Below are positions 1-64,000 of a DNA stretch of 64,000 nt, piece after piece (position 1 is the stretch's first letter; the number at the start of each line of letters is the position of its first letter). The notes below the pieces were generated by a model, which was given only the letters and a program-made list of their open reading frames with translations, was not told the origin of the DNA and ran no database searches. The translations under genes were made by a program, and so were the position numbers. Origin of the DNA: an uncultured Syntrophobacterales bacterium (GTDB lineage: Bacteria > Desulfobacterota > Syntrophia > Syntrophales > UBA5619); assembly GCA_903928915.1 (NCBI GenBank), contig CAIYSL010000093.1:1-64000 (forward strand), in the 5' to 3' direction.

Positions 1-22
1 CAACCATTCAGGGAGGCACGGG

Positions 23-688
23 ATGAAGAGGATCGGTTGGGCGATACTATGTCTGGCAGTATGGGCGGCCGCAGGGGCGATTGCGTTCGCCTCCGGCGCG
101 GTTCCCGCGCTCGGCGCAGAGGCGGCACAACAGCGGCTCCTGGAAGGCAACAGGCGGTATGTGGAGGCCCGGATGGCCCACCCGGATCAGACAGCCTGGC
201 GCCGGGCGGAAATCGCCGGGGGGCAGCGCCCCTTTGCGGTGATCGTGAGCTGTTCCGATTCCCGGGTTCCCCCGGAGGTGATCTTCGACCAGGGGCTGGG
301 AAACCTCTTCGTCATCCGGCTCGCGGGCAACATCGTCGACGCTGCGGCGCTGGGGAGCATCGAGTATGCCGTGGAGCATCTGGGCGTCCGGTACCTCATG
401 GTCCTGGGCCACGAGCGCTGCGGCGCAGTGGAGGCAACAGTCAAGGGCGGCAGCGCGCCCGGGCAGATCGGCGCCCTCCTCACGGCGATCCAGCCGGCCG
501 TGGACGAGGTCAGGAACCGACCCGGCGACCTGCTCGACCAGGCGGTGCGGGCCAACGTCGCCAGGGTTGTCGAGCGGCTGAGGACCTCCGCGCCCCTGCT
601 GAACGAGGCGGTGAAGAGGGGGCTCGTGACCGTCAAGGGGGCCTATTACGACCTGGACGACGGTACGGTTTCGCTGCTTCCCCGCTAG
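23..688 (+). CDS. Periplasmic beta-class carbonic anhydrase
   Basis: Interconverts CO2 and bicarbonate. The 221-residue product carries both zinc-site blocks of beta carbonic anhydrases: CSDSRVPPE (zinc Cys plus the Asp-Arg dyad) and HERCGAV (zinc His and Cys). The first ~32 residues form a signal peptide (Lys-Arg, hydrophobic stretch, ALGAEA cleavage region), so the enzyme should act in the periplasm, unlike the usual cytoplasmic beta enzymes. The sequence AGGGAGG lies just upstream of the ATG. It converges on the cytochrome gene and no partner gene is visible inside the window. Family assignment is firm; the physiological role (CO2/bicarbonate exchange across the envelope) is inferred. Confidence 0.93.
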   Translation: MKRIGWAILCLAVWAAAGAIAFASGAVPALGAEAAQQRLLEGNRRYVEARMAHPDQTAWRRAEIAGGQRPFAVIVSCSDSRVPPEVIFDQGLGNLFVIRLAGNIVDAAALGSIEYAVEHLGVRYLMVLGHERCGAVEATVKGGSAPGQIGALLTAIQPAVDEVRNRPGDLLDQAVRANVARVVERLRTSAPLLNEAVKRGLVTVKGAYYDLDDGTVSLLPR

Positions 689-706
689 CGGGTGAAAGTA
701 TTCCCG

Positions 707-738
707 CGCCTCCCGGCAGACGCTCACGGGAGAGGCGT
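707..738. terminator. Possible bidirectional hairpin between convergent genes
   Basis: CGCCTCCCG and CGGGAGAGGCG can pair around an 11-base loop with a two-base bulge. It lies between the convergent carbonic anhydrase and cytochrome genes. There is no clear T-run, so the terminator role is only suggested by position. Confidence 0.3.
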
Positions 739-807
739 ATCAAGGCCCCGGAAGTCCTTCGCCCCCCGGGAAACAGGATCGGCCCTGCGGCAGGCAGGCC
801 ATCCCCT

Positions 808-2553
808 TCAGAAGGAAGCCGTTTCCCGGGCAACGACGATGTCGGGGCTGTCCCATCCCTTCTGCTTCATCAGTTCGATGAAGGCCCTGCGGTAGAGCAG
901 CGTCACGCTCACGGTGACGGGGCCCCCGGCGATTGCGAACCGGTAGGCGCTCCGGTCGCTGGCCAGCGCGGCGATCCGGGTGTCGCTCGCCACGGTGGTG
1001 TGGCGCCAGTAGCTGAATGCGGGCTCCACGTTTGTCCACAGCTCCCTGAGCACCTTTGCGTAGGCCTTCCCGGGCATGCCGGCGTAGTGCCCCTGCCCGG
1101 GATCGCCGACACCGCACCAGGCCGGGAGGGTGGCCCCCTCCTTCAGGCCGAGCAGCTTCCCGTCGCGATCCCGCACCTCCACGAGAAGGATCAGCTGCCG
1201 AAGCGGGCAGTCGGTGGGGATGTGATGACCGGTCCTGTCGTTCGTCACGGTCACCGCGACCTCCAGCTCGCCGCCCGTCCGCGCGGTGGAGACGTTCATC
1301 GTCAGGCTGTTCCGGAGCAGTTCGGGGGTGACCGTCATGTCGTGGGAATGGAACTGCGCCGGGTTGCGCTCCAGGCCCCCCTTGCCGGGCGCGATGTTGG
1401 TCAGCGCCTTGCCCTGGTACAGGGCCGGCGACGGCATGTGGCAGTTCTGGCAGGTCCGGTACCGCGGCGACTGCGGGTCCGCATAGGGCGATTCGGCCCA
1501 CTCCTGGTAGGAGGTGTAGACGGCCTGGCCCCAGAACCCGCCGTAGTGGCAGGCGGCGCAGTAGCGGCTCTCGCCGTACAGCCCCCGCTTCGCTTCGTAG
1601 GTGGTCACGTTCAGCCCGCCGTAGGGCGAGGGGACCCCCGGCGCGAGGCTGTTGCCGTCGGGCAGGGAGCCCAGGAAGAGCTGGGACCAGAGCAGCGAGG
1701 TGGGGTCCGGCCGCAAGAGGTCGATGTTCTGGATTCCCGGGCGGCTAAGCGGCGGCAGCCCCGTGTTGCCGTCCAGGTGGACGTACCCGACCTTGTGGCA
1801 GAGATCGCAATGCACGCCGTACCGCTCCACGCCGCTGGCGCTCTTCGGGTCCACGTCCCCGTCGATTGCGGCGCCGGGTATGTGGCAGGAGGTGCAGTTG
1901 CCCACGCTACGGGGAAAATCGATCCGCCAGCCCGGGCCGAAGTAGGGCTTTGTCCGGTCGTAGGGTTGGGGGAGATCGAAGGTTCCCCACTGGGTGGTGA
2001 CCGTCTGGTACTGCGTGTTCGGGCTCTGATTGCCGGAGACATCCTGCCCGTAATACACGGAAAGGAAGCGCGGGTTCTTGGCCGAACCCAGATGGGCGTC
2101 CTTGAGCGACAGAGCGGTCAGGGCCGGGTGGCACTGCACGCAGCCCGTGGGGCCTTCGGGCGGGAGGGGCTCGTAATTCGCGTAATCGATGAGCTGGTGC
2201 CTGCGGATGGACACGACCACCCCCCGGCTGGGGACCTCCACGTCGGCGAGCAGGCCGCAGTAATATCCCTCCTTCCAGGCGCTGATCCGCGCGCCCGGGC
2301 CTGCCGGGACCTGCCGCAGGGTGAAGGCGCCGTCGCTGTCGGTGAGGGCGGAGTGGTCCGTGCCCTGGAACGTGACCGTCGCCCCGGCTACCGGTTCGTC
2401 GCCGTCTTTGACCACGCCCGAGACGTCGCCCAGGATCGGCCCGCTGCCGCTGCATGCCGCAAGAAGCAGCGCTGCCGCCGCGGCGAGAAGAAGCATGCGG
2501 CACGACCGGCGGCAGCCGGCAGCCGATCCATTTCCTTCCTTCCTCTGTGTCAT
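808..2553 (-). CDS. Pentahaem c-type cytochrome lipoprotein
   Basis: Predicted envelope electron carrier of 581 residues. A signal peptide ends in the lipobox-like LLAACSG, so the mature protein should be lipidated. Residues ~42-110 resemble a carboxypeptidase-regulatory-like beta-sandwich (VKDGDEPVAGATVTFQG, DSDGAFTLRQVPAG). Five CxxCH haem c sites follow: CVQCH, CTSCH, CDLCH, CAACH and CQNCH. The C-terminal ~180 residues look beta-rich. GGGAGG precedes the ATG. It lies 33 bases downstream of the G8-domain lipoprotein on the same strand, so the two are probably co-transcribed. The haem count is seen directly; the electron-transfer partner is unknown. Confidence 0.85.
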   Translation of the reverse strand: MTQRKEGNGSAAGCRRSCRMLLLAAAAALLLAACSGSGPILGDVSGVVKDGDEPVAGATVTFQGTDHSALTDSDGAFTLRQVPAGPGARISAWKEGYYCGLLADVEVPSRGVVVSIRRHQLIDYANYEPLPPEGPTGCVQCHPALTALSLKDAHLGSAKNPRFLSVYYGQDVSGNQSPNTQYQTVTTQWGTFDLPQPYDRTKPYFGPGWRIDFPRSVGNCTSCHIPGAAIDGDVDPKSASGVERYGVHCDLCHKVGYVHLDGNTGLPPLSRPGIQNIDLLRPDPTSLLWSQLFLGSLPDGNSLAPGVPSPYGGLNVTTYEAKRGLYGESRYCAACHYGGFWGQAVYTSYQEWAESPYADPQSPRYRTCQNCHMPSPALYQGKALTNIAPGKGGLERNPAQFHSHDMTVTPELLRNSLTMNVSTARTGGELEVAVTVTNDRTGHHIPTDCPLRQLILLVEVRDRDGKLLGLKEGATLPAWCGVGDPGQGHYAGMPGKAYAKVLRELWTNVEPAFSYWRHTTVASDTRIAALASDRSAYRFAIAGGPVTVSVTLLYRRAFIELMKQKGWDSPDIVVARETASF

Positions 2554-2586
2554 CCGAACCTCCCGTTCGTCTGTTCCGGATCGCCC

Positions 2587-5500
2587 TTACCGCGGGTCGG
2601 GCGGATCGCTGCCGTAGGTGCACGAGCCCGCGGTCGCCCGATCGACGAGATAGTCTTTCCAGGAGATGCTCCAGGATGCCGGGAACGGTTCGGCTATGGG
2701 ACGGTGATTCCCGCCGTCCGCCGCGAATTCCGTGGGCAGGGTGAACTGGAACCCGATGCACCCGTTGGCGGGGCACTCCATCGCGCGGGTCGACCATTCG
2801 CAGACCGCATCCTCGCAGGCGTAGTTGATTCCCTTGACCTGCGCCGCGCACCCGCAGGAGGTCCCGTTCCACTGGCAGACCGAGGAGGGCTTGCAGGCCT
2901 CCTTCCCAGCCTCCCGGAAATCCGCTTCAAACTGCGCCATGTCCATCTTCACGGTCAGGATGCCGCTCTCCGGCGCGTAGTCGGGCTGCTCCCACTGCCA
3001 GGGGGACTGCACGGTGAACTCGAAGGGGGGGACGAGCACGAAACCGTCGGGGCTCTTGGTGCCCAGCCGCACCATCTGCACGGCGTTCAGCACGCCGGCC
3101 TTATCGGCATTCCTCCCCACGTAGACCTGGAAAGTGACTTTCGTGTCGGCCTTGGCGTACAGCAGATACACGTAGTAGGTGCGGCGCGGCTCGAAATCGT
3201 TCTGGTTTCCCGCGGGCTGGGCCGTGTCGATGAAGTACTTCCCGTTATTGGCCACGAGGTTCACCCGCTGGCCCACCCCCTGGCCGAGCATCCGCATCAT
3301 CTGCCGGTTGTCGCCCGGGGCCGGCTCGCCGGTGTTGAGGTACTGCCGGTAGAGCGGCACCCCCAGGCAGCTCGGGTCGCCGCAGGAGGGCTGCCATCTG
3401 CAGCCGGTCGTTGTGCCGGGTCCGGTGTCCCCGTCCTTTGCCAGGCACTTGGGGAAGATGTTGGCGGTCACGTGGTCGTAGGCCACCTGGAAGCAGGACT
3501 GTTCGGAGGCGCACTGATAGGTCATCTTCGGCAGGTGATAGAAGGTGTCCCGGTTAAGCGATACGGAGCCGTAATCACTCACCCCTTTGATGCCGCTCAG
3601 GCTGCCGTCGTCGTCGTTGAGCTCGGTCTGCCGGTCCACGTCGGTGAAGCTGTCGAAGATATTGCCCGCAGAGGTGCAATACTGCGCCGCCACCTGGCCG
3701 GCATCGGTCTTCCGGGTGCCCTCTGCAAACAGCGGCACGAGCACGAAATGGCGCAGGTCCACGCCGTCGAAAAAGAGGTTCCGGGAATGGAACGCCGCGG
3801 GGTAGTAGAAGCCGTTGGGCTGCTTCCAGGCCACCGCTGCGTTGGTGAGGATGCAGTCGTTCACTCCGTACCGGCCGTCCTGTGCACGCTCTTTGGCCTT
3901 CGGGATCCCCAGGCCCCGGTTGGCGTCGTTGGTCTTCATCCCGTAGATGTATTCCCCGTCCGTCACCTTCCCCAGCGGGGTGGGGCGGATGTTCAGGTAG
4001 GCGTTGGCTTCCTGGTACACGGGACCGTCGTAGATGTTGTAGAAGCGCTGGTAGTTGAGGAAGTTGTCCGTGGGGATGCTGATGCCTTCTTTGGAGAAGA
4101 GGCAGTAGGCCCCGTTCTTTCCCTCGCAGCTCAGCCCCGTGGCGCTGGTCACCTTGGGGCCCGCGGCGGTGGCGAAGTCGTTTCCCTGCTGCGTCTGTCC
4201 CACGAAGACGCTCCTCCTCGTCAGCGCCCAGTATCCGTTCATGACCTGCTCGTAGCTCCCGCCGGAGACCATCGTCAGCCCCGGCCCCAGGATGTCCGTC
4301 AGGGCGCCGTCGGTGAACAGGAACCAGTTGTTCCGAAGCCAGATGGCCGACCAGTTCTGCTGCCCCCAGTGGAAGGAAGAGGTGTAGGAATCGATCACGC
4401 TCACGGCGCAGCCCGCGGTGTCGCCCTTCCTGCAGTTGCCCGCGGCGAGCTTCGGCAGATAGTTCGAACCCGTGTTCACCATCAGGGCGTGATCGGCGTC
4501 GTTCTTCAGCGGCACGAGGATCGGCAGGGTCTCCTGCTCTTTGGTGCCGGGGTTCCGGCAGGAGGTGTAGCTGCTGTTGGTGGTCACCCCGTTGCAGGAG
4601 GTGATTCCGCCGATCGTCAGGAGCGAGTACTGGGCGGTGGAGCAGTAATTGCCCTTGAAGGAGTACAAGGGCGCATGGGAGTCCCGCCGCATGGCAGAGG
4701 CATACCCGGCCGGCGCGGTCTCCGGCGGCCCGACCGCCGGCGCGGGGACGAGCCAAAAGCAGGAGCCGCAGGCGCCCGCCCCGGCAGCCATGTTGTACTC
4801 GTAGGTGTTGTAGGGGTTGGCGATCAGGAACACGGCGGGCGTCACGTAATCGCTCTGGGTCGACATGTCCTTGGTGTCGGTGCCGTTGCACCAGGCAGGG
4901 GGGCCCGGATCGGTCCAGGGGTCTTCCGAAAGGGTCTGGGCGTACACCCCCGGCACGTTGCGCGGATTGTCGGGGTATTTCAGCGCCGGCCGCGCGTAGA
5001 TGCCGATGTTCGCCCGGTAGGTGTTCTGCGCCTCGTACCCGGCGGACATGTACCCGTGGCCGATGGACTTGTAGCCCACATTGCGCTCGAGCAGCAGGTT
5101 CTGCGCCCCCCTGAGCTCGATCCACCGGGTCATGGAATCGTGAAAGGAGCAGTCGCGGACAAAGGTGTCGGCCGGCGCGTCGTAGGCCGCCAGGAACTGG
5201 AGCGGGCTCCGGGCCAGCATCCCCCCCTGCCCCATCTGATGGAATTCCACCCCCTGGATCTGCACCCGGGAAAAACCCTGGCGGATGACGGCGTGGCCGC
5301 CGAAGTACCGGTCCGTGTCCGGGGAATCCGCAGCCGGGAGTTCCGGATCGCCGATCCTCTTGCCGGCCGATACGATGCGGATGTTCCTGCTCAGGAGCGC
5401 CACGGCGGCGCGGGTCTCCACGGTCTTCCGCGCGATCTTCTGCTTCGCGAGGTCGTGCTTGGTGAGGTCGTAGGCCTCTCCGTTGTGCCGGTAGGAGAGG

Positions 5501-6456
5501 GGCGTGCTCAGCGTGATGACGCTCCGGCCGCCGCCGGCGCTGATGGCGGCGATCTGCCGCTGCTCCGAATGCCCGGGCAGAAAGTCGGTCGTGGTGATGA
5601 CGATCAGGTCGCCCTTCTCCCAGTCCACGACCCGGTCCAGCGTAATCTTGTCCGTCTTCGCCTCCGCAGTCGCGCCCAGCCGCGCCCAGCTGGTGCCCGA
5701 GACGGCGTTTACGTCTCCGCCCTGCGGAACGGCGATGCTGCCCTTCGTCATCCCCTTCCTGCCGAAGAGCTGCAGGGTGCCGCCGTAGGAGACGGCCAGC
5801 GCCTTTCTCCCGAAGAAGGCCTGCTGCGCATTGGCAAGCCGCTCGTCAGGCAGGCTTTCGTAGTTGATGGTGTGGTCGGCCCAGCTCTTTGCCTCGACGC
5901 CGCAGTATCTGGTCCATTTCGCCGTATCCGTGGTCTGGCAGGTTATCCCTTCCTGATCGGCGTTACTCCCGTAGAGATGGATGACGAGCAGGGACGCAAA
6001 CGGGGCATCCTCGCTCCCCGCCCTGAGCGTCCCCTCGTTTTCCACGAGGATCGATTTCGCCCAGAAATGGGTTTCGGCCGTTGCGGTGTCGGCCGCGGCG
6101 CCGAAGATAGCCCTGATTCCGGAACGCAGGGCCCCCGCCCAGGAGCGGCCTTCCGCCTGCGCCGCCACATCGTCGAAGATCAGTTTGCCGCCGCTATGGA
6201 TGTTCACATTCCGGTAGCGGTAGGTCCTGCCCGGCGCCGCATGGATCTCCGCGGTGACCAACAGGTCCTGCGTCCCGTCGCCGGCGTCCAGATAGGTGAC
6301 GTTCGGGGCTGACGACAGAGTCCCGCCTGCGGCATTCGTCCCGCCGCCCCCGCCGCATCCGAAAAGAAGGGTGAAAAGGCACAGGCAGCAGAAATGAAGC
6401 AGACGCCGGGGGGGGATGGTGTTGCCGGAGGATGCGCGCTCGGTTGTACGGTTCAC
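2587..6456 (-). CDS. G8-domain, beta-helix-like surface lipoprotein
   Basis: A 1289-residue exported protein. The start is a GTG with AAAGGAGA seven bases upstream. The signal peptide ends in LLFGC followed by a glycine run, a lipobox. Residues ~45-160 resemble the G8 domain of CEMIP/PKHD1-type proteins: a head with APGRTYRYRNVNIHSGGKL, then a stretch giving the cost of each layer as in beta-helix proteins. Much of the rest reads like a right-handed parallel beta-helix rich in short strands, Asn and Gly, with scattered cysteines that could form disulfides. The G8/CEMIP family includes proteins linked to hyaluronan binding or depolymerisation, but no catalytic site could be identified here. 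It is upstream partner of the pentahaem cytochrome. The fold call is moderate; function is unknown. Confidence 0.72.
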   Translation of the reverse strand: MNRTTERASSGNTIPPRRLLHFCCLCLFTLLFGCGGGGGTNAAGGTLSSAPNVTYLDAGDGTQDLLVTAEIHAAPGRTYRYRNVNIHSGGKLIFDDVAAQAEGRSWAGALRSGIRAIFGAAADTATAETHFWAKSILVENEGTLRAGSEDAPFASLLVIHLYGSNADQEGITCQTTDTAKWTRYCGVEAKSWADHTINYESLPDERLANAQQAFFGRKALAVSYGGTLQLFGRKGMTKGSIAVPQGGDVNAVSGTSWARLGATAEAKTDKITLDRVVDWEKGDLIVITTTDFLPGHSEQRQIAAISAGGGRSVITLSTPLSYRHNGEAYDLTKHDLAKQKIARKTVETRAAVALLSRNIRIVSAGKRIGDPELPAADSPDTDRYFGGHAVIRQGFSRVQIQGVEFHQMGQGGMLARSPLQFLAAYDAPADTFVRDCSFHDSMTRWIELRGAQNLLLERNVGYKSIGHGYMSAGYEAQNTYRANIGIYARPALKYPDNPRNVPGVYAQTLSEDPWTDPGPPAWCNGTDTKDMSTQSDYVTPAVFLIANPYNTYEYNMAAGAGACGSCFWLVPAPAVGPPETAPAGYASAMRRDSHAPLYSFKGNYCSTAQYSLLTIGGITSCNGVTTNSSYTSCRNPGTKEQETLPILVPLKNDADHALMVNTGSNYLPKLAAGNCRKGDTAGCAVSVIDSYTSSFHWGQQNWSAIWLRNNWFLFTDGALTDILGPGLTMVSGGSYEQVMNGYWALTRRSVFVGQTQQGNDFATAAGPKVTSATGLSCEGKNGAYCLFSKEGISIPTDNFLNYQRFYNIYDGPVYQEANAYLNIRPTPLGKVTDGEYIYGMKTNDANRGLGIPKAKERAQDGRYGVNDCILTNAAVAWKQPNGFYYPAAFHSRNLFFDGVDLRHFVLVPLFAEGTRKTDAGQVAAQYCTSAGNIFDSFTDVDRQTELNDDDGSLSGIKGVSDYGSVSLNRDTFYHLPKMTYQCASEQSCFQVAYDHVTANIFPKCLAKDGDTGPGTTTGCRWQPSCGDPSCLGVPLYRQYLNTGEPAPGDNRQMMRMLGQGVGQRVNLVANNGKYFIDTAQPAGNQNDFEPRRTYYVYLLYAKADTKVTFQVYVGRNADKAGVLNAVQMVRLGTKSPDGFVLVPPFEFTVQSPWQWEQPDYAPESGILTVKMDMAQFEADFREAGKEACKPSSVCQWNGTSCGCAAQVKGINYACEDAVCEWSTRAMECPANGCIGFQFTLPTEFAADGGNHRPIAEPFPASWSISWKDYLVDRATAGSCTYGSDPPDPR

Positions 6457-6657
6457 CTTGGTCTCCTTTCCGCGGTCAGGTCGATGGCAGGGAGGTCAGC
6501 GTCGAGCCGGGGAAAGGTTACACAACTATCGCCAAAATACCAAGGGGAACTTCGCAGCAGGTTTCATTCCGTACTAGGCAGGCGTGACCGTTGGACGAAT
6601 CGAGGGGTCGGTTATCGGGTGCACCTGCACGCCAACGACGCTCGCTATCTAATTGCG

Positions 6658-7554
6658 CTAACGAGGCTTTTTGCGATGCGCCATGAAGAACTGCACCAGC
6701 TTCTGCCGGTACCCGGAATCGGGCTGCGCCGCGGTGAACACCTTCAGATGGCTGCAGCCGTCGATCAGCCACAACTGTTTTGGTTCCCGTGCCGCCTCAT
6801 ACAGCCGCAGGCTGTGGCGATAGGAAACGACGGAATCCTGGCGGCAATGGATCAGCAGGAGCGGAATCGGCGAAGCCCGGTGGATGCATTCAGCGGGGCA
6901 GTAGGAATCGGTGACGACGAAAAAAGAGAGCGGCCATATCTGCGGCAGCAGACAGGGGACATTGCCGATCTTTTCCCGGGTGAATGCCGCCATCGCCTCC
7001 TGCGCCTGCATCCGGTACGAAGAGAACGCCCCTTCCGCGACGATGGCGCGAACCTGCGGGAAATCCTTCCCTGCAACAGCCGCAATCGCATTGGCCCCGC
7101 CGAGACTCTGGCCGAAGACGAACACGTTGTCGCGGTCGCCCCCCGGTCTGGTCACGATGTACTCGACGGCAGCGACCGAATCTTCGTAAACCCCGCGTTT
7201 GGAGGGCGCCCCCTCCGACCTGCCGTAGCCGCGGTAGTCGAAGGTAAACACGTTGAACCCCTGGGCCGGCAGCCAATGGACCTGCCGGAAGGAATAGCTC
7301 TGGTTTCCGTAATTCCCATGGAAGTGGATCACCGTGCCGACCGGCGGCCCGATCGCCGGAACGAACCACCCATGGAGTCTGGTCCCATCCCTGCTTGCGA
7401 AAAACACCTCTTCAAACCGCAGCTGATAGTGCGCCGGAGTTTCGACCTGGACCTGATCGGGGAGGTAAAAGGCGCCGGCGAAGCAGCCCTGAAGCAGAAA
7501 CAGGCACGCTCCAACAAGCAAGCGGGATAACGAAAACCTGTGCATGGCAGCCAT
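6658..7554 (-). CDS. Alpha/beta-hydrolase lipoprotein (BEM46/ABHD13-like)
   Basis: A 298-residue serine hydrolase, substrate unknown. An N-terminal signal ends in LLQGC, so it is probably anchored as a lipoprotein. Seen in order: the oxyanion region HFHGNYGN, then FDYRGYGRSEG, the nucleophile elbow GQSLGG (catalytic Ser), and a late DGCSH supplying the catalytic His. This matches the ABHD13/BEM46 group of esterase-like proteins. The ATG at 7554 or an in-frame ATG three codons later could be the start; neither has a clear Shine-Dalgarno sequence. About 200 bases separate it from the G8 gene, so it is probably a separate unit. Confidence 0.85.
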   Translation of the reverse strand: MAAMHRFSLSRLLVGACLFLLQGCFAGAFYLPDQVQVETPAHYQLRFEEVFFASRDGTRLHGWFVPAIGPPVGTVIHFHGNYGNQSYSFRQVHWLPAQGFNVFTFDYRGYGRSEGAPSKRGVYEDSVAAVEYIVTRPGGDRDNVFVFGQSLGGANAIAAVAGKDFPQVRAIVAEGAFSSYRMQAQEAMAAFTREKIGNVPCLLPQIWPLSFFVVTDSYCPAECIHRASPIPLLLIHCRQDSVVSYRHSLRLYEAAREPKQLWLIDGCSHLKVFTAAQPDSGYRQKLVQFFMAHRKKPR

Positions 7555-7654
7555 ACTGAGAATGCTATCAGAAGCACCTTCGTTGCGAAAGTCGAATCTG
7601 TCCCCCCGTTCCCGTTCCGATACTTCCTCCCCCGAGCAGGCTACACTTCGCCCC

Positions 7655-7682
7655 TTGACAAGACTGATTTTGTGATTAAATT
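7655..7682 (+). promoter_or_regulatory. Sigma70-like promoter of hsp20, with AT-rich leader
   Basis: TTGACA at 7655-7660, 16 bases, then TAAATT at 7677-7682. The leader that follows (about 70 bases) is strikingly AT-rich for this genome and contains two small hairpins, ATTCT-TATC-AGAAT and TCCC-AAA-GGGA, the second touching the AAAGGAGG ribosome site. A thermosensing leader is possible but not shown. No CIRCE palindrome is present. Confidence 0.55.
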
Positions 7683-7759
7683 ACGCGCGAAAATGCAAAT
7701 ATAGATAACAATATCAAATTCTTATCAGAATAATCCCAAAGGGAAAGGAGGAACGGACC

Positions 7760-8260
7760 ATGATAAGAAACCTGTTGCCCACCGTATGGCGGAGAAGCGA
7801 ATCGCCCCTGCGACGCGCAGAGGACAATCCCTTCTTCACCCTTCATCGGGAGATGAACCAGATGTTCGACGACTTCTTCCGGGGCCTTGAGGTGTCGCCG
7901 GCAGCCGGCACGAGGAGCTGGGGCAGCTTCTCCCCCTCGGTCGACGTCCGGGAGGGCGAGAAAGAGGTCACCGTCAAGGCGGAACTGCCGGGAATGGAGG
8001 AGAAGGACATCGAAGTGAGCCTCACCGACGACGCCCTGACGATCTCGGGGGAGAAGAGAGATGAGAAGGAAGAGAAGGGGAAGGGCTACTGGCAGAGGGA
8101 GACGAGCTTCGGCTCCTTCCGGCGGGTCATCGCGCTTCCCGAAGGCCTGAACAGGGAGAAGGTGGACGCCCGGTTCAAGAACGGCGTGCTTACCGTCACC
8201 CTGGCCCGGCTGGAAGGGGCCAAGGCCAAGGAACAGCGGATTGCCATCAAGGCGGAATAG
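7760..8260 (+). CDS. Small heat shock protein (Hsp20/alpha-crystallin family)
   Basis: ATP-independent holdase that binds unfolding proteins. The 166-residue product has an N-terminal arm, an alpha-crystallin domain at ~52-150 ([28 protein letters not shown], closing with [12 protein letters not shown]), and a C-terminal I-x-I anchor (RIAIKAE) used in oligomer assembly. AAAGGAGG precedes the ATG. It stands directly ahead of groES-groEL but is separated from them by a strong terminator, giving a clustered chaperone locus with separate control. Confidence 0.95.
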
Positions 8261-8281
8261 CGGTTGTCTCTGAAGAGCGAT

Positions 8282-8322
8282 GGGTTTCCCTCCGGCCGAC
8301 GCGCCGGGGGGAAACCCCTTTT
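8282..8322 (+). terminator. Intrinsic terminator after hsp20
   Basis: A 15-bp stem (GGGTTTCCCTCCGGC at 8282-8296 with GCCGGGGGGAAACCC at 8303-8317, one G-T pair), six-base loop, then CTTTT. Ends the hsp20 transcript before groES. Confidence 0.85.
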
Positions 8323-8418
8323 CCGGGCCGGCTCCGGCCCGGGGGCCAGCGAATCGAATCACGGGGGCGGGGTTTCTCCGCCCGTTCATCATTTATTTCT
8401 GAGCAGGAGGTCAGCGAA

Positions 8419-8709
8419 ATGAAAGTCAAACCGTTGCACGATCGGATCGTGGTGAGCCGCGTCGAATCGGAGGAGAAGACCGCCGGCGGGATCATCATCC
8501 CGGACACGGCCAAGGAGAAGCCGCAGGAGGGGAAGATCATCGCCGTCGGCCCCGGGAAACTGGACGAGGAGGGAAAGCGGATTCCCCTCGGCGTGAAGGC
8601 GGGCGACCGGGTGTTGTTCACCAAATGGGCCGGTACGGAGCTGAAGCTCGACGGCAAGGAGTACATGATCATGAAAGAGGACGACATCCTCGGGGTTATC
8701 GAATCATAG
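8419..8709 (+). CDS. groES: Co-chaperonin GroES
   Basis: The 96-residue lid of the GroEL folding chamber. It begins [14 protein letters not shown], carries the mobile-loop region [19 protein letters not shown] that docks on GroEL, and ends [12 protein letters not shown], all typical. AGGAGG lies nine bases upstream of the ATG. groEL follows after 16 bases, the standard two-gene operon. No CIRCE repeat was found upstream, so HrcA control is not supported by the sequence. Confidence 0.98.
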
Positions 8710-8725
8710 CAGGGAGGTGACGGAC

Positions 8726-10354
8726 ATGCCCGCAAAGGAAATCAAGTACGACATGGAGGCCCGGGAGAGGATCATGAAGGGGGTGGACACCCTGGCCAAC
8801 GCAGTCAAGGTCACCCTCGGCCCCCGGGGGCGCAACGTCGTCATCGCCAAGTCCTGGGGCTCGCCCCAGATCACCAAGGATGGCGTGACCGTGGCTAAGG
8901 AGATCGAGCTGGAGGACAAGTTCGAGAACATGGGGGCGCAGATGGTCAAGGAGGTGGCCTCCAAGACCTCCGACAAGGCCGGCGACGGCACCACCACCGC
9001 CACGGTCCTCGCCCAGGCGATCTACCGCGAGGGGTCGAAGCTCGTCGTCTCCGGGATGAATCCCATGGCCCTGAAGACCGGGATCGACAAAGGGGTCAGC
9101 CTGGTCGTCGATGAGCTGAAGAAGATGTCCAAGAAGGTGGGGGACAAGAAGGAGATCGCCCAGATCGGGACCATCTCGGCGAACAACGACCGGACCGTCG
9201 GTGAGATGATCGCCGAGGCGATGGAGAAGGTCGGCAAGGAAGGGGTGATCACCGTCGAGGAGGCCAAGGGGATGGAGACGGCCCTGGAGATCGTCGAGGG
9301 GATGCAGTTCGACCGGGGCTACATCTCCCCCTACTTCGTCACCGATCCCGACAAGATGGAGGTGGCCCTCGAAGACCCCTACATCCTGCTGAACGAAAAG
9401 AAGATCAGCGCCATGAAGGACATGGTGCCGCTGTTGGAGCAGATCGCCAAGATGGGCAAGCCGCTGTTGATCGTGGCCGAGGATATCGAAGGCGAGGCCC
9501 TGGCTACGCTGGTGGTCAACAAGGTCCGCGGGACCCTCAAGTGTGCCGCGGTCAAGGCGCCCGGGTTCGGCGACCGCCGCAAGGCCATGCTCCAGGACAT
9601 CGCCATCCTCACCGGCGGCAAGGTGGTCTCCGAGGACCTGGGGATCAAGCTGGAGGGCATCACCCTCAAGGACCTGGGGAGCTGCAAGCGGGTGACGATC
9701 GACAAGGACAACACCACGATCGTGGACGGCGCCGGCAAGCGCGCCGACATCGAGGGGCGGGTGAAGCAGATCCGGGCGGAGATCGAGGAGACCACCTCGG
9801 ACTACGACCGGGAGAAGCTCCAGGAGCGCCTGGCCAAGATCGTCGGCGGCGTTGCGGTGATCAAGGTCGGCGCGGCCACGGAGATCGAGATGAAGGAGAA
9901 GAAGGCCCGGGTCGAGGACGCCCTGCACGCCACCCGTGCCGCCGTGGAGGAGGGGATCGTGCCGGGCGGCGGTGTGGCCTTCATCCGCTCCATCGGTGCC
10001 CTGGCCAAGGCGAAGCTGGCCGACGAGGAGCAGCAGGGGCTGGACATCGTCCGGCGCGCCCTGGAGGAGCCGCTTAGGCAGATCGCCGCGAACGCCGGGT
10101 TCGAGGGCTCCGTCATCGTGGAGAAGGTGAAGGAAGGGAAGGGGGCCGCCGGGTTCGACGCGGACAGCGGCCGGTACTGCGACCTGCTCGCGGCCGGGAT
10201 CATCGACCCCACCAAGGTGGCCCGGTTCGCCCTGCAGAACGCCGCCTCCGTCTCCTCGCTGCTTCTGACCACCGAGGCGATGATCGCGGAAAAGCCCAAG
10301 AAGAAGACCCCGGCGGCGCCCGCCATGCCGCAGGACATGGGGGACTACGACTGA
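8726..10354 (+). CDS. groEL: Chaperonin GroEL
   Basis: ATP-driven folding chamber subunit, 542 residues from the ATG at 8726, which has AGGGAGG just upstream; an in-frame GTG at 8717 overlaps that ribosome site and is unlikely to be used. Nucleotide-site blocks are intact ([33 protein letters not shown], and [10 protein letters not shown] near residue 410). The C-terminus ends [17 protein letters not shown] and lacks the flexible GGM-repeat tail found in many GroELs. Confidence 0.98.
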
Positions 10355-10370
10355 CCGTTTTTGAGATCAC

Positions 10371-10407
10371 CCTCAGCGCACCCGACTCGCAGCCGGGTGC
10401 GCTGAGG
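10371..10407 (+). terminator. Terminator-like hairpin after groEL
   Basis: A perfect 14-bp stem (CCTCAGCGCACCCG with CGGGTGCGCTGAGG) around a nine-base loop, 16 bases after the groEL stop. The following AATTTCCCC is only weakly T-rich. Confidence 0.7.
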
Positions 10408-10512
10408 AATTTCCCCCCTCCATCCGCTCTTCCTTAGTCTCGCTTGATCGGGTTTAGAGCCGACGGGGCCGGTGACCGGCCGCTGAGAACGCAGGAAAGG
10501 AGAGCACCGCTT

Positions 10513-11097
10513 ATGCAATCCAACTATCACAAACAGTTGGGAGATTCCATGAACTTCGCGGCAGGCGTCCCCGCGGAGGAGGCCAGGAGGCTTCTGGAAC
10601 GGAAAAGAGAAAAAACGCTGAAGGCCGATGAATTCTTCCTGAGGGCCGGGGAAGTTCCCCGCTATATCGGTTATGTGGTATCAGGTCTGCTGCGGCTCTA
10701 CTATATCGATGCCGAGGGGAGAGACGTCACCAAGCATTTCAGCCCCGAGGGTACGCTGGCCATCTCCTACAGCGCGTTCTTGCAGAGAGAAGAATCCAGG
10801 TTCTTCATCCAGGCCCTGGAAGAGACCAAACTGTACGTGATTGACCATCAAACCTATCAGGAGCTGCTGCACGGCCATGCCTGCTGGCAGGTCGTTGCCA
10901 GGAAATTTGCGGATCTGCTGTTCATCATCAAGGAGAAGCGGGAGTCCGAATTATTGCTGCTCAACGCCCAGGAGCGGTACGCGCATTTCCTGGAAGATTA
11001 TCCCGATATAGAAAAACGGGTCAACCAATACCATGTCGCCTCCTATCTGAGGATCACCCCGGAATCGCTCAGCCGGATCCGCGCCCAGAGGAAATAG
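10513..11097 (+). CDS. Crp/Fnr-family transcription regulator
   Basis: A 194-residue regulator starting at the ATG that follows AAAGGAGAG. Residues ~35-115 form a cyclic-nucleotide-binding-type beta-roll (DEFFLRAGEVPRYIGYVVSG, RLYYIDAEGRDVTKHF). A helical linker follows and the C-terminus is a Crp-type helix-turn-helix (HVASYLRITPESLSRIRAQ). No Fnr-type N-terminal cysteine cluster is present, so oxygen sensing by an iron-sulfur cluster is not indicated. Its ligand is unknown. The small membrane protein and SDR genes follow after about 120 bases and are possible targets. Confidence 0.88.
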   Translation: MQSNYHKQLGDSMNFAAGVPAEEARRLLERKREKTLKADEFFLRAGEVPRYIGYVVSGLLRLYYIDAEGRDVTKHFSPEGTLAISYSAFLQREESRFFIQALEETKLYVIDHQTYQELLHGHACWQVVARKFADLLFIIKEKRESELLLLNAQERYAHFLEDYPDIEKRVNQYHVASYLRITPESLSRIRAQRK

Positions 11098-11217
11098 GGA
11101 ATACCGCAGATCAATGACGGCACCCGCAAAATAGTTTCAGAAGATTATCATACATCAATGATCCCGCGGCGGTCCTCCTGTAGAGAAGAACCAACAAAAA
11201 ACAAAGGAGGACATTGT

Positions 11218-11472
11218 ATGAAAGAAAAGATCCCGGTGGCACTGAAAAACGGTTTGATCGCGGGCCTCTTCAGCAGTGCGGTGTCGGTCTTGCTCAACTA
11301 TTACGTCCTTCCCTTCCCGCAAAGCATCCTGGACAACGCGATCGGCCACGGCATCGGCGGCTTCTTCTGCGGCCTCATCTCCGCCTTCATCGCGGTCATG
11401 ATCGTCGCTCATCATCACCGGCAGCCGCTCACTGACGTGAAAGGAGGCGCCGGCTATGAACTTGGCAAATAG
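11218..11472 (+). CDS. Small two-helix membrane protein, unknown function
   Basis: An 84-residue product started by the ATG that follows AAAGGAGG. Two hydrophobic segments (GLIAGLFSSAVSVLLNYYVL and a Gly-rich GIGGFFCGLISAFIAVMIV) should span the membrane, with a His-rich HHHR tail on exit. Its end overlaps the SDR start by 17 bases, so translation of the two is probably coupled. I do not recognise the family. Confidence 0.7.
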   Translation: MKEKIPVALKNGLIAGLFSSAVSVLLNYYVLPFPQSILDNAIGHGIGGFFCGLISAFIAVMIVAHHHRQPLTDVKGGAGYELGK

Positions 11473-12196
11473 AACGATCGTCGTCACGGGCGCCTCCCGG
11501 GGCCTGGGCAGGGAAATTGCGTCCCGGCTGACTCGCAGAAAGGCGAACGTCATCCTCGTCGCCCGCTCCCGGGCATTGTTGGCGGAGGCCCGTCAGGAAA
11601 TGGCGCAGGCAGGGGGAAGCATCCCGATGGCGATCGTCTGCGACGTTTCCCGTCAAGAGGACGTCGAAAGGATGGCCGCGACCATCGGCAGCCGGTATGA
11701 CCATATCGATGTCCTCATCAACAACGCGGGTATCGGCATTTACAAAACCGTCGCAGCGATGACCGGCGCGGAAATGGGCAGGCAGTTCGCGGTCAATATG
11801 CACGGTCCCTTCTATTGCAGCAAGGCGCTGCTGCCCCTGCTCAAGAAAAGTGACGCGGGATACATCTTGAATGTCGGGTCTCTATTCGGCAGGACCGCCT
11901 TTGCCGAGAGCAGCATCTACTCGGCGACCAAATTCGCCTTGTCCGGATTTACCCAGGGACTCCGCCAGGAGATGAAGAGGCATCGCATCAAGGTCGGGCT
12001 GTTTCTGCCGGGTTCTATGAATACATCATTCCAGGAGCATCAGGGGGGAAAGGTCCTCAGGGCGCCCAGACTGCTTACCCTCGACCCCGTCCGGGTAGCC
12101 GGGAGGATGGAAGCCATGATCGCAAAAAGGGAAAAAACGGTGTACCTGCACCGGTGGATCCTCTGCCTGATGAAGATGAAGGCATCGTTGGCCTAG
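11456..12196 (+). CDS. Short-chain dehydrogenase/reductase (SDR)
   Basis: A 246-residue classical SDR. It has the dinucleotide motif TGASRGLG, the NNAG structural motif, the catalytic Ser region (NVGSLFG) and the catalytic YSATK. AAAGGAGG precedes the ATG. Substrate is not predictable; relatives act on ketones, sugars or acyl chains. Overlaps the small membrane protein gene and is probably part of a two-gene operon. Confidence 0.93.
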   Translation: MNLANRTIVVTGASRGLGREIASRLTRRKANVILVARSRALLAEARQEMAQAGGSIPMAIVCDVSRQEDVERMAATIGSRYDHIDVLINNAGIGIYKTVAAMTGAEMGRQFAVNMHGPFYCSKALLPLLKKSDAGYILNVGSLFGRTAFAESSIYSATKFALSGFTQGLRQEMKRHRIKVGLFLPGSMNTSFQEHQGGKVLRAPRLLTLDPVRVAGRMEAMIAKREKTVYLHRWILCLMKMKASLA

Positions 12197-12251
12197 CCTG
12201 CTGCGGCCCCGTGCAATCATATCCCAGTTTGGGCGGAAATATCGGCATCGT

Positions 12252-12280
12252 TTGACATCCCCTGTCTTCTTGCCTATAGT
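12252..12280 (+). promoter_or_regulatory. Near-consensus sigma70 promoter of the alkylsulfatase gene
   Basis: TTGACA at 12252-12257, exactly 17 bases, then TATAGT at 12275-12280. Predicted transcription start near 12287 gives a leader of about 50 bases containing AAGGAGG. Confidence 0.75.
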
Positions 12281-12334
12281 CCCTTCACCCGGGATCATGA
12301 AAAGCCCGGTTCACCAGCCCGAAGGAGGATTACC

Positions 12335-14314
12335 ATGCGAAAGACGGTCCTTCCCACCCTTCTTGCCGTTGTCCTGTGGCTCGGTCTGTCCGCGCCGCCG
12401 ATCGCCGCCGGTCCGAAAGATGCCGACCCGAAGAGCGCGGAGATGAACAGCTGGCTTCCCGCGGCCCTCTCCGCGGACGATCGGGAAGAGTCCGAATTCG
12501 CGCACCGCGGCCTGATCGCCGCCCCCCCGGTCGAAATCCGGGACCCCGAGGGGAAGCCGGTCCGGGATACGACGCAGTACGGTTTTCTGGCCTCCGACGC
12601 ACCCGGCCCGGCGACCGTTCCCGCGGTACTCTGGCGTCATGCCCGGCGCAACAACCTCCACGGCCTGTTTCGGGTGATCGACGGCGTCTATCAGGTGCGG
12701 GGGTACGACGCCGCCAACATCACCTTCATCGTAGGCAAGACCGGCTACATCGTCGTCGACCCGCTGACCTCGGTGGAGACGGCCCGGGCGGCCCGGGAAC
12801 TGCTGTACCGGCACTGCGGAGTGAAACCGGTGGTGGCGGTGATCTACACCCACAGCCATGTGGACCACTGGGGAGGGGTGCGGGGCGTCGTCACCGACGA
12901 GGAGGTTGCCGCGGGGAAGGTCCGGATCATCGCCCCGGCGGGGTTTAGCCGGGAGGCGGTGAGCGAAAACCTGCTGGCGGGAAACGCCATGGCGCGCAGG
13001 GCCGGGTACATGTTCGGCGGCCTCCTGGCGAAAGGGCCCCGGGGACAGGTGGATGCGGGGATCGGGCAGGCCATCTCCACCGGAACGGTCAGTTTCATCC
13101 ATCCCACGGAGGAGATCCGCGAGCCGGTCCAGGAGCTGATCATCGACGGCGTGCGCTTCGTCTTCCAGCAGGTCCCCGACACCGAAGCCCCGGTGGAGAT
13201 GAATTTCCACCTCCCCGACCTGAAGGCCCTCTGCATCGCCGAGAACGTCTCGGCGGGGCTGCACAACCTGCTCACCCCCCGCGGCGCCCTGGTGCGCGAC
13301 GGCCGGGCCTGGGCCCGGTTCATCGACGAGGCGATCGACCGCTTCGCCGGCGACAGCGAGGTGCTGTTCACGACCCACCACTGGCCGCGCTGGGGCACGG
13401 CACGGATTACCGATTATCTGACCAAGCAGCGGGACCTGTACAAGTACATCCACGACCAGACGGTCCGGCTGATGAACCAGGGGTACCCGCCGGCCGAGTG
13501 CGCGGAGCGGATCCAGCTCCCCCCGAGCCTGGCCGGGGAGTGGTTCAACCGTGATCTGTACGGGACCGTCAACTTCAACGTGAAGGCGGTCTACCAGCGC
13601 TACCTGGGCTGGTTCGACGGGAACCCGGCCCACCTCCATCCGCTCCCTCCCCGGGAGGCGGCGCGGCGGTACGTGGAGTACATGGGGGGCGCAGCGGCAG
13701 TCCTCGGCCGGGCCCGGGAGGACCTCCGCAGGGGTGAGTACCGCTGGGTAGCCGAGGCGGTCAACCACGTGGTGTTCGCCGAGCCGGAAAATGCCGCGGC
13801 TCGCGAACTCCAGGCCGACGCCCTGGAGCAGCTCGGCTACCGGGCCGAATCGCCCGTCTGGCGGAATTTCTACCTCTCCGGCGCCCGGGAGCTCCGCGAG
13901 GGGATCGGGAAGGACGCCCCGCGCCAGCGGCCGGGGGGGGACGTGATCCGCACCATGCCGCTCGACACGTTCTTCGACGTGCAGGCCGTGCGGCTGAACG
14001 GCCCGCGGGCGGCGGGCAAACGGATCGCCGTGAACTGGATCTTTTCCGACCCGCGCGAGGAATTCGGCGTCACCCTCGAAAACGGGGTCCTCCACCACAA
14101 ACGGGGAAGGCTGCACGCCGACCCCGACGCCACGGTCGTTCTGCCGCGCGAGGTGTTCAACGCCGTCGCGGCCAAGCAGGCCACGTTCCTGGGGCGGTAT
14201 CTGGCGGGGGATATCCGGATCGAAGGGAGGATGCTGAAATTTTTCGAGCTGATGTCCTGCCTGGATGAACCAGACCCGTGGTTTGGTATCGTCACCCCGG
14301 CCGGAGAGGAATGA
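12335..14314 (+). CDS. SdsA1/YjcS-type alkyl sulfatase (metallo-beta-lactamase fold)
   Basis: A 659-residue exported hydrolase that should release sulfate from primary alkyl sulfate esters. After a signal peptide (cleavage near PPIAAGP) comes a metallo-beta-lactamase domain with the zinc motif THSHVDHWGG (HxHxDH), then family-specific blocks TEAPVEMNFHLPD, IAENVSAGLHNLLTPRGA and HHWPRWG. A helical dimerisation region follows, and the C-terminal ~130 residues match the SCP2-like lipid-binding domain. Length and motif order agree with secreted alkylsulfatases. It has its own strong promoter and is single-gene; its stop is one base from the convergent HDOD gene. Confidence 0.9.
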   Translation: MRKTVLPTLLAVVLWLGLSAPPIAAGPKDADPKSAEMNSWLPAALSADDREESEFAHRGLIAAPPVEIRDPEGKPVRDTTQYGFLASDAPGPATVPAVLWRHARRNNLHGLFRVIDGVYQVRGYDAANITFIVGKTGYIVVDPLTSVETARAARELLYRHCGVKPVVAVIYTHSHVDHWGGVRGVVTDEEVAAGKVRIIAPAGFSREAVSENLLAGNAMARRAGYMFGGLLAKGPRGQVDAGIGQAISTGTVSFIHPTEEIREPVQELIIDGVRFVFQQVPDTEAPVEMNFHLPDLKALCIAENVSAGLHNLLTPRGALVRDGRAWARFIDEAIDRFAGDSEVLFTTHHWPRWGTARITDYLTKQRDLYKYIHDQTVRLMNQGYPPAECAERIQLPPSLAGEWFNRDLYGTVNFNVKAVYQRYLGWFDGNPAHLHPLPPREAARRYVEYMGGAAAVLGRAREDLRRGEYRWVAEAVNHVVFAEPENAAARELQADALEQLGYRAESPVWRNFYLSGARELREGIGKDAPRQRPGGDVIRTMPLDTFFDVQAVRLNGPRAAGKRIAVNWIFSDPREEFGVTLENGVLHHKRGRLHADPDATVVLPREVFNAVAAKQATFLGRYLAGDIRIEGRMLKFFELMSCLDEPDPWFGIVTPAGEE

Positions 14315-14315
14315 G

Positions 14316-15395
14316 TCAGGCCTGTTTCATCTCCTGGGAGATCGCCTGGACGGCCTCCACGATCTGCATCATCACGGTGCTCATGTCGTCGGAGGACATC
14401 CCCAGCTTCGCCATCACTCCTTCGTCCATGCGGTACTGCAGGCCGTCGATGCCCGAGCCCATGCCGCTCATCATCGCGATCACGTCGGCTATGTGGACGA
14501 TGTAGGCCAGCTGGTTGCCGCCCGAGGCCGCGGGATCGTGGTGGTAGCGGATGGTCGTGGCCAGGGTTTGGGGGACGTTCCAGTTGGTGCACAGCTCGGC
14601 GGCCATCTCGGCGTGGTCGAACCCCAGGATCGCCTTTTCGGCGTTCAGAAAGGATTCCGTGCCGCTGGCCAGAAACGCGGTAAAGGCGTCCCGCCGCTCC
14701 TCGATGTAGGGGTCCAGGACGAGTTTGCCCACGTCATGGATCAGCCCGGCGGAAAAGGCGTCGTTGGCCATGCCGGGATCTTTCGCGGTGGCGATGATCT
14801 TGGAGCCGAAGGCGACGCCCAGGGAATGCTGCCAGAGGTCCCCCGAATCCAGCCCGTACCCCTCCATCCGGTCCGCCAGGGCCTTGGTGCTCCAGGCCAT
14901 GACGATCAGCTCCTCCAGGACCTTCAGCCCGAGGATCGTCGAGGCGTGCTTGATCGAGGAGACCGAGCCGCTCATGCCGTAGTAGGGCGAATTGGCCATC
15001 CTGAGGACGCGGGTGGCGATCGCCTGGTCCATTTCCAGCACGCCCGCCAGGTCTTCGAAGCTCGCGTTCGGGTCCTTGATGATCTCGTGGGCCTTGAGCG
15101 TCGTCTGGGGCATGGGCGGGAGATCCTTCGCGGTCTGGAGGATCGTCTTCATCAGCTTCTCGCCGCTGGGCAACTCACCCGCTGCCGGAGCCGGCGCGGT
15201 CCGCCCGGCGGCCCCGCCGTTCTCCCGCGCCGCTGCCGGACGCGGCGCGGGCGGTTCGCCGGCGAGACGCGAGCGGAGATCGACCTCGATCGTCGCCTTG
15301 CAGGTAGGGCAGGGAAAGGCGATGCTCTCCGTCTTGGGAAGCCGTTCGTCGGGAATGACGAGCGACCGGCGGCAGGCTTTGCAGATGATTTTCAC
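14316..15395 (-). CDS. Zinc-ribbon HDOD signalling protein
   Basis: A 359-residue protein starting at a GTG with GGAGGAGGGAG upstream. The N-terminus is a zinc ribbon (CKAC at ~5-8, CPTC at ~29-32) like the MJ0042-type finger. A Pro/Ala linker follows, then an HDOD domain (LPPMPQTTLKAHEIIKD, RVLRMANSPYYG, LIHDVGK). HDOD is an HD-phosphohydrolase-like fold usually used for regulation rather than catalysis; here the HD pair is still present. The CheD-like gene ends 23 bases upstream on the same strand, so the two are likely one operon. Target is unknown. Confidence 0.85.
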   Translation of the reverse strand: MKIICKACRRSLVIPDERLPKTESIAFPCPTCKATIEVDLRSRLAGEPPAPRPAAARENGGAAGRTAPAPAAGELPSGEKLMKTILQTAKDLPPMPQTTLKAHEIIKDPNASFEDLAGVLEMDQAIATRVLRMANSPYYGMSGSVSSIKHASTILGLKVLEELIVMAWSTKALADRMEGYGLDSGDLWQHSLGVAFGSKIIATAKDPGMANDAFSAGLIHDVGKLVLDPYIEERRDAFTAFLASGTESFLNAEKAILGFDHAEMAAELCTNWNVPQTLATTIRYHHDPAASGGNQLAYIVHIADVIAMMSGMGSGIDGLQYRMDEGVMAKLGMSSDDMSTVMMQIVEAVQAISQEMKQA

Positions 15396-15418
15396 GGCTG
15401 ACTCCCTCCTCCGGAAAC

Positions 15419-15856
15419 TCAGGTGATCTTGATCTTTCCCGCATCGATGTCCAGGACCATGCACCGCGTCTTGTTGCCTCCTGTCTGCTCGATCGCGACC
15501 GACAGGCCCGCAAGCTGCAATGCCTCCTTGGCGGCCATCACGACGTTCTTCTTGGGGTTCTGCTCCGGCTGGCCCCCCAGGATCGTGGCGCCGCCGGCGA
15601 TGGCGACGGAGAAGGGGGCAGCGCCCCCCTGCTTGCCGATTTCGCTCAGGGCCTGGGGGATGGCGGTGTTGGCGTACATGAAGCTGTTCGCCGGTTTGAG
15701 GGCGCCCGAATGGGCCGCGAGGATGTGCAGGCCGGCGCCGACGCGGCGGGAATTGTCATAGATGATGATGCCGATTCCCGACCCGATCCGGTCGACCTTG
15801 AGCAATCCTGATGTTGCGCAATCACAGTGGAGCAGCGAGACAGCTTTTTCCGGCAT
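15419..15856 (-). CDS. CheD-like protein lacking the catalytic cysteine
   Basis: CheD proteins deamidate or demethylate chemoreceptor glutamines with a Cys-His-Thr set (Cys27, His44, Thr21 in Thermotoga). From the ATG at 15856 this 145-residue protein aligns without gaps over the site: RIGSGIGIIIYD replaces the usual GLGSC block, so Gly27 stands at the Cys position, Val21 at the Thr, and only His44 remains. The fold motifs (GAGLHILAAHSG, IAGGATILG) are well kept. The exact match of numbering supports this start; an upstream extension to 15949 is open but has no better ribosome site. Predicted to bind rather than modify; followed by the HDOD gene. No receptor genes are in the window. Confidence 0.8.
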   Translation of the reverse strand: MPEKAVSLLHCDCATSGLLKVDRIGSGIGIIIYDNSRRVGAGLHILAAHSGALKPANSFMYANTAIPQALSEIGKQGGAAPFSVAIAGGATILGGQPEQNPKKNVVMAAKEALQLAGLSVAIEQTGGNKTRCMVLDIDAGKIKIT

Positions 15857-16018
15857 GGCGCGGCACCCGATCTGATCTGTCGTGGATAAGAGGCACTGAA
15901 CGCTCACCGCGTACGCCCGGAGGCTATGCAAAACCCGCCGGCATGTCAAGATGATTTTTCGTGCGATGAGTTTCTTGCGAACGGGGCGGCGTGCGCCGCC
16001 CGCGCCTCGCCGTTTTTA

Positions 16019-16047
16019 TTGCGCCCTCTCTGCGCCTCTGCTAGTAT
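16019..16047 (+). promoter_or_regulatory. Candidate promoter placing transcription start at the ATG
   Basis: TTGCGC at 16019-16024, 17 bases, TAGTAT at 16042-16047. The start codon of the ABC ATPase is at 16055, only seven bases beyond the -10 element, and no Shine-Dalgarno sequence precedes it. This arrangement suggests a leaderless or nearly leaderless mRNA. Confidence 0.45.
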
Positions 16048-16054
16048 TATCGGC

Positions 16055-17131
16055 ATGCCGGCCCTGACACTTGAAAACCTGACCAAGCGCTTCGGCGGGT
16101 TCGCTGCCGTGGACGGTGTCTCCCTTGCGGTCGCCCCCGGCGAACTGTTCTTCATCCTCGGCCCGTCAGGATGCGGCAAGACGACCCTCCTGCGCCTCGT
16201 GGCCGGGTTTGCCGAGCCCGATTCCGGGCGCATCCTCTTCGGCGGGCGGGATATCACCGCAACTCCTCCGGAAGGGCGCAACGCGGGGATGGTCTTCCAG
16301 AACTACGCCCTCTGGCCCCACATGACCGTGGCGGAAAACGTCTCGTTCGGCCTGGAGATGCACCGCATCCCGCGGCGGGAGCGCCGGGAGCGCGTCGAGA
16401 AGGCCCTGGCCGCGGTCCAGATGGCGGACTCGGGCGATCACCTCCCCAACCAGCTCTCCGGCGGCCAGCAGCAGCGCATCGCCCTGGCCCGCGCCCTGGT
16501 CTTCGAGCCCGGCCTCGTGCTGCTCGACGAGCCGCTCTCCAATCTCGACGCCCGCCTCCGCGTCGAGATGCGCCAGCAGATCAAGCTTCTCCACGATCAG
16601 CTGGGGCTCACCATGCTGTACGTGACCCACGACCAGGCCGAGGCGCTCTCCATGGCCGACCGGATCGCCGTGATGCGCGCGGGCAGGCTGAGCCAGGTGG
16701 GCACGCCGCGGGAGCTGTACGACCGACCGGCCAACGCCTTCATCGCCGATTTCATCGGCGAGGCCAACCTCATCCCCGGCCGCGCCCGGCTGCGGGACGG
16801 CCGGATGCTCGTGGAGACCGCGGCGGGCGATCTCGCCTCCACCGCCTTCGACCCGCGGACCGGAGAGGGGGAGGCGGTGCGCTGCTGCATCCGCCCGGAA
16901 AACCTCCGCGTCGGCCCCTCCCCCGCCGCAGGGGAGAACGCCTTTTGCGGCGCCCTCGTTGCCACGGAATACCTCGGGAGCGTGGAGCAGTACTTCGTCA
17001 GCATCGGCGGCGGCGTGCGGCTCAAGGCCGTCCGCCTGGGCAGGGGAGGCGGACCCGGCCGCGGCGACCAGGTGACGCTGGTCTGCGCGCCCGACGACGT
17101 AGTCGTCCTGAGGGACGACGGAGAGTCCTGA
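16055..17131 (+). CDS. ABC transporter ATP-binding protein (Fe3+/spermidine type)
   Basis: A 358-residue ATPase that powers import through the adjacent fused permease. Walker A is GPSGCGKT (~37-44), the signature LSGGQQQR, Walker B LVLLDEP and the switch His in VTHDQAEAL. The C-terminal third (from ~240) is a TOBE-like regulatory domain. The [19 protein letters not shown] start and the TOBE domain are typical of the PotA/FbpC class. The start at 16055 is chosen from family alignment. The permease follows after 87 bases that hold a repeat hairpin. Confidence 0.93.
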
Positions 17132-17145
17132 GCGCACCCCCCCGC

Positions 17146-17172
17146 CCCTCCCTCCCCCGTAGCGAGGGAGGG
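17146..17172. repeat. Palindromic CCCTCCCTC repeat (REP-like)
   Basis: A perfect 9-bp inverted repeat (CCCTCCCTC / GAGGGAGGG) with nine-base loop between the ATPase and permease genes. Similar C-rich/G-rich palindromes occur at 40550-40612 and 62987-63009, so this is a dispersed family. It may stabilise or attenuate the operon mRNA. Confidence 0.6.
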
Positions 17173-17218
17173 TGATGGAAGGAACGGCCCGTCACGGGGA
17201 GGGACAATTGGTGAAACC

Positions 17219-18931
17219 ATGGTAGCGAAGACCCTGCGCAGATACGACCTGACCCCCCAGCGGCTCCTGTTTCTGGGGCTCTTGGCCGCGTTCGCCCTGG
17301 CCTTTCTGTTCTACCCCCTGGGCTTTACCCTCACCAAGGCCTTCTGGGTCCCCGACCCGGCGGGCGGCGCCCGGTTCACCGTCGCGGTCTTCCTCTTGAT
17401 GTTCACCGATCCCGCGAACTGGGAGCTGATCCTCAACAGCATCAACCTCGCCCTTGCGGTAACACTGCTCACGACGCTCCTGGCCGTCCCGATGGCCTGG
17501 GTGACGAACCGGTACGCCTTTCCCCTCAAGGGGCTGATGACCGGTCTCCTGCTCGTCCCCCTGGTCCTGCCCCCCTTTGTCGGCGCCGTGGGGATGAAGC
17601 AGATGTTCGCCCGGTTCGGCTCGTTCAACCTCCTGCTCGTCGACGCGGGCGTCGTCAGCCAGCCCGTGGACTGGCTGGGCGGCGGGTTCTGGGCCACGGC
17701 CATCCTGGAGGTGCTCCACCTCTACCCGATCCTGTACATGTCCGTCGCGGCGGCGCTGGCCAACATCGACCCCAACATGGAAGAGGCCGCCCGCAACCTC
17801 GGCGCCTCGGGGTTTTGCCTGTTTCGCCGGATCACCTGGCCGCTGATGCTCCCCGGCTACTACGCCGGCGCCGTGATCGTGTTCATCTGGTCCCTCACCG
17901 ACCTGGGCACGCCGCTCATCCTGGACTACCGGAACCTCATCCCCGTCCGGATCTTCAACATGCTCACCGACATCAACCAGAACCCGATGGGGTACTGCCT
18001 GGTGGTGTTCATGATCCTGCTGACGGCCGGGATCTTCTTTCTCTCCAAGATCGTGCTCGGCGATCGCGGGTACACCTCGGCGACCCGCGGCCACGTGACC
18101 CCGCCGGTCCGGCCCGCGGGATGGGTCGGCTCCGCGCTGATCCTGGGGGGGCTGGGGCTGGTCACCCTGATCGCGCTGGTCCCCCACATCAGCGTCATCC
18201 TGACCAGCCTCTCTCGGCGCTGGTTCATGACCGTGCTGCCCACCCTGTACACGGGTGCGCACTACGAAGCGGTCTTCCGGCAGGAGCTCACGTGGCTCGC
18301 CATCAACAACAGCCTCTTTTTATCGGCGCTGAGCACCGTCGTCGACATCTGCCTCGGGATCGCCATCGCCTGGCTGTTGCTCAGGACCCGCATCCCCGGG
18401 AGGAGCGTCATCGATACCCTGACGATGCTGCCGCTGGCCATCCCCGGCATCATCATGGCCTTCGGGTATCTGACCGCCTTTGCCAACACCCCGCTGGACG
18501 CGGCGGCCAATCCCCTCCCGCTGCTGGTGATCGGCTATGCGGTTCGCCGCCTCCCCTACATGGTCCGGGCCGCCTATGCCGGATTCCAGCAGACCGGGGT
18601 CGCCCTCGAAGAGGCCGCCCGCAACTGCGGCGCCGGCCCGCTGACCACGCTCCGCAGGATCACGATCCCGCTGGTCATGGCCAACCTCATCGCCGGCGCG
18701 ATCCTCTGCTTTTCCTTCGCCATGCTCGAGGTCTCCGACAGCCTTGTCCTGGCCGTCCGGGAGCAGTACTATCCTGTCACCAAGGCGATCTACGCCCTGT
18801 TCGGCCGTCCGGACGGGGCGTTCGTCGCGAGCGCCATGGGGGTCCTGGGCATGCTCCTTTTGGCCGCGAGCCTCGTCGTCGCCGGCCGCTTTCTGGGCAA
18901 GCGGATGGGCGAGCTGTTCCGGATCGGGTGA
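17219..18931 (+). CDS. ABC transporter permease, two fused MetI-type halves
   Basis: A 570-residue inner membrane channel with about twelve hydrophobic segments. Two ATPase-coupling EAA loops are visible, EEAARNLGASGFCLFRRITW in the first half and EEAARNCGAGPLTTLRRITI in the second, showing that both halves of the channel are on one chain, as in FbpB-type iron(III) importers. It lies between the ATPase and binding-protein genes. Substrate is inferred only from family: Fe3+, or a related phosphonate or thiamine-type ligand. Confidence 0.92.
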   Translation: MVAKTLRRYDLTPQRLLFLGLLAAFALAFLFYPLGFTLTKAFWVPDPAGGARFTVAVFLLMFTDPANWELILNSINLALAVTLLTTLLAVPMAWVTNRYAFPLKGLMTGLLLVPLVLPPFVGAVGMKQMFARFGSFNLLLVDAGVVSQPVDWLGGGFWATAILEVLHLYPILYMSVAAALANIDPNMEEAARNLGASGFCLFRRITWPLMLPGYYAGAVIVFIWSLTDLGTPLILDYRNLIPVRIFNMLTDINQNPMGYCLVVFMILLTAGIFFLSKIVLGDRGYTSATRGHVTPPVRPAGWVGSALILGGLGLVTLIALVPHISVILTSLSRRWFMTVLPTLYTGAHYEAVFRQELTWLAINNSLFLSALSTVVDICLGIAIAWLLLRTRIPGRSVIDTLTMLPLAIPGIIMAFGYLTAFANTPLDAAANPLPLLVIGYAVRRLPYMVRAAYAGFQQTGVALEEAARNCGAGPLTTLRRITIPLVMANLIAGAILCFSFAMLEVSDSLVLAVREQYYPVTKAIYALFGRPDGAFVASAMGVLGMLLLAASLVVAGRFLGKRMGELFRIG

Positions 18932-19040
18932 GGCGATGGGCGCTGCAAGGAACGACAAGATGTCCCTGGTCGCGTCCGCTCCGCGCTGCGGGGGAGTCCT
19001 GTCCGACCGCTGCGCAGACAGTCGCCGATCCGCTGGCAAG

Positions 19041-19141
19041 GTCATGCCGGCGCAGTCCGGATCGGGGTCCGGGACAGGCACCGATACCAAGAGGTCTCCG
19101 TTCCGCATCAGGCGCTGCGCCCCGGCCTGCGCCGGGATGAC
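19041..19141. repeat. 101-bp element with 20-bp terminal inverted repeats
   Basis: GTCATGCCGGCGCAGTCCGG at the left end and CCGGCCTGCGCCGGGATGAC at the right are inverted copies matching at 18 of 20 bases. The unit resembles a small non-coding mobile element or REP pair. The right terminal repeat supplies the ATG chosen for the following binding-protein gene. Confidence 0.6.
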
Positions 19142-20591
19142 GGCCCTTTCGGGGTTGATCATGTTCGTCGCGTTTGCGGCATTCTGCCTGGCCTCCGGCA
19201 GCGCCTGTGCCGCCGACCGGCTGGTCCTGCTCTCCCCGCACTGGCAGGGGATCCGCCTCGAGTTCACCGACGCCTTCCGGCGCCACTACCGCGCAACCGC
19301 CGGCCGCGACGTGGAGCTGCAGTGGCTGGACGTGGGCGGCGGCAGCTCGGACATCGTCCGGTACATCGAATCCCAGTTCCTGGTGAAGCCGGCGGGCATC
19401 GGCGTGGACGTCCTGTTCGGAGGCGGCACCGACCCCTACCTGTACCTCAAGGACAGGGGGCTGCTCGCCCCCTGCCGCCTCCCGGCGGCGGTCCTGGCCG
19501 CCCTCGCCCCCGACATCGCCGGCATGCCCCTGTACGATCCGGGTCACCGCTGGTACTCGGCCAGCCTGACCGGGTTCGGGATCATCACCAACCGGGCCGT
19601 CCTGAAGAGGCTCGGCCTGCCCGAACCGCAGAGATGGGCCGACCTCGCCCGGCCGGAGTACTTCTCCTGGGTCGGCGCGGCGGACCCGCGCAAGAGCGGC
19701 TCCGCGCACATGGCCTACGAGATCATCCTCCAGGCCTACGGCTGGGAGAAGGGGTGGCAGGTGCTCACCGCGATCGGCGCCAACGCCAGGGGGTTCAGCT
19801 CGGCCGCCGGCCAGATCCCCAAGGACGTGACCGCCGGCGAGGTGGCCTGTGGCCTCTCGATCGACTTCTACGCCTGGGCGCAGGTGCGGATCTACGGCCC
19901 GGAGGTGGTCGGGTTCGTCCTCCCCCGGGACCTCACCGTGGTCAACGGCGATGCCATCGCCGTCCTGAAGGGGGCCCCCAACCGCAGGCTCGCCGAGGAG
20001 TTCGTCGCCTTTGTCGCGGGCGAGGCCGGCCAGCGGCTCCAGATGCTCAACCGGGGGGAGCCGGGCGGGCCGGTGCGCCACGACCTGGCCCGGTTCGGCG
20101 TCATCCCCCGCCTGTACGGGGAGCTGACGGGGCGCACCAGCGTCACCCTCAACCCCTTCGAGGGCACGGGCGGATTCCGGTTCGATGCGGAAAAGGCGGC
20201 GCTCCGCCGCACCATCGTCGACGACCTGATCGGCACGCTCATCGTCGATCGCCGGCCCGAGCTTGCGGCCGCCTGGCGGGCGGCCCTCAAGACCATGCCG
20301 GCGGCCGCGGCGATGGAGAAGGTGACCGCCCTGCCCCTCACCGAGGCGCAGGCCCTCGCCATCGCCACGCAGGGCCTCTGGAACGACGCGGCGTTCAAGA
20401 ACCGGACGATGCGGGAGTTCTCCGCGTTTGCCCGGGCCCGCGCCGCCGCGCCCGAGCCGTGGCTGAGCCGCCTGGCCGCCGTTCCGGCCGTGCTGGCGGT
20501 CATCCTTGTCCTTGCCGCCTCCCTCACGCTGCGCAGGCGGGGCCGGCGGTCCGTACGGACGGGGCCCCCGCAGGCGGGCGGCCGCCCTTGA
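19137..20591 (+). CDS. ABC transporter binding protein with C-terminal membrane anchor
   Basis: Periplasmic ligand-binding protein of the Fe3+-type importer, 484 residues from the ATG at 19137. It has a hydrophobic signal segment (IMFVAFAAFCLASGSACA) and then a typical SBP fold start (DRLVLLSPHWQG; YNA-like SASLTGFGIITNRAVLKRLG). Unusually, residues ~440-475 contain a hydrophobic helix (AAVPAVLAVILVLAASLTL) followed by RRRGRR, which should anchor the protein in the inner membrane. The start is uncertain: the ATG lies within an inverted repeat, the signal lacks N-terminal positive charge, and the frame is open upstream to 18936, where RIRR would supply charge; 19161 is another option. Downstream of the permease. 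Confidence 0.82.
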   Translation: MTALSGLIMFVAFAAFCLASGSACAADRLVLLSPHWQGIRLEFTDAFRRHYRATAGRDVELQWLDVGGGSSDIVRYIESQFLVKPAGIGVDVLFGGGTDPYLYLKDRGLLAPCRLPAAVLAALAPDIAGMPLYDPGHRWYSASLTGFGIITNRAVLKRLGLPEPQRWADLARPEYFSWVGAADPRKSGSAHMAYEIILQAYGWEKGWQVLTAIGANARGFSSAAGQIPKDVTAGEVACGLSIDFYAWAQVRIYGPEVVGFVLPRDLTVVNGDAIAVLKGAPNRRLAEEFVAFVAGEAGQRLQMLNRGEPGGPVRHDLARFGVIPRLYGELTGRTSVTLNPFEGTGGFRFDAEKAALRRTIVDDLIGTLIVDRRPELAAAWRAALKTMPAAAAMEKVTALPLTEAQALAIATQGLWNDAAFKNRTMREFSAFARARAAAPEPWLSRLAAVPAVLAVILVLAASLTLRRRGRRSVRTGPPQAGGRP

Positions 20592-20714
20592 CAGGCCCGG
20601 CCTTTGCCGGTACAACATACCAGCAGCGGGTCCTTGAACGGAAGAGGGGTTTACCGCCTGGCCGCTGCCGGGGAACCGGTGGGAAGCCTCTCCCGGAAAA
20701 AGGGAAGGAGCGCC

Positions 20715-23700
20715 ATGTCCAGGTGGAAGAAGGCCGCCATTTTCACCGCAGGAGCCCTGCTCGTCCTGGGGCTGTTGGTGGCCTTCGCCCTGCCGGCCCT
20801 GATCAGGGGAAAGGCAGTCGAGGCCATCCGGGAGGCGACCGGGCGCGAGGCCCGGATCGAGAAGATCTCGCTCAACCCCCTCACCCTGACCGCCACGGTC
20901 TCCGGGTTGGCCCTGGCCGAGCGCGACGGCGGCCCCTTCGCGAGCGTCGCCGTGCTCCGCGTTTCGGTCAGCCCCCGGTCGCTGTACCGGCTGGCCCTGG
21001 TGCTCTCCGAGGTCTCGATCGAATCTCCGTCGCTCCGGGTGGTGAGGACCGGACCGGACCGGTTCAATTTCAGCGACATCGCGGAGCGCCGGCCGAAGAA
21101 GGAAGAGAAGCCCCCCGCCGCGGGGATCTTCCCCTTCGTCCTGGAGAACGTCCGGCTGACCAACGGTTCGCTCGACGCGGACGACCGGGCAGTCCCGGGC
21201 GGGAGAAAGCACACCCTGCGCAAGCTGGAGATCACGCTTCCCCGGCTCAGCAGCCTCCCCGCCGATGCCGAGCGGTATGCCACCCCCCGGATCTCCATGG
21301 ACGTCAACGGCGCCCCTTTCCTCCTGGAGGGGAGACTCAAGCCCTTCAGCCCGGACCTGGAGACCGGCCTCCACATCACCCTGGGCCGGCTCGACCTGCC
21401 GGAGCTTGGCGTCTACATCCCCGCGCCGCCACCGGTGGAGCTCGCCTCGGGCCGGCTCACCGTCGATACGGACCTGCTGTACCGGCGTCCCGTTGGCCGG
21501 AAACCGGAGCTGACCGTCAAGGGGCTCTTCCGGCTCGAAGCCCTGCGCCTGAACCAGCAGGGAGGAGGACCCCTGCTCGGCCTTGCGTCGCTCGAGGTGA
21601 AGGCCGCCCGCCTGGAGCCGCTGGCCGGGCTGTTCGATCTCGAGGCGATCACCCTCGACGGCCCGGAGCTGTTCGTCAGCCGCGACCGGCAGGGGCGGTG
21701 GATGTACGAACCGCTTTTGGCGGCACCCGCCGGGAAGAACGCGCCGGCAGCGGAAGGCGATAAACCCGCCCCGGCCGCGGCCCCTCCCCTGTTCGCCGTC
21801 GCCGGCCTGACACTGCGGGAGGGCCGCGTACACGTTCGCGACGCCCTGCCCCGGGAGGGGTTCGCGGCGGCTGTCACGGAGATCGAGCTGACCGCGAAGA
21901 ATGTCACCAACCGGCCCGCACAGAACGGGGAATTCGGACTATCCCTGCGGGTGGACAAGGATGTGCGGCTGAACTCGTCGGGAGGGTTCTCCATCGCTGC
22001 CCCTGCCGTCACGGCCGGCGTCAAGCTCACGGGGGTCGAGCTGCGGAAGGGATGGCCCTACCTTGCATCCTACCTGACGGCGCCGCTCACGGGCACCCTC
22101 GACGTGGCCGGGGACGTGGCCTTCGCAGAGGATGCAGGGTTGACCCTCCGGAACGGTAGCCTGGCCCTGAAGGACCTTTCGCTCCGCGATGCTGCCGGGG
22201 AGGGGCTCGACCTGGCGCGCCTGACGGTGAACGGCGTCGCCTACTCCCGGCAGGAAAACCGCGTCGAGGTCGGCGATCTTCGCCTCACCCGCGGCGAGGT
22301 CTCCCTCTCCCGGGCACCGGACGGCCGAATCTCCGCCGAGAACCTCCTCGTTGCGCGGACCGGGCCGGCCGCCGACCCGCCGCAGGGGTCCGCTGCGTTG
22401 CCGGCGAAGCGGGCCGCCGCCCCGGAAGCGAAGAGGGCCTCTGCGAAGCGCGCCGCAACCCCGGCGGAAAAGGAGCCTGCGGGGCCCCTTGCCTACCGCC
22501 TGAAGCGGCTGGAGGTCGACCGGCTGAACCTCGCCTTCACCGACCGAACGAAGCCCGCAAACCCCCGCTTCACCCTCCGGGACACGGCGCTCTCGCTCGG
22601 CAACCTGAGCGGTCCTAAGCCCAGCCCGGCCCGGCTGAAATTCTCCTCCACCTTCGGCCGGGAGACGCCGCTCAAGGTCGGCGGCGAGATCACCCCGCTC
22701 CCCTTCCGGTACCGGGGCGAGGTGAGCATCGGCCGGCTCCCGATCCGGGACTTCGAGCCCTACTTCCCCGAGAACCTGAACCTCCAGGTCCTGGGCGGCA
22801 TGCTCGACGCGGCCCTGGCCATCGACATCGCCCTGCCGGAGGGGGGAGCGGCGGGCAGCTTCACGGGCAGCGCCGGGGTAAGCGTCCTGCACACCGTCGA
22901 TACTGTGGCGGAGGAGGACCTGTTGAAGTGGGAACGGCTGCAGCTCGACGGCATCGCCGGGGAGCTCAAACCCTTCCGCCTGGCCGTCGGACAGGTAGCG
23001 CTGAACAAGCCCTACGCCCGGGTCATCGTCCGGAAGGACGGGACGCTCAACCTCCAGGACCTGATGAAGAAGCCCGCCGCCGACGCCGCGAAGCAGCCCG
23101 CAGCGGGCCCCGAACCCGGGGGCCAGGCCGCAGCTGCCTCCCCGGCCGCCCCCGCCCCCCCTGCCGCGGGAACCGGCGCCGGGCAGGAGAAGGCGGCCCC
23201 CCCCGCTCCCGCTTCCCCGCCGCAGGCGGAGCCCCGGCCGATCAGCATCGGCGCGGTCACCGTCCTGGACGGGCAGATCAAGTTCACCGACAACCACCTC
23301 CCCGAGGAGTTCGAGACCACCTTCTACGACCTGGGGGGGCGGATCAGCGGCCTCTCCTCCGAGTCTACCCTGCTGGCCGACGTGGACCTGCGCGGACAGC
23401 TGGAAAACCAGTCGCCGCTCAGGATCACCGGCAAGATCAACCCGCTGCGCGAGGACCTGTTCGTCGACCTGAAGGTCTCCTTCACCGACATCGACCTGTC
23501 CCCGCTCACCCCCTACGCCGGGACCTACCTGGGGTACACGGTGGAAAAGGGGAAGCTCTTCCTCGACCTGAAGTACCTGATCGAGAAGAAGATCCTGTTT
23601 TCGGAAAACAAGATCATGATCGACCAATTCACCTTCGGCAGGGAGGTCGCCAGCGACAAGGCGACGAGCCTCCCGGTGAAACTGGGGCTGGCACTCTTGA

Positions 23701-24440
23701 AGGACCACCGCGGGGAGATCCACCTGGACGTCCCGGTGACCGGACGCACCGACGATCCTGAGTTCAGCTTCTGGGGGCTGATCTTCCAGGTCCTGAAGAA
23801 CCTGCTGGTAAAGGCGGTGACCGCCCCCTTCTCGCTCCTTGCGTCGCTGTTCGGAGGCGGCGGCGACCTGAGCGCAATCGCCTTTGCCCCCGGCAGCGCC
23901 CAGCTGCGGCCGGAGGAGGAGAAGAAGCTCGCCGCCCTTGCCAAGGGGCTTGTCGAACGTCCGGCCCTGAAGATGGAACTGACCGCCTACCTGGACAAGG
24001 AGAAGGACCCCGAGGGGTACCGGGTCGAGCTGCTCAACCGGAGGGTGCGGAAGGAAAAATACCTCTCCCTGGCGAAGGAGCGGAAGATCCCGGAAGGGCA
24101 GACCGCCGAGACGGTGACCGTATCCCCGGAGGAATTCTCCCTGTACCTGAAGGCCGTCTACGCCAAGGAGAAGTTTCCCAAGCCGCGCGACTCCCGCGGC
24201 GCGGTGCTCGTCCTGCCCGATGCCGAGATGACGAAGCTGATCCTGGCCAACACCGAGATCGGCAGCGATGAGCTGCAGGACCTGGCGCGGGAGCGGGTCG
24301 ATGCGGTGCTGGACTTTCTGGTCCAGAAGGGCAGCGTCGCCGCGGAACGGCTGTTCCGCAAGAACGACGACCTGTTCAAGCCGCCCGCGAAGGAACAGCA
24401 GGCCCAGGGCCGCGTAGAACTCAACCCGGTCGGCCAGTAG
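20715..24440 (+). CDS. DUF748 / AsmA-like envelope protein
   Basis: A 1241-residue protein with an N-terminal membrane anchor (AAIFTAGALLVLGLLVAFAL) and long beta-rich repeats, including Pro/Ala-rich linkers near residues ~225, ~560 and ~810. The block ATGREARIEKISLNPLTL and the late IDLSPLTPYAGTYLGYTVEKG are typical of DUF748 proteins, relatives of AsmA/TamB that bridge inner and outer membrane and are linked to lipid transport. The last ~180 residues resemble an OmpA-like peptidoglycan-contact region (FAPGSAQLRPEEEKKLAAL). AAGGAG precedes the ATG. It follows the ABC operon by ~120 bases; a functional link is not shown. Confidence 0.85.
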   Translation: MSRWKKAAIFTAGALLVLGLLVAFALPALIRGKAVEAIREATGREARIEKISLNPLTLTATVSGLALAERDGGPFASVAVLRVSVSPRSLYRLALVLSEVSIESPSLRVVRTGPDRFNFSDIAERRPKKEEKPPAAGIFPFVLENVRLTNGSLDADDRAVPGGRKHTLRKLEITLPRLSSLPADAERYATPRISMDVNGAPFLLEGRLKPFSPDLETGLHITLGRLDLPELGVYIPAPPPVELASGRLTVDTDLLYRRPVGRKPELTVKGLFRLEALRLNQQGGGPLLGLASLEVKAARLEPLAGLFDLEAITLDGPELFVSRDRQGRWMYEPLLAAPAGKNAPAAEGDKPAPAAAPPLFAVAGLTLREGRVHVRDALPREGFAAAVTEIELTAKNVTNRPAQNGEFGLSLRVDKDVRLNSSGGFSIAAPAVTAGVKLTGVELRKGWPYLASYLTAPLTGTLDVAGDVAFAEDAGLTLRNGSLALKDLSLRDAAGEGLDLARLTVNGVAYSRQENRVEVGDLRLTRGEVSLSRAPDGRISAENLLVARTGPAADPPQGSAALPAKRAAAPEAKRASAKRAATPAEKEPAGPLAYRLKRLEVDRLNLAFTDRTKPANPRFTLRDTALSLGNLSGPKPSPARLKFSSTFGRETPLKVGGEITPLPFRYRGEVSIGRLPIRDFEPYFPENLNLQVLGGMLDAALAIDIALPEGGAAGSFTGSAGVSVLHTVDTVAEEDLLKWERLQLDGIAGELKPFRLAVGQVALNKPYARVIVRKDGTLNLQDLMKKPAADAAKQPAAGPEPGGQAAAASPAAPAPPAAGTGAGQEKAAPPAPASPPQAEPRPISIGAVTVLDGQIKFTDNHLPEEFETTFYDLGGRISGLSSESTLLADVDLRGQLENQSPLRITGKINPLREDLFVDLKVSFTDIDLSPLTPYAGTYLGYTVEKGKLFLDLKYLIEKKILFSENKIMIDQFTFGREVASDKATSLPVKLGLALLKDHRGEIHLDVPVTGRTDDPEFSFWGLIFQVLKNLLVKAVTAPFSLLASLFGGGGDLSAIAFAPGSAQLRPEEEKKLAALAKGLVERPALKMELTAYLDKEKDPEGYRVELLNRRVRKEKYLSLAKERKIPEGQTAETVTVSPEEFSLYLKAVYAKEKFPKPRDSRGAVLVLPDAEMTKLILANTEIGSDELQDLARERVDAVLDFLVQKGSVAAERLFRKNDDLFKPPAKEQQAQGRVELNPVGQ

Positions 24441-24594
24441 CCCCCGCAGTCTCCTTAGAGCAGTCGGGCGGCAAGCGAGGCCACCTGTTCCAGCCCTTCC
24501 TGTAGATCACTGCCGGTCCGGTGCGCACTGCCCGGCACGCTCCACAGGCGCCGGGGGGAGCGCGGGAATGCCATTGCCATGCGGTTTCTCTCGC

Positions 24595-24643
24595 GGGACG
24601 GGAATCCCTCCGGTTTGGGCAGAGTCGGGTACAGACGCCGAGG
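24595..24643. repeat. Copy A of a dispersed 49-bp repeat
   Basis: Matches 30870-30918 at 41 of 49 bases in the same orientation (shared cores GGGAATCC, GGGCAGAGTC, GACGCCGAGG). The two copies bracket the TRAP-corrinoid gene block. In the second copy the repeat covers the 3' end of a tiny membrane-protein frame on the minus strand. Confidence 0.65.
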
Positions 24644-24695
24644 TCCGCACGGGAAGTACACTTCCGGCAACCTGATTCCGGAGATGAACCCAGGG

Positions 24696-24724
24696 TTGAA
24701 ATAGCCTGGTCGTCGTGGTACGAT
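24696..24724 (+). promoter_or_regulatory. Sigma70-like promoter of the TRAP-corrinoid operon
   Basis: TTGAAA at 24696-24701, 17 bases, TACGAT at 24719-24724. Predicted start near 24731. Confidence 0.6.
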
Positions 24725-24730
24725 TTCCGT

Positions 24731-24959
24731 GCTCGTCTTCGGCGCCGCAGCACTCAACACTGAGGAAGCACGGCCGGATGCCGGGGCATCAGTGCGGACG
24801 ATTCCCCGGGACAGCGGGGCGGGAGAGGAGAGCGTCGGACCGGGAGGTGCACGGTGCGACAGCGCCGCACTCCCATCGGCTAAGGCGGTCATCAAGGGAT
24901 GACCCGGCAGCGGTTGCCGGGACCAGGGATGACTATGAGAGAGTTAAGGAGGAGGGTCC
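24731..24959 (+). promoter_or_regulatory. Long structured 5' leader upstream of dctP
   Basis: About 230 untranslated bases. Visible pairings are GATGCC with GGCATC (24777-24790), GGGAGGTGC with GCACTCCC (24842-24874) and CCCGGCA with TGCCGGG around GCGGT (24903-24921). A purine-rich AAGGAGGAGGG ribosome site follows. I searched by eye for a cobalamin box and did not find one; no known riboswitch class is recognised. Confidence 0.4.
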
Positions 24960-26057
24960 ATGAAAAAGACAGGGTTGCTTTTCGTAGCATTGCTGGCGGC
25001 GCTTTGTTTCACGGCCACTGCCTGGTCGGCTGCGGCGGCGCCGCAGTGGTCGTGGCGAATGCAGGTCATTCACAGCAACGCCCATTCCGATTTTGCCCAG
25101 AATGTCCAGACGGCTGCGGACATCATGAAGGCCACCGGCGGGAGACTGCAGATCAAGGTCAGCCCGAACGGCACCTTCGCCCCCAGCCTGGAGGCCTTTC
25201 AGGCCTGCGGCGACGGCGTGTTCGAGATGCATTCCAGCTGGCCCGTCTATGCCAAGGGCGTGGAGTACGCCTTCATGCCGCTGTCCAACATGAGCCTGGG
25301 ACTCGACGCCCACGACAAATGGGTCTGGATTTATGAGTTCGGCGGCTGGGATCTGATGCAGAAGGCCTTCGACAAGATGAACCTGAAGCTGCTCGCCGTG
25401 GAGATCTGGGGCACCGAGGTCCTGATGGCCAACAAGCCCTACAAGAGCATCGCCGAGATGAAGGGGCGGAAGATGCGGACCTCCGACCCGCGTCTGCTGG
25501 CAAAGAACGGTGTAGCCGGCATCACGCTTCCGCTGGAAGAGGTATTCACGGGGCTCCAGACCGGGACCGTCGACATGGCGGAATTCGGCCACCTGAAATA
25601 CAATGAAGGGCTGGGGCTCACGGATATCGCCAAATTCGGTATCTTCCCGGATTTCTGGAACGTCCATTTCATCACGACGGTTGTGATCAACAAGAACGCC
25701 TGGGCCAAACTTCCGCCCGACGTCCAGGCCATCGTGGAGATGGCCTTCAAATCCCGTGAGCATCAGCATTGGACCAAGAGCCAGTACCTGAGCGCCGTCG
25801 CCATGCGCGACCTGACGGAGAAGAAGAAGATGGCCTTCTCGCGGATGGACAAAACCCCCTTCATCGAACTGAGAAAGCAGATGTATGCGATCGAACAGGA
25901 AGACATCAAGAAGTACGGCGGCCTGACGGCGGAAACCTACAAGTCCCTCTACAAATTCATGGAACTGTGGTACCCCTACAAGACGATGGGCGCCTGGTGG
26001 GGCGACGGTCTGACCCCGGAGCAGCAGCTGGGGTTCAAGCCGGGGACTCATAAATAG
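24960..26057 (+). CDS. TRAP transporter DctP-type binding protein
   Basis: Periplasmic receptor of the TRAP importer, 365 residues. A signal peptide ends near TAWSAAAAP. The body carries DctP-family features: an FRMQ-like MQVIHSNAHSDFAQNVQ opening, AEMKGRKMRTSDPRLLAKNG, the Arg-containing region that normally pairs with a carboxylate, and a C-terminal WYPYKTMGAWWGDG. It is the first gene of the TRAP operon and is separated from the membrane subunits by a strong hairpin. TRAP ligands are usually organic acids, so a carboxylate is expected. Confidence 0.92.
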   Translation: MKKTGLLFVALLAALCFTATAWSAAAAPQWSWRMQVIHSNAHSDFAQNVQTAADIMKATGGRLQIKVSPNGTFAPSLEAFQACGDGVFEMHSSWPVYAKGVEYAFMPLSNMSLGLDAHDKWVWIYEFGGWDLMQKAFDKMNLKLLAVEIWGTEVLMANKPYKSIAEMKGRKMRTSDPRLLAKNGVAGITLPLEEVFTGLQTGTVDMAEFGHLKYNEGLGLTDIAKFGIFPDFWNVHFITTVVINKNAWAKLPPDVQAIVEMAFKSREHQHWTKSQYLSAVAMRDLTEKKKMAFSRMDKTPFIELRKQMYAIEQEDIKKYGGLTAETYKSLYKFMELWYPYKTMGAWWGDGLTPEQQLGFKPGTHK

Positions 26058-26079
26058 CCCCGCGCGGGACAGGAAACGA

Positions 26080-26117
26080 CCCGGTGCGGCCGACCCTGCG
26101 GTGTCGGCCGCACCGGG
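26080..26117 (+). promoter_or_regulatory. Intercistronic hairpin between dctP and dctQ
   Basis: A perfect 15-bp stem (CCCGGTGCGGCCGAC / GTCGGCCGCACCGGG) with eight-base loop. Only GTT follows, not a T-run, so it probably protects the upstream binding-protein message or attenuates the permease genes rather than ending transcription fully. Confidence 0.7.
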
Positions 26118-26145
26118 GTTCATCGCATAGGAGATTGGGAGATCC

Positions 26146-26661
26146 ATGATGACCACAGTCGCAACACTTCTGCGGGGAATCGACAAACTGAGCGAGAATG
26201 CGGGCAAGCTCTTCAGCCTGCTCGTCATTCCCATCATCGTCCTGGAGGCCGGGGAGTCGCTCCTCCGGTACGTCTTCCAGATGCCTACGGACTGGAGCTG
26301 GGAGCTGGCCGCCATGCTGTTCGGGGCCTTCTTCATGATGGGAGGGGCCTGGGTGCTGAAGGAACAGAACCACGTCCGGACCGATGTCTTCTACAACAAG
26401 CTCTCCCGCAAAGGGAAGGCCTACTTTGATCTTTTCTTCTTCACGACGGTATTCTTTGTTTTTGCCTGCGTCATGGTCTGGAAGATGACCGCCAACGCCA
26501 TCTATTCCGTCGGCATCCAGGAGGCCACCTTCAGCATGTGGGCGCCGCCCCTCTATCCCCTGAAGATCGTCTTCGCCGTCGCCTACATCCTGCTGTTCCT
26601 GCAGGGGCTGGCCAAATGGGTGCGTGATCTGGTGTACGTGGTCAAGGGGGTGGAGATATGA
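26146..26661 (+). CDS. TRAP transporter small permease (DctQ)
   Basis: A 171-residue membrane subunit with four hydrophobic helices and the family motif region MPTDWSWELAAMLFGAFFMMG. It associates with the large permease and binding protein. Its stop overlaps the next start (ATGA), so translation is coupled. Confidence 0.92.
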   Translation: MMTTVATLLRGIDKLSENAGKLFSLLVIPIIVLEAGESLLRYVFQMPTDWSWELAAMLFGAFFMMGGAWVLKEQNHVRTDVFYNKLSRKGKAYFDLFFFTTVFFVFACVMVWKMTANAIYSVGIQEATFSMWAPPLYPLKIVFAVAYILLFLQGLAKWVRDLVYVVKGVEI

Positions 26662-27989
26662 CGCCACTGGAATCGATCATCCTCGTGGGCATCGTGTTTC
26701 TGATCGTCCTGCTGAGCGGCCACCCCCTTGCCTTCACCCTGGGGGGGATGGCGGTGCTGGCCGGCGCCACGGTCTGGGGAAACCCGGGTGCTTTGAACCT
26801 CTTCATCCGCTCCACGATCGGTGTCGGCACGAACATCGTCTACACCTCGATCCCGCTGTTCATCTTCATGGGGGCGATGCTGGAGCGGTCCGGCGCCGCG
26901 GACGACCTCTTCGACTCGATGTACATCATTTTCGGACCCCTGCGGGGCGGCATCGCCATCACCACGGTGGTCATCTGCACGCTCCTGGCGGCGGCCAGCG
27001 GGATCATCGGCGCCTCGATCACGCTGATGACGATCCTGGCCCTTCCGGCCATGGCCAAATGCCGCTACGACATGAAGCTGGCCACGGGGACCATCATGGC
27101 CGCCGGCTGCCTGGGGACCCTGATCCCCCCCAGCATCATCCTGGTCATCTACGGCGCCCAGGCCCAGCTTTCCATCGGCAAGCTCTTTGCCGGTGGCATC
27201 GGCGCCGGCCTGCTGCTCTCGGTCCTCTACCTCGTCTACATCGTCTGGAAAATCGTGGTCAAGCCGGAGAGCGCACCGGCGATCGATCCGACGGAGGCGC
27301 TCAAGTACAGCCAGGCGCACAAGTGGCTGATGTTTTTCAAATCCGTTCTGCCCACGTCGATCCTGATCCTGCTGGTCCTGGGAACGATCCTGCTGGGGGC
27401 GGCGACGCCGACGGAGGCGGCCGCACTGGGCTGCGTCGGCGCCACGGGCGTGGCCATCTACAACCGGAAGTTCACCTGGCGGGTGGTGCGCGAGTGCAGT
27501 TACATGACGATGAAGACGACGGCCATGATCATGTTCATCATCCTGGGGGCCACCATGTTCACCTCGGTGTTCATGGGACTCGGCGGGGGCGAGGTGATCA
27601 ACAGCATGGTCAGCGGTCTGCAGATCAACCCCTGGGTCGTCGTTTTCCTGATCTTCTTCATCCTGTACGTCATGGGGATGTTCATCGACTGCTACGGCAT
27701 CCTGCTGATCGGGATTCCCATCTTCACCCCGATCGTCAATGCGCTGGGATTCGATCCCCTCTGGTTCGGGGTGATGTTTGCCGTGATGATCCAGATGTCC
27801 TATCTCTCGCCGCCGTTCGCCTATGCGGCGTTCTACGTCAAGGGGGTCGCGCAGCAGCAGAAGATCACCATCCCGATCAGCGAGCTCTACTGGGCAACCA
27901 TCCCCTTCATGGTCATGCAGGCGATCGCGGTGGTGTTGCTCTGCCTCTTCCCGCAGATCATCCTCTGGATACCGAGTCTGCTATTTTGA
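26658..27989 (+). CDS. TRAP transporter large permease (DctM)
   Basis: Ion-coupled channel subunit, 443 residues, about twelve membrane segments. Conserved DctM features include HPLAFTLGGMAVL, the Ser/Gly-rich ITLMTILALPAM region, LGTLIPPSIILVIYG and MFIDCYGILLIGIPIFTPI. Overlaps dctQ by four bases. Downstream are the DUF1638, corrinoid and methyltransferase genes, giving the transporter a likely metabolic partner. Confidence 0.95.
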   Translation: MTPLESIILVGIVFLIVLLSGHPLAFTLGGMAVLAGATVWGNPGALNLFIRSTIGVGTNIVYTSIPLFIFMGAMLERSGAADDLFDSMYIIFGPLRGGIAITTVVICTLLAAASGIIGASITLMTILALPAMAKCRYDMKLATGTIMAAGCLGTLIPPSIILVIYGAQAQLSIGKLFAGGIGAGLLLSVLYLVYIVWKIVVKPESAPAIDPTEALKYSQAHKWLMFFKSVLPTSILILLVLGTILLGAATPTEAAALGCVGATGVAIYNRKFTWRVVRECSYMTMKTTAMIMFIILGATMFTSVFMGLGGGEVINSMVSGLQINPWVVVFLIFFILYVMGMFIDCYGILLIGIPIFTPIVNALGFDPLWFGVMFAVMIQMSYLSPPFAYAAFYVKGVAQQQKITIPISELYWATIPFMVMQAIAVVLLCLFPQIILWIPSLLF

Positions 27990-28123
27990 TGAGCGCGGAT
28001 ACCTTCCCCGGCTCTGCTTGTCCGGGGAGGGCGCCCTGCCGGAGCATCGGGGAGGCTGCGTCGGGGCAGTGATGCGGCGGAAACGGAAGATCCGGGGACG
28101 GTTTTTTTGAAAAGAGATCCGTG

Positions 28124-28810
28124 ATGGCGGAAGCAAACAGCGGCAAGGAGCGACGGGTCGTCATTGCCTGCCGGGTCATGGAGCCGGAGCTCAGGCAGGT
28201 ACAGGCGGAGTCCGGGGAAGCGGCAGAGATCCTGTATCTCGACCAGGCCCTCCACCGGACGCCGGCCAAACTCCTGGGCCAGCTGCAGGAAAGGATCGAT
28301 CAGGCGGCCCCGCGGGCCTCCCGGATCGTCCTGGGCTACGGCCTCTGCTCCAACGGCGTGGTCGGCGTCACGGCGCGCCGGCAGGGGCTCCTCATCCCCC
28401 GCTGCCACGACTGCATCGCCCTGTTTCTGGGATCGCCGTCCCGGTATCAGGAGGTGTTCCGCCAGAAGCCGGGGACCTATTACCTCACGCCGGGGTGGAT
28501 CGCGGAAAAAAAAGACCCGCTGGGAATCCTCGCAGAGAATACTGCCAAGTTCGACCGGGAGACGGCGGAATGGGTCATGGAGGAGGAACTCAAGCACTAC
28601 ACCCATATCTCCCTGATCGATACGGGCGTGGAAGAGATGGCGCCGCTCAGGGAGCGGGCGAGGGAGAATGCCGAGATCCTGAAGAAGCAGTACGAGGAGA
28701 TCCCGGGCAGCCTGGAATACTTCCGCGAGATCGTTTCGGGTCCCTACAGCGACGACAAGTTCCTCTGCCTCGCGTCGGGCGAGGCCTTCACGCAGGAGAT
28801 GTTTTTCTAA
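28124..28810 (+). CDS. DUF1638 protein
   Basis: A 228-residue cytoplasmic protein of unknown biochemical function. Blocks seen: RRVVIACRVMEPELRQV, IVLGYGLCSNGVVGV, PRCHDCIALFLGS and TYYLTPGWI. The conserved Cys and His residues (GLCSNG, RCHDC) suggest metal or cofactor binding. DUF1638 genes are known to lie beside corrinoid proteins and UroD-type methyltransferases, as here. A GTG one codon earlier is an alternative start; the ribosome site is weak. It follows dctM by ~130 bases and precedes the corrinoid protein by 31 bases. Confidence 0.82.
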   Translation: MAEANSGKERRVVIACRVMEPELRQVQAESGEAAEILYLDQALHRTPAKLLGQLQERIDQAAPRASRIVLGYGLCSNGVVGVTARRQGLLIPRCHDCIALFLGSPSRYQEVFRQKPGTYYLTPGWIAEKKDPLGILAENTAKFDRETAEWVMEEELKHYTHISLIDTGVEEMAPLRERARENAEILKKQYEEIPGSLEYFREIVSGPYSDDKFLCLASGEAFTQEMFF

Positions 28811-28841
28811 CTCAATTCAAGAGAAAGGGAGAAAATTCACT

Positions 28842-29483
28842 ATGTCCAAGATGCTGGAGATAGGCGCGGCCATCGAAGCCGGCAAGGGCAAGAACGTCCA
28901 GGACCTTATCCAGGCGGCCATCGGCGAGGGTATGAAACCGATGGATGTCTTACAGGGCATGATCGATGCCATGGGGGCGGTTGGCGAAAAATTCAGGACC
29001 GGCGAGATCTATGTGCCGGAAATGCTCATTGCGGCCCGGGCCATGAAGAAGGGGCTGGAGGTGCTGCGGCCGCTCGTGGTGGGCGAAAGCGGCGCCACCG
29101 TCGGCAAGTTCATCGTCGGCACCGTGGCAGGCGACCTGCACGACATCGGCAAGAATCTCGTGGCCATGATGGTCGAGAGCCAGGGGTTCGATGTTATCGA
29201 TCTGGGGGTCGACGTGAAGGCGGAAAAATTCGTCGAAGCGATCAAGGCGAACCCCGATTGCCGGGTGATCGGCATCTCGGTCCTGCTGACCACGACGATG
29301 CCGGCCGTGAAGGACACCCTCAGCGCCCTGGCTGCCGCAGGGGTGAGAAACCAGGTGAAGGTCATGGTCGGCGGGGCGCCCGTCACCCAGGCCTTTGTCG
29401 ACAATATCGGGGCCGACGGTTTTGCGGCCGACGCGGCCACGGCCGCGGGCAAGGCCAAGGAACTGAACAAACGTCTCAATTAG
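28842..29483 (+). CDS. Corrinoid (B12-binding) methyl carrier protein
   Basis: A 213-residue MtaC/MttC-like methyl carrier. The helical cap domain (~1-85) is followed by a Rossmann-type cobalamin domain with the signature DLHDIGKNLV, whose His100 should ligate cobalt in the base-off form, then SVLLTTTM and VGGAPVT, which line the nucleotide tail. The protein would accept a methyl group from a substrate methyltransferase and pass it on. AAGGGAG precedes the ATG; the UroD-type gene follows after 11 bases. Confidence 0.94.
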   Translation: MSKMLEIGAAIEAGKGKNVQDLIQAAIGEGMKPMDVLQGMIDAMGAVGEKFRTGEIYVPEMLIAARAMKKGLEVLRPLVVGESGATVGKFIVGTVAGDLHDIGKNLVAMMVESQGFDVIDLGVDVKAEKFVEAIKANPDCRVIGISVLLTTTMPAVKDTLSALAAAGVRNQVKVMVGGAPVTQAFVDNIGADGFAADAATAAGKAKELNKRLN

Positions 29484-29494
29484 GAGGAACTTCC

Positions 29495-30643
29495 ATGAAC
29501 TCCCGCGAACGAGTGCTGTGCACCCTGAACCACAAGGAACCCGACCGCATTCCCCTGGACCTCGGGTCCGGCCACTGCTGCAAGTTCACCAAGTATTTCT
29601 ACGTCAAGCTGCTGGATTACTTCGGCATCAAGGAAGACAACCTGGAAATCTGCAGCCTGCCCTACCAGGTGGTCTACGCCTCGGACAAGGTGCTCGATCT
29701 GCTCAAGGGTGATGTGCGCAATCCCCGCCTCAAGCCCATCAGGCCCCCCAACCCTTATTCCAAGAAGTGGGAGGATGAGGAGAGCTACTACGCACGGAAC
29801 GAATGGGGGACCCTCTACCGGATGCCCAAGCAGCACGCCCTGTATTTCGACCTCTACGACACGGTCCTGAAGAATTCGGAGAGCCTGGAGGAGGACCAGA
29901 AGTTCGTCTGGCCCGTCCCGGAGAAGTTCGACAGGAACGACCGGAAAGAAATGGAAGACTACCGCAACGCCGGCTTCGCCACCATGATTACCGAAGTCTT
30001 CGGCAACGGTTTTCTCCAGACGGGTCCCCTGGTCTGGGGGTTCGAGAACTGGCTGGCCATGCTCGCGGCCGAGCCCGAGCGGTGCATCCCCTTCATGGAA
30101 AAGCTGCTGGAGAAGAAGATCGAGTACTACGACAACATCTTCGCGGTGTACGGCGGTCTGATCGACACCACCGCCGAGCCCGACGATTTCGGGACCCAGC
30201 GGGGCACCTTCGTGTCGCCGAAGCTGATCCGCGAGATGATGCTGCCCCTGCACAAGAAGCTCAACGCCCACATCAAGTCCAAGCAGGCGATCAAGACCAT
30301 GCTCCACACCTGCGGTTCCGTGTACGCCATCCTGCCGGATATCATCGAGGCGGGCTACGACATCCTCAACCCCGTCCAGATTGCGGCCGCGAACATGGAG
30401 CCCGAGCGGCTCAAGAAGGAGTTCGGCAAGGACATCGTCTTCTGGGGCGGCGGCATCAACACCCAGGCGACCCTGCCCAACGGTACACCCCAACAGGTCC
30501 GGGACGAAACCAAGAGGCTCATCGACGCCTTCGCCCCGGGCGGCGGGTTCGTCTTCTCCACGGTTCACAACGTTCAGGACGATGTGCCCATCGAGAACTT
30601 CATGGCCATGTGGGAGACCTTCCAGGACAATTGTAAATATTGA
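29495..30643 (+). CDS. UroD-family corrinoid methyltransferase
   Basis: A 382-residue protein of the uroporphyrinogen decarboxylase superfamily, starting after TAGGAGG. Placement next to the corrinoid gene marks it as a methyltransferase rather than a haem enzyme. Seen: the UroD opening RERVLCTLNHKEPDRIPLDL, a central LHTCGSVYAILPDIIEAG where HTC can supply zinc ligands, and FWGGGINTQATLPNGTP near the end. It could move the methyl group either from substrate to corrinoid or from corrinoid to tetrahydrofolate; the sequence alone does not decide. No corrinoid-reactivation (RACo-type) gene is in the window. Confidence 0.88.
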   Translation: MNSRERVLCTLNHKEPDRIPLDLGSGHCCKFTKYFYVKLLDYFGIKEDNLEICSLPYQVVYASDKVLDLLKGDVRNPRLKPIRPPNPYSKKWEDEESYYARNEWGTLYRMPKQHALYFDLYDTVLKNSESLEEDQKFVWPVPEKFDRNDRKEMEDYRNAGFATMITEVFGNGFLQTGPLVWGFENWLAMLAAEPERCIPFMEKLLEKKIEYYDNIFAVYGGLIDTTAEPDDFGTQRGTFVSPKLIREMMLPLHKKLNAHIKSKQAIKTMLHTCGSVYAILPDIIEAGYDILNPVQIAAANMEPERLKKEFGKDIVFWGGGINTQATLPNGTPQQVRDETKRLIDAFAPGGGFVFSTVHNVQDDVPIENFMAMWETFQDNCKY

Positions 30644-30723
30644 GCGATGCCGGCTTTCCGGGAGGGTGAGGCAACGCAGTGCCGCACGGCAGGATGAGCC
30701 ATCTCAATGGTGAAGGGAAAAAA

Positions 30724-30757
30724 GGGCGGCAGGCCGAAGGGGCTTGCCGCCCCTTTT
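30724..30757 (+). terminator. Intrinsic terminator after the methyltransferase gene
   Basis: Stem GGGCGGCAGGCC with GGCTTGCCGCCC (12 pairs including one G-T), five-base loop, then CTTTT and preceded by an A-run. Ends the TRAP-corrinoid operon. Confidence 0.88.
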
Positions 30758-30869
30758 CGTTTGTCCGATCAGGATCCGTTCGACCTTCCCGGGGACCGCG
30801 CATGCGAAAATAGAGGCGAGCCCCTCTTCAGGGCGGGCCGGTGGGCTTTCACTATTTTATCTCGTTATC

Positions 30870-30918
30870 GGGGCGGGAATCCTTCCCGTCGGGGCAGAGT
30901 CAGGTGCGGACGCCGAGG
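30870..30918. repeat. Copy B of the dispersed 49-bp repeat
   Basis: 41 of 49 bases identical to 24595-24643. Contains a CGGGAA/TTCCCG inverted repeat and overlaps the stop codon of the small minus-strand frame. Confidence 0.65.
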
Positions 30919-30989
30919 CGCGGCAGGATGAAGCGGTTCAGGACGAACCACCCCCCGACGATGAGGATGAGCAGCAGGCCTTCGTTCAT
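30900..30989 (-). CDS. 29-residue single-helix membrane protein (possible UGA read-through)
   Basis: Begins MNEGLLLILIVGGWFVL and ends LPRLGVRT before TGA. One hydrophobic helix with a positively charged exit; GGGGGA sits five bases before the ATG. The frame stays open for 15 more codons after the TGA (LCPDGKDSRP...), with a CGGGAA-GGA-TTCCCG hairpin starting about 11 bases downstream, so selenocysteine insertion is conceivable but unproven. The downstream part lies in the 49-bp repeat. I do not recognise the family with certainty. Confidence 0.45.
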   Translation of the reverse strand: MNEGLLLILIVGGWFVLNRFILPRLGVRT

Positions 30990-31057
30990 GGGTTCCCCCG
31001 TTTTGTTGCGTTTCTCCTCCCCGGCGGGAGGGATGCCCGTGCGGCGCGGGCGGAGAT

Positions 31058-31091
31058 AAAAACGGGGAAGCGGGCCACGACCCGCTTCCCC
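31058..31091 (-). terminator. Intrinsic terminator after tRNA-Leu
   Basis: On the minus strand GGGGAAGCGGG pairs with CCCGCTTCCCC (11 bp, six-base loop), followed by GTTTTT. Ends the tpiA-secG-tRNA transcript. Confidence 0.9.
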
Positions 31092-31107
31092 CGGTGCGAT
31101 CGATATT

Positions 31108-31194
31108 TGGTGCCGAAGCCGGGACTTGAACCCGGACGGGTTGTGCCCACTACCCCCTCAAGATAGCGTGTCTACCAGATTCCACCACTTCGGC
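31108..31194 (-). tRNA. tRNA-Leu (GAG anticodon)
   Basis: 87 bases including an encoded CCA. Acceptor stem GCCGAAG/CTTCGGC, A discriminator, anticodon arm CTATC-TTGAGGG-GGTAG with GAG in the loop, a long variable arm, and T-loop GTTCAAGTC. Sequence closely follows bacterial leucine tRNAs. Sits 120 bases after secG, a common neighbour in this lineage, and ends in a strong terminator. Confidence 0.95.
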
Positions 31195-31314
31195 ATCCAG
31201 AGCGTCTCGGGCGGTACCGTTACCCGTCCGGAGTCGACGTTCGCCGGGAACTTACCTGTTTCAAACGACTTTGTCAACAGCAAACAATCCCGGTCCGCTG
31301 ACCGATCCGGCAAG

Positions 31315-31767
31315 CTACTTGGCGGCCTGGGGCGCCGCCGGCGCAGCAGGTGCGGCCGGGGCTGCCGGGGCCCCCGCCTCCGGCTTCGGGGCCGGGATCC
31401 GGATGGGTATCGGCTTCGTCGGGTCGACCGGGATCTGCACGGGTATATCCGCCTGAATCGGGGCGCTCGGCTGAGGCGCGGTCTGGGGCCCCTTCTGCTG
31501 CTGCGCGGGCCGGCCGGCCCCCTCCATCAGGGAGCTCCCCTTGCGGGAAGCGATGTAGGAGAGGCTGAAGGAGGTCAGCATGAAGATGATGGCGACACCG
31601 GTCGTCATCTTGCCGAGGAAAGTCCCGGGGCCGCTGCTTCCGAAGATGGTCTGGCTCGACCCTCCGAACACGGCCCCCATGTTGGCGCCCTTGCCGGCCT
31701 GCAGCAGGACGACGAGGATCAGGACGATGCAGACAGCCACATGTACGATGGTGATGAGAATGTTCAC
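31315..31767 (-). CDS. secG: Preprotein translocase subunit SecG
   Basis: Auxiliary membrane subunit of the SecYEG export channel. Two helices are clear (ILITIVHVAVCIVLILVVLL and GVAIIFMLTSFSLSYIA) joined by the conserved GKGANMGAVFGGSSQTIFG loop. At 150 residues it is longer than usual because of a Pro/Ala-rich tail from ~residue 85 (repeated PIPIRIPAPK and AAPAAPAAP). Downstream of tpiA by ~110 bases. Confidence 0.95.
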   Translation of the reverse strand: MNILITIVHVAVCIVLILVVLLQAGKGANMGAVFGGSSQTIFGSSGPGTFLGKMTTGVAIIFMLTSFSLSYIASRKGSSLMEGAGRPAQQQKGPQTAPQPSAPIQADIPVQIPVDPTKPIPIRIPAPKPEAGAPAAPAAPAAPAAPQAAK

Positions 31768-31880
31768 GTTTTAACCCTTTCCCGAGTAGTGCACTCCGTT
31801 GCGAATGCGTTTCGCTGCGCGCTGATTTACCTCGCTTCGTTCCGCGGATTCCGCGAATGAGCTGCGCAGATTCTTCGAAT

Positions 31881-32630
31881 TCAGTAGCCGATGATCCGGA
31901 CGAAGGAATCGACTTCCAGGCTTGCCCCGCCGACCAGTGCCCCGTCGATGTCCGGCTGGGCCATCAGTTCGGCGATGTTCTTCGGCGTCACGCTGCCGCC
32001 GTACAGGATCGCCAGGTCCGCCGCCCGCTTAGGGCCGTAGAGCCGGGCGATCCACTCCCGGATGGAACGATGCACCTCCTCGGCCTGATCCGGGGTTGCC
32101 GTCTTGCCGGTGCCGATCGCCCACACCGGTTCATAGGCAATAATCAGAGAGCCTATATCATCGGCGGTCAAATTATTCAATCCCTCTTTTAACTGGCCGG
32201 CGACGACCTCTTCCCGGCGTCCCGCCTCCCGCTCGCCGAGCGACTCGCCGACGCAGAAGATCGGCCTCAGCCCGACGCCCAGGGCGGCCAGCAGCTTCCG
32301 GTTGATCCGGTCGTTGCCTTCGCCGAAGAGGGTGCGCCGCTCCGAATGGCCGACGATCACATGGGTGCAGCCCGCTTCGCGGAGCATGGCGCCGGAGATT
32401 TCCCCGGTGTAGGCCCCCTTTTCCGCCTCGTGCAGGTTCTGGGCGGACAAGCGGATGAAGGACCCCCGGACGGCCTCTGCCGCGGCGCCAAGCGCCGTGA
32501 AGGGCGGGGCGACGATCACCTCGCGATCCGGCGCGGTCGGAAAGGCCGACCGGAGCTGGGCGACGAATGCGATTGCCTCGGCAACCGTCTTGTGCATCTT
32601 CCAGTTTCCCGCGATGATGGGCCGGACCAT
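31881..32630 (-). CDS. tpiA: Triosephosphate isomerase
   Basis: Interconverts dihydroxyacetone phosphate and glyceraldehyde 3-phosphate. The 249-residue chain starts MVRPIIAGNWKMHKT (Asn and Lys of the active site), has the catalytic His in VIVGHSERR, the catalytic Glu in AYEPVWAIGTGKTA, and the phosphate loop LYGGSVTP. The ATG at 32630 follows GGGAGGG. It is followed by secG. Normally next to pgk, it is separated from it here by 6.7 kb and has its own promoter. Confidence 0.98.
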   Translation of the reverse strand: MVRPIIAGNWKMHKTVAEAIAFVAQLRSAFPTAPDREVIVAPPFTALGAAAEAVRGSFIRLSAQNLHEAEKGAYTGEISGAMLREAGCTHVIVGHSERRTLFGEGNDRINRKLLAALGVGLRPIFCVGESLGEREAGRREEVVAGQLKEGLNNLTADDIGSLIIAYEPVWAIGTGKTATPDQAEEVHRSIREWIARLYGPKRAADLAILYGGSVTPKNIAELMAQPDIDGALVGGASLEVDSFVRIIGY

Positions 32631-32658
32631 GTGCCCTCCCGGTGAACAGTGATCGCGG

Positions 32659-32687
32659 ATGATAACCAGCCGGCCCGCCTTCGTCAA
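32659..32687 (-). promoter_or_regulatory. Promoter of tpiA
   Basis: On the minus strand TTGACG (32687-32682), 17 bases, TATCAT (32664-32659); predicted start about 20 bases before the tpiA ATG. It is back to back with the promoter at 32708-32736. Confidence 0.65.
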
Positions 32688-32707
32688 TCGATTTTTTCCG
32701 ATCGTTA

Positions 32708-32736
32708 TTGCAAATTCCCCCGATCCGCATTACTCT
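32708..32736 (+). promoter_or_regulatory. Candidate promoter with start at the ATG of the PPDK-like fusion gene
   Basis: TTGCAA at 32708-32713, 17 bases, TACTCT at 32731-32736; the ATG is at 32743 and no Shine-Dalgarno sequence precedes it. Same geometry as the promoter at 16019-16047. Confidence 0.4.
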
Positions 32737-32742
32737 AGCCCC

Positions 32743-35700
32743 ATGGATACGACGGAACAGCCGCGGCCGCTGACCGCCCTGGAGATCAACCTGGAACGGA
32801 CCCGGGCGGTGGTGGAGATCCCCGAGCGGTACCGGATTCTCCTCGCCGTGGCCAAGGATCATTACGGGGTGCTGAAGCGCACCGAAGAGATGCTCGTCGA
32901 GCTGAACCATCCCTTCGTGAACTGGGAGTACGTGCTCACCCAGCTGAAGGGCCTTTCGGTCGGGAATTTCTACGATTTCAACGTCCCCGGCGACGGGCTG
33001 CCGGCACTGGCGACGCTGGCCGACATCTATCTGGCCGTCATCTCCTCGGCCCCGGACGAAGAGGTCAGGGACAACGCCATCCGGTACCTGTTCGAATACC
33101 TCAACACCGTCCTCTCCCAGAGCGGCAAGCTGCGGGGGCGAAACGCGGCGCTGTTTCCCCCGCTGTTTCGGTCGCTCGCCGACCTGGCCGCCACGCAGCA
33201 GGACCTGTGGAAGAAGGCCTCCGGTTATCTGAAGGCAACGGCCAGGCTGCTGGCGGATCAGGACCTGCGGATCGACCGGGCCGACCTCGGTCGGCTTCTC
33301 GATACGGTGTTCCGGTCGACGTACCGCTTCTGGCTGACCCAGCCCGATCCTGCCGGATGGTTTTCGCTGCAAGGGGAGACCGACGAGGAGCGCGAGGCCT
33401 ACCAGGGGCTCGTCCGTCCCCTCTCGCACGGCCACCTCCGGGAGCTGCTCGCCCGCATCGACCGGATCGCCGCCCGGGCGAAGGCCGATCCGGCCGGGCG
33501 CGAAGAATACCTGGAGATGCCCGATTACCTGCAGATCGCCAACGGGTATCTCGTCGTCGCCGACGCCCTGGAACAGTCGCCCGCCTTCGCGGGGCACCGG
33601 TATCTGGTGAAGCTCGACTTCCTGTTCAACGTCATGGGCGTCCCGGGCCTTACGGACGTCCACAGCGCGGGCCTGATCGAGATCAACCGGTGTCTGGGGA
33701 AGGTACTGAAAGAGGAGACCCAGGAGAACCTGAACGCATCCGTCCGGAAGATATTCCGCCTGCTGAAGAAGAATGTCTCCGGCCATCGCTTTCAGAGTTC
33801 CCTGATCGACTGCATCACGACCCTGGCCAAGGAGGTGTTCGAGCTGAACAACCACCCGCTCGTCGACACCTTCATCGAGGAGGTCGTGGCCTTCGGGTTT
33901 CAGCATCCCGACGTGCAGGGATCGACCACGGAATGGCAGATCCAGGTGAACCCCGCCCATGTCAAGAACATCCGCGCCTGGCTGGGGATCATCACCCAGA
34001 AGCCGCGCTGGACGAAGAAACTCCTCTCGGCCCTGATCATCAACCTGAAGCTGAAGGGGGTGTTCGTCCGGGATACGGACCTCCTCCAGAAGGAGATCTC
34101 CCGGCTGCTGAACACCGACATCCAGCCGGCGTACAACCTGACCAAGCAGCTCCTCAGGATCCTCCCGATCTTCTTCACCGAGATCGGCGCGGAAGGGGAG
34201 CTCCGGGCGATCTCCACCGCTGTCGACGAGCTGTCGGCCCGGAACGACCGGCTGATCTATTTCCTCAGGAAGCAGTCGCACGTGGAGAGCAACAGCCTCT
34301 TGGTGCCGTTCATCGAGGATATCTTCCGCTACTGGCGCTCCGGGAAGAAGCAGTTCCTGAAGGAGCACCTGCCGGCGGAGGTTTACCGGGAGGTCAAGCC
34401 GGCAGGGGAGTATTTCACCGGCCTCCACCGGCTGTTCGGCCCCGTATTCGTGAAGATCGACGGCGATGTCCGGCAGCTCCTCGAATGGGATGAGGCGCGG
34501 ATCGCATCCGAGATCGCGGCCGTCGACGGCGTCGCCGTCCGGGAGAAGGAGCGCGCCGGGCTGATGATCCGGTTCTACCAGCTCATCTTCAAGAAATATT
34601 TCCATCAGCACATCGACATCCTCAGAGACCTCGAGTCGTCGAACCTCGTCGACCCCAAGCGGATCCGTGCCCTCGGCCGGGCGCTGGACAGGAAGGACCA
34701 TGAGCGGAGCCTGGCGGTCATCCTCGAGATGATCGCCTCGCTGAAGGAGAAGATCCTCTCCCCCGTGAAGACCGACGCGGTGGAGAACATCTACTACAAG
34801 CGGCATATCGCCGCCGGCATCCCCTCGATGTACGGGACCTACCGGGAGGAGAAGTTCGAGGCCATGGGGCTGTCGCTCCGTCTGGAGAGCTTCGCCACGA
34901 CGCTGTTCGAGAAGCTGGTGGAATCCCTGAACCTCAAGTTCATCACCAAGAGCACGTTGCTTCGGATCCACAAGTATCTCTGGCTGTACGTGAAGGCCCT
35001 CGACCTGGAGGGGCTGGCGACGGAAGGGCTGGTGGCGAAGCTGAAGTACCTCACGAGCGCCCTGCAGATCCGGCAGTTTTCGATCGACCAGTACATCGAC
35101 ATCTTCCAGTTCATCGCCAAGGGGATCCAGGATATCACCCGCGACTATTACGTCGATGTCCATCGCGCCAACCTGCCGGTGATCATCGGCCAGCTCCTCT
35201 GCCGCGACGGGGGCTGGGAGGGCAGGGGGATCGCCCGGGAGGACCAGGAGACCTTCTATCAGCACTCGGAGCAGTTCATCCGTTCCGTCATCGCCTCCGC
35301 CTTCGGGCTGCAGGTGCTGGACAATTTCGTCAACGCCGTGATCCGGACGCTGGGCGCGGAACTGGAAAAATTCAAGGACAACAAAGAGATCCTGAATCTC
35401 GTGATGGCCTACATCCCGGAGCTGGCCGTCACGACCCTGTACAAGAAGAACCGGGAGACGGACAATCAGATCCTGATCGGCAACAAGGCCTACTTCCTCA
35501 AGCAGCTGCGGTCGTTCGGCCTGCCCGTTCCGCCGGGGTTCGTGATCACCACCGAGGTGTTCCGGGGCTACGAGGGGGTGAAGGGGTACCAGTACATCTT
35601 CGAAGACCTGCAGCAGCGGATCAACCGGGAGCTCCGGGAACTGGAACGGATCACGAAGAAGACCTTCGGCGACCCCAAGAACCCGCTGATCCTTTCCGTC

Positions 35701-36957
35701 CGGAGCGGCGCCACCATATCGCTGCCGGGGATGATGAGCTCGTTTCTGAACGTGGGGATCAACGAGACGATCGCCAAAGGGCTCGCCCGGAAGAACGACC
35801 ACCGCTGGGCGGCGTGGGACTCCTACCGGCGGTTCCTGCAGACCTGGGGGATGTTCCAGGGGCTGGAGCGGAACTTCTTCGATCAGATCATGATCAACTA
35901 CAAGAGCCGCTACACGGTGGAGAAGAAGTATCAGTTCAAGCCGGATCAGATGCGGCAGCTGGCGCTTGCCTACCGGGAGTCGATGAAGGAGCGGGGTATC
36001 GAGATTACCGACGATCCCCATGAGCAGCTCCAGCACGCCATCCAGGAGGTGTTCGCCTCCTGGAATTCAGAGCAGGCGCGGATCTACCGCCATCAGATGC
36101 ATCTCTCCGACGAGTGGGGCACCGCCGTCATCGTCCAGGCGATGGTGTTCGGCAACCTCCACGAGAATTCCGGCTCCGGGGTGATCCTGACCCGGGACCC
36201 GCGCGGCTCGTCGCAGCAGGTGGCCCCCTACGGGGATTTCATCTTCTGCGTCCAGGGGGACGACATCGTCTCCGGCCTCGTGGCGACCTATCCGATTTCG
36301 GAAAAGCAGCGGATCGCCGAACAGCGGGATTCGCCCATATCGCTGGAGATGCGGTTTCCGGAGATCTACCACGAGCTGGTCAAGACGGGCGAGTTCCTCG
36401 TGTACGAGAAGGGGTTCAACCACCAGGAGGTCGAGTTCACCTTCGAGAACGCCACGAAGAAGGGGCTCTACATCCTCCAGACCCGGGACATGGTCCAGCG
36501 GGAGACGCAGAAGGTGCGGAGCTTCGTCGGCGACGGGGCGCTCGAACGGTCGTTTCTGGGGATGGGGATCGGGGTGAGCGGCGGGGCCCTGGCGGGCCGG
36601 GCGGTGTATTCGGAGGAGGAGATCGCCCGGTTCCGGGATGAGGAGCCCGAAACCCCGCTGATCCTGATCCGTCCCGACACGGTCCCCGACGACGTGGGGA
36701 TCATCCTGAAGGTGGACGGGATCCTGACGGCGCGCGGCGGCGGCACCTCCCACGCGGCGGTGACGATCCCGCAGCTGAACAAGGTCGGCGTCGTGGGGTT
36801 CAACAAGCTCCACGTCTACGAATCGGACGGGTACAGCCGCGTCGACGGGAGCACGATCCGGGGGGGGGATTTCATCAGCATCGACGGCTGGAGCGGGGCC
36901 GTGTACGCGGGAAAGCACAGGATCAGCGCCGACGAATCCTACAAGATCATCTGCTAG
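32743..36957 (+). CDS. Large helical domain fused to PPDK-type ATP-grasp and phospho-His domains
   Basis: A 1404-residue protein. Residues 1-~905 form a mainly helical region with no motif I recognise. From ~913 the chain follows pyruvate phosphate dikinase: GNKAYFLKQLRSFGLPVPPG, ILSVRSGATISLPGMM, GTAVIVQAMVFGN with GVILTRDPRG (ATP-grasp nucleotide site), and LYILQTRDMV. A swivelling domain then carries the phosphorylated-histidine motif ILTARGGGTSHAAV (His ~1337). The chain stops there: the PEP/pyruvate-binding TIM barrel of PPDK and PEP synthase is missing. It could therefore phosphorylate its own His from ATP and pass phosphate to another acceptor, perhaps the N-terminal part or a partner protein. 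Start chosen at 32743; frame is open upstream. It lies on the opposite strand inside the glycolytic gene cluster. Confidence 0.85.
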   Translation: MDTTEQPRPLTALEINLERTRAVVEIPERYRILLAVAKDHYGVLKRTEEMLVELNHPFVNWEYVLTQLKGLSVGNFYDFNVPGDGLPALATLADIYLAVISSAPDEEVRDNAIRYLFEYLNTVLSQSGKLRGRNAALFPPLFRSLADLAATQQDLWKKASGYLKATARLLADQDLRIDRADLGRLLDTVFRSTYRFWLTQPDPAGWFSLQGETDEEREAYQGLVRPLSHGHLRELLARIDRIAARAKADPAGREEYLEMPDYLQIANGYLVVADALEQSPAFAGHRYLVKLDFLFNVMGVPGLTDVHSAGLIEINRCLGKVLKEETQENLNASVRKIFRLLKKNVSGHRFQSSLIDCITTLAKEVFELNNHPLVDTFIEEVVAFGFQHPDVQGSTTEWQIQVNPAHVKNIRAWLGIITQKPRWTKKLLSALIINLKLKGVFVRDTDLLQKEISRLLNTDIQPAYNLTKQLLRILPIFFTEIGAEGELRAISTAVDELSARNDRLIYFLRKQSHVESNSLLVPFIEDIFRYWRSGKKQFLKEHLPAEVYREVKPAGEYFTGLHRLFGPVFVKIDGDVRQLLEWDEARIASEIAAVDGVAVREKERAGLMIRFYQLIFKKYFHQHIDILRDLESSNLVDPKRIRALGRALDRKDHERSLAVILEMIASLKEKILSPVKTDAVENIYYKRHIAAGIPSMYGTYREEKFEAMGLSLRLESFATTLFEKLVESLNLKFITKSTLLRIHKYLWLYVKALDLEGLATEGLVAKLKYLTSALQIRQFSIDQYIDIFQFIAKGIQDITRDYYVDVHRANLPVIIGQLLCRDGGWEGRGIAREDQETFYQHSEQFIRSVIASAFGLQVLDNFVNAVIRTLGAELEKFKDNKEILNLVMAYIPELAVTTLYKKNRETDNQILIGNKAYFLKQLRSFGLPVPPGFVITTEVFRGYEGVKGYQYIFEDLQQRINRELRELERITKKTFGDPKNPLILSVRSGATISLPGMMSSFLNVGINETIAKGLARKNDHRWAAWDSYRRFLQTWGMFQGLERNFFDQIMINYKSRYTVEKKYQFKPDQMRQLALAYRESMKERGIEITDDPHEQLQHAIQEVFASWNSEQARIYRHQMHLSDEWGTAVIVQAMVFGNLHENSGSGVILTRDPRGSSQQVAPYGDFIFCVQGDDIVSGLVATYPISEKQRIAEQRDSPISLEMRFPEIYHELVKTGEFLVYEKGFNHQEVEFTFENATKKGLYILQTRDMVQRETQKVRSFVGDGALERSFLGMGIGVSGGALAGRAVYSEEEIARFRDEEPETPLILIRPDTVPDDVGIILKVDGILTARGGGTSHAAVTIPQLNKVGVVGFNKLHVYESDGYSRVDGSTIRGGDFISIDGWSGAVYAGKHRISADESYKIIC

Positions 36958-36999
36958 CGGCCGTTCTTTCTTCTCTCAGCGCGCAAACAGCAATTCATC

Positions 37000-37029
37000 T
37001 TGACAGGCGAGACCCGTTCCGCTCATAGT
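37000..37029 (+). promoter_or_regulatory. Promoter of the small lipoprotein gene
   Basis: TTGACA at 37000-37005, 18 bases, CATAGT at 37024-37029, giving a leader of about 60 bases. Confidence 0.5.
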
Positions 37030-37098
37030 CAGTCCGCTGAAGAGCCACTTCCGATCACTCATTCATCGATGGTTCTGCGGGGCAGGGGAGGTAATCGT

Positions 37099-37608
37099 AT
37101 GGCGTCAAGCGGGCAAAGGTTCTGCGCGATTCTCTTGATGGTTGTCTTATGCTGCGGCTGCTCAAATTCCTCCGGGAATGCGGGAAATGAAGCGGCTGTC
37201 GGTTTCCAGGTCACTACCTCCTACTTTGTCAAGAATACGTACCGCGGAGAAACGAATCCCTCGTACCTTGTGATTCGCAGTTCTGCGTCCTTTGATTCGG
37301 TATTCGGCGTTGCCGCAGTCGCAAATGTGGACCCGGCGCGGTTGATCACTGAAGAAAAAATGAAGACGGGCTTTGTTGTGTCCATCATCTACCAGGGGAA
37401 CGACATTCATACCCTCGCTATTGATAAGATTGTCCTCATGGATGATCAATTACAGGTTCATTATACCTCGGAAGTGACTACCCCCAATGCCAGTTGGACC
37501 TGCAACTGTCATGTTACCGCACTGATCGATAAGAGTAATTTCAGCACGATTCGCTTCTTCGAGAACGGGAAGCCGCTTCCCAATGCCGTGGTGAAAGAAT
37601 TGCCGTGA
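37099..37608 (+). CDS. Hypothetical lipoprotein of lower GC content
   Basis: A 169-residue exported protein. The signal ends in VVLCCGCSNSSG, a lipobox. The mature part is beta-rich, with FVKNTYRGETNPSYLVI, FDSVFGVAAVANVDP, and a WTCNCHVTALIDKS segment, ending FENGKPLPNAVVKELP. The VFGVAA and protease-inhibitor-like look is suggestive only; I do not recognise the family. GGGGAGG lies ahead of the ATG. Codon use is clearly more AT-rich than the neighbours, hinting at acquisition by transfer. It has its own promoter. Confidence 0.7.
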   Translation: MASSGQRFCAILLMVVLCCGCSNSSGNAGNEAAVGFQVTTSYFVKNTYRGETNPSYLVIRSSASFDSVFGVAAVANVDPARLITEEKMKTGFVVSIIYQGNDIHTLAIDKIVLMDDQLQVHYTSEVTTPNASWTCNCHVTALIDKSNFSTIRFFENGKPLPNAVVKELP

Positions 37609-37997
37609 ACGGGGGCGCGTTGGAGGTCGGAGAGGCAAGGAAAGGGAAGCGCGGCGGTATCGGACGGCCTTTTCACCGGAAGAACGGTGCGGGGTTAGCG
37701 AGGGTTTCAGGCGGGCTCATCCTTCAGCATCTTGAGCATATGCCCTGCCAGGCTATTCTTGATCTCGCGATGTCTGGGTGCGGGCTGTACCGCCGTTGTC
37801 GATGGATTCCGATACCCGTCATGCCGCCCGCCACGGCTTTCAAAACACAGCCCATCTCGCCGATTGCACGAACGAGGTCAATTCGCTTCATGCAACGCGG
37901 AGCTCTCCAACGCGGTGAATACAGGGGATAGCGTCGCTCTTGCTATCGGCATATATGTCGCTGGGATTTTCCTCGAGGTACCCAAAGGCTCCCCTCA
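37609..37997. other. Intergenic stretch holding a broken hicA
   Basis: Between the lipoprotein and the long GAPDH gene. The only recognisable content is the minus-strand hicA remnant at 37707-37891. Confidence 0.6.
37707..37891 (-). pseudogene. Frameshifted HicA-type toxin gene
   Basis: HicA is a small mRNA-cleaving toxin with a double-stranded-RNA-binding-like fold. Frame one starts MKRIDLVRAIGEMGCV; after a T-run (plus-strand A-run at 37842-37845) the reading must shift by one base to continue FESRGGRHDGYRNPSTT, then VQPAPRHREIKNSLAGHML, ending before TGA at 37707. The GGRH-x-YRNP and HREIK blocks are typical of HicA. A five-T run would restore one frame, so a one-base loss fits, or a sequencing error. 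GGAGAG lies upstream of the ATG. No complete hicB antitoxin gene is visible beside it. Confidence 0.75.
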
Positions 37998-39278
37998 CTA
38001 CCGGAACAGACTCTTGTGGATGTACACCGTCAGGTCGCCGAGCCGGTTGGTGTAGCTGCCGAATTCGTTGTCGTACCAGCCGAAGATCTTGGCGTGGACC
38101 ACGGGGATCCGCAGGACCGACTGCCCCAGGCTCCTGAGGCACGACTCGGGCAGGTCGGGGACGCGGGAGAGGTCGACCTCGATGAAAGCGGTGCGGATGT
38201 GGTTGAACTGCCCTTCGATCACCACTGCCGCGTTTGTCCCGATCAGGTCGGCGGAGACGTTCTGCTCCTCCGAGAACAGGACCAGGCGTTCGGGGTCGTT
38301 TTCCGATGCCTTCCGGTAGATTGTGTTGATCGTCTCCGCGGTCAGCGGGAGGGGCTTGCCGTCCCGGCCGGTGCGGCACTGGAAGGTGGCGTTCAGGACG
38401 ATCAGCGACTCCGTGCTGGTCGGCACCCGGATCGAGTCCGCCATGAACCCGATGTTCTTCACCTCCGGGATGACCTGGCCGAGCGCCTCCGCCGCGTTGG
38501 TGGAGGTGAGGATGATGTTGTTCAGGGTGCTGCGGTTCTTGCGGAGGTCCTTCTCCCCGGACTTGGGCGTCTTGTCGAGGATGCTCTGCGAGTTGGTCAC
38601 CGCGTGGACCGTGGACATGGACGCCGTCAGGATCTTCCCGGTGGCTTCGCACTCGAGGAGCGGCTTCACCATGTGCGCCAGCCCCGTGGTGGTGCAGGAG
38701 GCCGCGGAGACGACCTGGTGTTTGCGGTAGTCGAAGGCGGTGTGGTTGATCCCGTAGATCAGGGTCACCGCCTCTGCGGGTGCGGACAGGGCCTTGTTCT
38801 TGATCTTGAACGCCGCGGAGTTGATCGTGACCCGGGCGCCGCCGGCGAGGTGGCCCCTGATCGAGCCGCCCTTGTCGTCGGCGGCCACGGTGGGGTCGGA
38901 AAATTTGCCGGTGCACTCAACCACCACATCCACCCCGCGGGTGCGCCAGCCGATCTCCGCGGGGTTCCGCGCCTCGCGCAGCACGGTCACGGGGATTCCG
39001 TCGATCAGGAGCGAGCCCTTCTCTTCATCGACGACCTGGATCAGCCGCCGGGCGTTGACGCCGTACAGGAACCGGTGGAGCGATCCGTAGGTGCTGTCCT
39101 TCTCGATCAGTTGGGCGATTGCGTCGAGCCCGCTGCCGACCCCCCTGCCGACGTTGACGACGATCTCCTGGAAATACTTCCGGCCGATATGGTGCCAGAG
39201 GGTCAGCTTCCCGATCCTGCCCAGGCTGTTGATGCCGAGAACCGGTTTTCGGTTTTCAAAGACCTCGATCTTAGCCAT
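37998..39278 (-). CDS. Long divergent glyceraldehyde-3-phosphate dehydrogenase homologue
   Basis: A 426-residue GAPDH relative, about 90 residues longer than GapA. It keeps the nucleotide motif GINSLGRIG, the catalytic Cys195 in SAASCTTTGLAH (standard enzymes have SCTTNCLAP), the catalytic His225 in STVHAVTNSQ, the phosphate-binding RVPTSTESL and the closing WYDNEFGSYTNRLGDL. Extra residues are mostly before the active-site Cys and near ~300-330. The key pair is intact, so dehydrogenase activity is plausible, with changed cofactor, substrate or regulation. AAGGAGG precedes the ATG; it lies 20 bases after pgk in the same operon. Confidence 0.88.
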   Translation of the reverse strand: MAKIEVFENRKPVLGINSLGRIGKLTLWHHIGRKYFQEIVVNVGRGVGSGLDAIAQLIEKDSTYGSLHRFLYGVNARRLIQVVDEEKGSLLIDGIPVTVLREARNPAEIGWRTRGVDVVVECTGKFSDPTVAADDKGGSIRGHLAGGARVTINSAAFKIKNKALSAPAEAVTLIYGINHTAFDYRKHQVVSAASCTTTGLAHMVKPLLECEATGKILTASMSTVHAVTNSQSILDKTPKSGEKDLRKNRSTLNNIILTSTNAAEALGQVIPEVKNIGFMADSIRVPTSTESLIVLNATFQCRTGRDGKPLPLTAETINTIYRKASENDPERLVLFSEEQNVSADLIGTNAAVVIEGQFNHIRTAFIEVDLSRVPDLPESCLRSLGQSVLRIPVVHAKIFGWYDNEFGSYTNRLGDLTVYIHKSLFR

Positions 39279-39298
39279 CCGTCTCCCTCCTTATCGGT

Positions 39299-40489
39299 TC
39301 ACCGCTCCTGCAGTATCGCGATCCCGGGGAGCGCACGACCCTCCAGGTATTCGAGCGAGGCGCCGCCGCCGGTGGAGATGTGGGTGATCTTTTCTGCGAC
39401 CCCGGCCTTCTCCACTGCCAGGGCGCTGTCCCCGCCGCCCACGATCGTCACGGCGGACGAAGCGGCCAGGGCCCGGGCGATCTCGTTCGTCCCCCGGTCG
39501 AAGGGCGGCGTCTCGAACACCCCCAGCGGCCCGTTCCAGATGATCGTTTGGGAAGCGGCGATCGCCTCGGCGAACAGGGCGATTGATGCGGGGCCTACGT
39601 CGGCGCCGATCATCTCCGGCGGGATCGAGTCGATCGGGACGACCCGGGAGGCGGCGCCGGCGGTGAGCTCGGCGGTGACCACCGCATCGACCGGCGTGAG
39701 GAGCTTCAGGTGGGGCATCGCCATAAGCTCGCGCCAGATCCCGCCTGCCTGGGCGAGAAACTTCTGCTCGACGAGCGACTTGCCCACCTCGCCCCCTTGC
39801 GCCTTCAGGAAGGTGAAGATCATTCCGCCGCCGATGATCAGCGTGTCCACCCTCCGGGCGAGGTTCCCGATCACGGTGATCTTCGTCGACACCTTGGCCC
39901 CGCCGATGATCGCCGTGAACGGCCGCCGGGGGGCGTCGAGCGCCTTTCCCATGATCTCCAGCTCCCGGGCGATCAGAAACCCGCACACCCCGGGCAGGAT
40001 GCGGGCGACCCCCTCGGTGGAGGCGTGGGCCCGATGCGCCGTGCCGAAGGCGTCGTTGACGTACACGTCGGCCAGGGCGGCCAGTTCGGCCGCGAAGCCC
40101 GGGTCGTTCTCCTCTTCCTCCTTGTGGAAGCGCACGTTCTCGAGCATCAGGACCTCGCCGCCCTGCATCGCTGCGACCAGGGCCGCCACCTCCGGGCCGA
40201 CGCAGTCGCCGGCCTTGCGGACCTCCTGCCCGAGGAGCCCCTCCAGCCGTTTCGCCACCGGGTCCATCCGCAACCCCGGGGTGACCCCTTCCGGCCTTCC
40301 CAGGTGCGAGACGAGCAGCACCCGGGCCTTCCGCTCGGTCAGGTACCGGATCGTGGGCAGGGCCGCGGTGATCCGCATGTCGTCCTTGACGTTCCCCTGC
40401 TTGTCCAGCGGGACGTTGAAGTCGACCCGGACGAGGACCCGCTTGCCTCTGAGCTGGGCATCCGGCAGATCCGAAATGCTTTTTTTCAT
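39299..40489 (-). CDS. pgk: Phosphoglycerate kinase
   Basis: Transfers phosphate between 1,3-bisphosphoglycerate and ADP. The 396-residue chain has the substrate-binding RVDFNVPLDKQGNV and SHLGRPEG, the hinge MILTV-type region GGAKVSTKITVIGNL, and the nucleotide end GGGDSALAVEKAG and STGGGASLEYLEG. It lies between gapA and the long GAPDH gene. Confidence 0.98.
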   Translation of the reverse strand: MKKSISDLPDAQLRGKRVLVRVDFNVPLDKQGNVKDDMRITAALPTIRYLTERKARVLLVSHLGRPEGVTPGLRMDPVAKRLEGLLGQEVRKAGDCVGPEVAALVAAMQGGEVLMLENVRFHKEEEENDPGFAAELAALADVYVNDAFGTAHRAHASTEGVARILPGVCGFLIARELEIMGKALDAPRRPFTAIIGGAKVSTKITVIGNLARRVDTLIIGGGMIFTFLKAQGGEVGKSLVEQKFLAQAGGIWRELMAMPHLKLLTPVDAVVTAELTAGAASRVVPIDSIPPEMIGADVGPASIALFAEAIAASQTIIWNGPLGVFETPPFDRGTNEIARALAASSAVTIVGGGDSALAVEKAGVAEKITHISTGGGASLEYLEGRALPGIAILQER

Positions 40490-40549
40490 CGACCCTGCCC
40501 TCCTTGCTCCGATCGTCTCCTTGCAGCTGGAAATGTTCCCTCACTGTCT

Positions 40550-40612
40550 CCCTCCCCGCGGGGGGAGGGGATGAGGTTATGTGGGTGGTTTCCTTCCCCG
40601 CGACGGGGAAGG
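40550..40612. repeat. Tandem palindromic repeats between gapA and pgk
   Basis: Two inverted repeats in a row: CCCTCCCC/GGGGAGGG (40550-40569) and CCTTCCCCG/CGGGGAAGG (40592-40612). They belong to the same C-rich/G-rich palindrome family as 17146-17172 and 62987-63009. Confidence 0.6.
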
Positions 40613-40687
40613 GGGGATCCGGGCCAGGGCTACCGGGCCCCCCGCGACGGGAAAGGGCCGCGGTGGAGGGCATCCCGGACCATGGGG

Positions 40688-42932
<2,245 letters not shown>

Positions 42933-43008
42933 CTCTCTTCTCCTTTCCGTGCCTATGCGAATGAAACCGCTTCCGGGAGGACGGGGCGCGCCCCGGACCT
43001 CCCTCCCG

Positions 43009-44517
43009 TCATTTTTCCTTCTCCCCGAAGGCCCCGGAGGGCCGGACGCCCCGCCGCCGCGAGACGAGCGAGAGGATCACCGAGACCACGGCCAGCGCCA
43101 GCAGCGCCAGGGAGATCGGCCGCGTCACGAAGATTTCTAATCTCCCCTTGGAGATGGTGAGCGACTGCCTCAGCGCATCCTCCAGCATGGGCGAGAGGAT
43201 CAGGGCCAGCACCACGGGGGCCGTGGGGTAGTCCAGCTTCCGCATGGCGTAGCCGATGAGCCCCATCGCGAAGGCCACCCCCACGTCGAAAAAGCTGTTG
43301 CGGATGCCGTAGGCGCCCAGCAGGCAGAGGACAAGGATGCCCGGCGCCAGGTAGGGATAGGGCACGCGCAGCAGCTGGGTCCAGAGGCCCACCAGGGGCA
43401 GGTTGAGGACCAGGAGGATCACGTTGCCGATGTACATGCTGGCAATCAGCGCCCAGACGAAGTCGGGGCTCTTTTCGAAGAGCATGGGACCGGGCCGCAG
43501 GCCGTGGATCATGAAGGCCCCGATCAGCACCGCCATCGGGGCCGAGACCGGGATGCCCAGCGACAGGAGGGGGACCATGGCCCCGCTCACGGCCGCGTTG
43601 TTGGCCCCCTCCGAGGCCGCGACCCCCTCGATGGCGCCCGAGCCGAAACGCTCGGGGGTCGCGGAGAGGTTCTTCTCCACGTTGTAGGCCATGAAGGCCG
43701 CCACCGCACCGCTGGAGCCCGGGAGCACGCCGATGAAGAAGCCGACGAAGGCACTGCGGACCATGGCCCAGCCGCTCTGCCTGAGGTCCTCGCCGGTGGG
43801 GAAGAGATTCCGGATCTTCGCCCGGTAGACCTCCAGGGAGGGCCCCTCCATGTTCTCCAGGACCTCGGGGATGGCGAACAGCCCCACCACCACGGCCACG
43901 AAGTCGATGCCGGCCATCAGATCCACGTTGCCGAAGGTGAATCGCCCCTGGCCCGTCAGGGGCTCCATGCCGATCGTCGCCAGGAGCATCCCGAAAATCC
44001 CGGCCAGGAGCCCCTTGGCCATGGACCGGCCCACGAGGCTCACCACGATGGTCAGCCCCAGGACCATAAGCGAGAAGTACTCCGGCGGGCCGAACCGCAG
44101 GGCATAGGAGGCCAGCGGCACGGCCAGTGTCATCAGCAGGATCAGCGAGAGGGTGCCGGCCGCGAAGGAGGCGATCGCCGACATGCCCAGGGCGGGGCCG
44201 GCGCGACCCTGGCGGGCCATCTGGTAGCCGTCCAGGCTTGTGGCCACGGAGGCGGCCTCGCCGGGGATGTTGATCAGGATGGCCGTGGTGGAGCCGCCGT
44301 ACATGGCGCCGTAGTAGATCCCCGCCAGCATGATGATCGCCGTCGTGGGACCCAGGCCGACGGTGAACGGGGTCAGGATGGCGATGCTCACCGTGGCCCC
44401 GATGCCGGGCAGGACGCCGACCAGGGTGCCGATGAAGGCGCCGATGAAGCAGTACCAGATGTTGACCGGGGTCAGGGCGATGGAAAATCCCGTTGCCAGG
44501 TGGTGCAGTACGTCCAC
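43009..44517 (-). CDS. TTT transporter large permease TctA
   Basis: A 502-residue, roughly twelve-helix channel subunit. It has the family hallmarks GVLPGIGATVSIAILTP, MYGGSTTAILINIPGEAASV, GVLPGSSGAVAAFMAYNVEK and GLRPGPMLFEKSPDF. It lies 16 bases after tctB. Confidence 0.95.
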   Translation of the reverse strand: MDVLHHLATGFSIALTPVNIWYCFIGAFIGTLVGVLPGIGATVSIAILTPFTVGLGPTTAIIMLAGIYYGAMYGGSTTAILINIPGEAASVATSLDGYQMARQGRAGPALGMSAIASFAAGTLSLILLMTLAVPLASYALRFGPPEYFSLMVLGLTIVVSLVGRSMAKGLLAGIFGMLLATIGMEPLTGQGRFTFGNVDLMAGIDFVAVVVGLFAIPEVLENMEGPSLEVYRAKIRNLFPTGEDLRQSGWAMVRSAFVGFFIGVLPGSSGAVAAFMAYNVEKNLSATPERFGSGAIEGVAASEGANNAAVSGAMVPLLSLGIPVSAPMAVLIGAFMIHGLRPGPMLFEKSPDFVWALIASMYIGNVILLVLNLPLVGLWTQLLRVPYPYLAPGILVLCLLGAYGIRNSFFDVGVAFAMGLIGYAMRKLDYPTAPVVLALILSPMLEDALRQSLTISKGRLEIFVTRPISLALLALAVVSVILSLVSRRRGVRPSGAFGEKEK

Positions 44518-44533
44518 AAAACACTCCTCGGAC

Positions 44534-44995
44534 CTAGGGAATCGGCAGCCTCCCTGTCGGCAGCTCCATCTTCAGCCAGACCCGGAAGAGGAGGAACAGC
44601 CCTAGGGCCGTCAGCACGCTGACCGCCGTTGCCGCGGGCCAGCGGCGCGCCCCCAGCATGCGCGCCGTGAAGAGCATGTAGGCCGCGGTGGAAAGGATGA
44701 ACCCCAGAAGGGTGGTCAGCCAGGCGTAGACCAGGAAGCCTCCCAGGGCCCCGGCGATGCGCCGCAGGCCCACCCCCCGGGGCCAGCGGACCGGACGGTC
44801 CGCGGCCGCTGGCCGCCGCAGCGACCCGGCCAGGATCACCGCCACGGCCAGCAGGGCCAGCAGCGAGAGGCAGAGGGGGAAGAAGCCCGCCCCCGGGGAG
44901 TTCCGGTAGACCATGTCGAGCCTGCTGGACTGGTAGGCCAGGAACCCGAACAGGCCCGTCAGGATCGCGCCGGAGATGATGTCCGCCCGTTTCAC
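44534..44995 (-). CDS. TTT transporter small permease TctB
   Basis: A 153-residue protein with four hydrophobic helices and the family NSPGAGFFPLCLSLLALL motif near the N-terminus. Partner of TctA; 12 bases after the M29-like gene. Confidence 0.88.
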   Translation of the reverse strand: MKRADIISGAILTGLFGFLAYQSSRLDMVYRNSPGAGFFPLCLSLLALLAVAVILAGSLRRPAAADRPVRWPRGVGLRRIAGALGGFLVYAWLTTLLGFILSTAAYMLFTARMLGARRWPAATAVSVLTALGLFLLFRVWLKMELPTGRLPIP

Positions 44996-45007
44996 TGTCC
45001 GCTGCCC

Positions 45008-45970
45008 CTAAAACTGGATCTCGACATCCTTCAGGACGACCACGCCGTCCAGTTCGAGGGTGGCCTTCCGGATCACCACGTCGTAGTGCGCCGCCGCCAG
45101 GACCGTCCCCCCCATGAACTTGTTGGTGCCGCAGGCCACGTGGGCGCTGCCGAACTCCCCCTCGTCGTCGTCCGGGGCCCCCCTGAGCTTGCAGAGCGGG
45201 TTCAGCCCCACGCCGAGCTCGGCCACGTGGTAGACGTTGGGGTCGTTCAGCCCCGCCAGGAGGTTCCGGAACTGGGCGGCCAGCGGGCCGCCGGTGATCG
45301 CGGCAAACCGTCCCTCCCGGACTTCGATCCGGGGGAACTCGCCTTCCAGAAACCCCACGCCGGGGATGGAGCCGTCCACCACGACCACCCCCTCGGCCGT
45401 CCCCTCCAGGGGGGCGATGCTCGCCTCGACGCCCGGGGGGGCGGCGATGTCCTCGGTGTTGCCGAAGCCCGAGAGGGCCCGCCCCTTCCTTCCTGCGAGG
45501 CTCATGCGGATGTCCGTGCCGGCGGCGTTGGTCAGCCGCGCCGTCTTGGCCTCGGTCATCCGCCGGGCCAGCCCATCGATGATCGGGCGCAGGGCGGGGA
45601 AGTCCGCCTCCATCGGAGGCGCCAGGAGCCGCTCCTCGGTGACCCGGGGCATCAGCAGGATCTTGGTCCCGCTGCGCGTCGCTTCCAGGCGGGCCGTGGT
45701 GTGGGCCATGTTCTTGGCCACCATGGCGATCACCACGTCGGCGGCCTTCATCGCCGCGGCCACCATCGGAGAAAGTTCCTCTCCCTGCATCTTCTGGGCC
45801 GGCATGACCAGCAGGCAGACGTTTCCTCCCGCCTCGTGGGCCACCCCGGCCACCACCTCGCCGATGGCGAACTTGTCGGTATCGGTCAGGACCAGGACCT
45901 GCGAACCCGGCTGGACGCCGCTCAGCTCCACGATTGTGCGCGCCGGCCGGGTGAGTAGCATTCTTCTCAT
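45008..45970 (-). CDS. M29-aminopeptidase / NicX-like metalloprotein
   Basis: A 320-residue relative of M29 aminopeptidases, a fold that also includes the ring-cleaving dioxygenase NicX. Possible metal ligands occur in HVAELGVGLNP, FGSAHVACGTN and the HxD pair in AAHYDVVI, matching the C-terminal metal site of the superfamily. The N-terminal ~110 residues have the alternating hydrophobic pattern of the family. As first gene of the TTT operon it probably acts on the imported compound. Peptidase versus dioxygenase cannot be decided here; anaerobic context argues against an oxygen-using role. Confidence 0.75.
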   Translation of the reverse strand: MRRMLLTRPARTIVELSGVQPGSQVLVLTDTDKFAIGEVVAGVAHEAGGNVCLLVMPAQKMQGEELSPMVAAAMKAADVVIAMVAKNMAHTTARLEATRSGTKILLMPRVTEERLLAPPMEADFPALRPIIDGLARRMTEAKTARLTNAAGTDIRMSLAGRKGRALSGFGNTEDIAAPPGVEASIAPLEGTAEGVVVVDGSIPGVGFLEGEFPRIEVREGRFAAITGGPLAAQFRNLLAGLNDPNVYHVAELGVGLNPLCKLRGAPDDDEGEFGSAHVACGTNKFMGGTVLAAAHYDVVIRKATLELDGVVVLKDVEIQF

Positions 45971-46005
45971 GAACTGCCTCCTGCATTCGATGATGACGCC
46001 TTGGT

Positions 46006-46038
46006 CCCGTTCCTATAGCAACGGGTCGGGTCTGTCAA
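46006..46038 (-). promoter_or_regulatory. Promoter and overlapping palindrome of the M29-tctBAC operon
   Basis: Minus strand TTGACA (46038-46033), 15 bases, TATAGG (46017-46012). A CCCGTT-N8-AACGGG palindrome (46006-46025) covers the -10 element, a likely operator. Confidence 0.45.
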
Positions 46039-46150
46039 TGGCCAACCGGGAGAGGTCTTGACGGGGCCGGCAGAACCGCTGCTCTTCCACCTCGCGGGGC
46101 CCGGGCGGGCGCCCGGGGCCGCTCGTCCGTTTGCGGCTCGATTCCTGCGC

Positions 46151-46807
46151 TCACCGGCTCCGGGTCACGCCGACGCGGTCGCAGTAGCGGGCGATCGGAC
46201 AGGTGCTGCAGAGGGGCGAGAGCGGACGGCAGGTGTTCTGCCCGAAGGCGACCAGCAGGGTATTGAACCGTATCCAGTACCGGCGAGGGAGTCTCTTCCG
46301 GAGGGCGAATTCGGTCTCCTCGGGCGTCCGCGTCCGGACGTAGCCGAGGCGGTTGGAGATCCGGTGCACGTGCGTGTCCACGCAGATGCCGGCGCCGCCG
46401 TACCCGAGCGACACGACGAGGTTGGCGGTCTTGCGGCCCACCCCCTTGAGGGTCAGCAGTTCTTCCAGGGTCGCGGGGACGCGGGAATCGAAGCGGTCGA
46501 TCAGGTCGCGGCAGACCTCGCGGATCGTCTCGGCCTTTCGCCGGTAGAATCCCACGGGGTAGATCGTCCGCCTGATCTCCTCCGGGTCGAGCCGGAGCAT
46601 CGCTGCGGGCGTCTCGGCCAGGCTGAACAGCCGTTTGGTGGCCGCGGCCGTCACCTCGTCCTTGGTCCGGAGGCTCAGCAGGGTTGAGATCAGGATCTCG
46701 AAGGGATTGCGGTGTCTCTCCGCCAGGAGGGTAACGATCGGGGTCTCACCGCGGGTAAGCTCTCGTTCGAGGCGGCGGATGATCTCCGCCATGTGCCGTT
46801 CGTCCAT
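46151..46807 (-). CDS. nth: Endonuclease III
   Basis: DNA glycosylase/AP lyase that removes oxidised pyrimidines. The 218-residue product has the helix-hairpin-helix with catalytic Lys (LKGVGRKTANLVV), catalytic Asp in CVDTHVHRISNRLG, and a C-terminal iron-sulfur loop with C-x6-C-x2-C-x5-C spacing (CRPLSPLCSTCPIARYC). Start chosen at 46807, 26 bases after fdhE. Confidence 0.96.
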   Translation of the reverse strand: MDERHMAEIIRRLERELTRGETPIVTLLAERHRNPFEILISTLLSLRTKDEVTAAATKRLFSLAETPAAMLRLDPEEIRRTIYPVGFYRRKAETIREVCRDLIDRFDSRVPATLEELLTLKGVGRKTANLVVSLGYGGAGICVDTHVHRISNRLGYVRTRTPEETEFALRKRLPRRYWIRFNTLLVAFGQNTCRPLSPLCSTCPIARYCDRVGVTRSR

Positions 46808-46833
46808 GGGTGCTCTTCGGCAGTCGCGGGATG

Positions 46834-47682
46834 CTAGTCGTACCCCTCGTCGTTGGCGAGCATGTCGAGATGGAGCGTGGCGATGTCCTCCACGTCCAGG
46901 TCGGCCTTCTGCCGTGAATCCCGGAAATCCACGATCTTGATGTACCGTTTGCACTCGTTGCACACATCGACCCGGTACCGGTCGTCCTCTTCGATCGTGA
47001 AATAGGCCAGGGTCTGCTGCTCCTCGTTGCCGCAGAAGGGGCACTTGATCCGCCGGTACTGCCATTCGAACCCGCACTGGTTGCAGAAGAGGTAGCGGGT
47101 CCCTTCGTCGTCCCGGACCTCGCCGATTTTCGGTTCCCGGCCGCAGATCGGGCAGTACCCCTCGGACCATGTCGACCGCGCGACCACGTCGCCGTGCGCG
47201 GCCACGACCTGCTCCAGGGCCGGCCGCAGGCTCTCTTCGATGAACAGTTCCACCAGGTCGAAGGAGTTCTCCTCGCCGTCGCCCGCCGGCTCCTCCTCGT
47301 CGGGTGCCGGGGGGTTGAAGGATTCGTAAATCAGGTCGTTGAAGTCTATCTCGCCGGAACGGATCTTGCGCGCCATCTCTCCGGTCTCACCGGGCGACCG
47401 CTTCTCGGCGATCTCCAGGAGGGCCAGGAAATAGTCCCGGGGGGCGGCCAGGTCGCTCTCGAGCGCGGAAAAATCTACGAGCGGAAGCCCCCCTGCCAGC
47501 TTGGCGGGGATGAACTTCTCGGCCACGGGGAAGATCCCCGGGTTCATCCGGTGGCGGTACTCCTCCCGCAGGATCAGGATCTCCTCCAGGATTTCCAGAA
47601 GCTCCGTGTAGTGGGGGCTGAGCGCCTTATGGGTCTGTATGGTCTGCAAAGAATCTTTCAGCATCGGATGCCTGAGCGGCAC
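46834..47682 (-). CDS. fdhE: Formate dehydrogenase accessory protein FdhE
   Basis: Rubredoxin-like assembly factor needed for active molybdenum or tungsten formate dehydrogenases. The 282-residue protein has four CxxC-type metal clusters in its C-terminal half (CPICG, CNQCG, CPFCG, CNEC) and the characteristic ending EDIATLHLDMLANDEGYD. Two starts compete: the GTG at 47682, very close to AAAGGAG, and an ATG at 47664. Formate dehydrogenase genes themselves are not in the window. Confidence 0.9.
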   Translation of the reverse strand: MPLRHPMLKDSLQTIQTHKALSPHYTELLEILEEILILREEYRHRMNPGIFPVAEKFIPAKLAGGLPLVDFSALESDLAAPRDYFLALLEIAEKRSPGETGEMARKIRSGEIDFNDLIYESFNPPAPDEEEPAGDGEENSFDLVELFIEESLRPALEQVVAAHGDVVARSTWSEGYCPICGREPKIGEVRDDEGTRYLFCNQCGFEWQYRRIKCPFCGNEEQQTLAYFTIEEDDRYRVDVCNECKRYIKIVDFRDSRQKADLDVEDIATLHLDMLANDEGYD

Positions 47683-48126
47683 TTCTCCTTTTATTGTGTA
47701 AAGTATGGCGGTGTATATCCCCTTTCGGTACCAAGTTCAAGCGATATTTGTCGGCGGCGGCGCGGTGGGGATGGGGGAAGCTGTTGCCGTAAATCCGCGA
47801 TGTTGAATCCGCAGCGGGGCTAAGCGTCCGCGGTGCGCCGCAGGGCGGAATATTCTGTTGACAGGCCCGGCTCAGTAGTGCTACCAAACTCCCGCAGAGC
47901 ACTTCTCTCCCTGACCGTGTGGTATCTCGCCTCGCTCTTGTTCGTCGGGGATGCACATCGCACAGGAATCACCGCTCAGTTGTACGAACATGCTGTTTTT
48001 GTGAATTCTTTGCCGATAGTTCGATCCGTGGCTCCGTTGGCCTGAGCCGGCGCCGATGCCGGTCGCAGCGGAAGGTTGAGACCAGAGCGGGAAAAGAGTC
48101 AGCAACGGCATACAAGGAGGAACAAG
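47683..48126. other. 444-base divergent intergenic region
   Basis: No gene is supported. It should hold control regions for fdhE (minus) and the second TTT operon (plus), including the weak promoter at 47858-47887. Confidence 0.6.
47858..47887 (+). promoter_or_regulatory. Weak candidate promoter of the second TTT operon
   Basis: TTGACA at 47858-47863, 18 bases, TACCAA at 47882-47887. The -10 match is poor and the leader would be about 230 bases. Confidence 0.3.
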
Positions 48127-49104
48127 ATGAGAAGAGCACAGGTGGCGGTTCTCGGTGCGGTTCTGTTTCTTATCGGGTGTGTGCTAGGAATCTCGAACGG
48201 TTTTGCGGCGGCGTATCCCGAACGGGCGATCGAAGTCATCATCCCCTTCGGCGTCGGCGGCGGGAGCGATACGGCGGCGCGGGCCGTGGGCGAAGGGTTG
48301 AAGCCGCTGCTGAAAGTGCCCCTGGTGCTCACCAACATGCCCGGCGGGGGAGCGACCAAGGGAATGCTCTATGCCTCCCAGCAGCCGGCCGACGGGTACA
48401 TCGTCCTGGCCATCACCCCCTCCCACATGATCGACGCGGTCAAGCCCAAGACGCGCGCCCAGGTCCTGCGCGACTTCGATCCCATCATCCGGCTCCACGT
48501 GGACACGTCGTCCGTGACCGTGGCCGGCGATTCCAAATTCAAGACCCTGGCCGACCTGATCGCCTACGGCAAGAAGAACCCCAAGATGCTGAAATTCGCC
48601 GGCACGTCGCCGGGCGGGTGGTCGGAGATCCAGACCGGGGCATTTTTCAAGCGGGCCGGGGTCGAGGTGACGTTCGTCCCCTTCGACTCCGGGGCGGAGA
48701 TCAAGGCGGCGATCCTGGGCGGCCATATCCACGGTGCCGTCGAGGAGCTTGCCGAGACGCTCCCGCTGATCGAAGCGGGCAAGCTGCGCTCGCTGGCGGT
48801 GATCATGGAAAAACGGCACCCCGCCCTTCCCAATGTCCCCTGCACCGCCGAGCTGGGCATCAACTACACCCACGGCATGATGCGGGCCTGGGGGGTGAAG
48901 AAGGGGACGCCGCCCGACCGGATAAAATATCTCCACGACACGGTCAAGAAGTCCCTCGATTCGGCCATCTACAAGAAATTCGTCAAGGACAACCACCTCG
49001 ATGCCCGTCCGGGCTACCTGGGACCGGAAGACGCGAGAAAGTCCTGGGATGACGAGGTCAAACTCTACACGGAAATACTCAAGGACCTCGGCTACGTGAA
49101 GTAA
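48127..49104 (+). CDS. TTT transporter binding protein TctC
   Basis: A 325-residue Bug-family receptor, starting after AAGGAGG. Signal peptide with GAVLFLIGCVLG, then YPERAIEVIIPFGVGGGSDT and VLTNMPGGGATKG, the ligand-binding loops, and a C-terminal DARPGYLGPEDARKSW. It heads the tctC-tctB-tctA-prpF operon; a long hairpin separates it from tctB. Confidence 0.93.
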   Translation: MRRAQVAVLGAVLFLIGCVLGISNGFAAAYPERAIEVIIPFGVGGGSDTAARAVGEGLKPLLKVPLVLTNMPGGGATKGMLYASQQPADGYIVLAITPSHMIDAVKPKTRAQVLRDFDPIIRLHVDTSSVTVAGDSKFKTLADLIAYGKKNPKMLKFAGTSPGGWSEIQTGAFFKRAGVEVTFVPFDSGAEIKAAILGGHIHGAVEELAETLPLIEAGKLRSLAVIMEKRHPALPNVPCTAELGINYTHGMMRAWGVKKGTPPDRIKYLHDTVKKSLDSAIYKKFVKDNHLDARPGYLGPEDARKSWDDEVKLYTEILKDLGYVK

Positions 49105-49123
49105 TTTCCCCTTTCCGGCCCTA

Positions 49124-49167
49124 GGCGACGCTGCGCGGAGCAGAACTCTCTGCTCCGCGTAGTCGCC
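49124..49167 (+). promoter_or_regulatory. Intercistronic hairpin between tctC and tctB
   Basis: GGCGAC and GTCGCC flank a 10-bp stem, GCGGAGCAGA with TCTGCTCCGC around ACTC. No T-run follows. Likely sets the ratio of binding protein to permease, as at 26080-26117. Confidence 0.65.
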
Positions 49168-49185
49168 GTTTCTGCGAGGAGAATC

Positions 49186-49698
49186 ATGAAGAAAGGTGAA
49201 ATCGTCCTGAGCGCGGTCTGTCTGGCCTTCTTCCTGTTCATGCTTTCCGAGGCGTTCCAGTTGCGCGGTCAGGGGCGCTCCGGGGAGGTGGGTAGCGGAT
49301 TCTGGCCCCTGCTCTCCCTGGGGGTCACCACGGTCCTCAGCCTGGTCTGGCTGGTCGGCAACCTCAGACGGTACGCACGGGAACAGAAAGGGGGCCCGGC
49401 GCAGCCCCCCGCAGCCGAGGCCGTCGCCGCGGCATGGGCCAGGCGGAAGAAGATCGCCCTGTGCAGCCTCTGCCTGCTCGGCTATATCCTCATCACTCCG
49501 CTGCTCGGGTTCATCCTGTCGACGGCGCTGTTCATCCTGGCGTTCATCCTGGCTTTGGAAGAGAAGCGGGCCGCGGTGCTGATCCTCTCTCCCCTGGTGA
49601 TCACCGCGGTCGTCTTCGTCGTGTTCGTGAAATTCATCATGATGCCCCTTCCCAAGGGCGTAGGGGTGTTCGTCGAATTCAGCCGTCTCTTCTACTAG
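49186..49698 (+). CDS. TTT transporter small permease TctB
   Basis: A 170-residue four-helix membrane protein with the family GSGFWPLLSLGVTTVLSLVW segment. GAGGAGAA precedes the ATG; tctA follows after 18 bases. Confidence 0.88.
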   Translation: MKKGEIVLSAVCLAFFLFMLSEAFQLRGQGRSGEVGSGFWPLLSLGVTTVLSLVWLVGNLRRYAREQKGGPAQPPAAEAVAAAWARRKKIALCSLCLLGYILITPLLGFILSTALFILAFILALEEKRAAVLILSPLVITAVVFVVFVKFIMMPLPKGVGVFVEFSRLFY

Positions 49699-49716
49699 CA
49701 GATGAGGTGATCCGCT

Positions 49717-51216
49717 ATGCTCGACCTGTACTGGAATGCCTTTGCGACCGTCCTGCTTCCGAAGAACATCCTGGCGATCTGCCTCGGGGGGCTCTGGGGG
49801 CTCCTGGCCGGGGCGCTCCCCGGCATCAGCACGTCGATGGGGGTCGTCCTGCTGTTGTCGTTCACCTATGCCCTGTCGCCGATCACGGCATTCTGTATGC
49901 TCTGCGCCGCCTACTGCGGCGGGATCACGGGGGGATCGATCACGTCGATCCTCTTCGGCATTCCCGGGGAACCCTCGGCGATCCCCACCACGATCGAGGG
50001 GCATGCCCTGGCCAAGCAGGGCAGGGCCGCCTACGCCCTGTGGTTGTTCATCATCTGTTCGATCGGCGGCGGGATCTTCAGTGTCCTGATCATGATGGCG
50101 GCCACCCCGGTCATGGCGAATTTCGCCCTCAGGTTCGGTCCCCCGGAATTCTTTTCCCTGGTTGTCCTGGGACTCAGCGTCGTTGCCAGCCTTTCGGGGG
50201 GGTCCGTCATGAAGGGGTTTCTCGCCTGCTTCTTCGGGATCTTCCTGGCCACCGTCGGGACGGACGGCATCACCGGCGGCGAGCGGTTCACCTTCGGAAC
50301 GGAGATTCTGCTCGGGGGGATCAATTTCGTGACCGCCATGGTGGGGCTGCTGGCCGTGTCCGAGATTCTGGAAGAGGCCGAGCAGCCCTTCCAGGAGTAC
50401 AAGAGCTCCGTGGCCTACAAGGGGCTCAGGGACGAGCTCCCCAAGCTGAGCGACTACTCGAAACACTGGTTCCTCCTCCTGCGGTCGGCGGTGGTGGGGA
50501 CCGTGGTGGGATCGCTGCCCGGCGGCGGCGCGACGATCGTCTCGTTTCTCGCCTACGGCGACGCGTCCCGGTCGACGAAACACCCGGAGAAGATCGGCCA
50601 CGGCTCCGAGGAGGGGTTGATGGCCGCGGAGACGGCCAACAACGCCGGGACCGGGGGGTCAATGACCATCCTCTTGGCGCTGGGCCTGCCCGGGGGCAAC
50701 GCCACGGCGATGCTGATCGCGGCTTTCATGATCCACGGGATGCAGCCGGGGCCGATGCTGTACGCCTCCCGGCCGGACATCATCTACGGAATCTTCGTGG
50801 CGATGCTGATGTCCAACGTGTTCCTTTTGGCGCTGACGATCATGTCGATCAAGCTGTTCCTCCAGCTCAACCGCCTCCCCTACACCGCCTTCTCGGCGGC
50901 GATCATGATCCTCTGCGTGATCGGGGCGTTCGGGCTGAACAACAGCATGGACGACCTGTACGTGATGTTCGCCTTCGGGGTCATCGGGTACTTCATGCGA
51001 AAGTACAAAATCCCCATCGCCCCGGCGGTGCTGGGGCTGGTCCTGGGGGACCTGGCGGAGCTGTCGCTGCGCCGGTCGCTGCTGTTGTCGCTCGGCGATC
51101 CGCTGATTCTGGTCACCCGGCCGATCAGCCTCATCCTGCTGCTGACCGCTGCGGTTTCGATCCTCTGGCCGCTGTTCAAGAAACCGAAGCTGCTGGAAGG
51201 TTCGGAGAATGCGTAA
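49717..51216 (+). CDS. TTT transporter large permease TctA
   Basis: A 499-residue channel subunit with LLAGALPGISTSMGVVLLLS, GGSITSILFGIPGEPSAIPT, VGSLPGGGATIVSFLAYGDA and MQPGPMLYASRPDI. Its last eight bases overlap the prpF start region, so prpF translation is probably coupled. Confidence 0.95.
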   Translation: MLDLYWNAFATVLLPKNILAICLGGLWGLLAGALPGISTSMGVVLLLSFTYALSPITAFCMLCAAYCGGITGGSITSILFGIPGEPSAIPTTIEGHALAKQGRAAYALWLFIICSIGGGIFSVLIMMAATPVMANFALRFGPPEFFSLVVLGLSVVASLSGGSVMKGFLACFFGIFLATVGTDGITGGERFTFGTEILLGGINFVTAMVGLLAVSEILEEAEQPFQEYKSSVAYKGLRDELPKLSDYSKHWFLLLRSAVVGTVVGSLPGGGATIVSFLAYGDASRSTKHPEKIGHGSEEGLMAAETANNAGTGGSMTILLALGLPGGNATAMLIAAFMIHGMQPGPMLYASRPDIIYGIFVAMLMSNVFLLALTIMSIKLFLQLNRLPYTAFSAAIMILCVIGAFGLNNSMDDLYVMFAFGVIGYFMRKYKIPIAPAVLGLVLGDLAELSLRRSLLLSLGDPLILVTRPISLILLLTAAVSILWPLFKKPKLLEGSENA

Positions 51217-52369
51217 CACCATGCGGAGAAAGACGCAGTTCCCCTGCACGATCATGCGGGGAGGGACGAGCAAGGGGATCTTCCTCCGGGAAAAGGACCT
51301 GCCCCGGGACCCGGCGCTGCGGGAGCGGATCATCCTGGCGGTCTTCGGGAGTCCGGACAGCCGGCAGATCGACGGGCTGGGCGGGGCCGATTCGCTCACC
51401 AGCAAGCTGGCGATCATCGCCCCGTCCTGCCAGCCCGACCGGGACGTGGACTACACCTTCGGGGCCGTGGGGATCGACCGGGCCTTTGTCGACTACTCCT
51501 CCAATTGCGGAAACATCAGCGCCGCGGTCGGCCCCTATGCCGTCGATGCGGGATTGGTGAAGGCGATCGCGCCCTTCACGGTCGTGCGCATCCGCAACAC
51601 CAACACGGGAAAGCTGATCCGGGCGAAGGTCCCCGTCGCCGATGGAAAGTTCGCGCCCGACGGGGACTATGCGATCGCCGGGTGTCCCGGGACGGGCGCC
51701 AGGATCGAGTTGACGTTCCTGGACCCCGGCGGAGCGGCGACGGGGAGGCTCCTGCCCACGGGGAACGTCGTCGACGAAGTGTCGCTCCACGGGGGGCAGC
51801 GGTTCCGGGTCACCGTCGTCGACGCGGGTAACCCGACGGCCTTTGTCCGCGCCGAGGAACTGGGGCTCCGGGGGGACGAACTCCCCGCCGATTTCGCGCG
51901 GGATCGGACGGCGGGGGCAACGCTGGAGGCGATCCGCCGGAAGGTGGGGGAGCTGATGGCGATCCTGGTGACCCAGTCGATCCCGAAGATCGCTTTTGTC
52001 GCCCCGGGCCGTGCATACCGGGCAACGACGGGGGAGACGATCGCCGGGGAGTCGGTCAGCCTGCTGGCCCGCGTGATGGCCATGGGGACGATGCACAAGG
52101 CCTTTGCCATCACCGCGGCGATCCCCGCGGCGATCGGGGCGGTGCTCCCGGGATCGGTGGTTGCGGGGGCGCTCTCGGGGCGCCCCCCCCGGCCGGCGGA
52201 CGACCCGATCGTCATCGGCCACCCGGCGGGGACGATGGACGTGAAGGTGGAGGCGCAGTTCCGCACGGACGGGCCGTTCATCGCCGGGTGCACCGTGGCC
52301 AGGACGGCCCGCAGGATTATGGACGGCCGCGTCTCCGTTCCCCGGCGCGTGTACGATGCCGGGGCGTAA
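51209..52369 (+). CDS. PrpF-family isomerase
   Basis: A 386-residue member of the diaminopimelate-epimerase-like PrpF family, which moves double bonds or protons in unsaturated tricarboxylates (2-methylaconitate, 4-oxalomesaconate, methylitaconate). Seen: MRGGTSKGIFLRE, GSPDSRQIDGLGGADSLTSK, the SSNCGNIS block with a conserved Cys, and GHPAGTMDVKVE. A second start ten bases later (MRRKTQ) is possible. It shares its operon with a TTT transporter, suggesting that the imported acid is its substrate. Confidence 0.9.
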   Translation: MRNTMRRKTQFPCTIMRGGTSKGIFLREKDLPRDPALRERIILAVFGSPDSRQIDGLGGADSLTSKLAIIAPSCQPDRDVDYTFGAVGIDRAFVDYSSNCGNISAAVGPYAVDAGLVKAIAPFTVVRIRNTNTGKLIRAKVPVADGKFAPDGDYAIAGCPGTGARIELTFLDPGGAATGRLLPTGNVVDEVSLHGGQRFRVTVVDAGNPTAFVRAEELGLRGDELPADFARDRTAGATLEAIRRKVGELMAILVTQSIPKIAFVAPGRAYRATTGETIAGESVSLLARVMAMGTMHKAFAITAAIPAAIGAVLPGSVVAGALSGRPPRPADDPIVIGHPAGTMDVKVEAQFRTDGPFIAGCTVARTARRIMDGRVSVPRRVYDAGA

Positions 52370-52453
52370 CGGGAACGGATCGGTGGCATGCCGGGACGAT
52401 CGAGGCGTGCCCTGGTGTGACTTGGAAATCGGGATTCCTCCTCGCGCTGGACA

Positions 52454-52506
52454 TTTTCCGACCCTGCACCTCCTCGCTTCGCTGCGGGGGCAGGGTGCCC
52501 GAAAAA
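52454..52506 (+). terminator. Hairpin between prpF and the TPP enzyme gene
   Basis: CCCTGC (52462-52467) pairs with GCAGGG (52490-52495), extended by TTTTC/GAAAA at the base. It may end the tctC-tctB-tctA-prpF transcript, but no T-run follows. Confidence 0.4.
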
Positions 52507-52574
52507 TCTCCACTGCGCGCTTCCGGAATCCGCTTTCCCTGATCTCGACGTGAGTGGAAAGGGAGACAAGCAGC

Positions 52575-54194
52575 ATGAACATGGCTCAGGCGGTAGGGAA
52601 GGTGTTGAAGGATTCCGGGGTCACCTTCCTGTTCGGGATTCCCGGCGGCGGCAGCTCCGTCGATCTGATCAATGCCGCGGAGGACGAGGGGATCCGGTTT
52701 GTCCTGACGCAGCATGAAACCTCCGCGGCGATCATGGCGAGCGTCCTCGGGGATGTCACCGGGGTCCCCGGCGTCTGCGTCGCCACGCTGGGCCCGGGCG
52801 CGCTCAACCTGTGCAACGGCATGGCCCAGGCGACCCTGGACCGGTCGCCCGTGGTCGCCTTTACCGACCGGTACTCCTCCGAGCTGGTCGACCTGGCCTT
52901 TCGGCAGAAGGTCTACCACACCGACCTGTTCAAGCCCTTCACGAAGCTCACCTTGGGGCTGACGAAGACGAACTGGTCCGAGGTGGTGGCGCGGGGGCTG
53001 CGGGTGGCCGCGGCGCCGAAGAAAGGGGCGGTCCATATCGATTTCCCGAACGACCTGTCGAAGGCCGAGGTGGCGGGTCCGGGGACCGCCGTCGGCCCGG
53101 AGTTCCGGCCGGAGGTGTCCGAGCGCTGCCTGCGGGCGGGGCTGGAACGGATCTCCCGGGCGAAACGGCCGGTGGCAATCGTCGGACTGGGGGTCGCGGC
53201 GGCCGAGGCCTCTGTGTACCGCTCTCTGCAGGAGTTCGTGGAGAAGCTCGGCATCCCCACCTTCACGACGGCGAAGGTCAAGGGGGCGCTGCCCGAGGAC
53301 CATCCCTGGTCGCTGGGCGTCTTCATGGGGGGAAACCTGGAGCAACGGATCATCGATGCCAGCGACCTGATCATCGCCGTCGGCCTGGACCCCGTGGAAA
53401 TCCTGCCGAAAAAGTGGGGCTACCGGCAGCCGATCGTGTACCTCGACCTGCTGGCGAACACCGAAGAGAACTACCACGCCGCCGTCGAGATGGTCGGCGA
53501 GCTTGCCGTCACCCTGCGGCGGCTGTGCGACGAGTGTACCGGCTGCGAATCGCAGTGGCGGCCCGAGGAGGTCCGGCGGTACCGCGAAAACACCCGGGCC
53601 GTACTCGACGTCAGGACCTCCGGTCTGTCCGCCGTCCGCGTGATCGACACCACCCGCGAGTTGACGCCGCGGGAGGCGGCGCTGACGATCGATGTGGGGG
53701 CGAACAAGCTGCTGGTGGTCGAGCTGTGGGATGCCTTTTCGCCGGAAAGCTTTTTCATGTCCAACGGTCTGGCCACCATGGGGTATGCGCTCCCCGCGGC
53801 GCTCGCGCTGCGGCTGCACGACCCCGGCCGGCAGGTGGTGTCGCTCTGCGGCGACGGCGGGTTCCTGATGCGGCTCCCGGAGCTGGCCACCGCGGTGCAG
53901 CATCGTCTGCCCGTGGTGATCGTGGTCTTCTCGGACAGCCGGTTGAGCCTGATCGACGTCAAGCAGGTCAAGAAGTGCTACCCCGAACCGCGGGGGACGG
54001 CGTTCTGCCGGCCGAACTACCGGGACCTGGGCCGGAGCTTCGGCATACCGACCTGGAGTGTGGACAGCGACGAAGAGCTGCGGGCGGCCCTGAAGAGTGC
54101 GCTCGGCAGCGCCGACGGCCTGCCGAAGCTGATCGAGGCGCGGATCGACCCCTCCTCCTACCTGGAGCAGTTCGACGCCGTGCGGGAGCTGTAG
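52575..54194 (+). CDS. Thiamine-diphosphate enzyme (acetolactate-synthase-like)
   Basis: A 539-residue TPP-dependent lyase or carboligase, starting at the ATG after AAAGGGAG. The cofactor-activating Glu lies in TQHETSAAIMAS; the central domain is of the transhydrogenase-like type; the metal/TPP motif is GDGGFLMRLPELATAV followed by FSDSRLSLIDVKQ, where the usual NN is replaced by SD. It should decarboxylate a 2-oxoacid. Immediately followed by two dehydrogenases that make 2-oxoacids from hydroxyacids, so a joint pathway is likely. The specific substrate is unknown. Confidence 0.88.
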   Translation: MNMAQAVGKVLKDSGVTFLFGIPGGGSSVDLINAAEDEGIRFVLTQHETSAAIMASVLGDVTGVPGVCVATLGPGALNLCNGMAQATLDRSPVVAFTDRYSSELVDLAFRQKVYHTDLFKPFTKLTLGLTKTNWSEVVARGLRVAAAPKKGAVHIDFPNDLSKAEVAGPGTAVGPEFRPEVSERCLRAGLERISRAKRPVAIVGLGVAAAEASVYRSLQEFVEKLGIPTFTTAKVKGALPEDHPWSLGVFMGGNLEQRIIDASDLIIAVGLDPVEILPKKWGYRQPIVYLDLLANTEENYHAAVEMVGELAVTLRRLCDECTGCESQWRPEEVRRYRENTRAVLDVRTSGLSAVRVIDTTRELTPREAALTIDVGANKLLVVELWDAFSPESFFMSNGLATMGYALPAALALRLHDPGRQVVSLCGDGGFLMRLPELATAVQHRLPVVIVVFSDSRLSLIDVKQVKKCYPEPRGTAFCRPNYRDLGRSFGIPTWSVDSDEELRAALKSALGSADGLPKLIEARIDPSSYLEQFDAVREL

Positions 54195-54254
54195 GGCCGG
54201 GGCGGAAGTGGTAAGGACCCTGCTCGGTACGCTGCGCAGGGGTAACGGTACCGG

Positions 54255-55349
54255 ATGAACGAAAAGGAGGTTTTTGCTGCTATGGCACAGGAGATATCTG
54301 CGGATCCGCGGGTCACGGCCCGCCATGATCAGTTGGAGGCGTTCTGCACCCGGGTGCTCGCAGAGCTGGGTGTCCCCCGCGGGGAGGCGGAAATCACGGC
54401 GAAATCGCTGGTAGTGGCGAACCTGCGGGGCGTCGACACCCACGGCGTCCTGCGCCTGCCGCTGTACGCTGCCCGCCTGAAATCGGGGTCGATGGCGGCC
54501 TCCGTCAACGTGACGACGGAGCGGGAGACGATCGCTACCGCCCTGCTGGACGGCCACGACGGCATCGGCCAGGTGATCAGCTACCGGGCCATGGAGGTCG
54601 CCATCCGCAAGGCCCGGGCCGCCGGGGTTTCCTACGTGGCGGTGAAGAACAGCAACCACTTCGGCGCCGCTGCCTTCTACCCGATGATGGCCCTGGAGCA
54701 CGACATGATCGGCCTGGCCTTCACCAACGCCTCGCCCCGCCTCGCCCCCACCGGCGGGGTGGAGCGGCTGTTCGGGAACAACCCCTGGTCGATCGCCGTG
54801 CCCGCCGGACAGCGGCCTCCGGTCGTGCTCGATATGGCCAACAGCGTCGTGGCGGCCGGCAAGATCCGCATCCTCAAGAAAGAGGGGAAGCCGGTCCCCG
54901 CGGGGTGGGCGCTCAACCGGGACGGCGAACCGACGGCAGACCCCGACGAGGCGCTCAAGGGGATCCTGCTCGCCATCGGCGGCTACAAGGGGTACGGGAT
55001 CACCCTGATGGTGGACCTCCTGACCGGCGTGCTGGCCGATTCCCACTACGGCCCGCGGGTCAGGGGGCTCGACCAGGATGCCGAACCGGCCGGGACGGCC
55101 CACAGTTTCATGGCCATCCAGCTTGCCGCCTTCACCGATGTGGCGGCCTTCAACGCCCGGATGGAGGCCTACGTGGACGAGATCAAGGCCTCGCCGAAGG
55201 CAAAAGGGACCGAGGTCATCTACGTGCCGGGCGAGCCGGAGCATCTGCGCGTCCGCGAGCGTATGGCGAAGGGGATCCCGCTGCAGGTCAAGGTCGCCGA
55301 GGAGCTCCGGGCGCTCGGCAGGGAGCTGGGCGTGCCGGTGGAGTTCTGA
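54255..55349 (+). CDS. Ldh2/MdhL-family NAD(P)-dependent 2-hydroxyacid dehydrogenase
   Basis: A 364-residue enzyme of the malate/sulfolactate/ureidoglycolate dehydrogenase family, unrelated to Rossmann-fold dehydrogenases. Seen: VDTHGVLRLPLYAARL, the catalytic His in KNSNHFGAAAFYP, NNPWSIAVPAG and YKGYGITLMVDLLTGVL. Members include ComC, an (R)-sulfolactate dehydrogenase. The family usually oxidises one stereoisomer of a hydroxyacid; the next gene is a dehydrogenase of the other class. Confidence 0.92.
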   Translation: MNEKEVFAAMAQEISADPRVTARHDQLEAFCTRVLAELGVPRGEAEITAKSLVVANLRGVDTHGVLRLPLYAARLKSGSMAASVNVTTERETIATALLDGHDGIGQVISYRAMEVAIRKARAAGVSYVAVKNSNHFGAAAFYPMMALEHDMIGLAFTNASPRLAPTGGVERLFGNNPWSIAVPAGQRPPVVLDMANSVVAAGKIRILKKEGKPVPAGWALNRDGEPTADPDEALKGILLAIGGYKGYGITLMVDLLTGVLADSHYGPRVRGLDQDAEPAGTAHSFMAIQLAAFTDVAAFNARMEAYVDEIKASPKAKGTEVIYVPGEPEHLRVRERMAKGIPLQVKVAEELRALGRELGVPVEF

Positions 55350-55397
55350 CTGCCGGGGCGACAGGCCGAACCGGGGAACCAAACGGGAGGGAGAGGC

Positions 55398-56381
55398 GTG
55401 GGAGAACGACCGACGGTGCTGTGCGCGGACCTGCTGCCGCCCGCCATGCGGGAACTGATGGCCGGGCAAAAGCCCGCGGAGGTCGACCTCCTGTTCGTCG
55501 AGACGGCGGACGACGCGGAGAAGATCGCCAAGGCCCGGGAAGCCGACTACATCCTCTGCTCCTGGACCCCGATTCCCGCGGCGATGATCGAAGCGGCCGG
55601 CCGGCTCAAGCTGATCCAGAAATACGGGATCGGCGTGGACAAGATCGACCTTGCGGCCGCGGCCCGGCGGGGCGTGCCGGTCGCCATCGCCGCGGGGGTG
55701 AATGCCGTCGCCGTTGCCGAGACCGCGATCACCCTGATGCTGGCCCTGTACAAGCGGCTGTGTGTGGCCCACAGCTCGCTTCGGGAAGGGAAGTGGCTCA
55801 AGTGGGAGCTGCGCACCGGCTGCTACGAACTGTGGCAGAAGACGGTGGGGCTGATCGGCGGCGGGGCCATCGGCAGGGCCGTGGCGAAGCGGCTCAGCCG
55901 GGGATTCGAATGCACCGTTCTGTATTACGACACCGTCCGGCCGCCGCCCGAGACGGAGCGGGCGGCGGGGATGGCCTTCGCCCCGCGGGAGATGCTGCTT
56001 GCGGAGTCCGACATCGTGTCGCTCCACCTCCCGCTGCTGCCCGAGACGCGCGGGCTGATCGGGGCGGCTTCCCTGGCCCTGATGAAGCCTTCCGCGCTGC
56101 TGATCAACACGGCCCGCGGGGGGCTGGTGGACGAGCCGGCGCTGATCGAGGCCCTGCGCGCGAAGCGGATTGCCGGAGCGGGGCTGGACGTGTTCGCCAC
56201 GGAGCCCCCCGGTCGGGACAACCCGCTGCTCATGATGGACAACGTGGTGGCGACGCCCCATAACGGCGGCGGGACGGTGGACACGATGCAGCGGATCATC
56301 GGCCACGGGTTCGCCAACATCCTGCGGGTCGCGCGGGGGGAGTCCCTTCCCGCGGCGGACCGGATCCTCCCCGGCGGGTAG
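55398..56381 (+). CDS. D-2-hydroxyacid dehydrogenase (NAD-type)
   Basis: A 327-residue Rossmann-fold enzyme. Cofactor site VGLIGGGAIGRAVAK, catalytic Arg in LINTARGGLVDEPALIEAL, Glu in FATEPPG and His in VVATPHNGGG. It starts at a GTG after GGGAGGGAG. With the preceding Ldh2-family enzyme it could racemise a 2-hydroxyacid through the shared 2-oxoacid, as the SlcC/ComC pair does for sulfolactate. Confidence 0.92.
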   Translation: MGERPTVLCADLLPPAMRELMAGQKPAEVDLLFVETADDAEKIAKAREADYILCSWTPIPAAMIEAAGRLKLIQKYGIGVDKIDLAAAARRGVPVAIAAGVNAVAVAETAITLMLALYKRLCVAHSSLREGKWLKWELRTGCYELWQKTVGLIGGGAIGRAVAKRLSRGFECTVLYYDTVRPPPETERAAGMAFAPREMLLAESDIVSLHLPLLPETRGLIGAASLALMKPSALLINTARGGLVDEPALIEALRAKRIAGAGLDVFATEPPGRDNPLLMMDNVVATPHNGGGTVDTMQRIIGHGFANILRVARGESLPAADRILPGG

Positions 56382-56531
56382 GCCGAAGGCGAATGAACAG
56401 TCCGTACCGCCGGCGGCAGGGCGCTGCCCGGTGCGGGGTGCCGGGCAATGCGCGGTATGGCGGCTTCTCCGCGAGGGGGCGCCGCGGAGAAGAACGGATA
56501 TCCGGTTGGTGCACAGAGAAAGGAGACACCC

Positions 56532-57521
56532 ATGCAAGCTGCGAACTTAAGACTGGTCAAGAGGATCGGGGTGGTGGTTGCCGTCGCTGTCCTGCTCGTC
56601 CTTCCGGCGGCGCTGATGGCTGCCGACGCCTATCCGAACAAGCCGGTTCGGCTGATCATTCCGTTCCCGCCGGGCGGGAGCAACGACATCGTCGGGCGGC
56701 TGATCGCCGCCAAGCTGTCCGAACGGCTGGGCAAGCAGGTGGTGGTGGACAACCGCGGCGGGGCCGGGGGCGTCCTCGGCACGGAGATGGCGGCGAAGGC
56801 GGACCCGGACGGGTACACGCTTCTGATCGCTTCTGCCGCGTATGCCTTTAATCCGGCGCTGTACAAGCTCCCCTTCGATCCGATCAAATCCTTCACCCCG
56901 GTCGCGAAGCTGGGCAGCGGGCCGAACTCGCTCACCGTCCATCCGAGCGTTCCGGCCAACAACGTTCAGGAGCTGATCGCGCTGATGAAGGCGAAGCCCG
57001 GCCAGATGATCTGCGGGGCCGCCGGTATCGGCAGCTTCCAGCACATGGGGACGGAGCTGTTCAAGATGATGACGAAGACCGACTTCAAGATCGTCCAGTT
57101 CAAGGGGGGAGGCCCGGCGATGATCGACCAGCTGGGCGGGCACAGCCAGTTCTCCTTCGGATCGCTCATCCAGACGATGCCCCACGTCCAGTCGGGGAAA
57201 TTCAGACTGCTGGCCATTGGCGGGGCGAAGCGCCTCAAGGTCCTCCCCAATGTCCCGACGATCGCCGAGGCGGGCGTGCCCGGGTACGAAGCGACCAACT
57301 GGTGGGGCCTCATGGCCCCGGCCGGCACGCCGGCGCCGGTCGTCGACCGGCTGAACAGGGAGATCAGGACCCTCCTCGATTCACCGGACGTGCAGAAGCT
57401 GTTCGAAAAGGAAGGGGCAGAGGCCGACTATGTGGGGCCCGCCGAGTTCGGTCCGTTTATCGAACGGGAGATAGCCAAGTGGGACAAGGTGGTCAAAGAG
57501 GCGAACATCAAGGTCAAGTAG
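56532..57521 (+). CDS. TTT transporter binding protein TctC
   Basis: A 329-residue Bug-family receptor. Signal peptide (VVVAVAVLLVLPAALMAADA), then YPNKPVRLIIPFPPGGSND, LGKQVVVDNRGGAGGVLGT and VLPNVPTIAEAGVPGYE. Strikingly similar to the protein encoded at 60974, indicating recent duplication. AAAGGAG precedes the ATG. The next permease pair has its own promoter. Confidence 0.93.
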   Translation: MQAANLRLVKRIGVVVAVAVLLVLPAALMAADAYPNKPVRLIIPFPPGGSNDIVGRLIAAKLSERLGKQVVVDNRGGAGGVLGTEMAAKADPDGYTLLIASAAYAFNPALYKLPFDPIKSFTPVAKLGSGPNSLTVHPSVPANNVQELIALMKAKPGQMICGAAGIGSFQHMGTELFKMMTKTDFKIVQFKGGGPAMIDQLGGHSQFSFGSLIQTMPHVQSGKFRLLAIGGAKRLKVLPNVPTIAEAGVPGYEATNWWGLMAPAGTPAPVVDRLNREIRTLLDSPDVQKLFEKEGAEADYVGPAEFGPFIEREIAKWDKVVKEANIKVK

Positions 57522-57554
57522 TGCCGGCGCACCCGGAAGGGCGGTAGTTTTGTC

Positions 57555-57615
57555 TTGACAAACGTGAATAGGGTACCGTAAAGTACGGTGCGAAACAATA
57601 GTTCATACAGTGAAC
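57555..57615 (+). promoter_or_regulatory. Promoter with two palindromes upstream of tctB-tctA-prpF
   Basis: TTGACA at 57555-57560, 18 bases, TAAAGT at 57579-57584. ACCGT-AAAGT-ACGGT (57575-57589) overlaps the -10; GTTCA-TACAG-TGAAC (57601-57615) lies just downstream. Both are 15 bp with 5-bp arms, centred 26 bp apart, and are candidate operators. Confidence 0.55.
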
Positions 57616-57659
57616 CACCGTCCCGTGCCGCGGAGTGATCGGTACACGAGGAGTTTCAC

Positions 57660-58112
57660 ATGAAGAGGGAGCTACGGAGTAACAAGGACTTCTGGGCCGG
57701 GATGATGCTGATCGCCATCGGTCTCGGGGCGATGATCATCGCCCGGGAGTACCGGTTCGGCAGCACGCTCAGGATGGGGCCCGGGTTCTTCCCGGTCATC
57801 CTGGGCGCGATCCTGGTCCTGTTCGGCCTGGCAGTGGTGGCGGTGGGGCTGCGCAGCGGCGAGAAGATCCAGGGCCACCTGTCGCTCCGGGCGCTCATCC
57901 TGCTGCCCGTTTCGCTGGCCCTGTTCGGCGCGCTGATGGAGCTGGCCGGTTTCGTTCCGGCGCTGGCTGCCCTGGTCTTCGTGTCGGCGGCTGCGGGCAG
58001 GGAGTTCAAGTTTGTCGAGGTCCTGCTGCTGATGGTCTTGCTGACCGTGGCCTCGATCGCCCTGTTCATCTGGGGACTGGGACTGCCCTATCCGCTGATT
58101 AAGGGGATCTGA
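57660..58112 (+). CDS. TTT transporter small permease TctB
   Basis: A 150-residue four-helix protein with the family motif RMGPGFFPVILGAILVLFG. GAGGAG precedes the ATG. First gene of the third TTT module. Confidence 0.88.
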   Translation: MKRELRSNKDFWAGMMLIAIGLGAMIIAREYRFGSTLRMGPGFFPVILGAILVLFGLAVVAVGLRSGEKIQGHLSLRALILLPVSLALFGALMELAGFVPALAALVFVSAAAGREFKFVEVLLLMVLLTVASIALFIWGLGLPYPLIKGI

Positions 58113-58175
58113 CCCGCGTCGGACTCCTTACCGGGGATCCCCGCCCCGCGGGCGGGCGCTTCACGAGGAGATCGC

Positions 58176-59672
58176 ATGGAACTGTTTCAGAATCTCATCT
58201 TCGGGTTCGGCGTGGCATTCTCGCTGCAGAACCTGCTGTACTGCCTCATCGGCTGTCTGGTGGGGACCCTGATCGGCGTTCTTCCCGGGATCGGGCCGAT
58301 GGCCACGATCGCCATGCTGCTGCCGCTCACCTACAACGTCCCGCCGGTTGCGGCGATGATCATGCTGGCCGGCATCTACTACGGCGCCATGTACGGCGGC
58401 TCGACCACTTCCATCCTGGTCAACCTCCCCGGGGAGACCGCCTCGGTGATCACCTGCATCGACGGGTATCAGATGGCCCGTCAGGGACGCGCCGGCGTGG
58501 CCCTGGCGATCGCCGCCTTCGGCTCCTTTTTTGCGGGCACCGTCTGCACGCTGATCGTCGCCCTGTTCGGCCCGCCGCTGGCTAACATGGCGCTCAATTT
58601 CGGTTCGCCGGAGTACTTTTCGCTGATGATGATGGGGCTGGTCACCGCGGCGGTGCTCGCCCAGGGAGACATGCTCAAATCGCTGGCGATGGTAGTGGTG
58701 GGTCTGCTGCTGGGCATCGTGGGCTCCGACGTGGACTCCGGGATCAAGCGCTTCTGCTTCGGGTTCTACGAGCTGGCCGACGGGATCGGGTTCGTGATCA
58801 TCGCCGTGGGGGTGTTCGCCGTGGGCGAGATCATCAGCAACCTGAGCGATCCCGAGGAGCGCGTGGTGTTCACCTCCAAGGTGGGGAGTCTCTACCCCAG
58901 CCGGGAGGACATCCGGCAGGCCACCCCGCCGATCCTCCGAGGGACGGCGCTCGGGGCGTTCCTCGGCATCCTGCCCGGGACCACGCCGTCGATCGCCACC
59001 TTTGCCTCGTACATGATCGAGAAGAAGGTCGCCCGGGACCCCGCGCGGTTCGGCCGCGGCGCCATCGAAGGGGTGGCGGGGCCCGAAGCCGCCAACAACG
59101 CGGATGCGCAGTGCAAGTTCATCCCGATGCTCACCCTGGGGATTCCCGCGAGCGGAACGATGGCGCTGATGCTCGGGGCGCTGATGATCCACGGGATCAC
59201 CCCCGGGCCGGGGGTGATGAACCAGAAACCCGACCTCTTCTGGGGACTGATAGCGAGCATGTGGATCGGGAACCTGATGCTCGTCATCCTCAACCTGCCG
59301 CTGATCGGCATGTGGGTGAGCCTGCTGAAGGTGCCCTATCGCATGCTCTTCCCGGCCATCATGGTTTTTTCCGCGATCGGCATCTACAGCACGAACAACG
59401 CCTCCTTCGACGTCTATATCGCGGGGATGTTCGGCGTCCTCGGGATCGCCTGGCGGCTCTTGGGGTGCAGCCCGGTGCCGATGCTGCTCGGGTTCGTCCT
59501 GGGGCCGATGATGGAGGAGAACCTGCGGCGGGCGCTGCAGGTTTCCGAGGGCGACCCCTCGGTGTTCATCACCCGGCCGATCAGCCTCGCCTTCATCGTC
59601 GTTTCGCTCTTGATCCTGGCGGTGATGACGCTGCCGGCAGTGAAGAAACGCAGGGGGGAAATCACGGGCTGA
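58176..59672 (+). CDS. TTT transporter large permease TctA
   Basis: A 498-residue channel subunit with GVLPGIGPMATIAMLLPLTY, GGSTTSILVNLPGETASVIT, GILPGTTPSIATFASYM and ITPGPGVMNQKPDLFWG. The prpF gene follows after 16 bases, repeating the tctA-prpF order seen at 49.7-52.4 kb. Confidence 0.95.
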   Translation: MELFQNLIFGFGVAFSLQNLLYCLIGCLVGTLIGVLPGIGPMATIAMLLPLTYNVPPVAAMIMLAGIYYGAMYGGSTTSILVNLPGETASVITCIDGYQMARQGRAGVALAIAAFGSFFAGTVCTLIVALFGPPLANMALNFGSPEYFSLMMMGLVTAAVLAQGDMLKSLAMVVVGLLLGIVGSDVDSGIKRFCFGFYELADGIGFVIIAVGVFAVGEIISNLSDPEERVVFTSKVGSLYPSREDIRQATPPILRGTALGAFLGILPGTTPSIATFASYMIEKKVARDPARFGRGAIEGVAGPEAANNADAQCKFIPMLTLGIPASGTMALMLGALMIHGITPGPGVMNQKPDLFWGLIASMWIGNLMLVILNLPLIGMWVSLLKVPYRMLFPAIMVFSAIGIYSTNNASFDVYIAGMFGVLGIAWRLLGCSPVPMLLGFVLGPMMEENLRRALQVSEGDPSVFITRPISLAFIVVSLLILAVMTLPAVKKRRGEITG

Positions 59673-59688
59673 ACCGTGGGGAAGAGGC

Positions 59689-60837
59689 ATGAAACAGATA
59701 CCCTGTACCATAATCCGGGGCGGATCGAGCAAAGGAATATTCGTTGAACGGGAGTCGCTGCCGCCCGAGGGCCCGGAGCGGGACCGGTGCCTCCTGGCGC
59801 TGTTCGGCAGCCCCGACCCGAGACAGATAGACGGCCTGGGCGGCGCGGACAAGCTGACCAGCAAGGCCGCCGTCATGGGCCCCCCCACCCGGGATGACTG
59901 CGACATCGATTATCACTTCGCCCAGGTGAACATCACCTTGCCCCGGGTCGATTGGGGGAGCAATTGCGGCAATATCTCCGCCGGCGCCGCGATCTTCCCG
60001 CTGTACAAGGGGTATGTGAAGCCGCAGGGGCGTTCGGTAACCGTTGCGATTCACCAGGTCAACACGGGATGCCGTCTCCTGGCCACGGTCCCGCTGCTGA
60101 ACGGCGAGGTACAGACCGAGGGGGATTTCCAGCTCGGGGGCGTGCCCGGCACCGGGGCGCGGATCGACCTCGACTTCAAGGATTTCGGCGGGTGCATCCT
60201 CAAGCGGGGGATCCTGCCGACCGGCCGGGCCATCGACCGATTCGCCGTGCCCGGGTTCGGGAAGTTGGACGTCAGCGTCATCGATATGGCCAATCTCTGC
60301 CTGTTCGTGCGGGCCGCCGATATCGGGATGGATCATGCGCAGGACGTCGTCGCGCTCCAGAGCGATCGGGCGGTTGTCTCCGCATTGGAGAAGATCAGGG
60401 AAACGGCTGCGCTGGAACTGGGCGTCATCAAGGCGGAGAATCGGGCGGAGGAACTCCTGGTCGCCGTCAATCCCCTGCTGTTCATCGTCGGAAAACCGCG
60501 GCCGTATCGGACGCTTTCCGGAAACGACGTGGACCGGCAGGCATTCGATGTTTTCGCGCGCAGCATTACGCGGGCCGCGTTTTCGAAGGCCTATCCGGGA
60601 AGCGGATCGATTGCGACGGGCGTAAGCTGCGGCATACCGGGGACCATCTCCGCCGAGATGCTGCCCGCTGTTCCGGAGACCGGTTCGCCCTACCGGGTGC
60701 GCATCGGCCATCCGGGGGGAATCCTGGAGGTCGAGACGGCGATCCGGCAGGATGCCCAGGGGAACTACGGCGTGGATTCGGCCGTGGTGGGGCGCACCGC
60801 CCGGGTGTTGATGGAGGGGGTGGCCTTTCTCCGGTGA
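59689..60837 (+). CDS. PrpF-family isomerase, second copy
   Basis: A 382-residue paralogue of the protein at 51209, sharing IRGGSSKGIFVERE, FGSPDPRQIDGLGGADKLTS and GSNCGNISAGAAIFPL. It differs enough in the middle and C-terminal parts to suggest a different acid. GGGGAAGAGG precedes the ATG. Same family alternatives apply: aconitate-type isomerase or 4-oxalomesaconate tautomerase; an aldolase of the latter pathway type lies two genes downstream. Confidence 0.9.
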   Translation: MKQIPCTIIRGGSSKGIFVERESLPPEGPERDRCLLALFGSPDPRQIDGLGGADKLTSKAAVMGPPTRDDCDIDYHFAQVNITLPRVDWGSNCGNISAGAAIFPLYKGYVKPQGRSVTVAIHQVNTGCRLLATVPLLNGEVQTEGDFQLGGVPGTGARIDLDFKDFGGCILKRGILPTGRAIDRFAVPGFGKLDVSVIDMANLCLFVRAADIGMDHAQDVVALQSDRAVVSALEKIRETAALELGVIKAENRAEELLVAVNPLLFIVGKPRPYRTLSGNDVDRQAFDVFARSITRAAFSKAYPGSGSIATGVSCGIPGTISAEMLPAVPETGSPYRVRIGHPGGILEVETAIRQDAQGNYGVDSAVVGRTARVLMEGVAFLR

Positions 60838-60973
60838 CGCCCGGGAATGGTTCTTGCCGGAAGCGGCGCCGATGCGGATTATCCCGGCCCGTCCGTCCCT
60901 GCCGCGCGCCCTGCGCGTACGGGCGCGCGGGTTTGGGATTCCAGATACCGAAAATACGTCGCAAGGAGCTCAC

Positions 60974-61972
60974 ATGGAACGGAAAGAAGCGCGGCTGCGG
61001 TGGATCGTCTGCATATTGCTCATTTACTCTCTGGCGCTTGCGGTTCCCGCGACCTCCGGGTACGCGGCCGACGCATATCCGAGCCGGCCTGTGCGGCTGA
61101 TCATCCCGTGGCCGCCCGGCGGGAGCAACGACTTGGTGGGACGGCAGATCGCCGCCAAACTGTCCGAACGCCTGGGCAAACAGGTGGTCGTGGACAACCG
61201 CGGCGGTGCGGGCGGCGTGATCGGCACGGAAGCGGCGGCGAAGGCGGAGCCGGACGGGTACACGCTGATGATCGCCGCTGCGCATCATACCGTGTATGCC
61301 CCCCTCAACGACAAGCTGCCGTTCGATCCGTTGAAATCCTTCACCCCGGTTGCACGGCTGGGCAGCGGTCCGAACGTGCTGGTCGTCCATCCGGGCGTTC
61401 CCGCCAATTCGGTGAAAGAACTCATCGCGCTCGCCAAGGCAAAGCCCGGCCAGCTGATTTTCGTCAGCTCGGGGGTTGGCGGTTCCCTGCACATGGGGGC
61501 CGAGCTGTTCAAGATCACGGCCGACATCGATTACAAGATCGTTCAGTTCAAGGGCGGCGGTCCGGCCATGACCGACCTGCTCGGGGGCCATAGCCAGGGC
61601 TTCATCTGCTCACTGATCGCGGCGCAGCCCCATATAAAGTCCGGCAAACTCAAAGCCCTGGGCACCGGCGGCAGGAAACGCAGCGCGATTCTCCCCGACG
61701 TGCCGACGATCGCGGAGGCGGGCCTGCCCGGGTACGAGACGATCAACTGGTGGGGGATCCTCGCCCCGGCCGGTACCCCGGCCCCCGTCGTTGCGCGGCT
61801 GGACGGCGAGATCAAGGCCATCCTGGCCGAGGATGAGGTGAAGAAGCGGTTCCTGAAGGACGGGGTGGAGGTGGACTATCTCGGTCCCGCCGAGTTCGGA
61901 AAATTCCTCGAGCGGGAGACGGCCAACTGGACGCGCGTCGTCAAGAAGGCCCACATTACCCTGGAGAAGTGA
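60974..61972 (+). CDS. TTT transporter binding protein TctC
   Basis: A 332-residue Bug-family receptor starting after AAGGAG. Signal peptide, then YPSRPVRLIIPWPPGGSND, LGKQVVVDNRGGAGGVIGT and ILPDVPTIAEAGLPGYET. Near-duplicate of the 56532 protein. Its stop overlaps the next gene's GTG (GTGA). Confidence 0.93.
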   Translation: MERKEARLRWIVCILLIYSLALAVPATSGYAADAYPSRPVRLIIPWPPGGSNDLVGRQIAAKLSERLGKQVVVDNRGGAGGVIGTEAAAKAEPDGYTLMIAAAHHTVYAPLNDKLPFDPLKSFTPVARLGSGPNVLVVHPGVPANSVKELIALAKAKPGQLIFVSSGVGGSLHMGAELFKITADIDYKIVQFKGGGPAMTDLLGGHSQGFICSLIAAQPHIKSGKLKALGTGGRKRSAILPDVPTIAEAGLPGYETINWWGILAPAGTPAPVVARLDGEIKAILAEDEVKKRFLKDGVEVDYLGPAEFGKFLERETANWTRVVKKAHITLEK

Positions 61973-62667
61973 AAGGGACGGTGCGTCACCGGTCTATGAA
62001 CGATGCAGTTCCCATCCCGCGGGAGGCCGCGGAAGCGCTGAAACAGGCAAGCACCGGCGCGGTCAACGACGCCCTCGCCCTGCTGGGGTTCAACGGCGGG
62101 ATCACCGGGGTCCGGCCCAGCCGCGGGTCTGAAGGGTACGCCGTCCTGGGCAGGGCGGCCACGGTCCGCTTCGGAGCGCCCCGGCCCGACAGCCCCGGCC
62201 TGAACATGTACCAGGCCATCCGCGCCACCCCTGCCGGGAGCGTCCTGGTGATCGACGGCAAGGGGCTGGATGCCCATTTTACGGGCGACAACCAATGCGC
62301 CTGCGCTAAAAGGCAGGGGCTGGCCGCGGTGGTGGTCTACGGCGGCGCCCGGGACCTCACCGGCTGGCGGGCCATGGAAATGCCGCTGTACTGTACCGGG
62401 TCGGCGACGGTGGACAAGCCGCCGGACATCCGGATCGTGGGCTACAACGTGCCGGTCGAGGTGGCCGGGGTGACGGTCCGGCCGGGGGATGTCGTCGTCG
62501 CCGATGAAGACGGCGTGGTCTGCATCCCCGCGGAGGCCCTCGCCGCAACGCTGGAGAAGCTGCGGGTCATCTTCGCGGTCGAGGAGGCCATGGAGAAGGC
62601 GATCGCAACCGGCGCCCCGCTGGAGGAGATCAAGGCGATCCTCGCCCGGAAGAAGCCGCAGAAGTAG
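61969..62667 (+). CDS. RraA-like aldolase
   Basis: A protein of up to 232 residues of the RraA family, whose enzymes are 4-hydroxy-4-methyl-2-oxoglutarate / 4-carboxy-4-hydroxy-2-oxoadipate aldolases making pyruvate. Seen: TGAVNDALALLGFNGGITGV, GSVLVIDGKGLDAHF, the active-site GARDLTGW (Arg-Asp, metal and substrate contact) and VRPGDVVVADEDGVVCIP. The GTG start overlaps the upstream stop by four bases, so translation is coupled; an internal ATG at 61996 is an alternative. Regulatory RNase E inhibitor RraA itself is less likely in this catabolic setting. Confidence 0.82.
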   Translation: MKGTVRHRSMNDAVPIPREAAEALKQASTGAVNDALALLGFNGGITGVRPSRGSEGYAVLGRAATVRFGAPRPDSPGLNMYQAIRATPAGSVLVIDGKGLDAHFTGDNQCACAKRQGLAAVVVYGGARDLTGWRAMEMPLYCTGSATVDKPPDIRIVGYNVPVEVAGVTVRPGDVVVADEDGVVCIPAEALAATLEKLRVIFAVEEAMEKAIATGAPLEEIKAILARKKPQK

Positions 62668-63099
62668 AAACAGGGGCAAGTTCGTCGCGCTGGCGCCCCG
62701 AATCCCTGTCCGTGCCTCGGCATTCCCTCGCGATCGTTTCCGCACGCCCCGCGCGGGCGGTGCGGTTCTCCGTCACGCCGCTGCGCGCGCCGGCGGAGGG
62801 CCCGCGCCGCCGCCGAGGGCCCGCTCTTCGGGGACGGGCGATTGCGGAGCAAAGCTGCGGGGAACGCCGCACGTGACCGATCCCTTTCGGGGGCAGTGCA
62901 GACAAACGCGCCACACCGGGGCCCCCCGCTGACCGATGCGGGCCGCGTTGTGGTGACTGATCCTCCTGCCGGGCGGTGAGGAGTCTCCCTCTCCCTTGAC
63001 GGGGGAGGGTCGGGGTGGGCAGCACGGGGAAGATTCGGCGGCGGGAACTCCGTCTCCTGTCGGGCGTGAGGCAATGAAAGGCAAAGGGGGATTTGACCG
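62668..63099. other. 432-base intergenic region
   Basis: Very GC-rich with several possible stems but no gene I can support. It contains the third copy of the C-rich palindrome family and ends in the AAAGGGGG ribosome site of the carboxyltransferase gene. Confidence 0.6.
62987..63009. repeat. Palindromic CCCTCTCCC repeat (REP-like)
   Basis: CCCTCTCCC / GGGGGAGGG with loop TTGAC, 9-bp stem with one G-T pair. Family member with 17146-17172 and 40550-40612. Confidence 0.55.
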
Positions 63100-64000
63100 G
63101 TGAAAGAGAAGAATGAGGAGCTGAAGGCGAAGGAAGCGCTCGCGCGCCTCGCGGGGGGGCAGAGACAGATCGACAAGCAGCACGAGCGGGGCAAGCTCAC
63201 CGCCCGGGAGCGGATCGAGGCGCTGGTCGATCCGGGGAGCTTCCTGGAGTTCGAGATGTTCGTCACCCATCAGTCGACCAAGTTCGGGGTGGAAAAGGAG
63301 AAACCGTACGGCGACGGAGTCATCGTGGGGTCGGGGAAGATCGCCGGCCGGCAGGTGTACCTCTACTCGCAGGACTTCACCGTCATGGGGGGCTCCCTCG
63401 GCAAGGCGCACGCCAGCAAGATCTGCCACGTGATGGACCTGGCGCTCAAGGTGGGCGCCCCGATCATCGGCCTGATCGACTCGGGCGGCGCCCGGATCCA
63501 GGAGGGGCTCGGCCAGTACGGTTCGATCTTCTTCCGGAATACGCAGGCCTCGGGGATCGTCCCGCAGTTCTGCCTGATCCTGGGGCCCTGTGCCGGCGGG
63601 GCGGTCTATTCGCCCGCGTTGTGCGATTTCGTGTTCATGGTCGAGGGGATCAGCACGATGCACATCACCGGGCCGAACGTGATCAAGGCGGTGACCGGAG
63701 AGGAGATCACGGCGGAGGAGCTCGGCGGCGCCAAGGTCCACAGCCAGGTGAGCGGCGTGGCGCACCTGGTTGCCGCGTCCGAGCAGGCCTGCTTCGATCA
63801 GGTGAAGAAGCTGATGGGCTTCCTCCCGGCGAACTACCGCGAGGCGCCGCCAACGGCTGCACCCGACGATCCGGGCCGGCTGACCGAGGAGATCGAGAAG
63901 GTCATCCCCGACTCGCCGTCGCGGGCCTACGACATGAAGCGGATCATCCGCGCCGTGGCGGACTACAATGACTTCTTCGAAATCCATGAGAATTTCGCCA
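63100..64000 (+). CDS. Acyl-CoA carboxyltransferase (propionyl/methylmalonyl-CoA type), 3' end cut
   Basis: First 300 codons of a carboxyltransferase subunit; the gene runs off the window. Starts at a GTG nine bases after AAAGGGGG. Seen: RLAGGQRQIDKQHERGKLTA, the crotonase-like core YSQDFTVMGGSLGKAHASKI, LIDSGGARIQEGL, and the acyl-CoA pocket GPCAGGAVYSPALCDF. Matches PccB, MmdA and transcarboxylase 12S proteins. It could carboxylate propionyl-CoA or decarboxylate methylmalonyl-CoA with sodium pumping; missing partner genes would decide. Confidence 0.93.
   Translation, partial: MKEKNEELKAKEALARLAGGQRQIDKQHERGKLTARERIEALVDPGSFLEFEMFVTHQSTKFGVEKEKPYGDGVIVGSGKIAGRQVYLYSQDFTVMGGSLGKAHASKICHVMDLALKVGAPIIGLIDSGGARIQEGLGQYGSIFFRNTQASGIVPQFCLILGPCAGGAVYSPALCDFVFMVEGISTMHITGPNVIKAVTGEEITAEELGGAKVHSQVSGVAHLVAASEQACFDQVKKLMGFLPANYREAPPTAAPDDPGRLTEEIEKVIPDSPSRAYDMKRIIRAVADYNDFFEIHENFA

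Follow-up and report, generated by a model that had tools for sequence, protein, structure and literature searches.

What does a pyruvate phosphate dikinase (PPDK)-type phosphotransferase do when it has no barrel for phosphoenolpyruvate (PEP) and pyruvate, and when its gene lies among those of glycolysis? This question is raised by a gene, designated P, in the window analyzed here, i.e., a stretch of 64,000 nucleotides of DNA from an uncultured Syntrophobacterales bacterium. P (32743–36957, plus strand) encodes 1404 residues, its reading frame has no internal stops, and its full length is kept in relatives. The trunk of glycolysis is regarded as one of the best-understood pathways. About 30% of the sampled genomes of this anaerobe phylum (117 of 395) carry P, often inside a gap-pgk-tpi cluster and usually beside a gene for a divergent GAPDH, gapDiv. 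The pairing of P with gapDiv suggests that central metabolism has a step or control not yet described.

The preliminary description of P, made from the letters and their translations, placed the ATP-grasp and phospho-His domains of PPDK at the C-terminus, and profile and structure searches agree. Pfam detected PPDK_N (E 2.7e-28) and PEP-utilizers (E 5.7e-12), both confined to residues 955–1384, with no match N-terminal of residue 955 and no PEP/pyruvate barrel anywhere in the chain, and phmmer aligned residues 909–1391 to residues 15–508 of PPDK (E 7e-71). The PPDK-type ATP-grasp domain comprises residues 893–1253 (35419–36501, plus strand), as matched in both sequence and structure. The swivelling phospho-His domain (residues 1264–1393; 36532–36921, plus strand) was identified by its sequence and by a match to structure 2fm4 with a Z score of 16.1 and an rmsd of 2.4 over 128 residues (VIA-align). 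Two models of P were available, the second of which covers residues 380–1404 with a pLDDT of 88.4. When modelled residues 893–1404, i.e., the ATP-grasp and His domains, were compared with residues 2–523 of PPDK (1kbl), 485 residues matched at 3.0 Å with a Z score of 39.7 (VIA-align). In the alignment, K915, R987, R1030, E1229, E1231, Q1246, and R1248 of P correspond to K22, R92, R135, D321, E323, Q335, and R337 of PPDK. The GGGTSHAAV motif is intact, as first noticed, and its predicted catalytic His is residue 1337, encoded at 36751–36753. P therefore resembles PPDK (TIGR01828) in the order of the two domains, ATP-grasp then swivelling phospho-His, and in the residues matching K22, R92, R135, E323, Q335, R337, and H455, but differs from it in lacking the TIM barrel and in having about 890 extra N-terminal residues. 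Its score against the PPDK equivalog TIGR01828 is 361.7 bits, under the NCBIfam cut-off of 843.45. The genome of the window has a separate PPDK-like gene, on C68.

The chain had also been described as ending before the barrel; indeed, 14 residues follow position 1390, and the tail beyond the equivalent position is at most 35 residues long in 76 relatives. Since these relatives share the same chain end, the lack of the barrel characterizes the whole family and does not stem from truncation, and a broken or truncated PPDK is ruled out as the identity of P. Judged by its sequence, P is best read as a putative dikinase of the PPDK/PEP-synthase/rifampin-phosphotransferase superfamily. H1337 and the ATP-site residues are near-invariant among 75 diverse members, down to 35% overall identity, and are mostly retained even in relatives with 25–27% identity. 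This conservation argues against an inactive scaffold with a dikinase fold that only organizes glycolytic enzymes, a very unlikely role despite the solenoid fold of P and its association with glycolytic genes.

Other members of the superfamily use these domains on different acceptors. In rifampin phosphotransferase (RPH), the ATP-grasp and His domains serve a non-pyruvate acceptor, and the His domain is at the C-terminal end (PMC4844700). The domain order of RPH is ATP-grasp, acceptor (RIF-binding), and His, whereas that of P is helical module, ATP-grasp, and His. The ATP-grasp domain of P directly precedes the His domain, and profile and structure searches recognized no RPH acceptor domain in P. 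In the phospho-His dikinases HpeHI, CreHI, and PpsAB (phenylphosphate synthase), the acceptor has a dedicated domain (PMC12167813). One subunit of these enzymes holds the ATP domain and a second one the acceptor/His domain, whereas P is one 1404-residue chain, a form also found in its relatives; the acceptor part and the GAPDH partner of P are further differences. An antibiotic- or xenobiotic-modifying role like that of RPH, which the preliminary description had allowed for, draws on the ATP-grasp and His domains common to both proteins. However, P scores 38.6 bits against RIF_Ptrans_rph (cut-off 999) and is paired near-strictly with a GAPDH, with its gene spread over the phylum and located in gap-pgk-tpi operons. 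Because P is widespread across the phylum and lies in a central-carbon operon, this role is disfavoured, and we consider it extremely improbable.

The N-terminal part had been described as a helical domain of some 900 residues belonging to no known family. Its presence and character are borne out, but its size is about 890 residues, because the ATP-grasp domain begins at around residue 893. Searches of residues 1–890 gave no match with a useful E value in Pfam, NCBIfam, or PDB sequences. An AlphaFold2 model of residues 1–905 (m85af691c7069, mean pLDDT 80.7) is helical throughout, the sole exception being one hairpin, which rules out a TIM barrel hidden in this region. The Foldseek and VIA-align matches to the helical part were generic helical-repeat proteins (karyopherins, designed repeats) with large rmsd values, and are not taken as homology; the RIF-binding domain of RPH and other acceptor folds were absent from them, although the helical part may have such a fold. 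In the AlphaFold2 model, residues 1–483 (32743–34191, plus strand) form an alpha-solenoid-like region with generic helical-repeat matches only, and the conservation profile is weakest within P in the N-terminal stretch up to about residue 350. A second helical region, residues 484–892 (34192–35418, plus strand), contains conserved blocks, those of the profile being 401–550 and 651–800.

Among the 75 members, about 90 residues of the N-terminal part are near-invariant, with Arg, Lys, His, Asp, and Glu frequent. The near-invariant polar residues include H406, D444, D446, R488, E496, R500, R509, K510, H513, K618, K686, R687, H688, Y700, E702, and K704. Residues 680–701 (34780–34845, plus strand) form a beta-hairpin according to DSSP on both models, and it carries the near-invariant KRHIAAGIPSMYGTY motif (KRH..IPSMYG). 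By their conservation, these 90 or so residues resemble a site of ligand binding or catalysis, and residues 484–892, together with the conserved residues from about 398, are proposed to be the acceptor or partner-binding module of P. Whether P is a dikinase or a regulator, the helical module would be new among the small-molecule dikinases.

In the window, tpi (triosephosphate isomerase; 31881–32687, minus strand; Pfam TIM E 1.3e-95) is divergent from P, and gapDiv lies at 37998–39278 (minus strand). SecG is encoded at 31315–31767 (minus strand; Pfam SecG E 6.4e-21), the phosphoglycerate kinase gene pgk at 39299–40489 (minus strand; Pfam PGK E 1.2e-151), and gapA, a canonical type I GAPDH gene, at 40688–41812 (minus strand; TIGR01534 449.6 bits against a cut-off of 367.2). 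The spans of tpi and gapA are ORF limits, and their likely starts are slightly inside. Most loci among the window's relatives have gapDiv convergent with P. Across the 35 loci fetched from the phylum, gapDiv comes directly after P on the same strand in 24, and gapA, pgk, tpi, and secG surround the pair in many; a frequent order outside the window arrangement is gapA–P–gapDiv–pgk–tpi–secG. A link with triose metabolism had been suggested from the position of P in this one cluster. The conserved gapA–P–gapDiv–pgk–tpi order and the near-strict co-occurrence of P with a second GAPDH make this link much stronger than it appears from a single window.

Among the 395 genomes of the phylum, 114 have both P and gapDiv, 3 have P only, 2 have gapDiv only, and 276 have neither (phi 0.97). 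P is thus a large conserved family inherited almost strictly with gapDiv in the phylum. Shared ancestry alone as the cause of this co-occurrence is weakened by the small number of discordant genomes (5/395), by the joint absence of P and gapDiv from two same-genus relatives (G052 and G095), and by one Riflebacteria genome that has both genes unlinked, each closest to Syntrophia-like versions. The P and gapDiv distances correlate with an r of 0.95, which is expected from shared ancestry and was therefore unused as evidence. Literature searches found nothing on the P–gapDiv gene pair.

A partnership that is strict even where the genes are unlinked would also suit a regulatory phosphotransferase, in which the solenoid of P binds gapDiv or a tetramer of it and the energy state sets gapDiv on, off, or in its direction. 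The ATP-grasp and His domains would sense the energy state as ATP/AMP/Pi/PPi. The resemblance of the large helical solenoid to protein-binding scaffolds is consistent with such a regulator, as are distant P relatives in G400 and G470 that adjoin a sigma-54/GAF regulator gene and the finding that gapDiv can be the sole GAPDH while PGK is present. However, the conserved residues within 398–705 resemble a catalytic or ligand site more than a plain binding surface, and the known dikinase-fold relatives described in two papers act on small molecules (PMC4844700, PMC12167813). Regulation by P, which would be a new kind of energy-state control over GAPDH, is unlikely on balance.

The gapDiv product (426 residues), the strict genomic partner of P, has invariant Cys195, His225, Thr228, Arg249, Arg284, and Asn404, and the catalytic and phosphate-binding GAPDH residues are present in all 68 gapDiv sequences. 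It shares with type I GAPDH the catalytic Cys and His, the phosphate-binding Thr and Arg, and the nicotinamide-contacting Asn. In contrast, it is about 90 residues longer than usual, has about 30% identity to canonical GAPDH, and scores 281.8 bits against TIGR01534, below the cut-off of 367.2. The Asp that contacts the NAD ribose is lost, and an invariant Gly-Arg lies beside that position, which suggests NADP(H) as the cofactor. In G127, G163, and G320, all rated 100% complete and all with PGK, gapDiv is the sole GAPDH and should therefore use normal glyceraldehyde 3-phosphate (GAP). These features bear on whether P phosphorylates another molecule of the triose/glycerate pool that feeds gapDiv, e.g., glycerate, glyceraldehyde, dihydroxyacetone, or a phosphorylated C3/C4 compound. 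Hydroxyl groups are the targets of known relatives (the C21-OH of rifampin, PMC4844700; phenols, PMC12167813), and P sits between gap and tpi genes in the operon. Against such an acceptor, which we also judge unlikely, stand the expected use of normal GAP, the retention in gapDiv of the residues binding the phosphates of GAP/1,3-bisphosphoglycerate (1,3BPG), and the fact that no free-triose pathway was seen.

The reading we prefer is that of a dikinase with a helical acceptor module and gapDiv as its partner. The ATP-grasp domain would phosphorylate His1337 from ATP with release of AMP, plus PPi if P, like PPDK, uses Pi. The acceptor site to which the phospho-His domain would then swing is placed in the N-terminal helical module, the proposed substitute for the pyruvate barrel. 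P would act as an obligate partner of gapDiv in the triose-phosphate segment. That P is an active dikinase functionally coupled to gapDiv is probable. In energy-limited organisms, a dikinase for a compound of the triose-phosphate pool would couple lower glycolysis to AMP and pyrophosphate. As the preferred acceptor we infer 3-phosphoglycerate (3PG), although this identity is itself doubtful: ATP + Pi + 3PG ↔ AMP + PPi + 1,3-bisphosphoglycerate. The 1,3BPG would be handed to gapDiv, and the two proteins would offer an alternative, linked to AMP and PPi, to the PGK/GAPDH step. The whole explanation, with 3PG as its most likely acceptor, is offered tentatively. It is rather improbable that P and gapDiv form a third 3PG/glyceraldehyde 3-phosphate interconversion, linked to ATP/AMP/PPi instead of ATP/ADP, with P as a phosphoglycerate dikinase. 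If so, phosphoglycerate dikinases of the swivelling-histidine type, equipped with a new acceptor module, would be widespread in one anaerobe phylum.

Several points count against this preferred reading. Phosphorylation of 3PG by P would be redundant, since all genomes checked retain PGK, and no swivelling-His dikinase is known to phosphorylate a carboxylate. A solenoid this large is no less typical of protein binding than of small-molecule binding, and the models of P are ligand-free. A one-way gluconeogenic role of the module is unsupported in the six f49 genomes, all of which have PFK and five of which have pyruvate kinase.

P, the PPDK-type phosphotransferase, is encoded by a stop-free open reading frame of 1404 residues (32743–36957, forward strand). 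Its Pfam matches, PPDK_N and PEP-utilizers, are confined to residues 955–1384, and phmmer aligns residues 909–1391 with residues 15–508 of the pyruvate, phosphate dikinase (PPDK) of the solved structures. With the His motif GGGTSHAAV intact at His1337, these matches confirm the C-terminal ATP-grasp and phospho-His domains of the preliminary description. The chain indeed stops before the PEP/pyruvate barrel: in 76 relatives, no more than 35 residues follow window residue 1390, and the missing barrel is therefore a family trait. No Pfam or NCBIfam family covers any of the first ~900 residues, and a profile of this part gave no convincing match to the PDB by sequence. As had been described, this part is helical and matches nothing known: the AlphaFold2 model of residues 1–905 (43 sequences, mean pLDDT 80.7) is all-helical except for one β-hairpin (residues 680–701); its Foldseek and VIA-align matches were all generic proteins built from helical repeats, and their RMSD values were large.

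A second model (residues 380–1404, 64 diverse sequences, pLDDT 88.4) places residues 893–1404 on residues 2–523 of PPDK 1kbl with a Z score of 39.7 and an RMSD of 3.0 Å for 485 residues, clearly higher than the Z scores for rifampin phosphotransferase (RPH, 25.8) and PEP synthase (20.2). Both 1kbl and 1dik fit the ATP-grasp and His domains closely, the two domains together; plant structures and 2r82 gave RMSD values of 9–14 Å. Since PPDK structures of the 1dik type position the His domain at a distance from the ATP site, the modeled His domain of P seems to occupy the acceptor-side position. When the phmmer alignment was read jointly with the columns conserved among 75 members, PPDK residues K22, R92, R135, D280, E323, Q335, R337, and H455 corresponded to K915, R987, R1030, D1174, E1231, Q1246, R1248, and H1337 of P, all near-invariant, and D321 was replaced by Glu (E1229). 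The N-terminal half contains 89 near-invariant positions, including 54 polar or aromatic ones, which cluster in residues 398–531 and 681–715 and look like a ligand or catalytic site.

RPH bears out the precedent cited for P, in that its ATP-grasp and His domains serve a new acceptor, in the order ATP-grasp, acceptor, His (PMC4844700); P differs in having the helical part first, and its assignment as RPH was rejected. Assignment as PPDK was ruled out by the missing barrel and a score below the cut-off. HpeHI, CreHI, and PpsAB are two-component dikinases acting on phenolics (PMC12167813), whereas P is a single chain with a GAPDH partner. We file P with the small-molecule dikinases, as a new variant. 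The window's genome also contains a separate PPDK-like gene (contig C68, 99287–100849; loci L002 and L003; 984-residue frame), 37% identical to P over residues 906–1247.

One scan of species genomes yielded 56 loci related to P. Most come from Syntrophales and Syntrophorhabdales, and most are full length and share its architecture; a Riflebacteria MAG also holds a relative, with 47% identity. Clustering of neighboring genes revealed a single constant companion, a GAPDH-like protein of ~425 residues (gapDiv, 37998–39278, reverse strand) that shares 31% identity with the window's canonical GAPDH (40688–41812, reverse strand). Within the window's order, a long P match occurs in 20 of 100 genomes, and gapDiv matches are bimodal, with 20 genomes at 67–82% identity and the others at canonical levels. 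The two sets coincide, except that G072 has P without gapDiv and that G091 and G075 have fragments at contig edges; two genomes, G052 and G095, belong to the same genus as the window and have neither. Across 395 genomes of the phylum, the profile of the N-terminal part matched 117; P and gapDiv co-occur in 114, P alone in 3, gapDiv alone in 2, and neither in 276 (phi 0.97; Fisher p 3e-93, a value that ignores relatedness). The P-only genomes are G210, G400, and G470, the latter two with weak P matches, and the gapDiv-only genomes (G104 and G175) are MAGs of 79% and 62% completeness. For first-scan loci without gapDiv nearby, eight of the nine genomes searched, including Riflebacteria, carry it elsewhere. 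Both Riflebacteria proteins are nearest to Syntrophia-like versions, as expected if the pair had moved together.

The proposed link to triose metabolism is supported by this companionship and by gene order: gapDiv lies 3′ of P on the same strand in 24 of 35 fetched phylum regions (open-frame gaps of −160 to +294), several regions reading gapA–P–gapDiv–pgk–tpi–secG and others P–gapDiv–gapA–pgk–tpi–secG. The two genes are convergent in the window, as in most of its closer relatives, and their spacing is much smaller in most relatives than in the window. We found no description of the pair in the open-access literature; one may exist elsewhere.

Canonical GAPDH is present in 77 of 80 P-bearing genomes searched. 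The remaining three (G127, G163, and G320; family f49, rated 100% complete) have none; gapDiv is their sole match in the GAPDH C-terminal family search, and PGK is present. Because it is the sole GAPDH there and all 68 of the 68 sequences compared retain Cys195, His225, Thr228, Arg249, Thr258, Arg284, and Asn404, gapDiv probably functions as a GAPDH. The usual NAD-ribose-binding Asp is replaced and an invariant Gly-Arg adjoins, which suggests NADP as the cofactor. So P would be something gapDiv needs, or something needing gapDiv.

We propose that P is an ATP-dependent phospho-His enzyme functionally coupled to gapDiv, whose helical module would carry the acceptor or partner site. Less certainly, the acceptor may be 3-phosphoglycerate (3PG). 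Phosphorylation of 3PG with ATP to give ADP is unfavorable by ~17–19 kJ/mol, whereas with ATP and Pi to give AMP and PPi it would be close to equilibrium, with PPi hydrolysis providing a pull; such a reaction, if true, would suit energy-limited anaerobes. Against 3PG, PGK is retained in the genomes examined, and we know of no carboxylate acceptor in the dikinase superfamily. The f49 genomes also hold PFK and, in most cases, pyruvate kinase, so their gene content gives no support for a one-way gluconeogenic direction. A regulatory role for P also fits, as the solenoid and the retained PGK suit it. A possible hint comes from distant relatives (25–27% identity) in G400 (L125, 6861–13140) and G470 (L126, 4966–11383), with frames of 1489 and 1549 residues: in both cases a gene for a sigma-54 activator containing GAF and Fis domains follows, which may point to regulation in that branch. 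In these proteins, the His and most of the ATP-site residues are retained and the KRH/IPSMYG motif of the hairpin is lost; they would form a second branch that either uses a different acceptor or acts in regulation.

In G163, a single-contig genome with gapDiv as its only GAPDH, P spans two reading frames (L153, C1, 682400–688800) that join near 684671, close to an A-rich run; this probably reflects a sequencing slip, or else the gene is truly split or frameshifted. In G390, P is likewise broken near 33653 at a run of T (L154, C9, 32000–36500), probably by a sequencing slip. Between P and gapDiv, the window encodes a 202-residue ORF (37000–37608, forward strand) that has a lipoprotein-like signal and matches no Pfam family. 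Elsewhere in the window (28842–30643, forward strand), a corrinoid-protein-like ORF (28842–29483) is followed by a UroD/methyltransferase-like ORF, as judged by eye.
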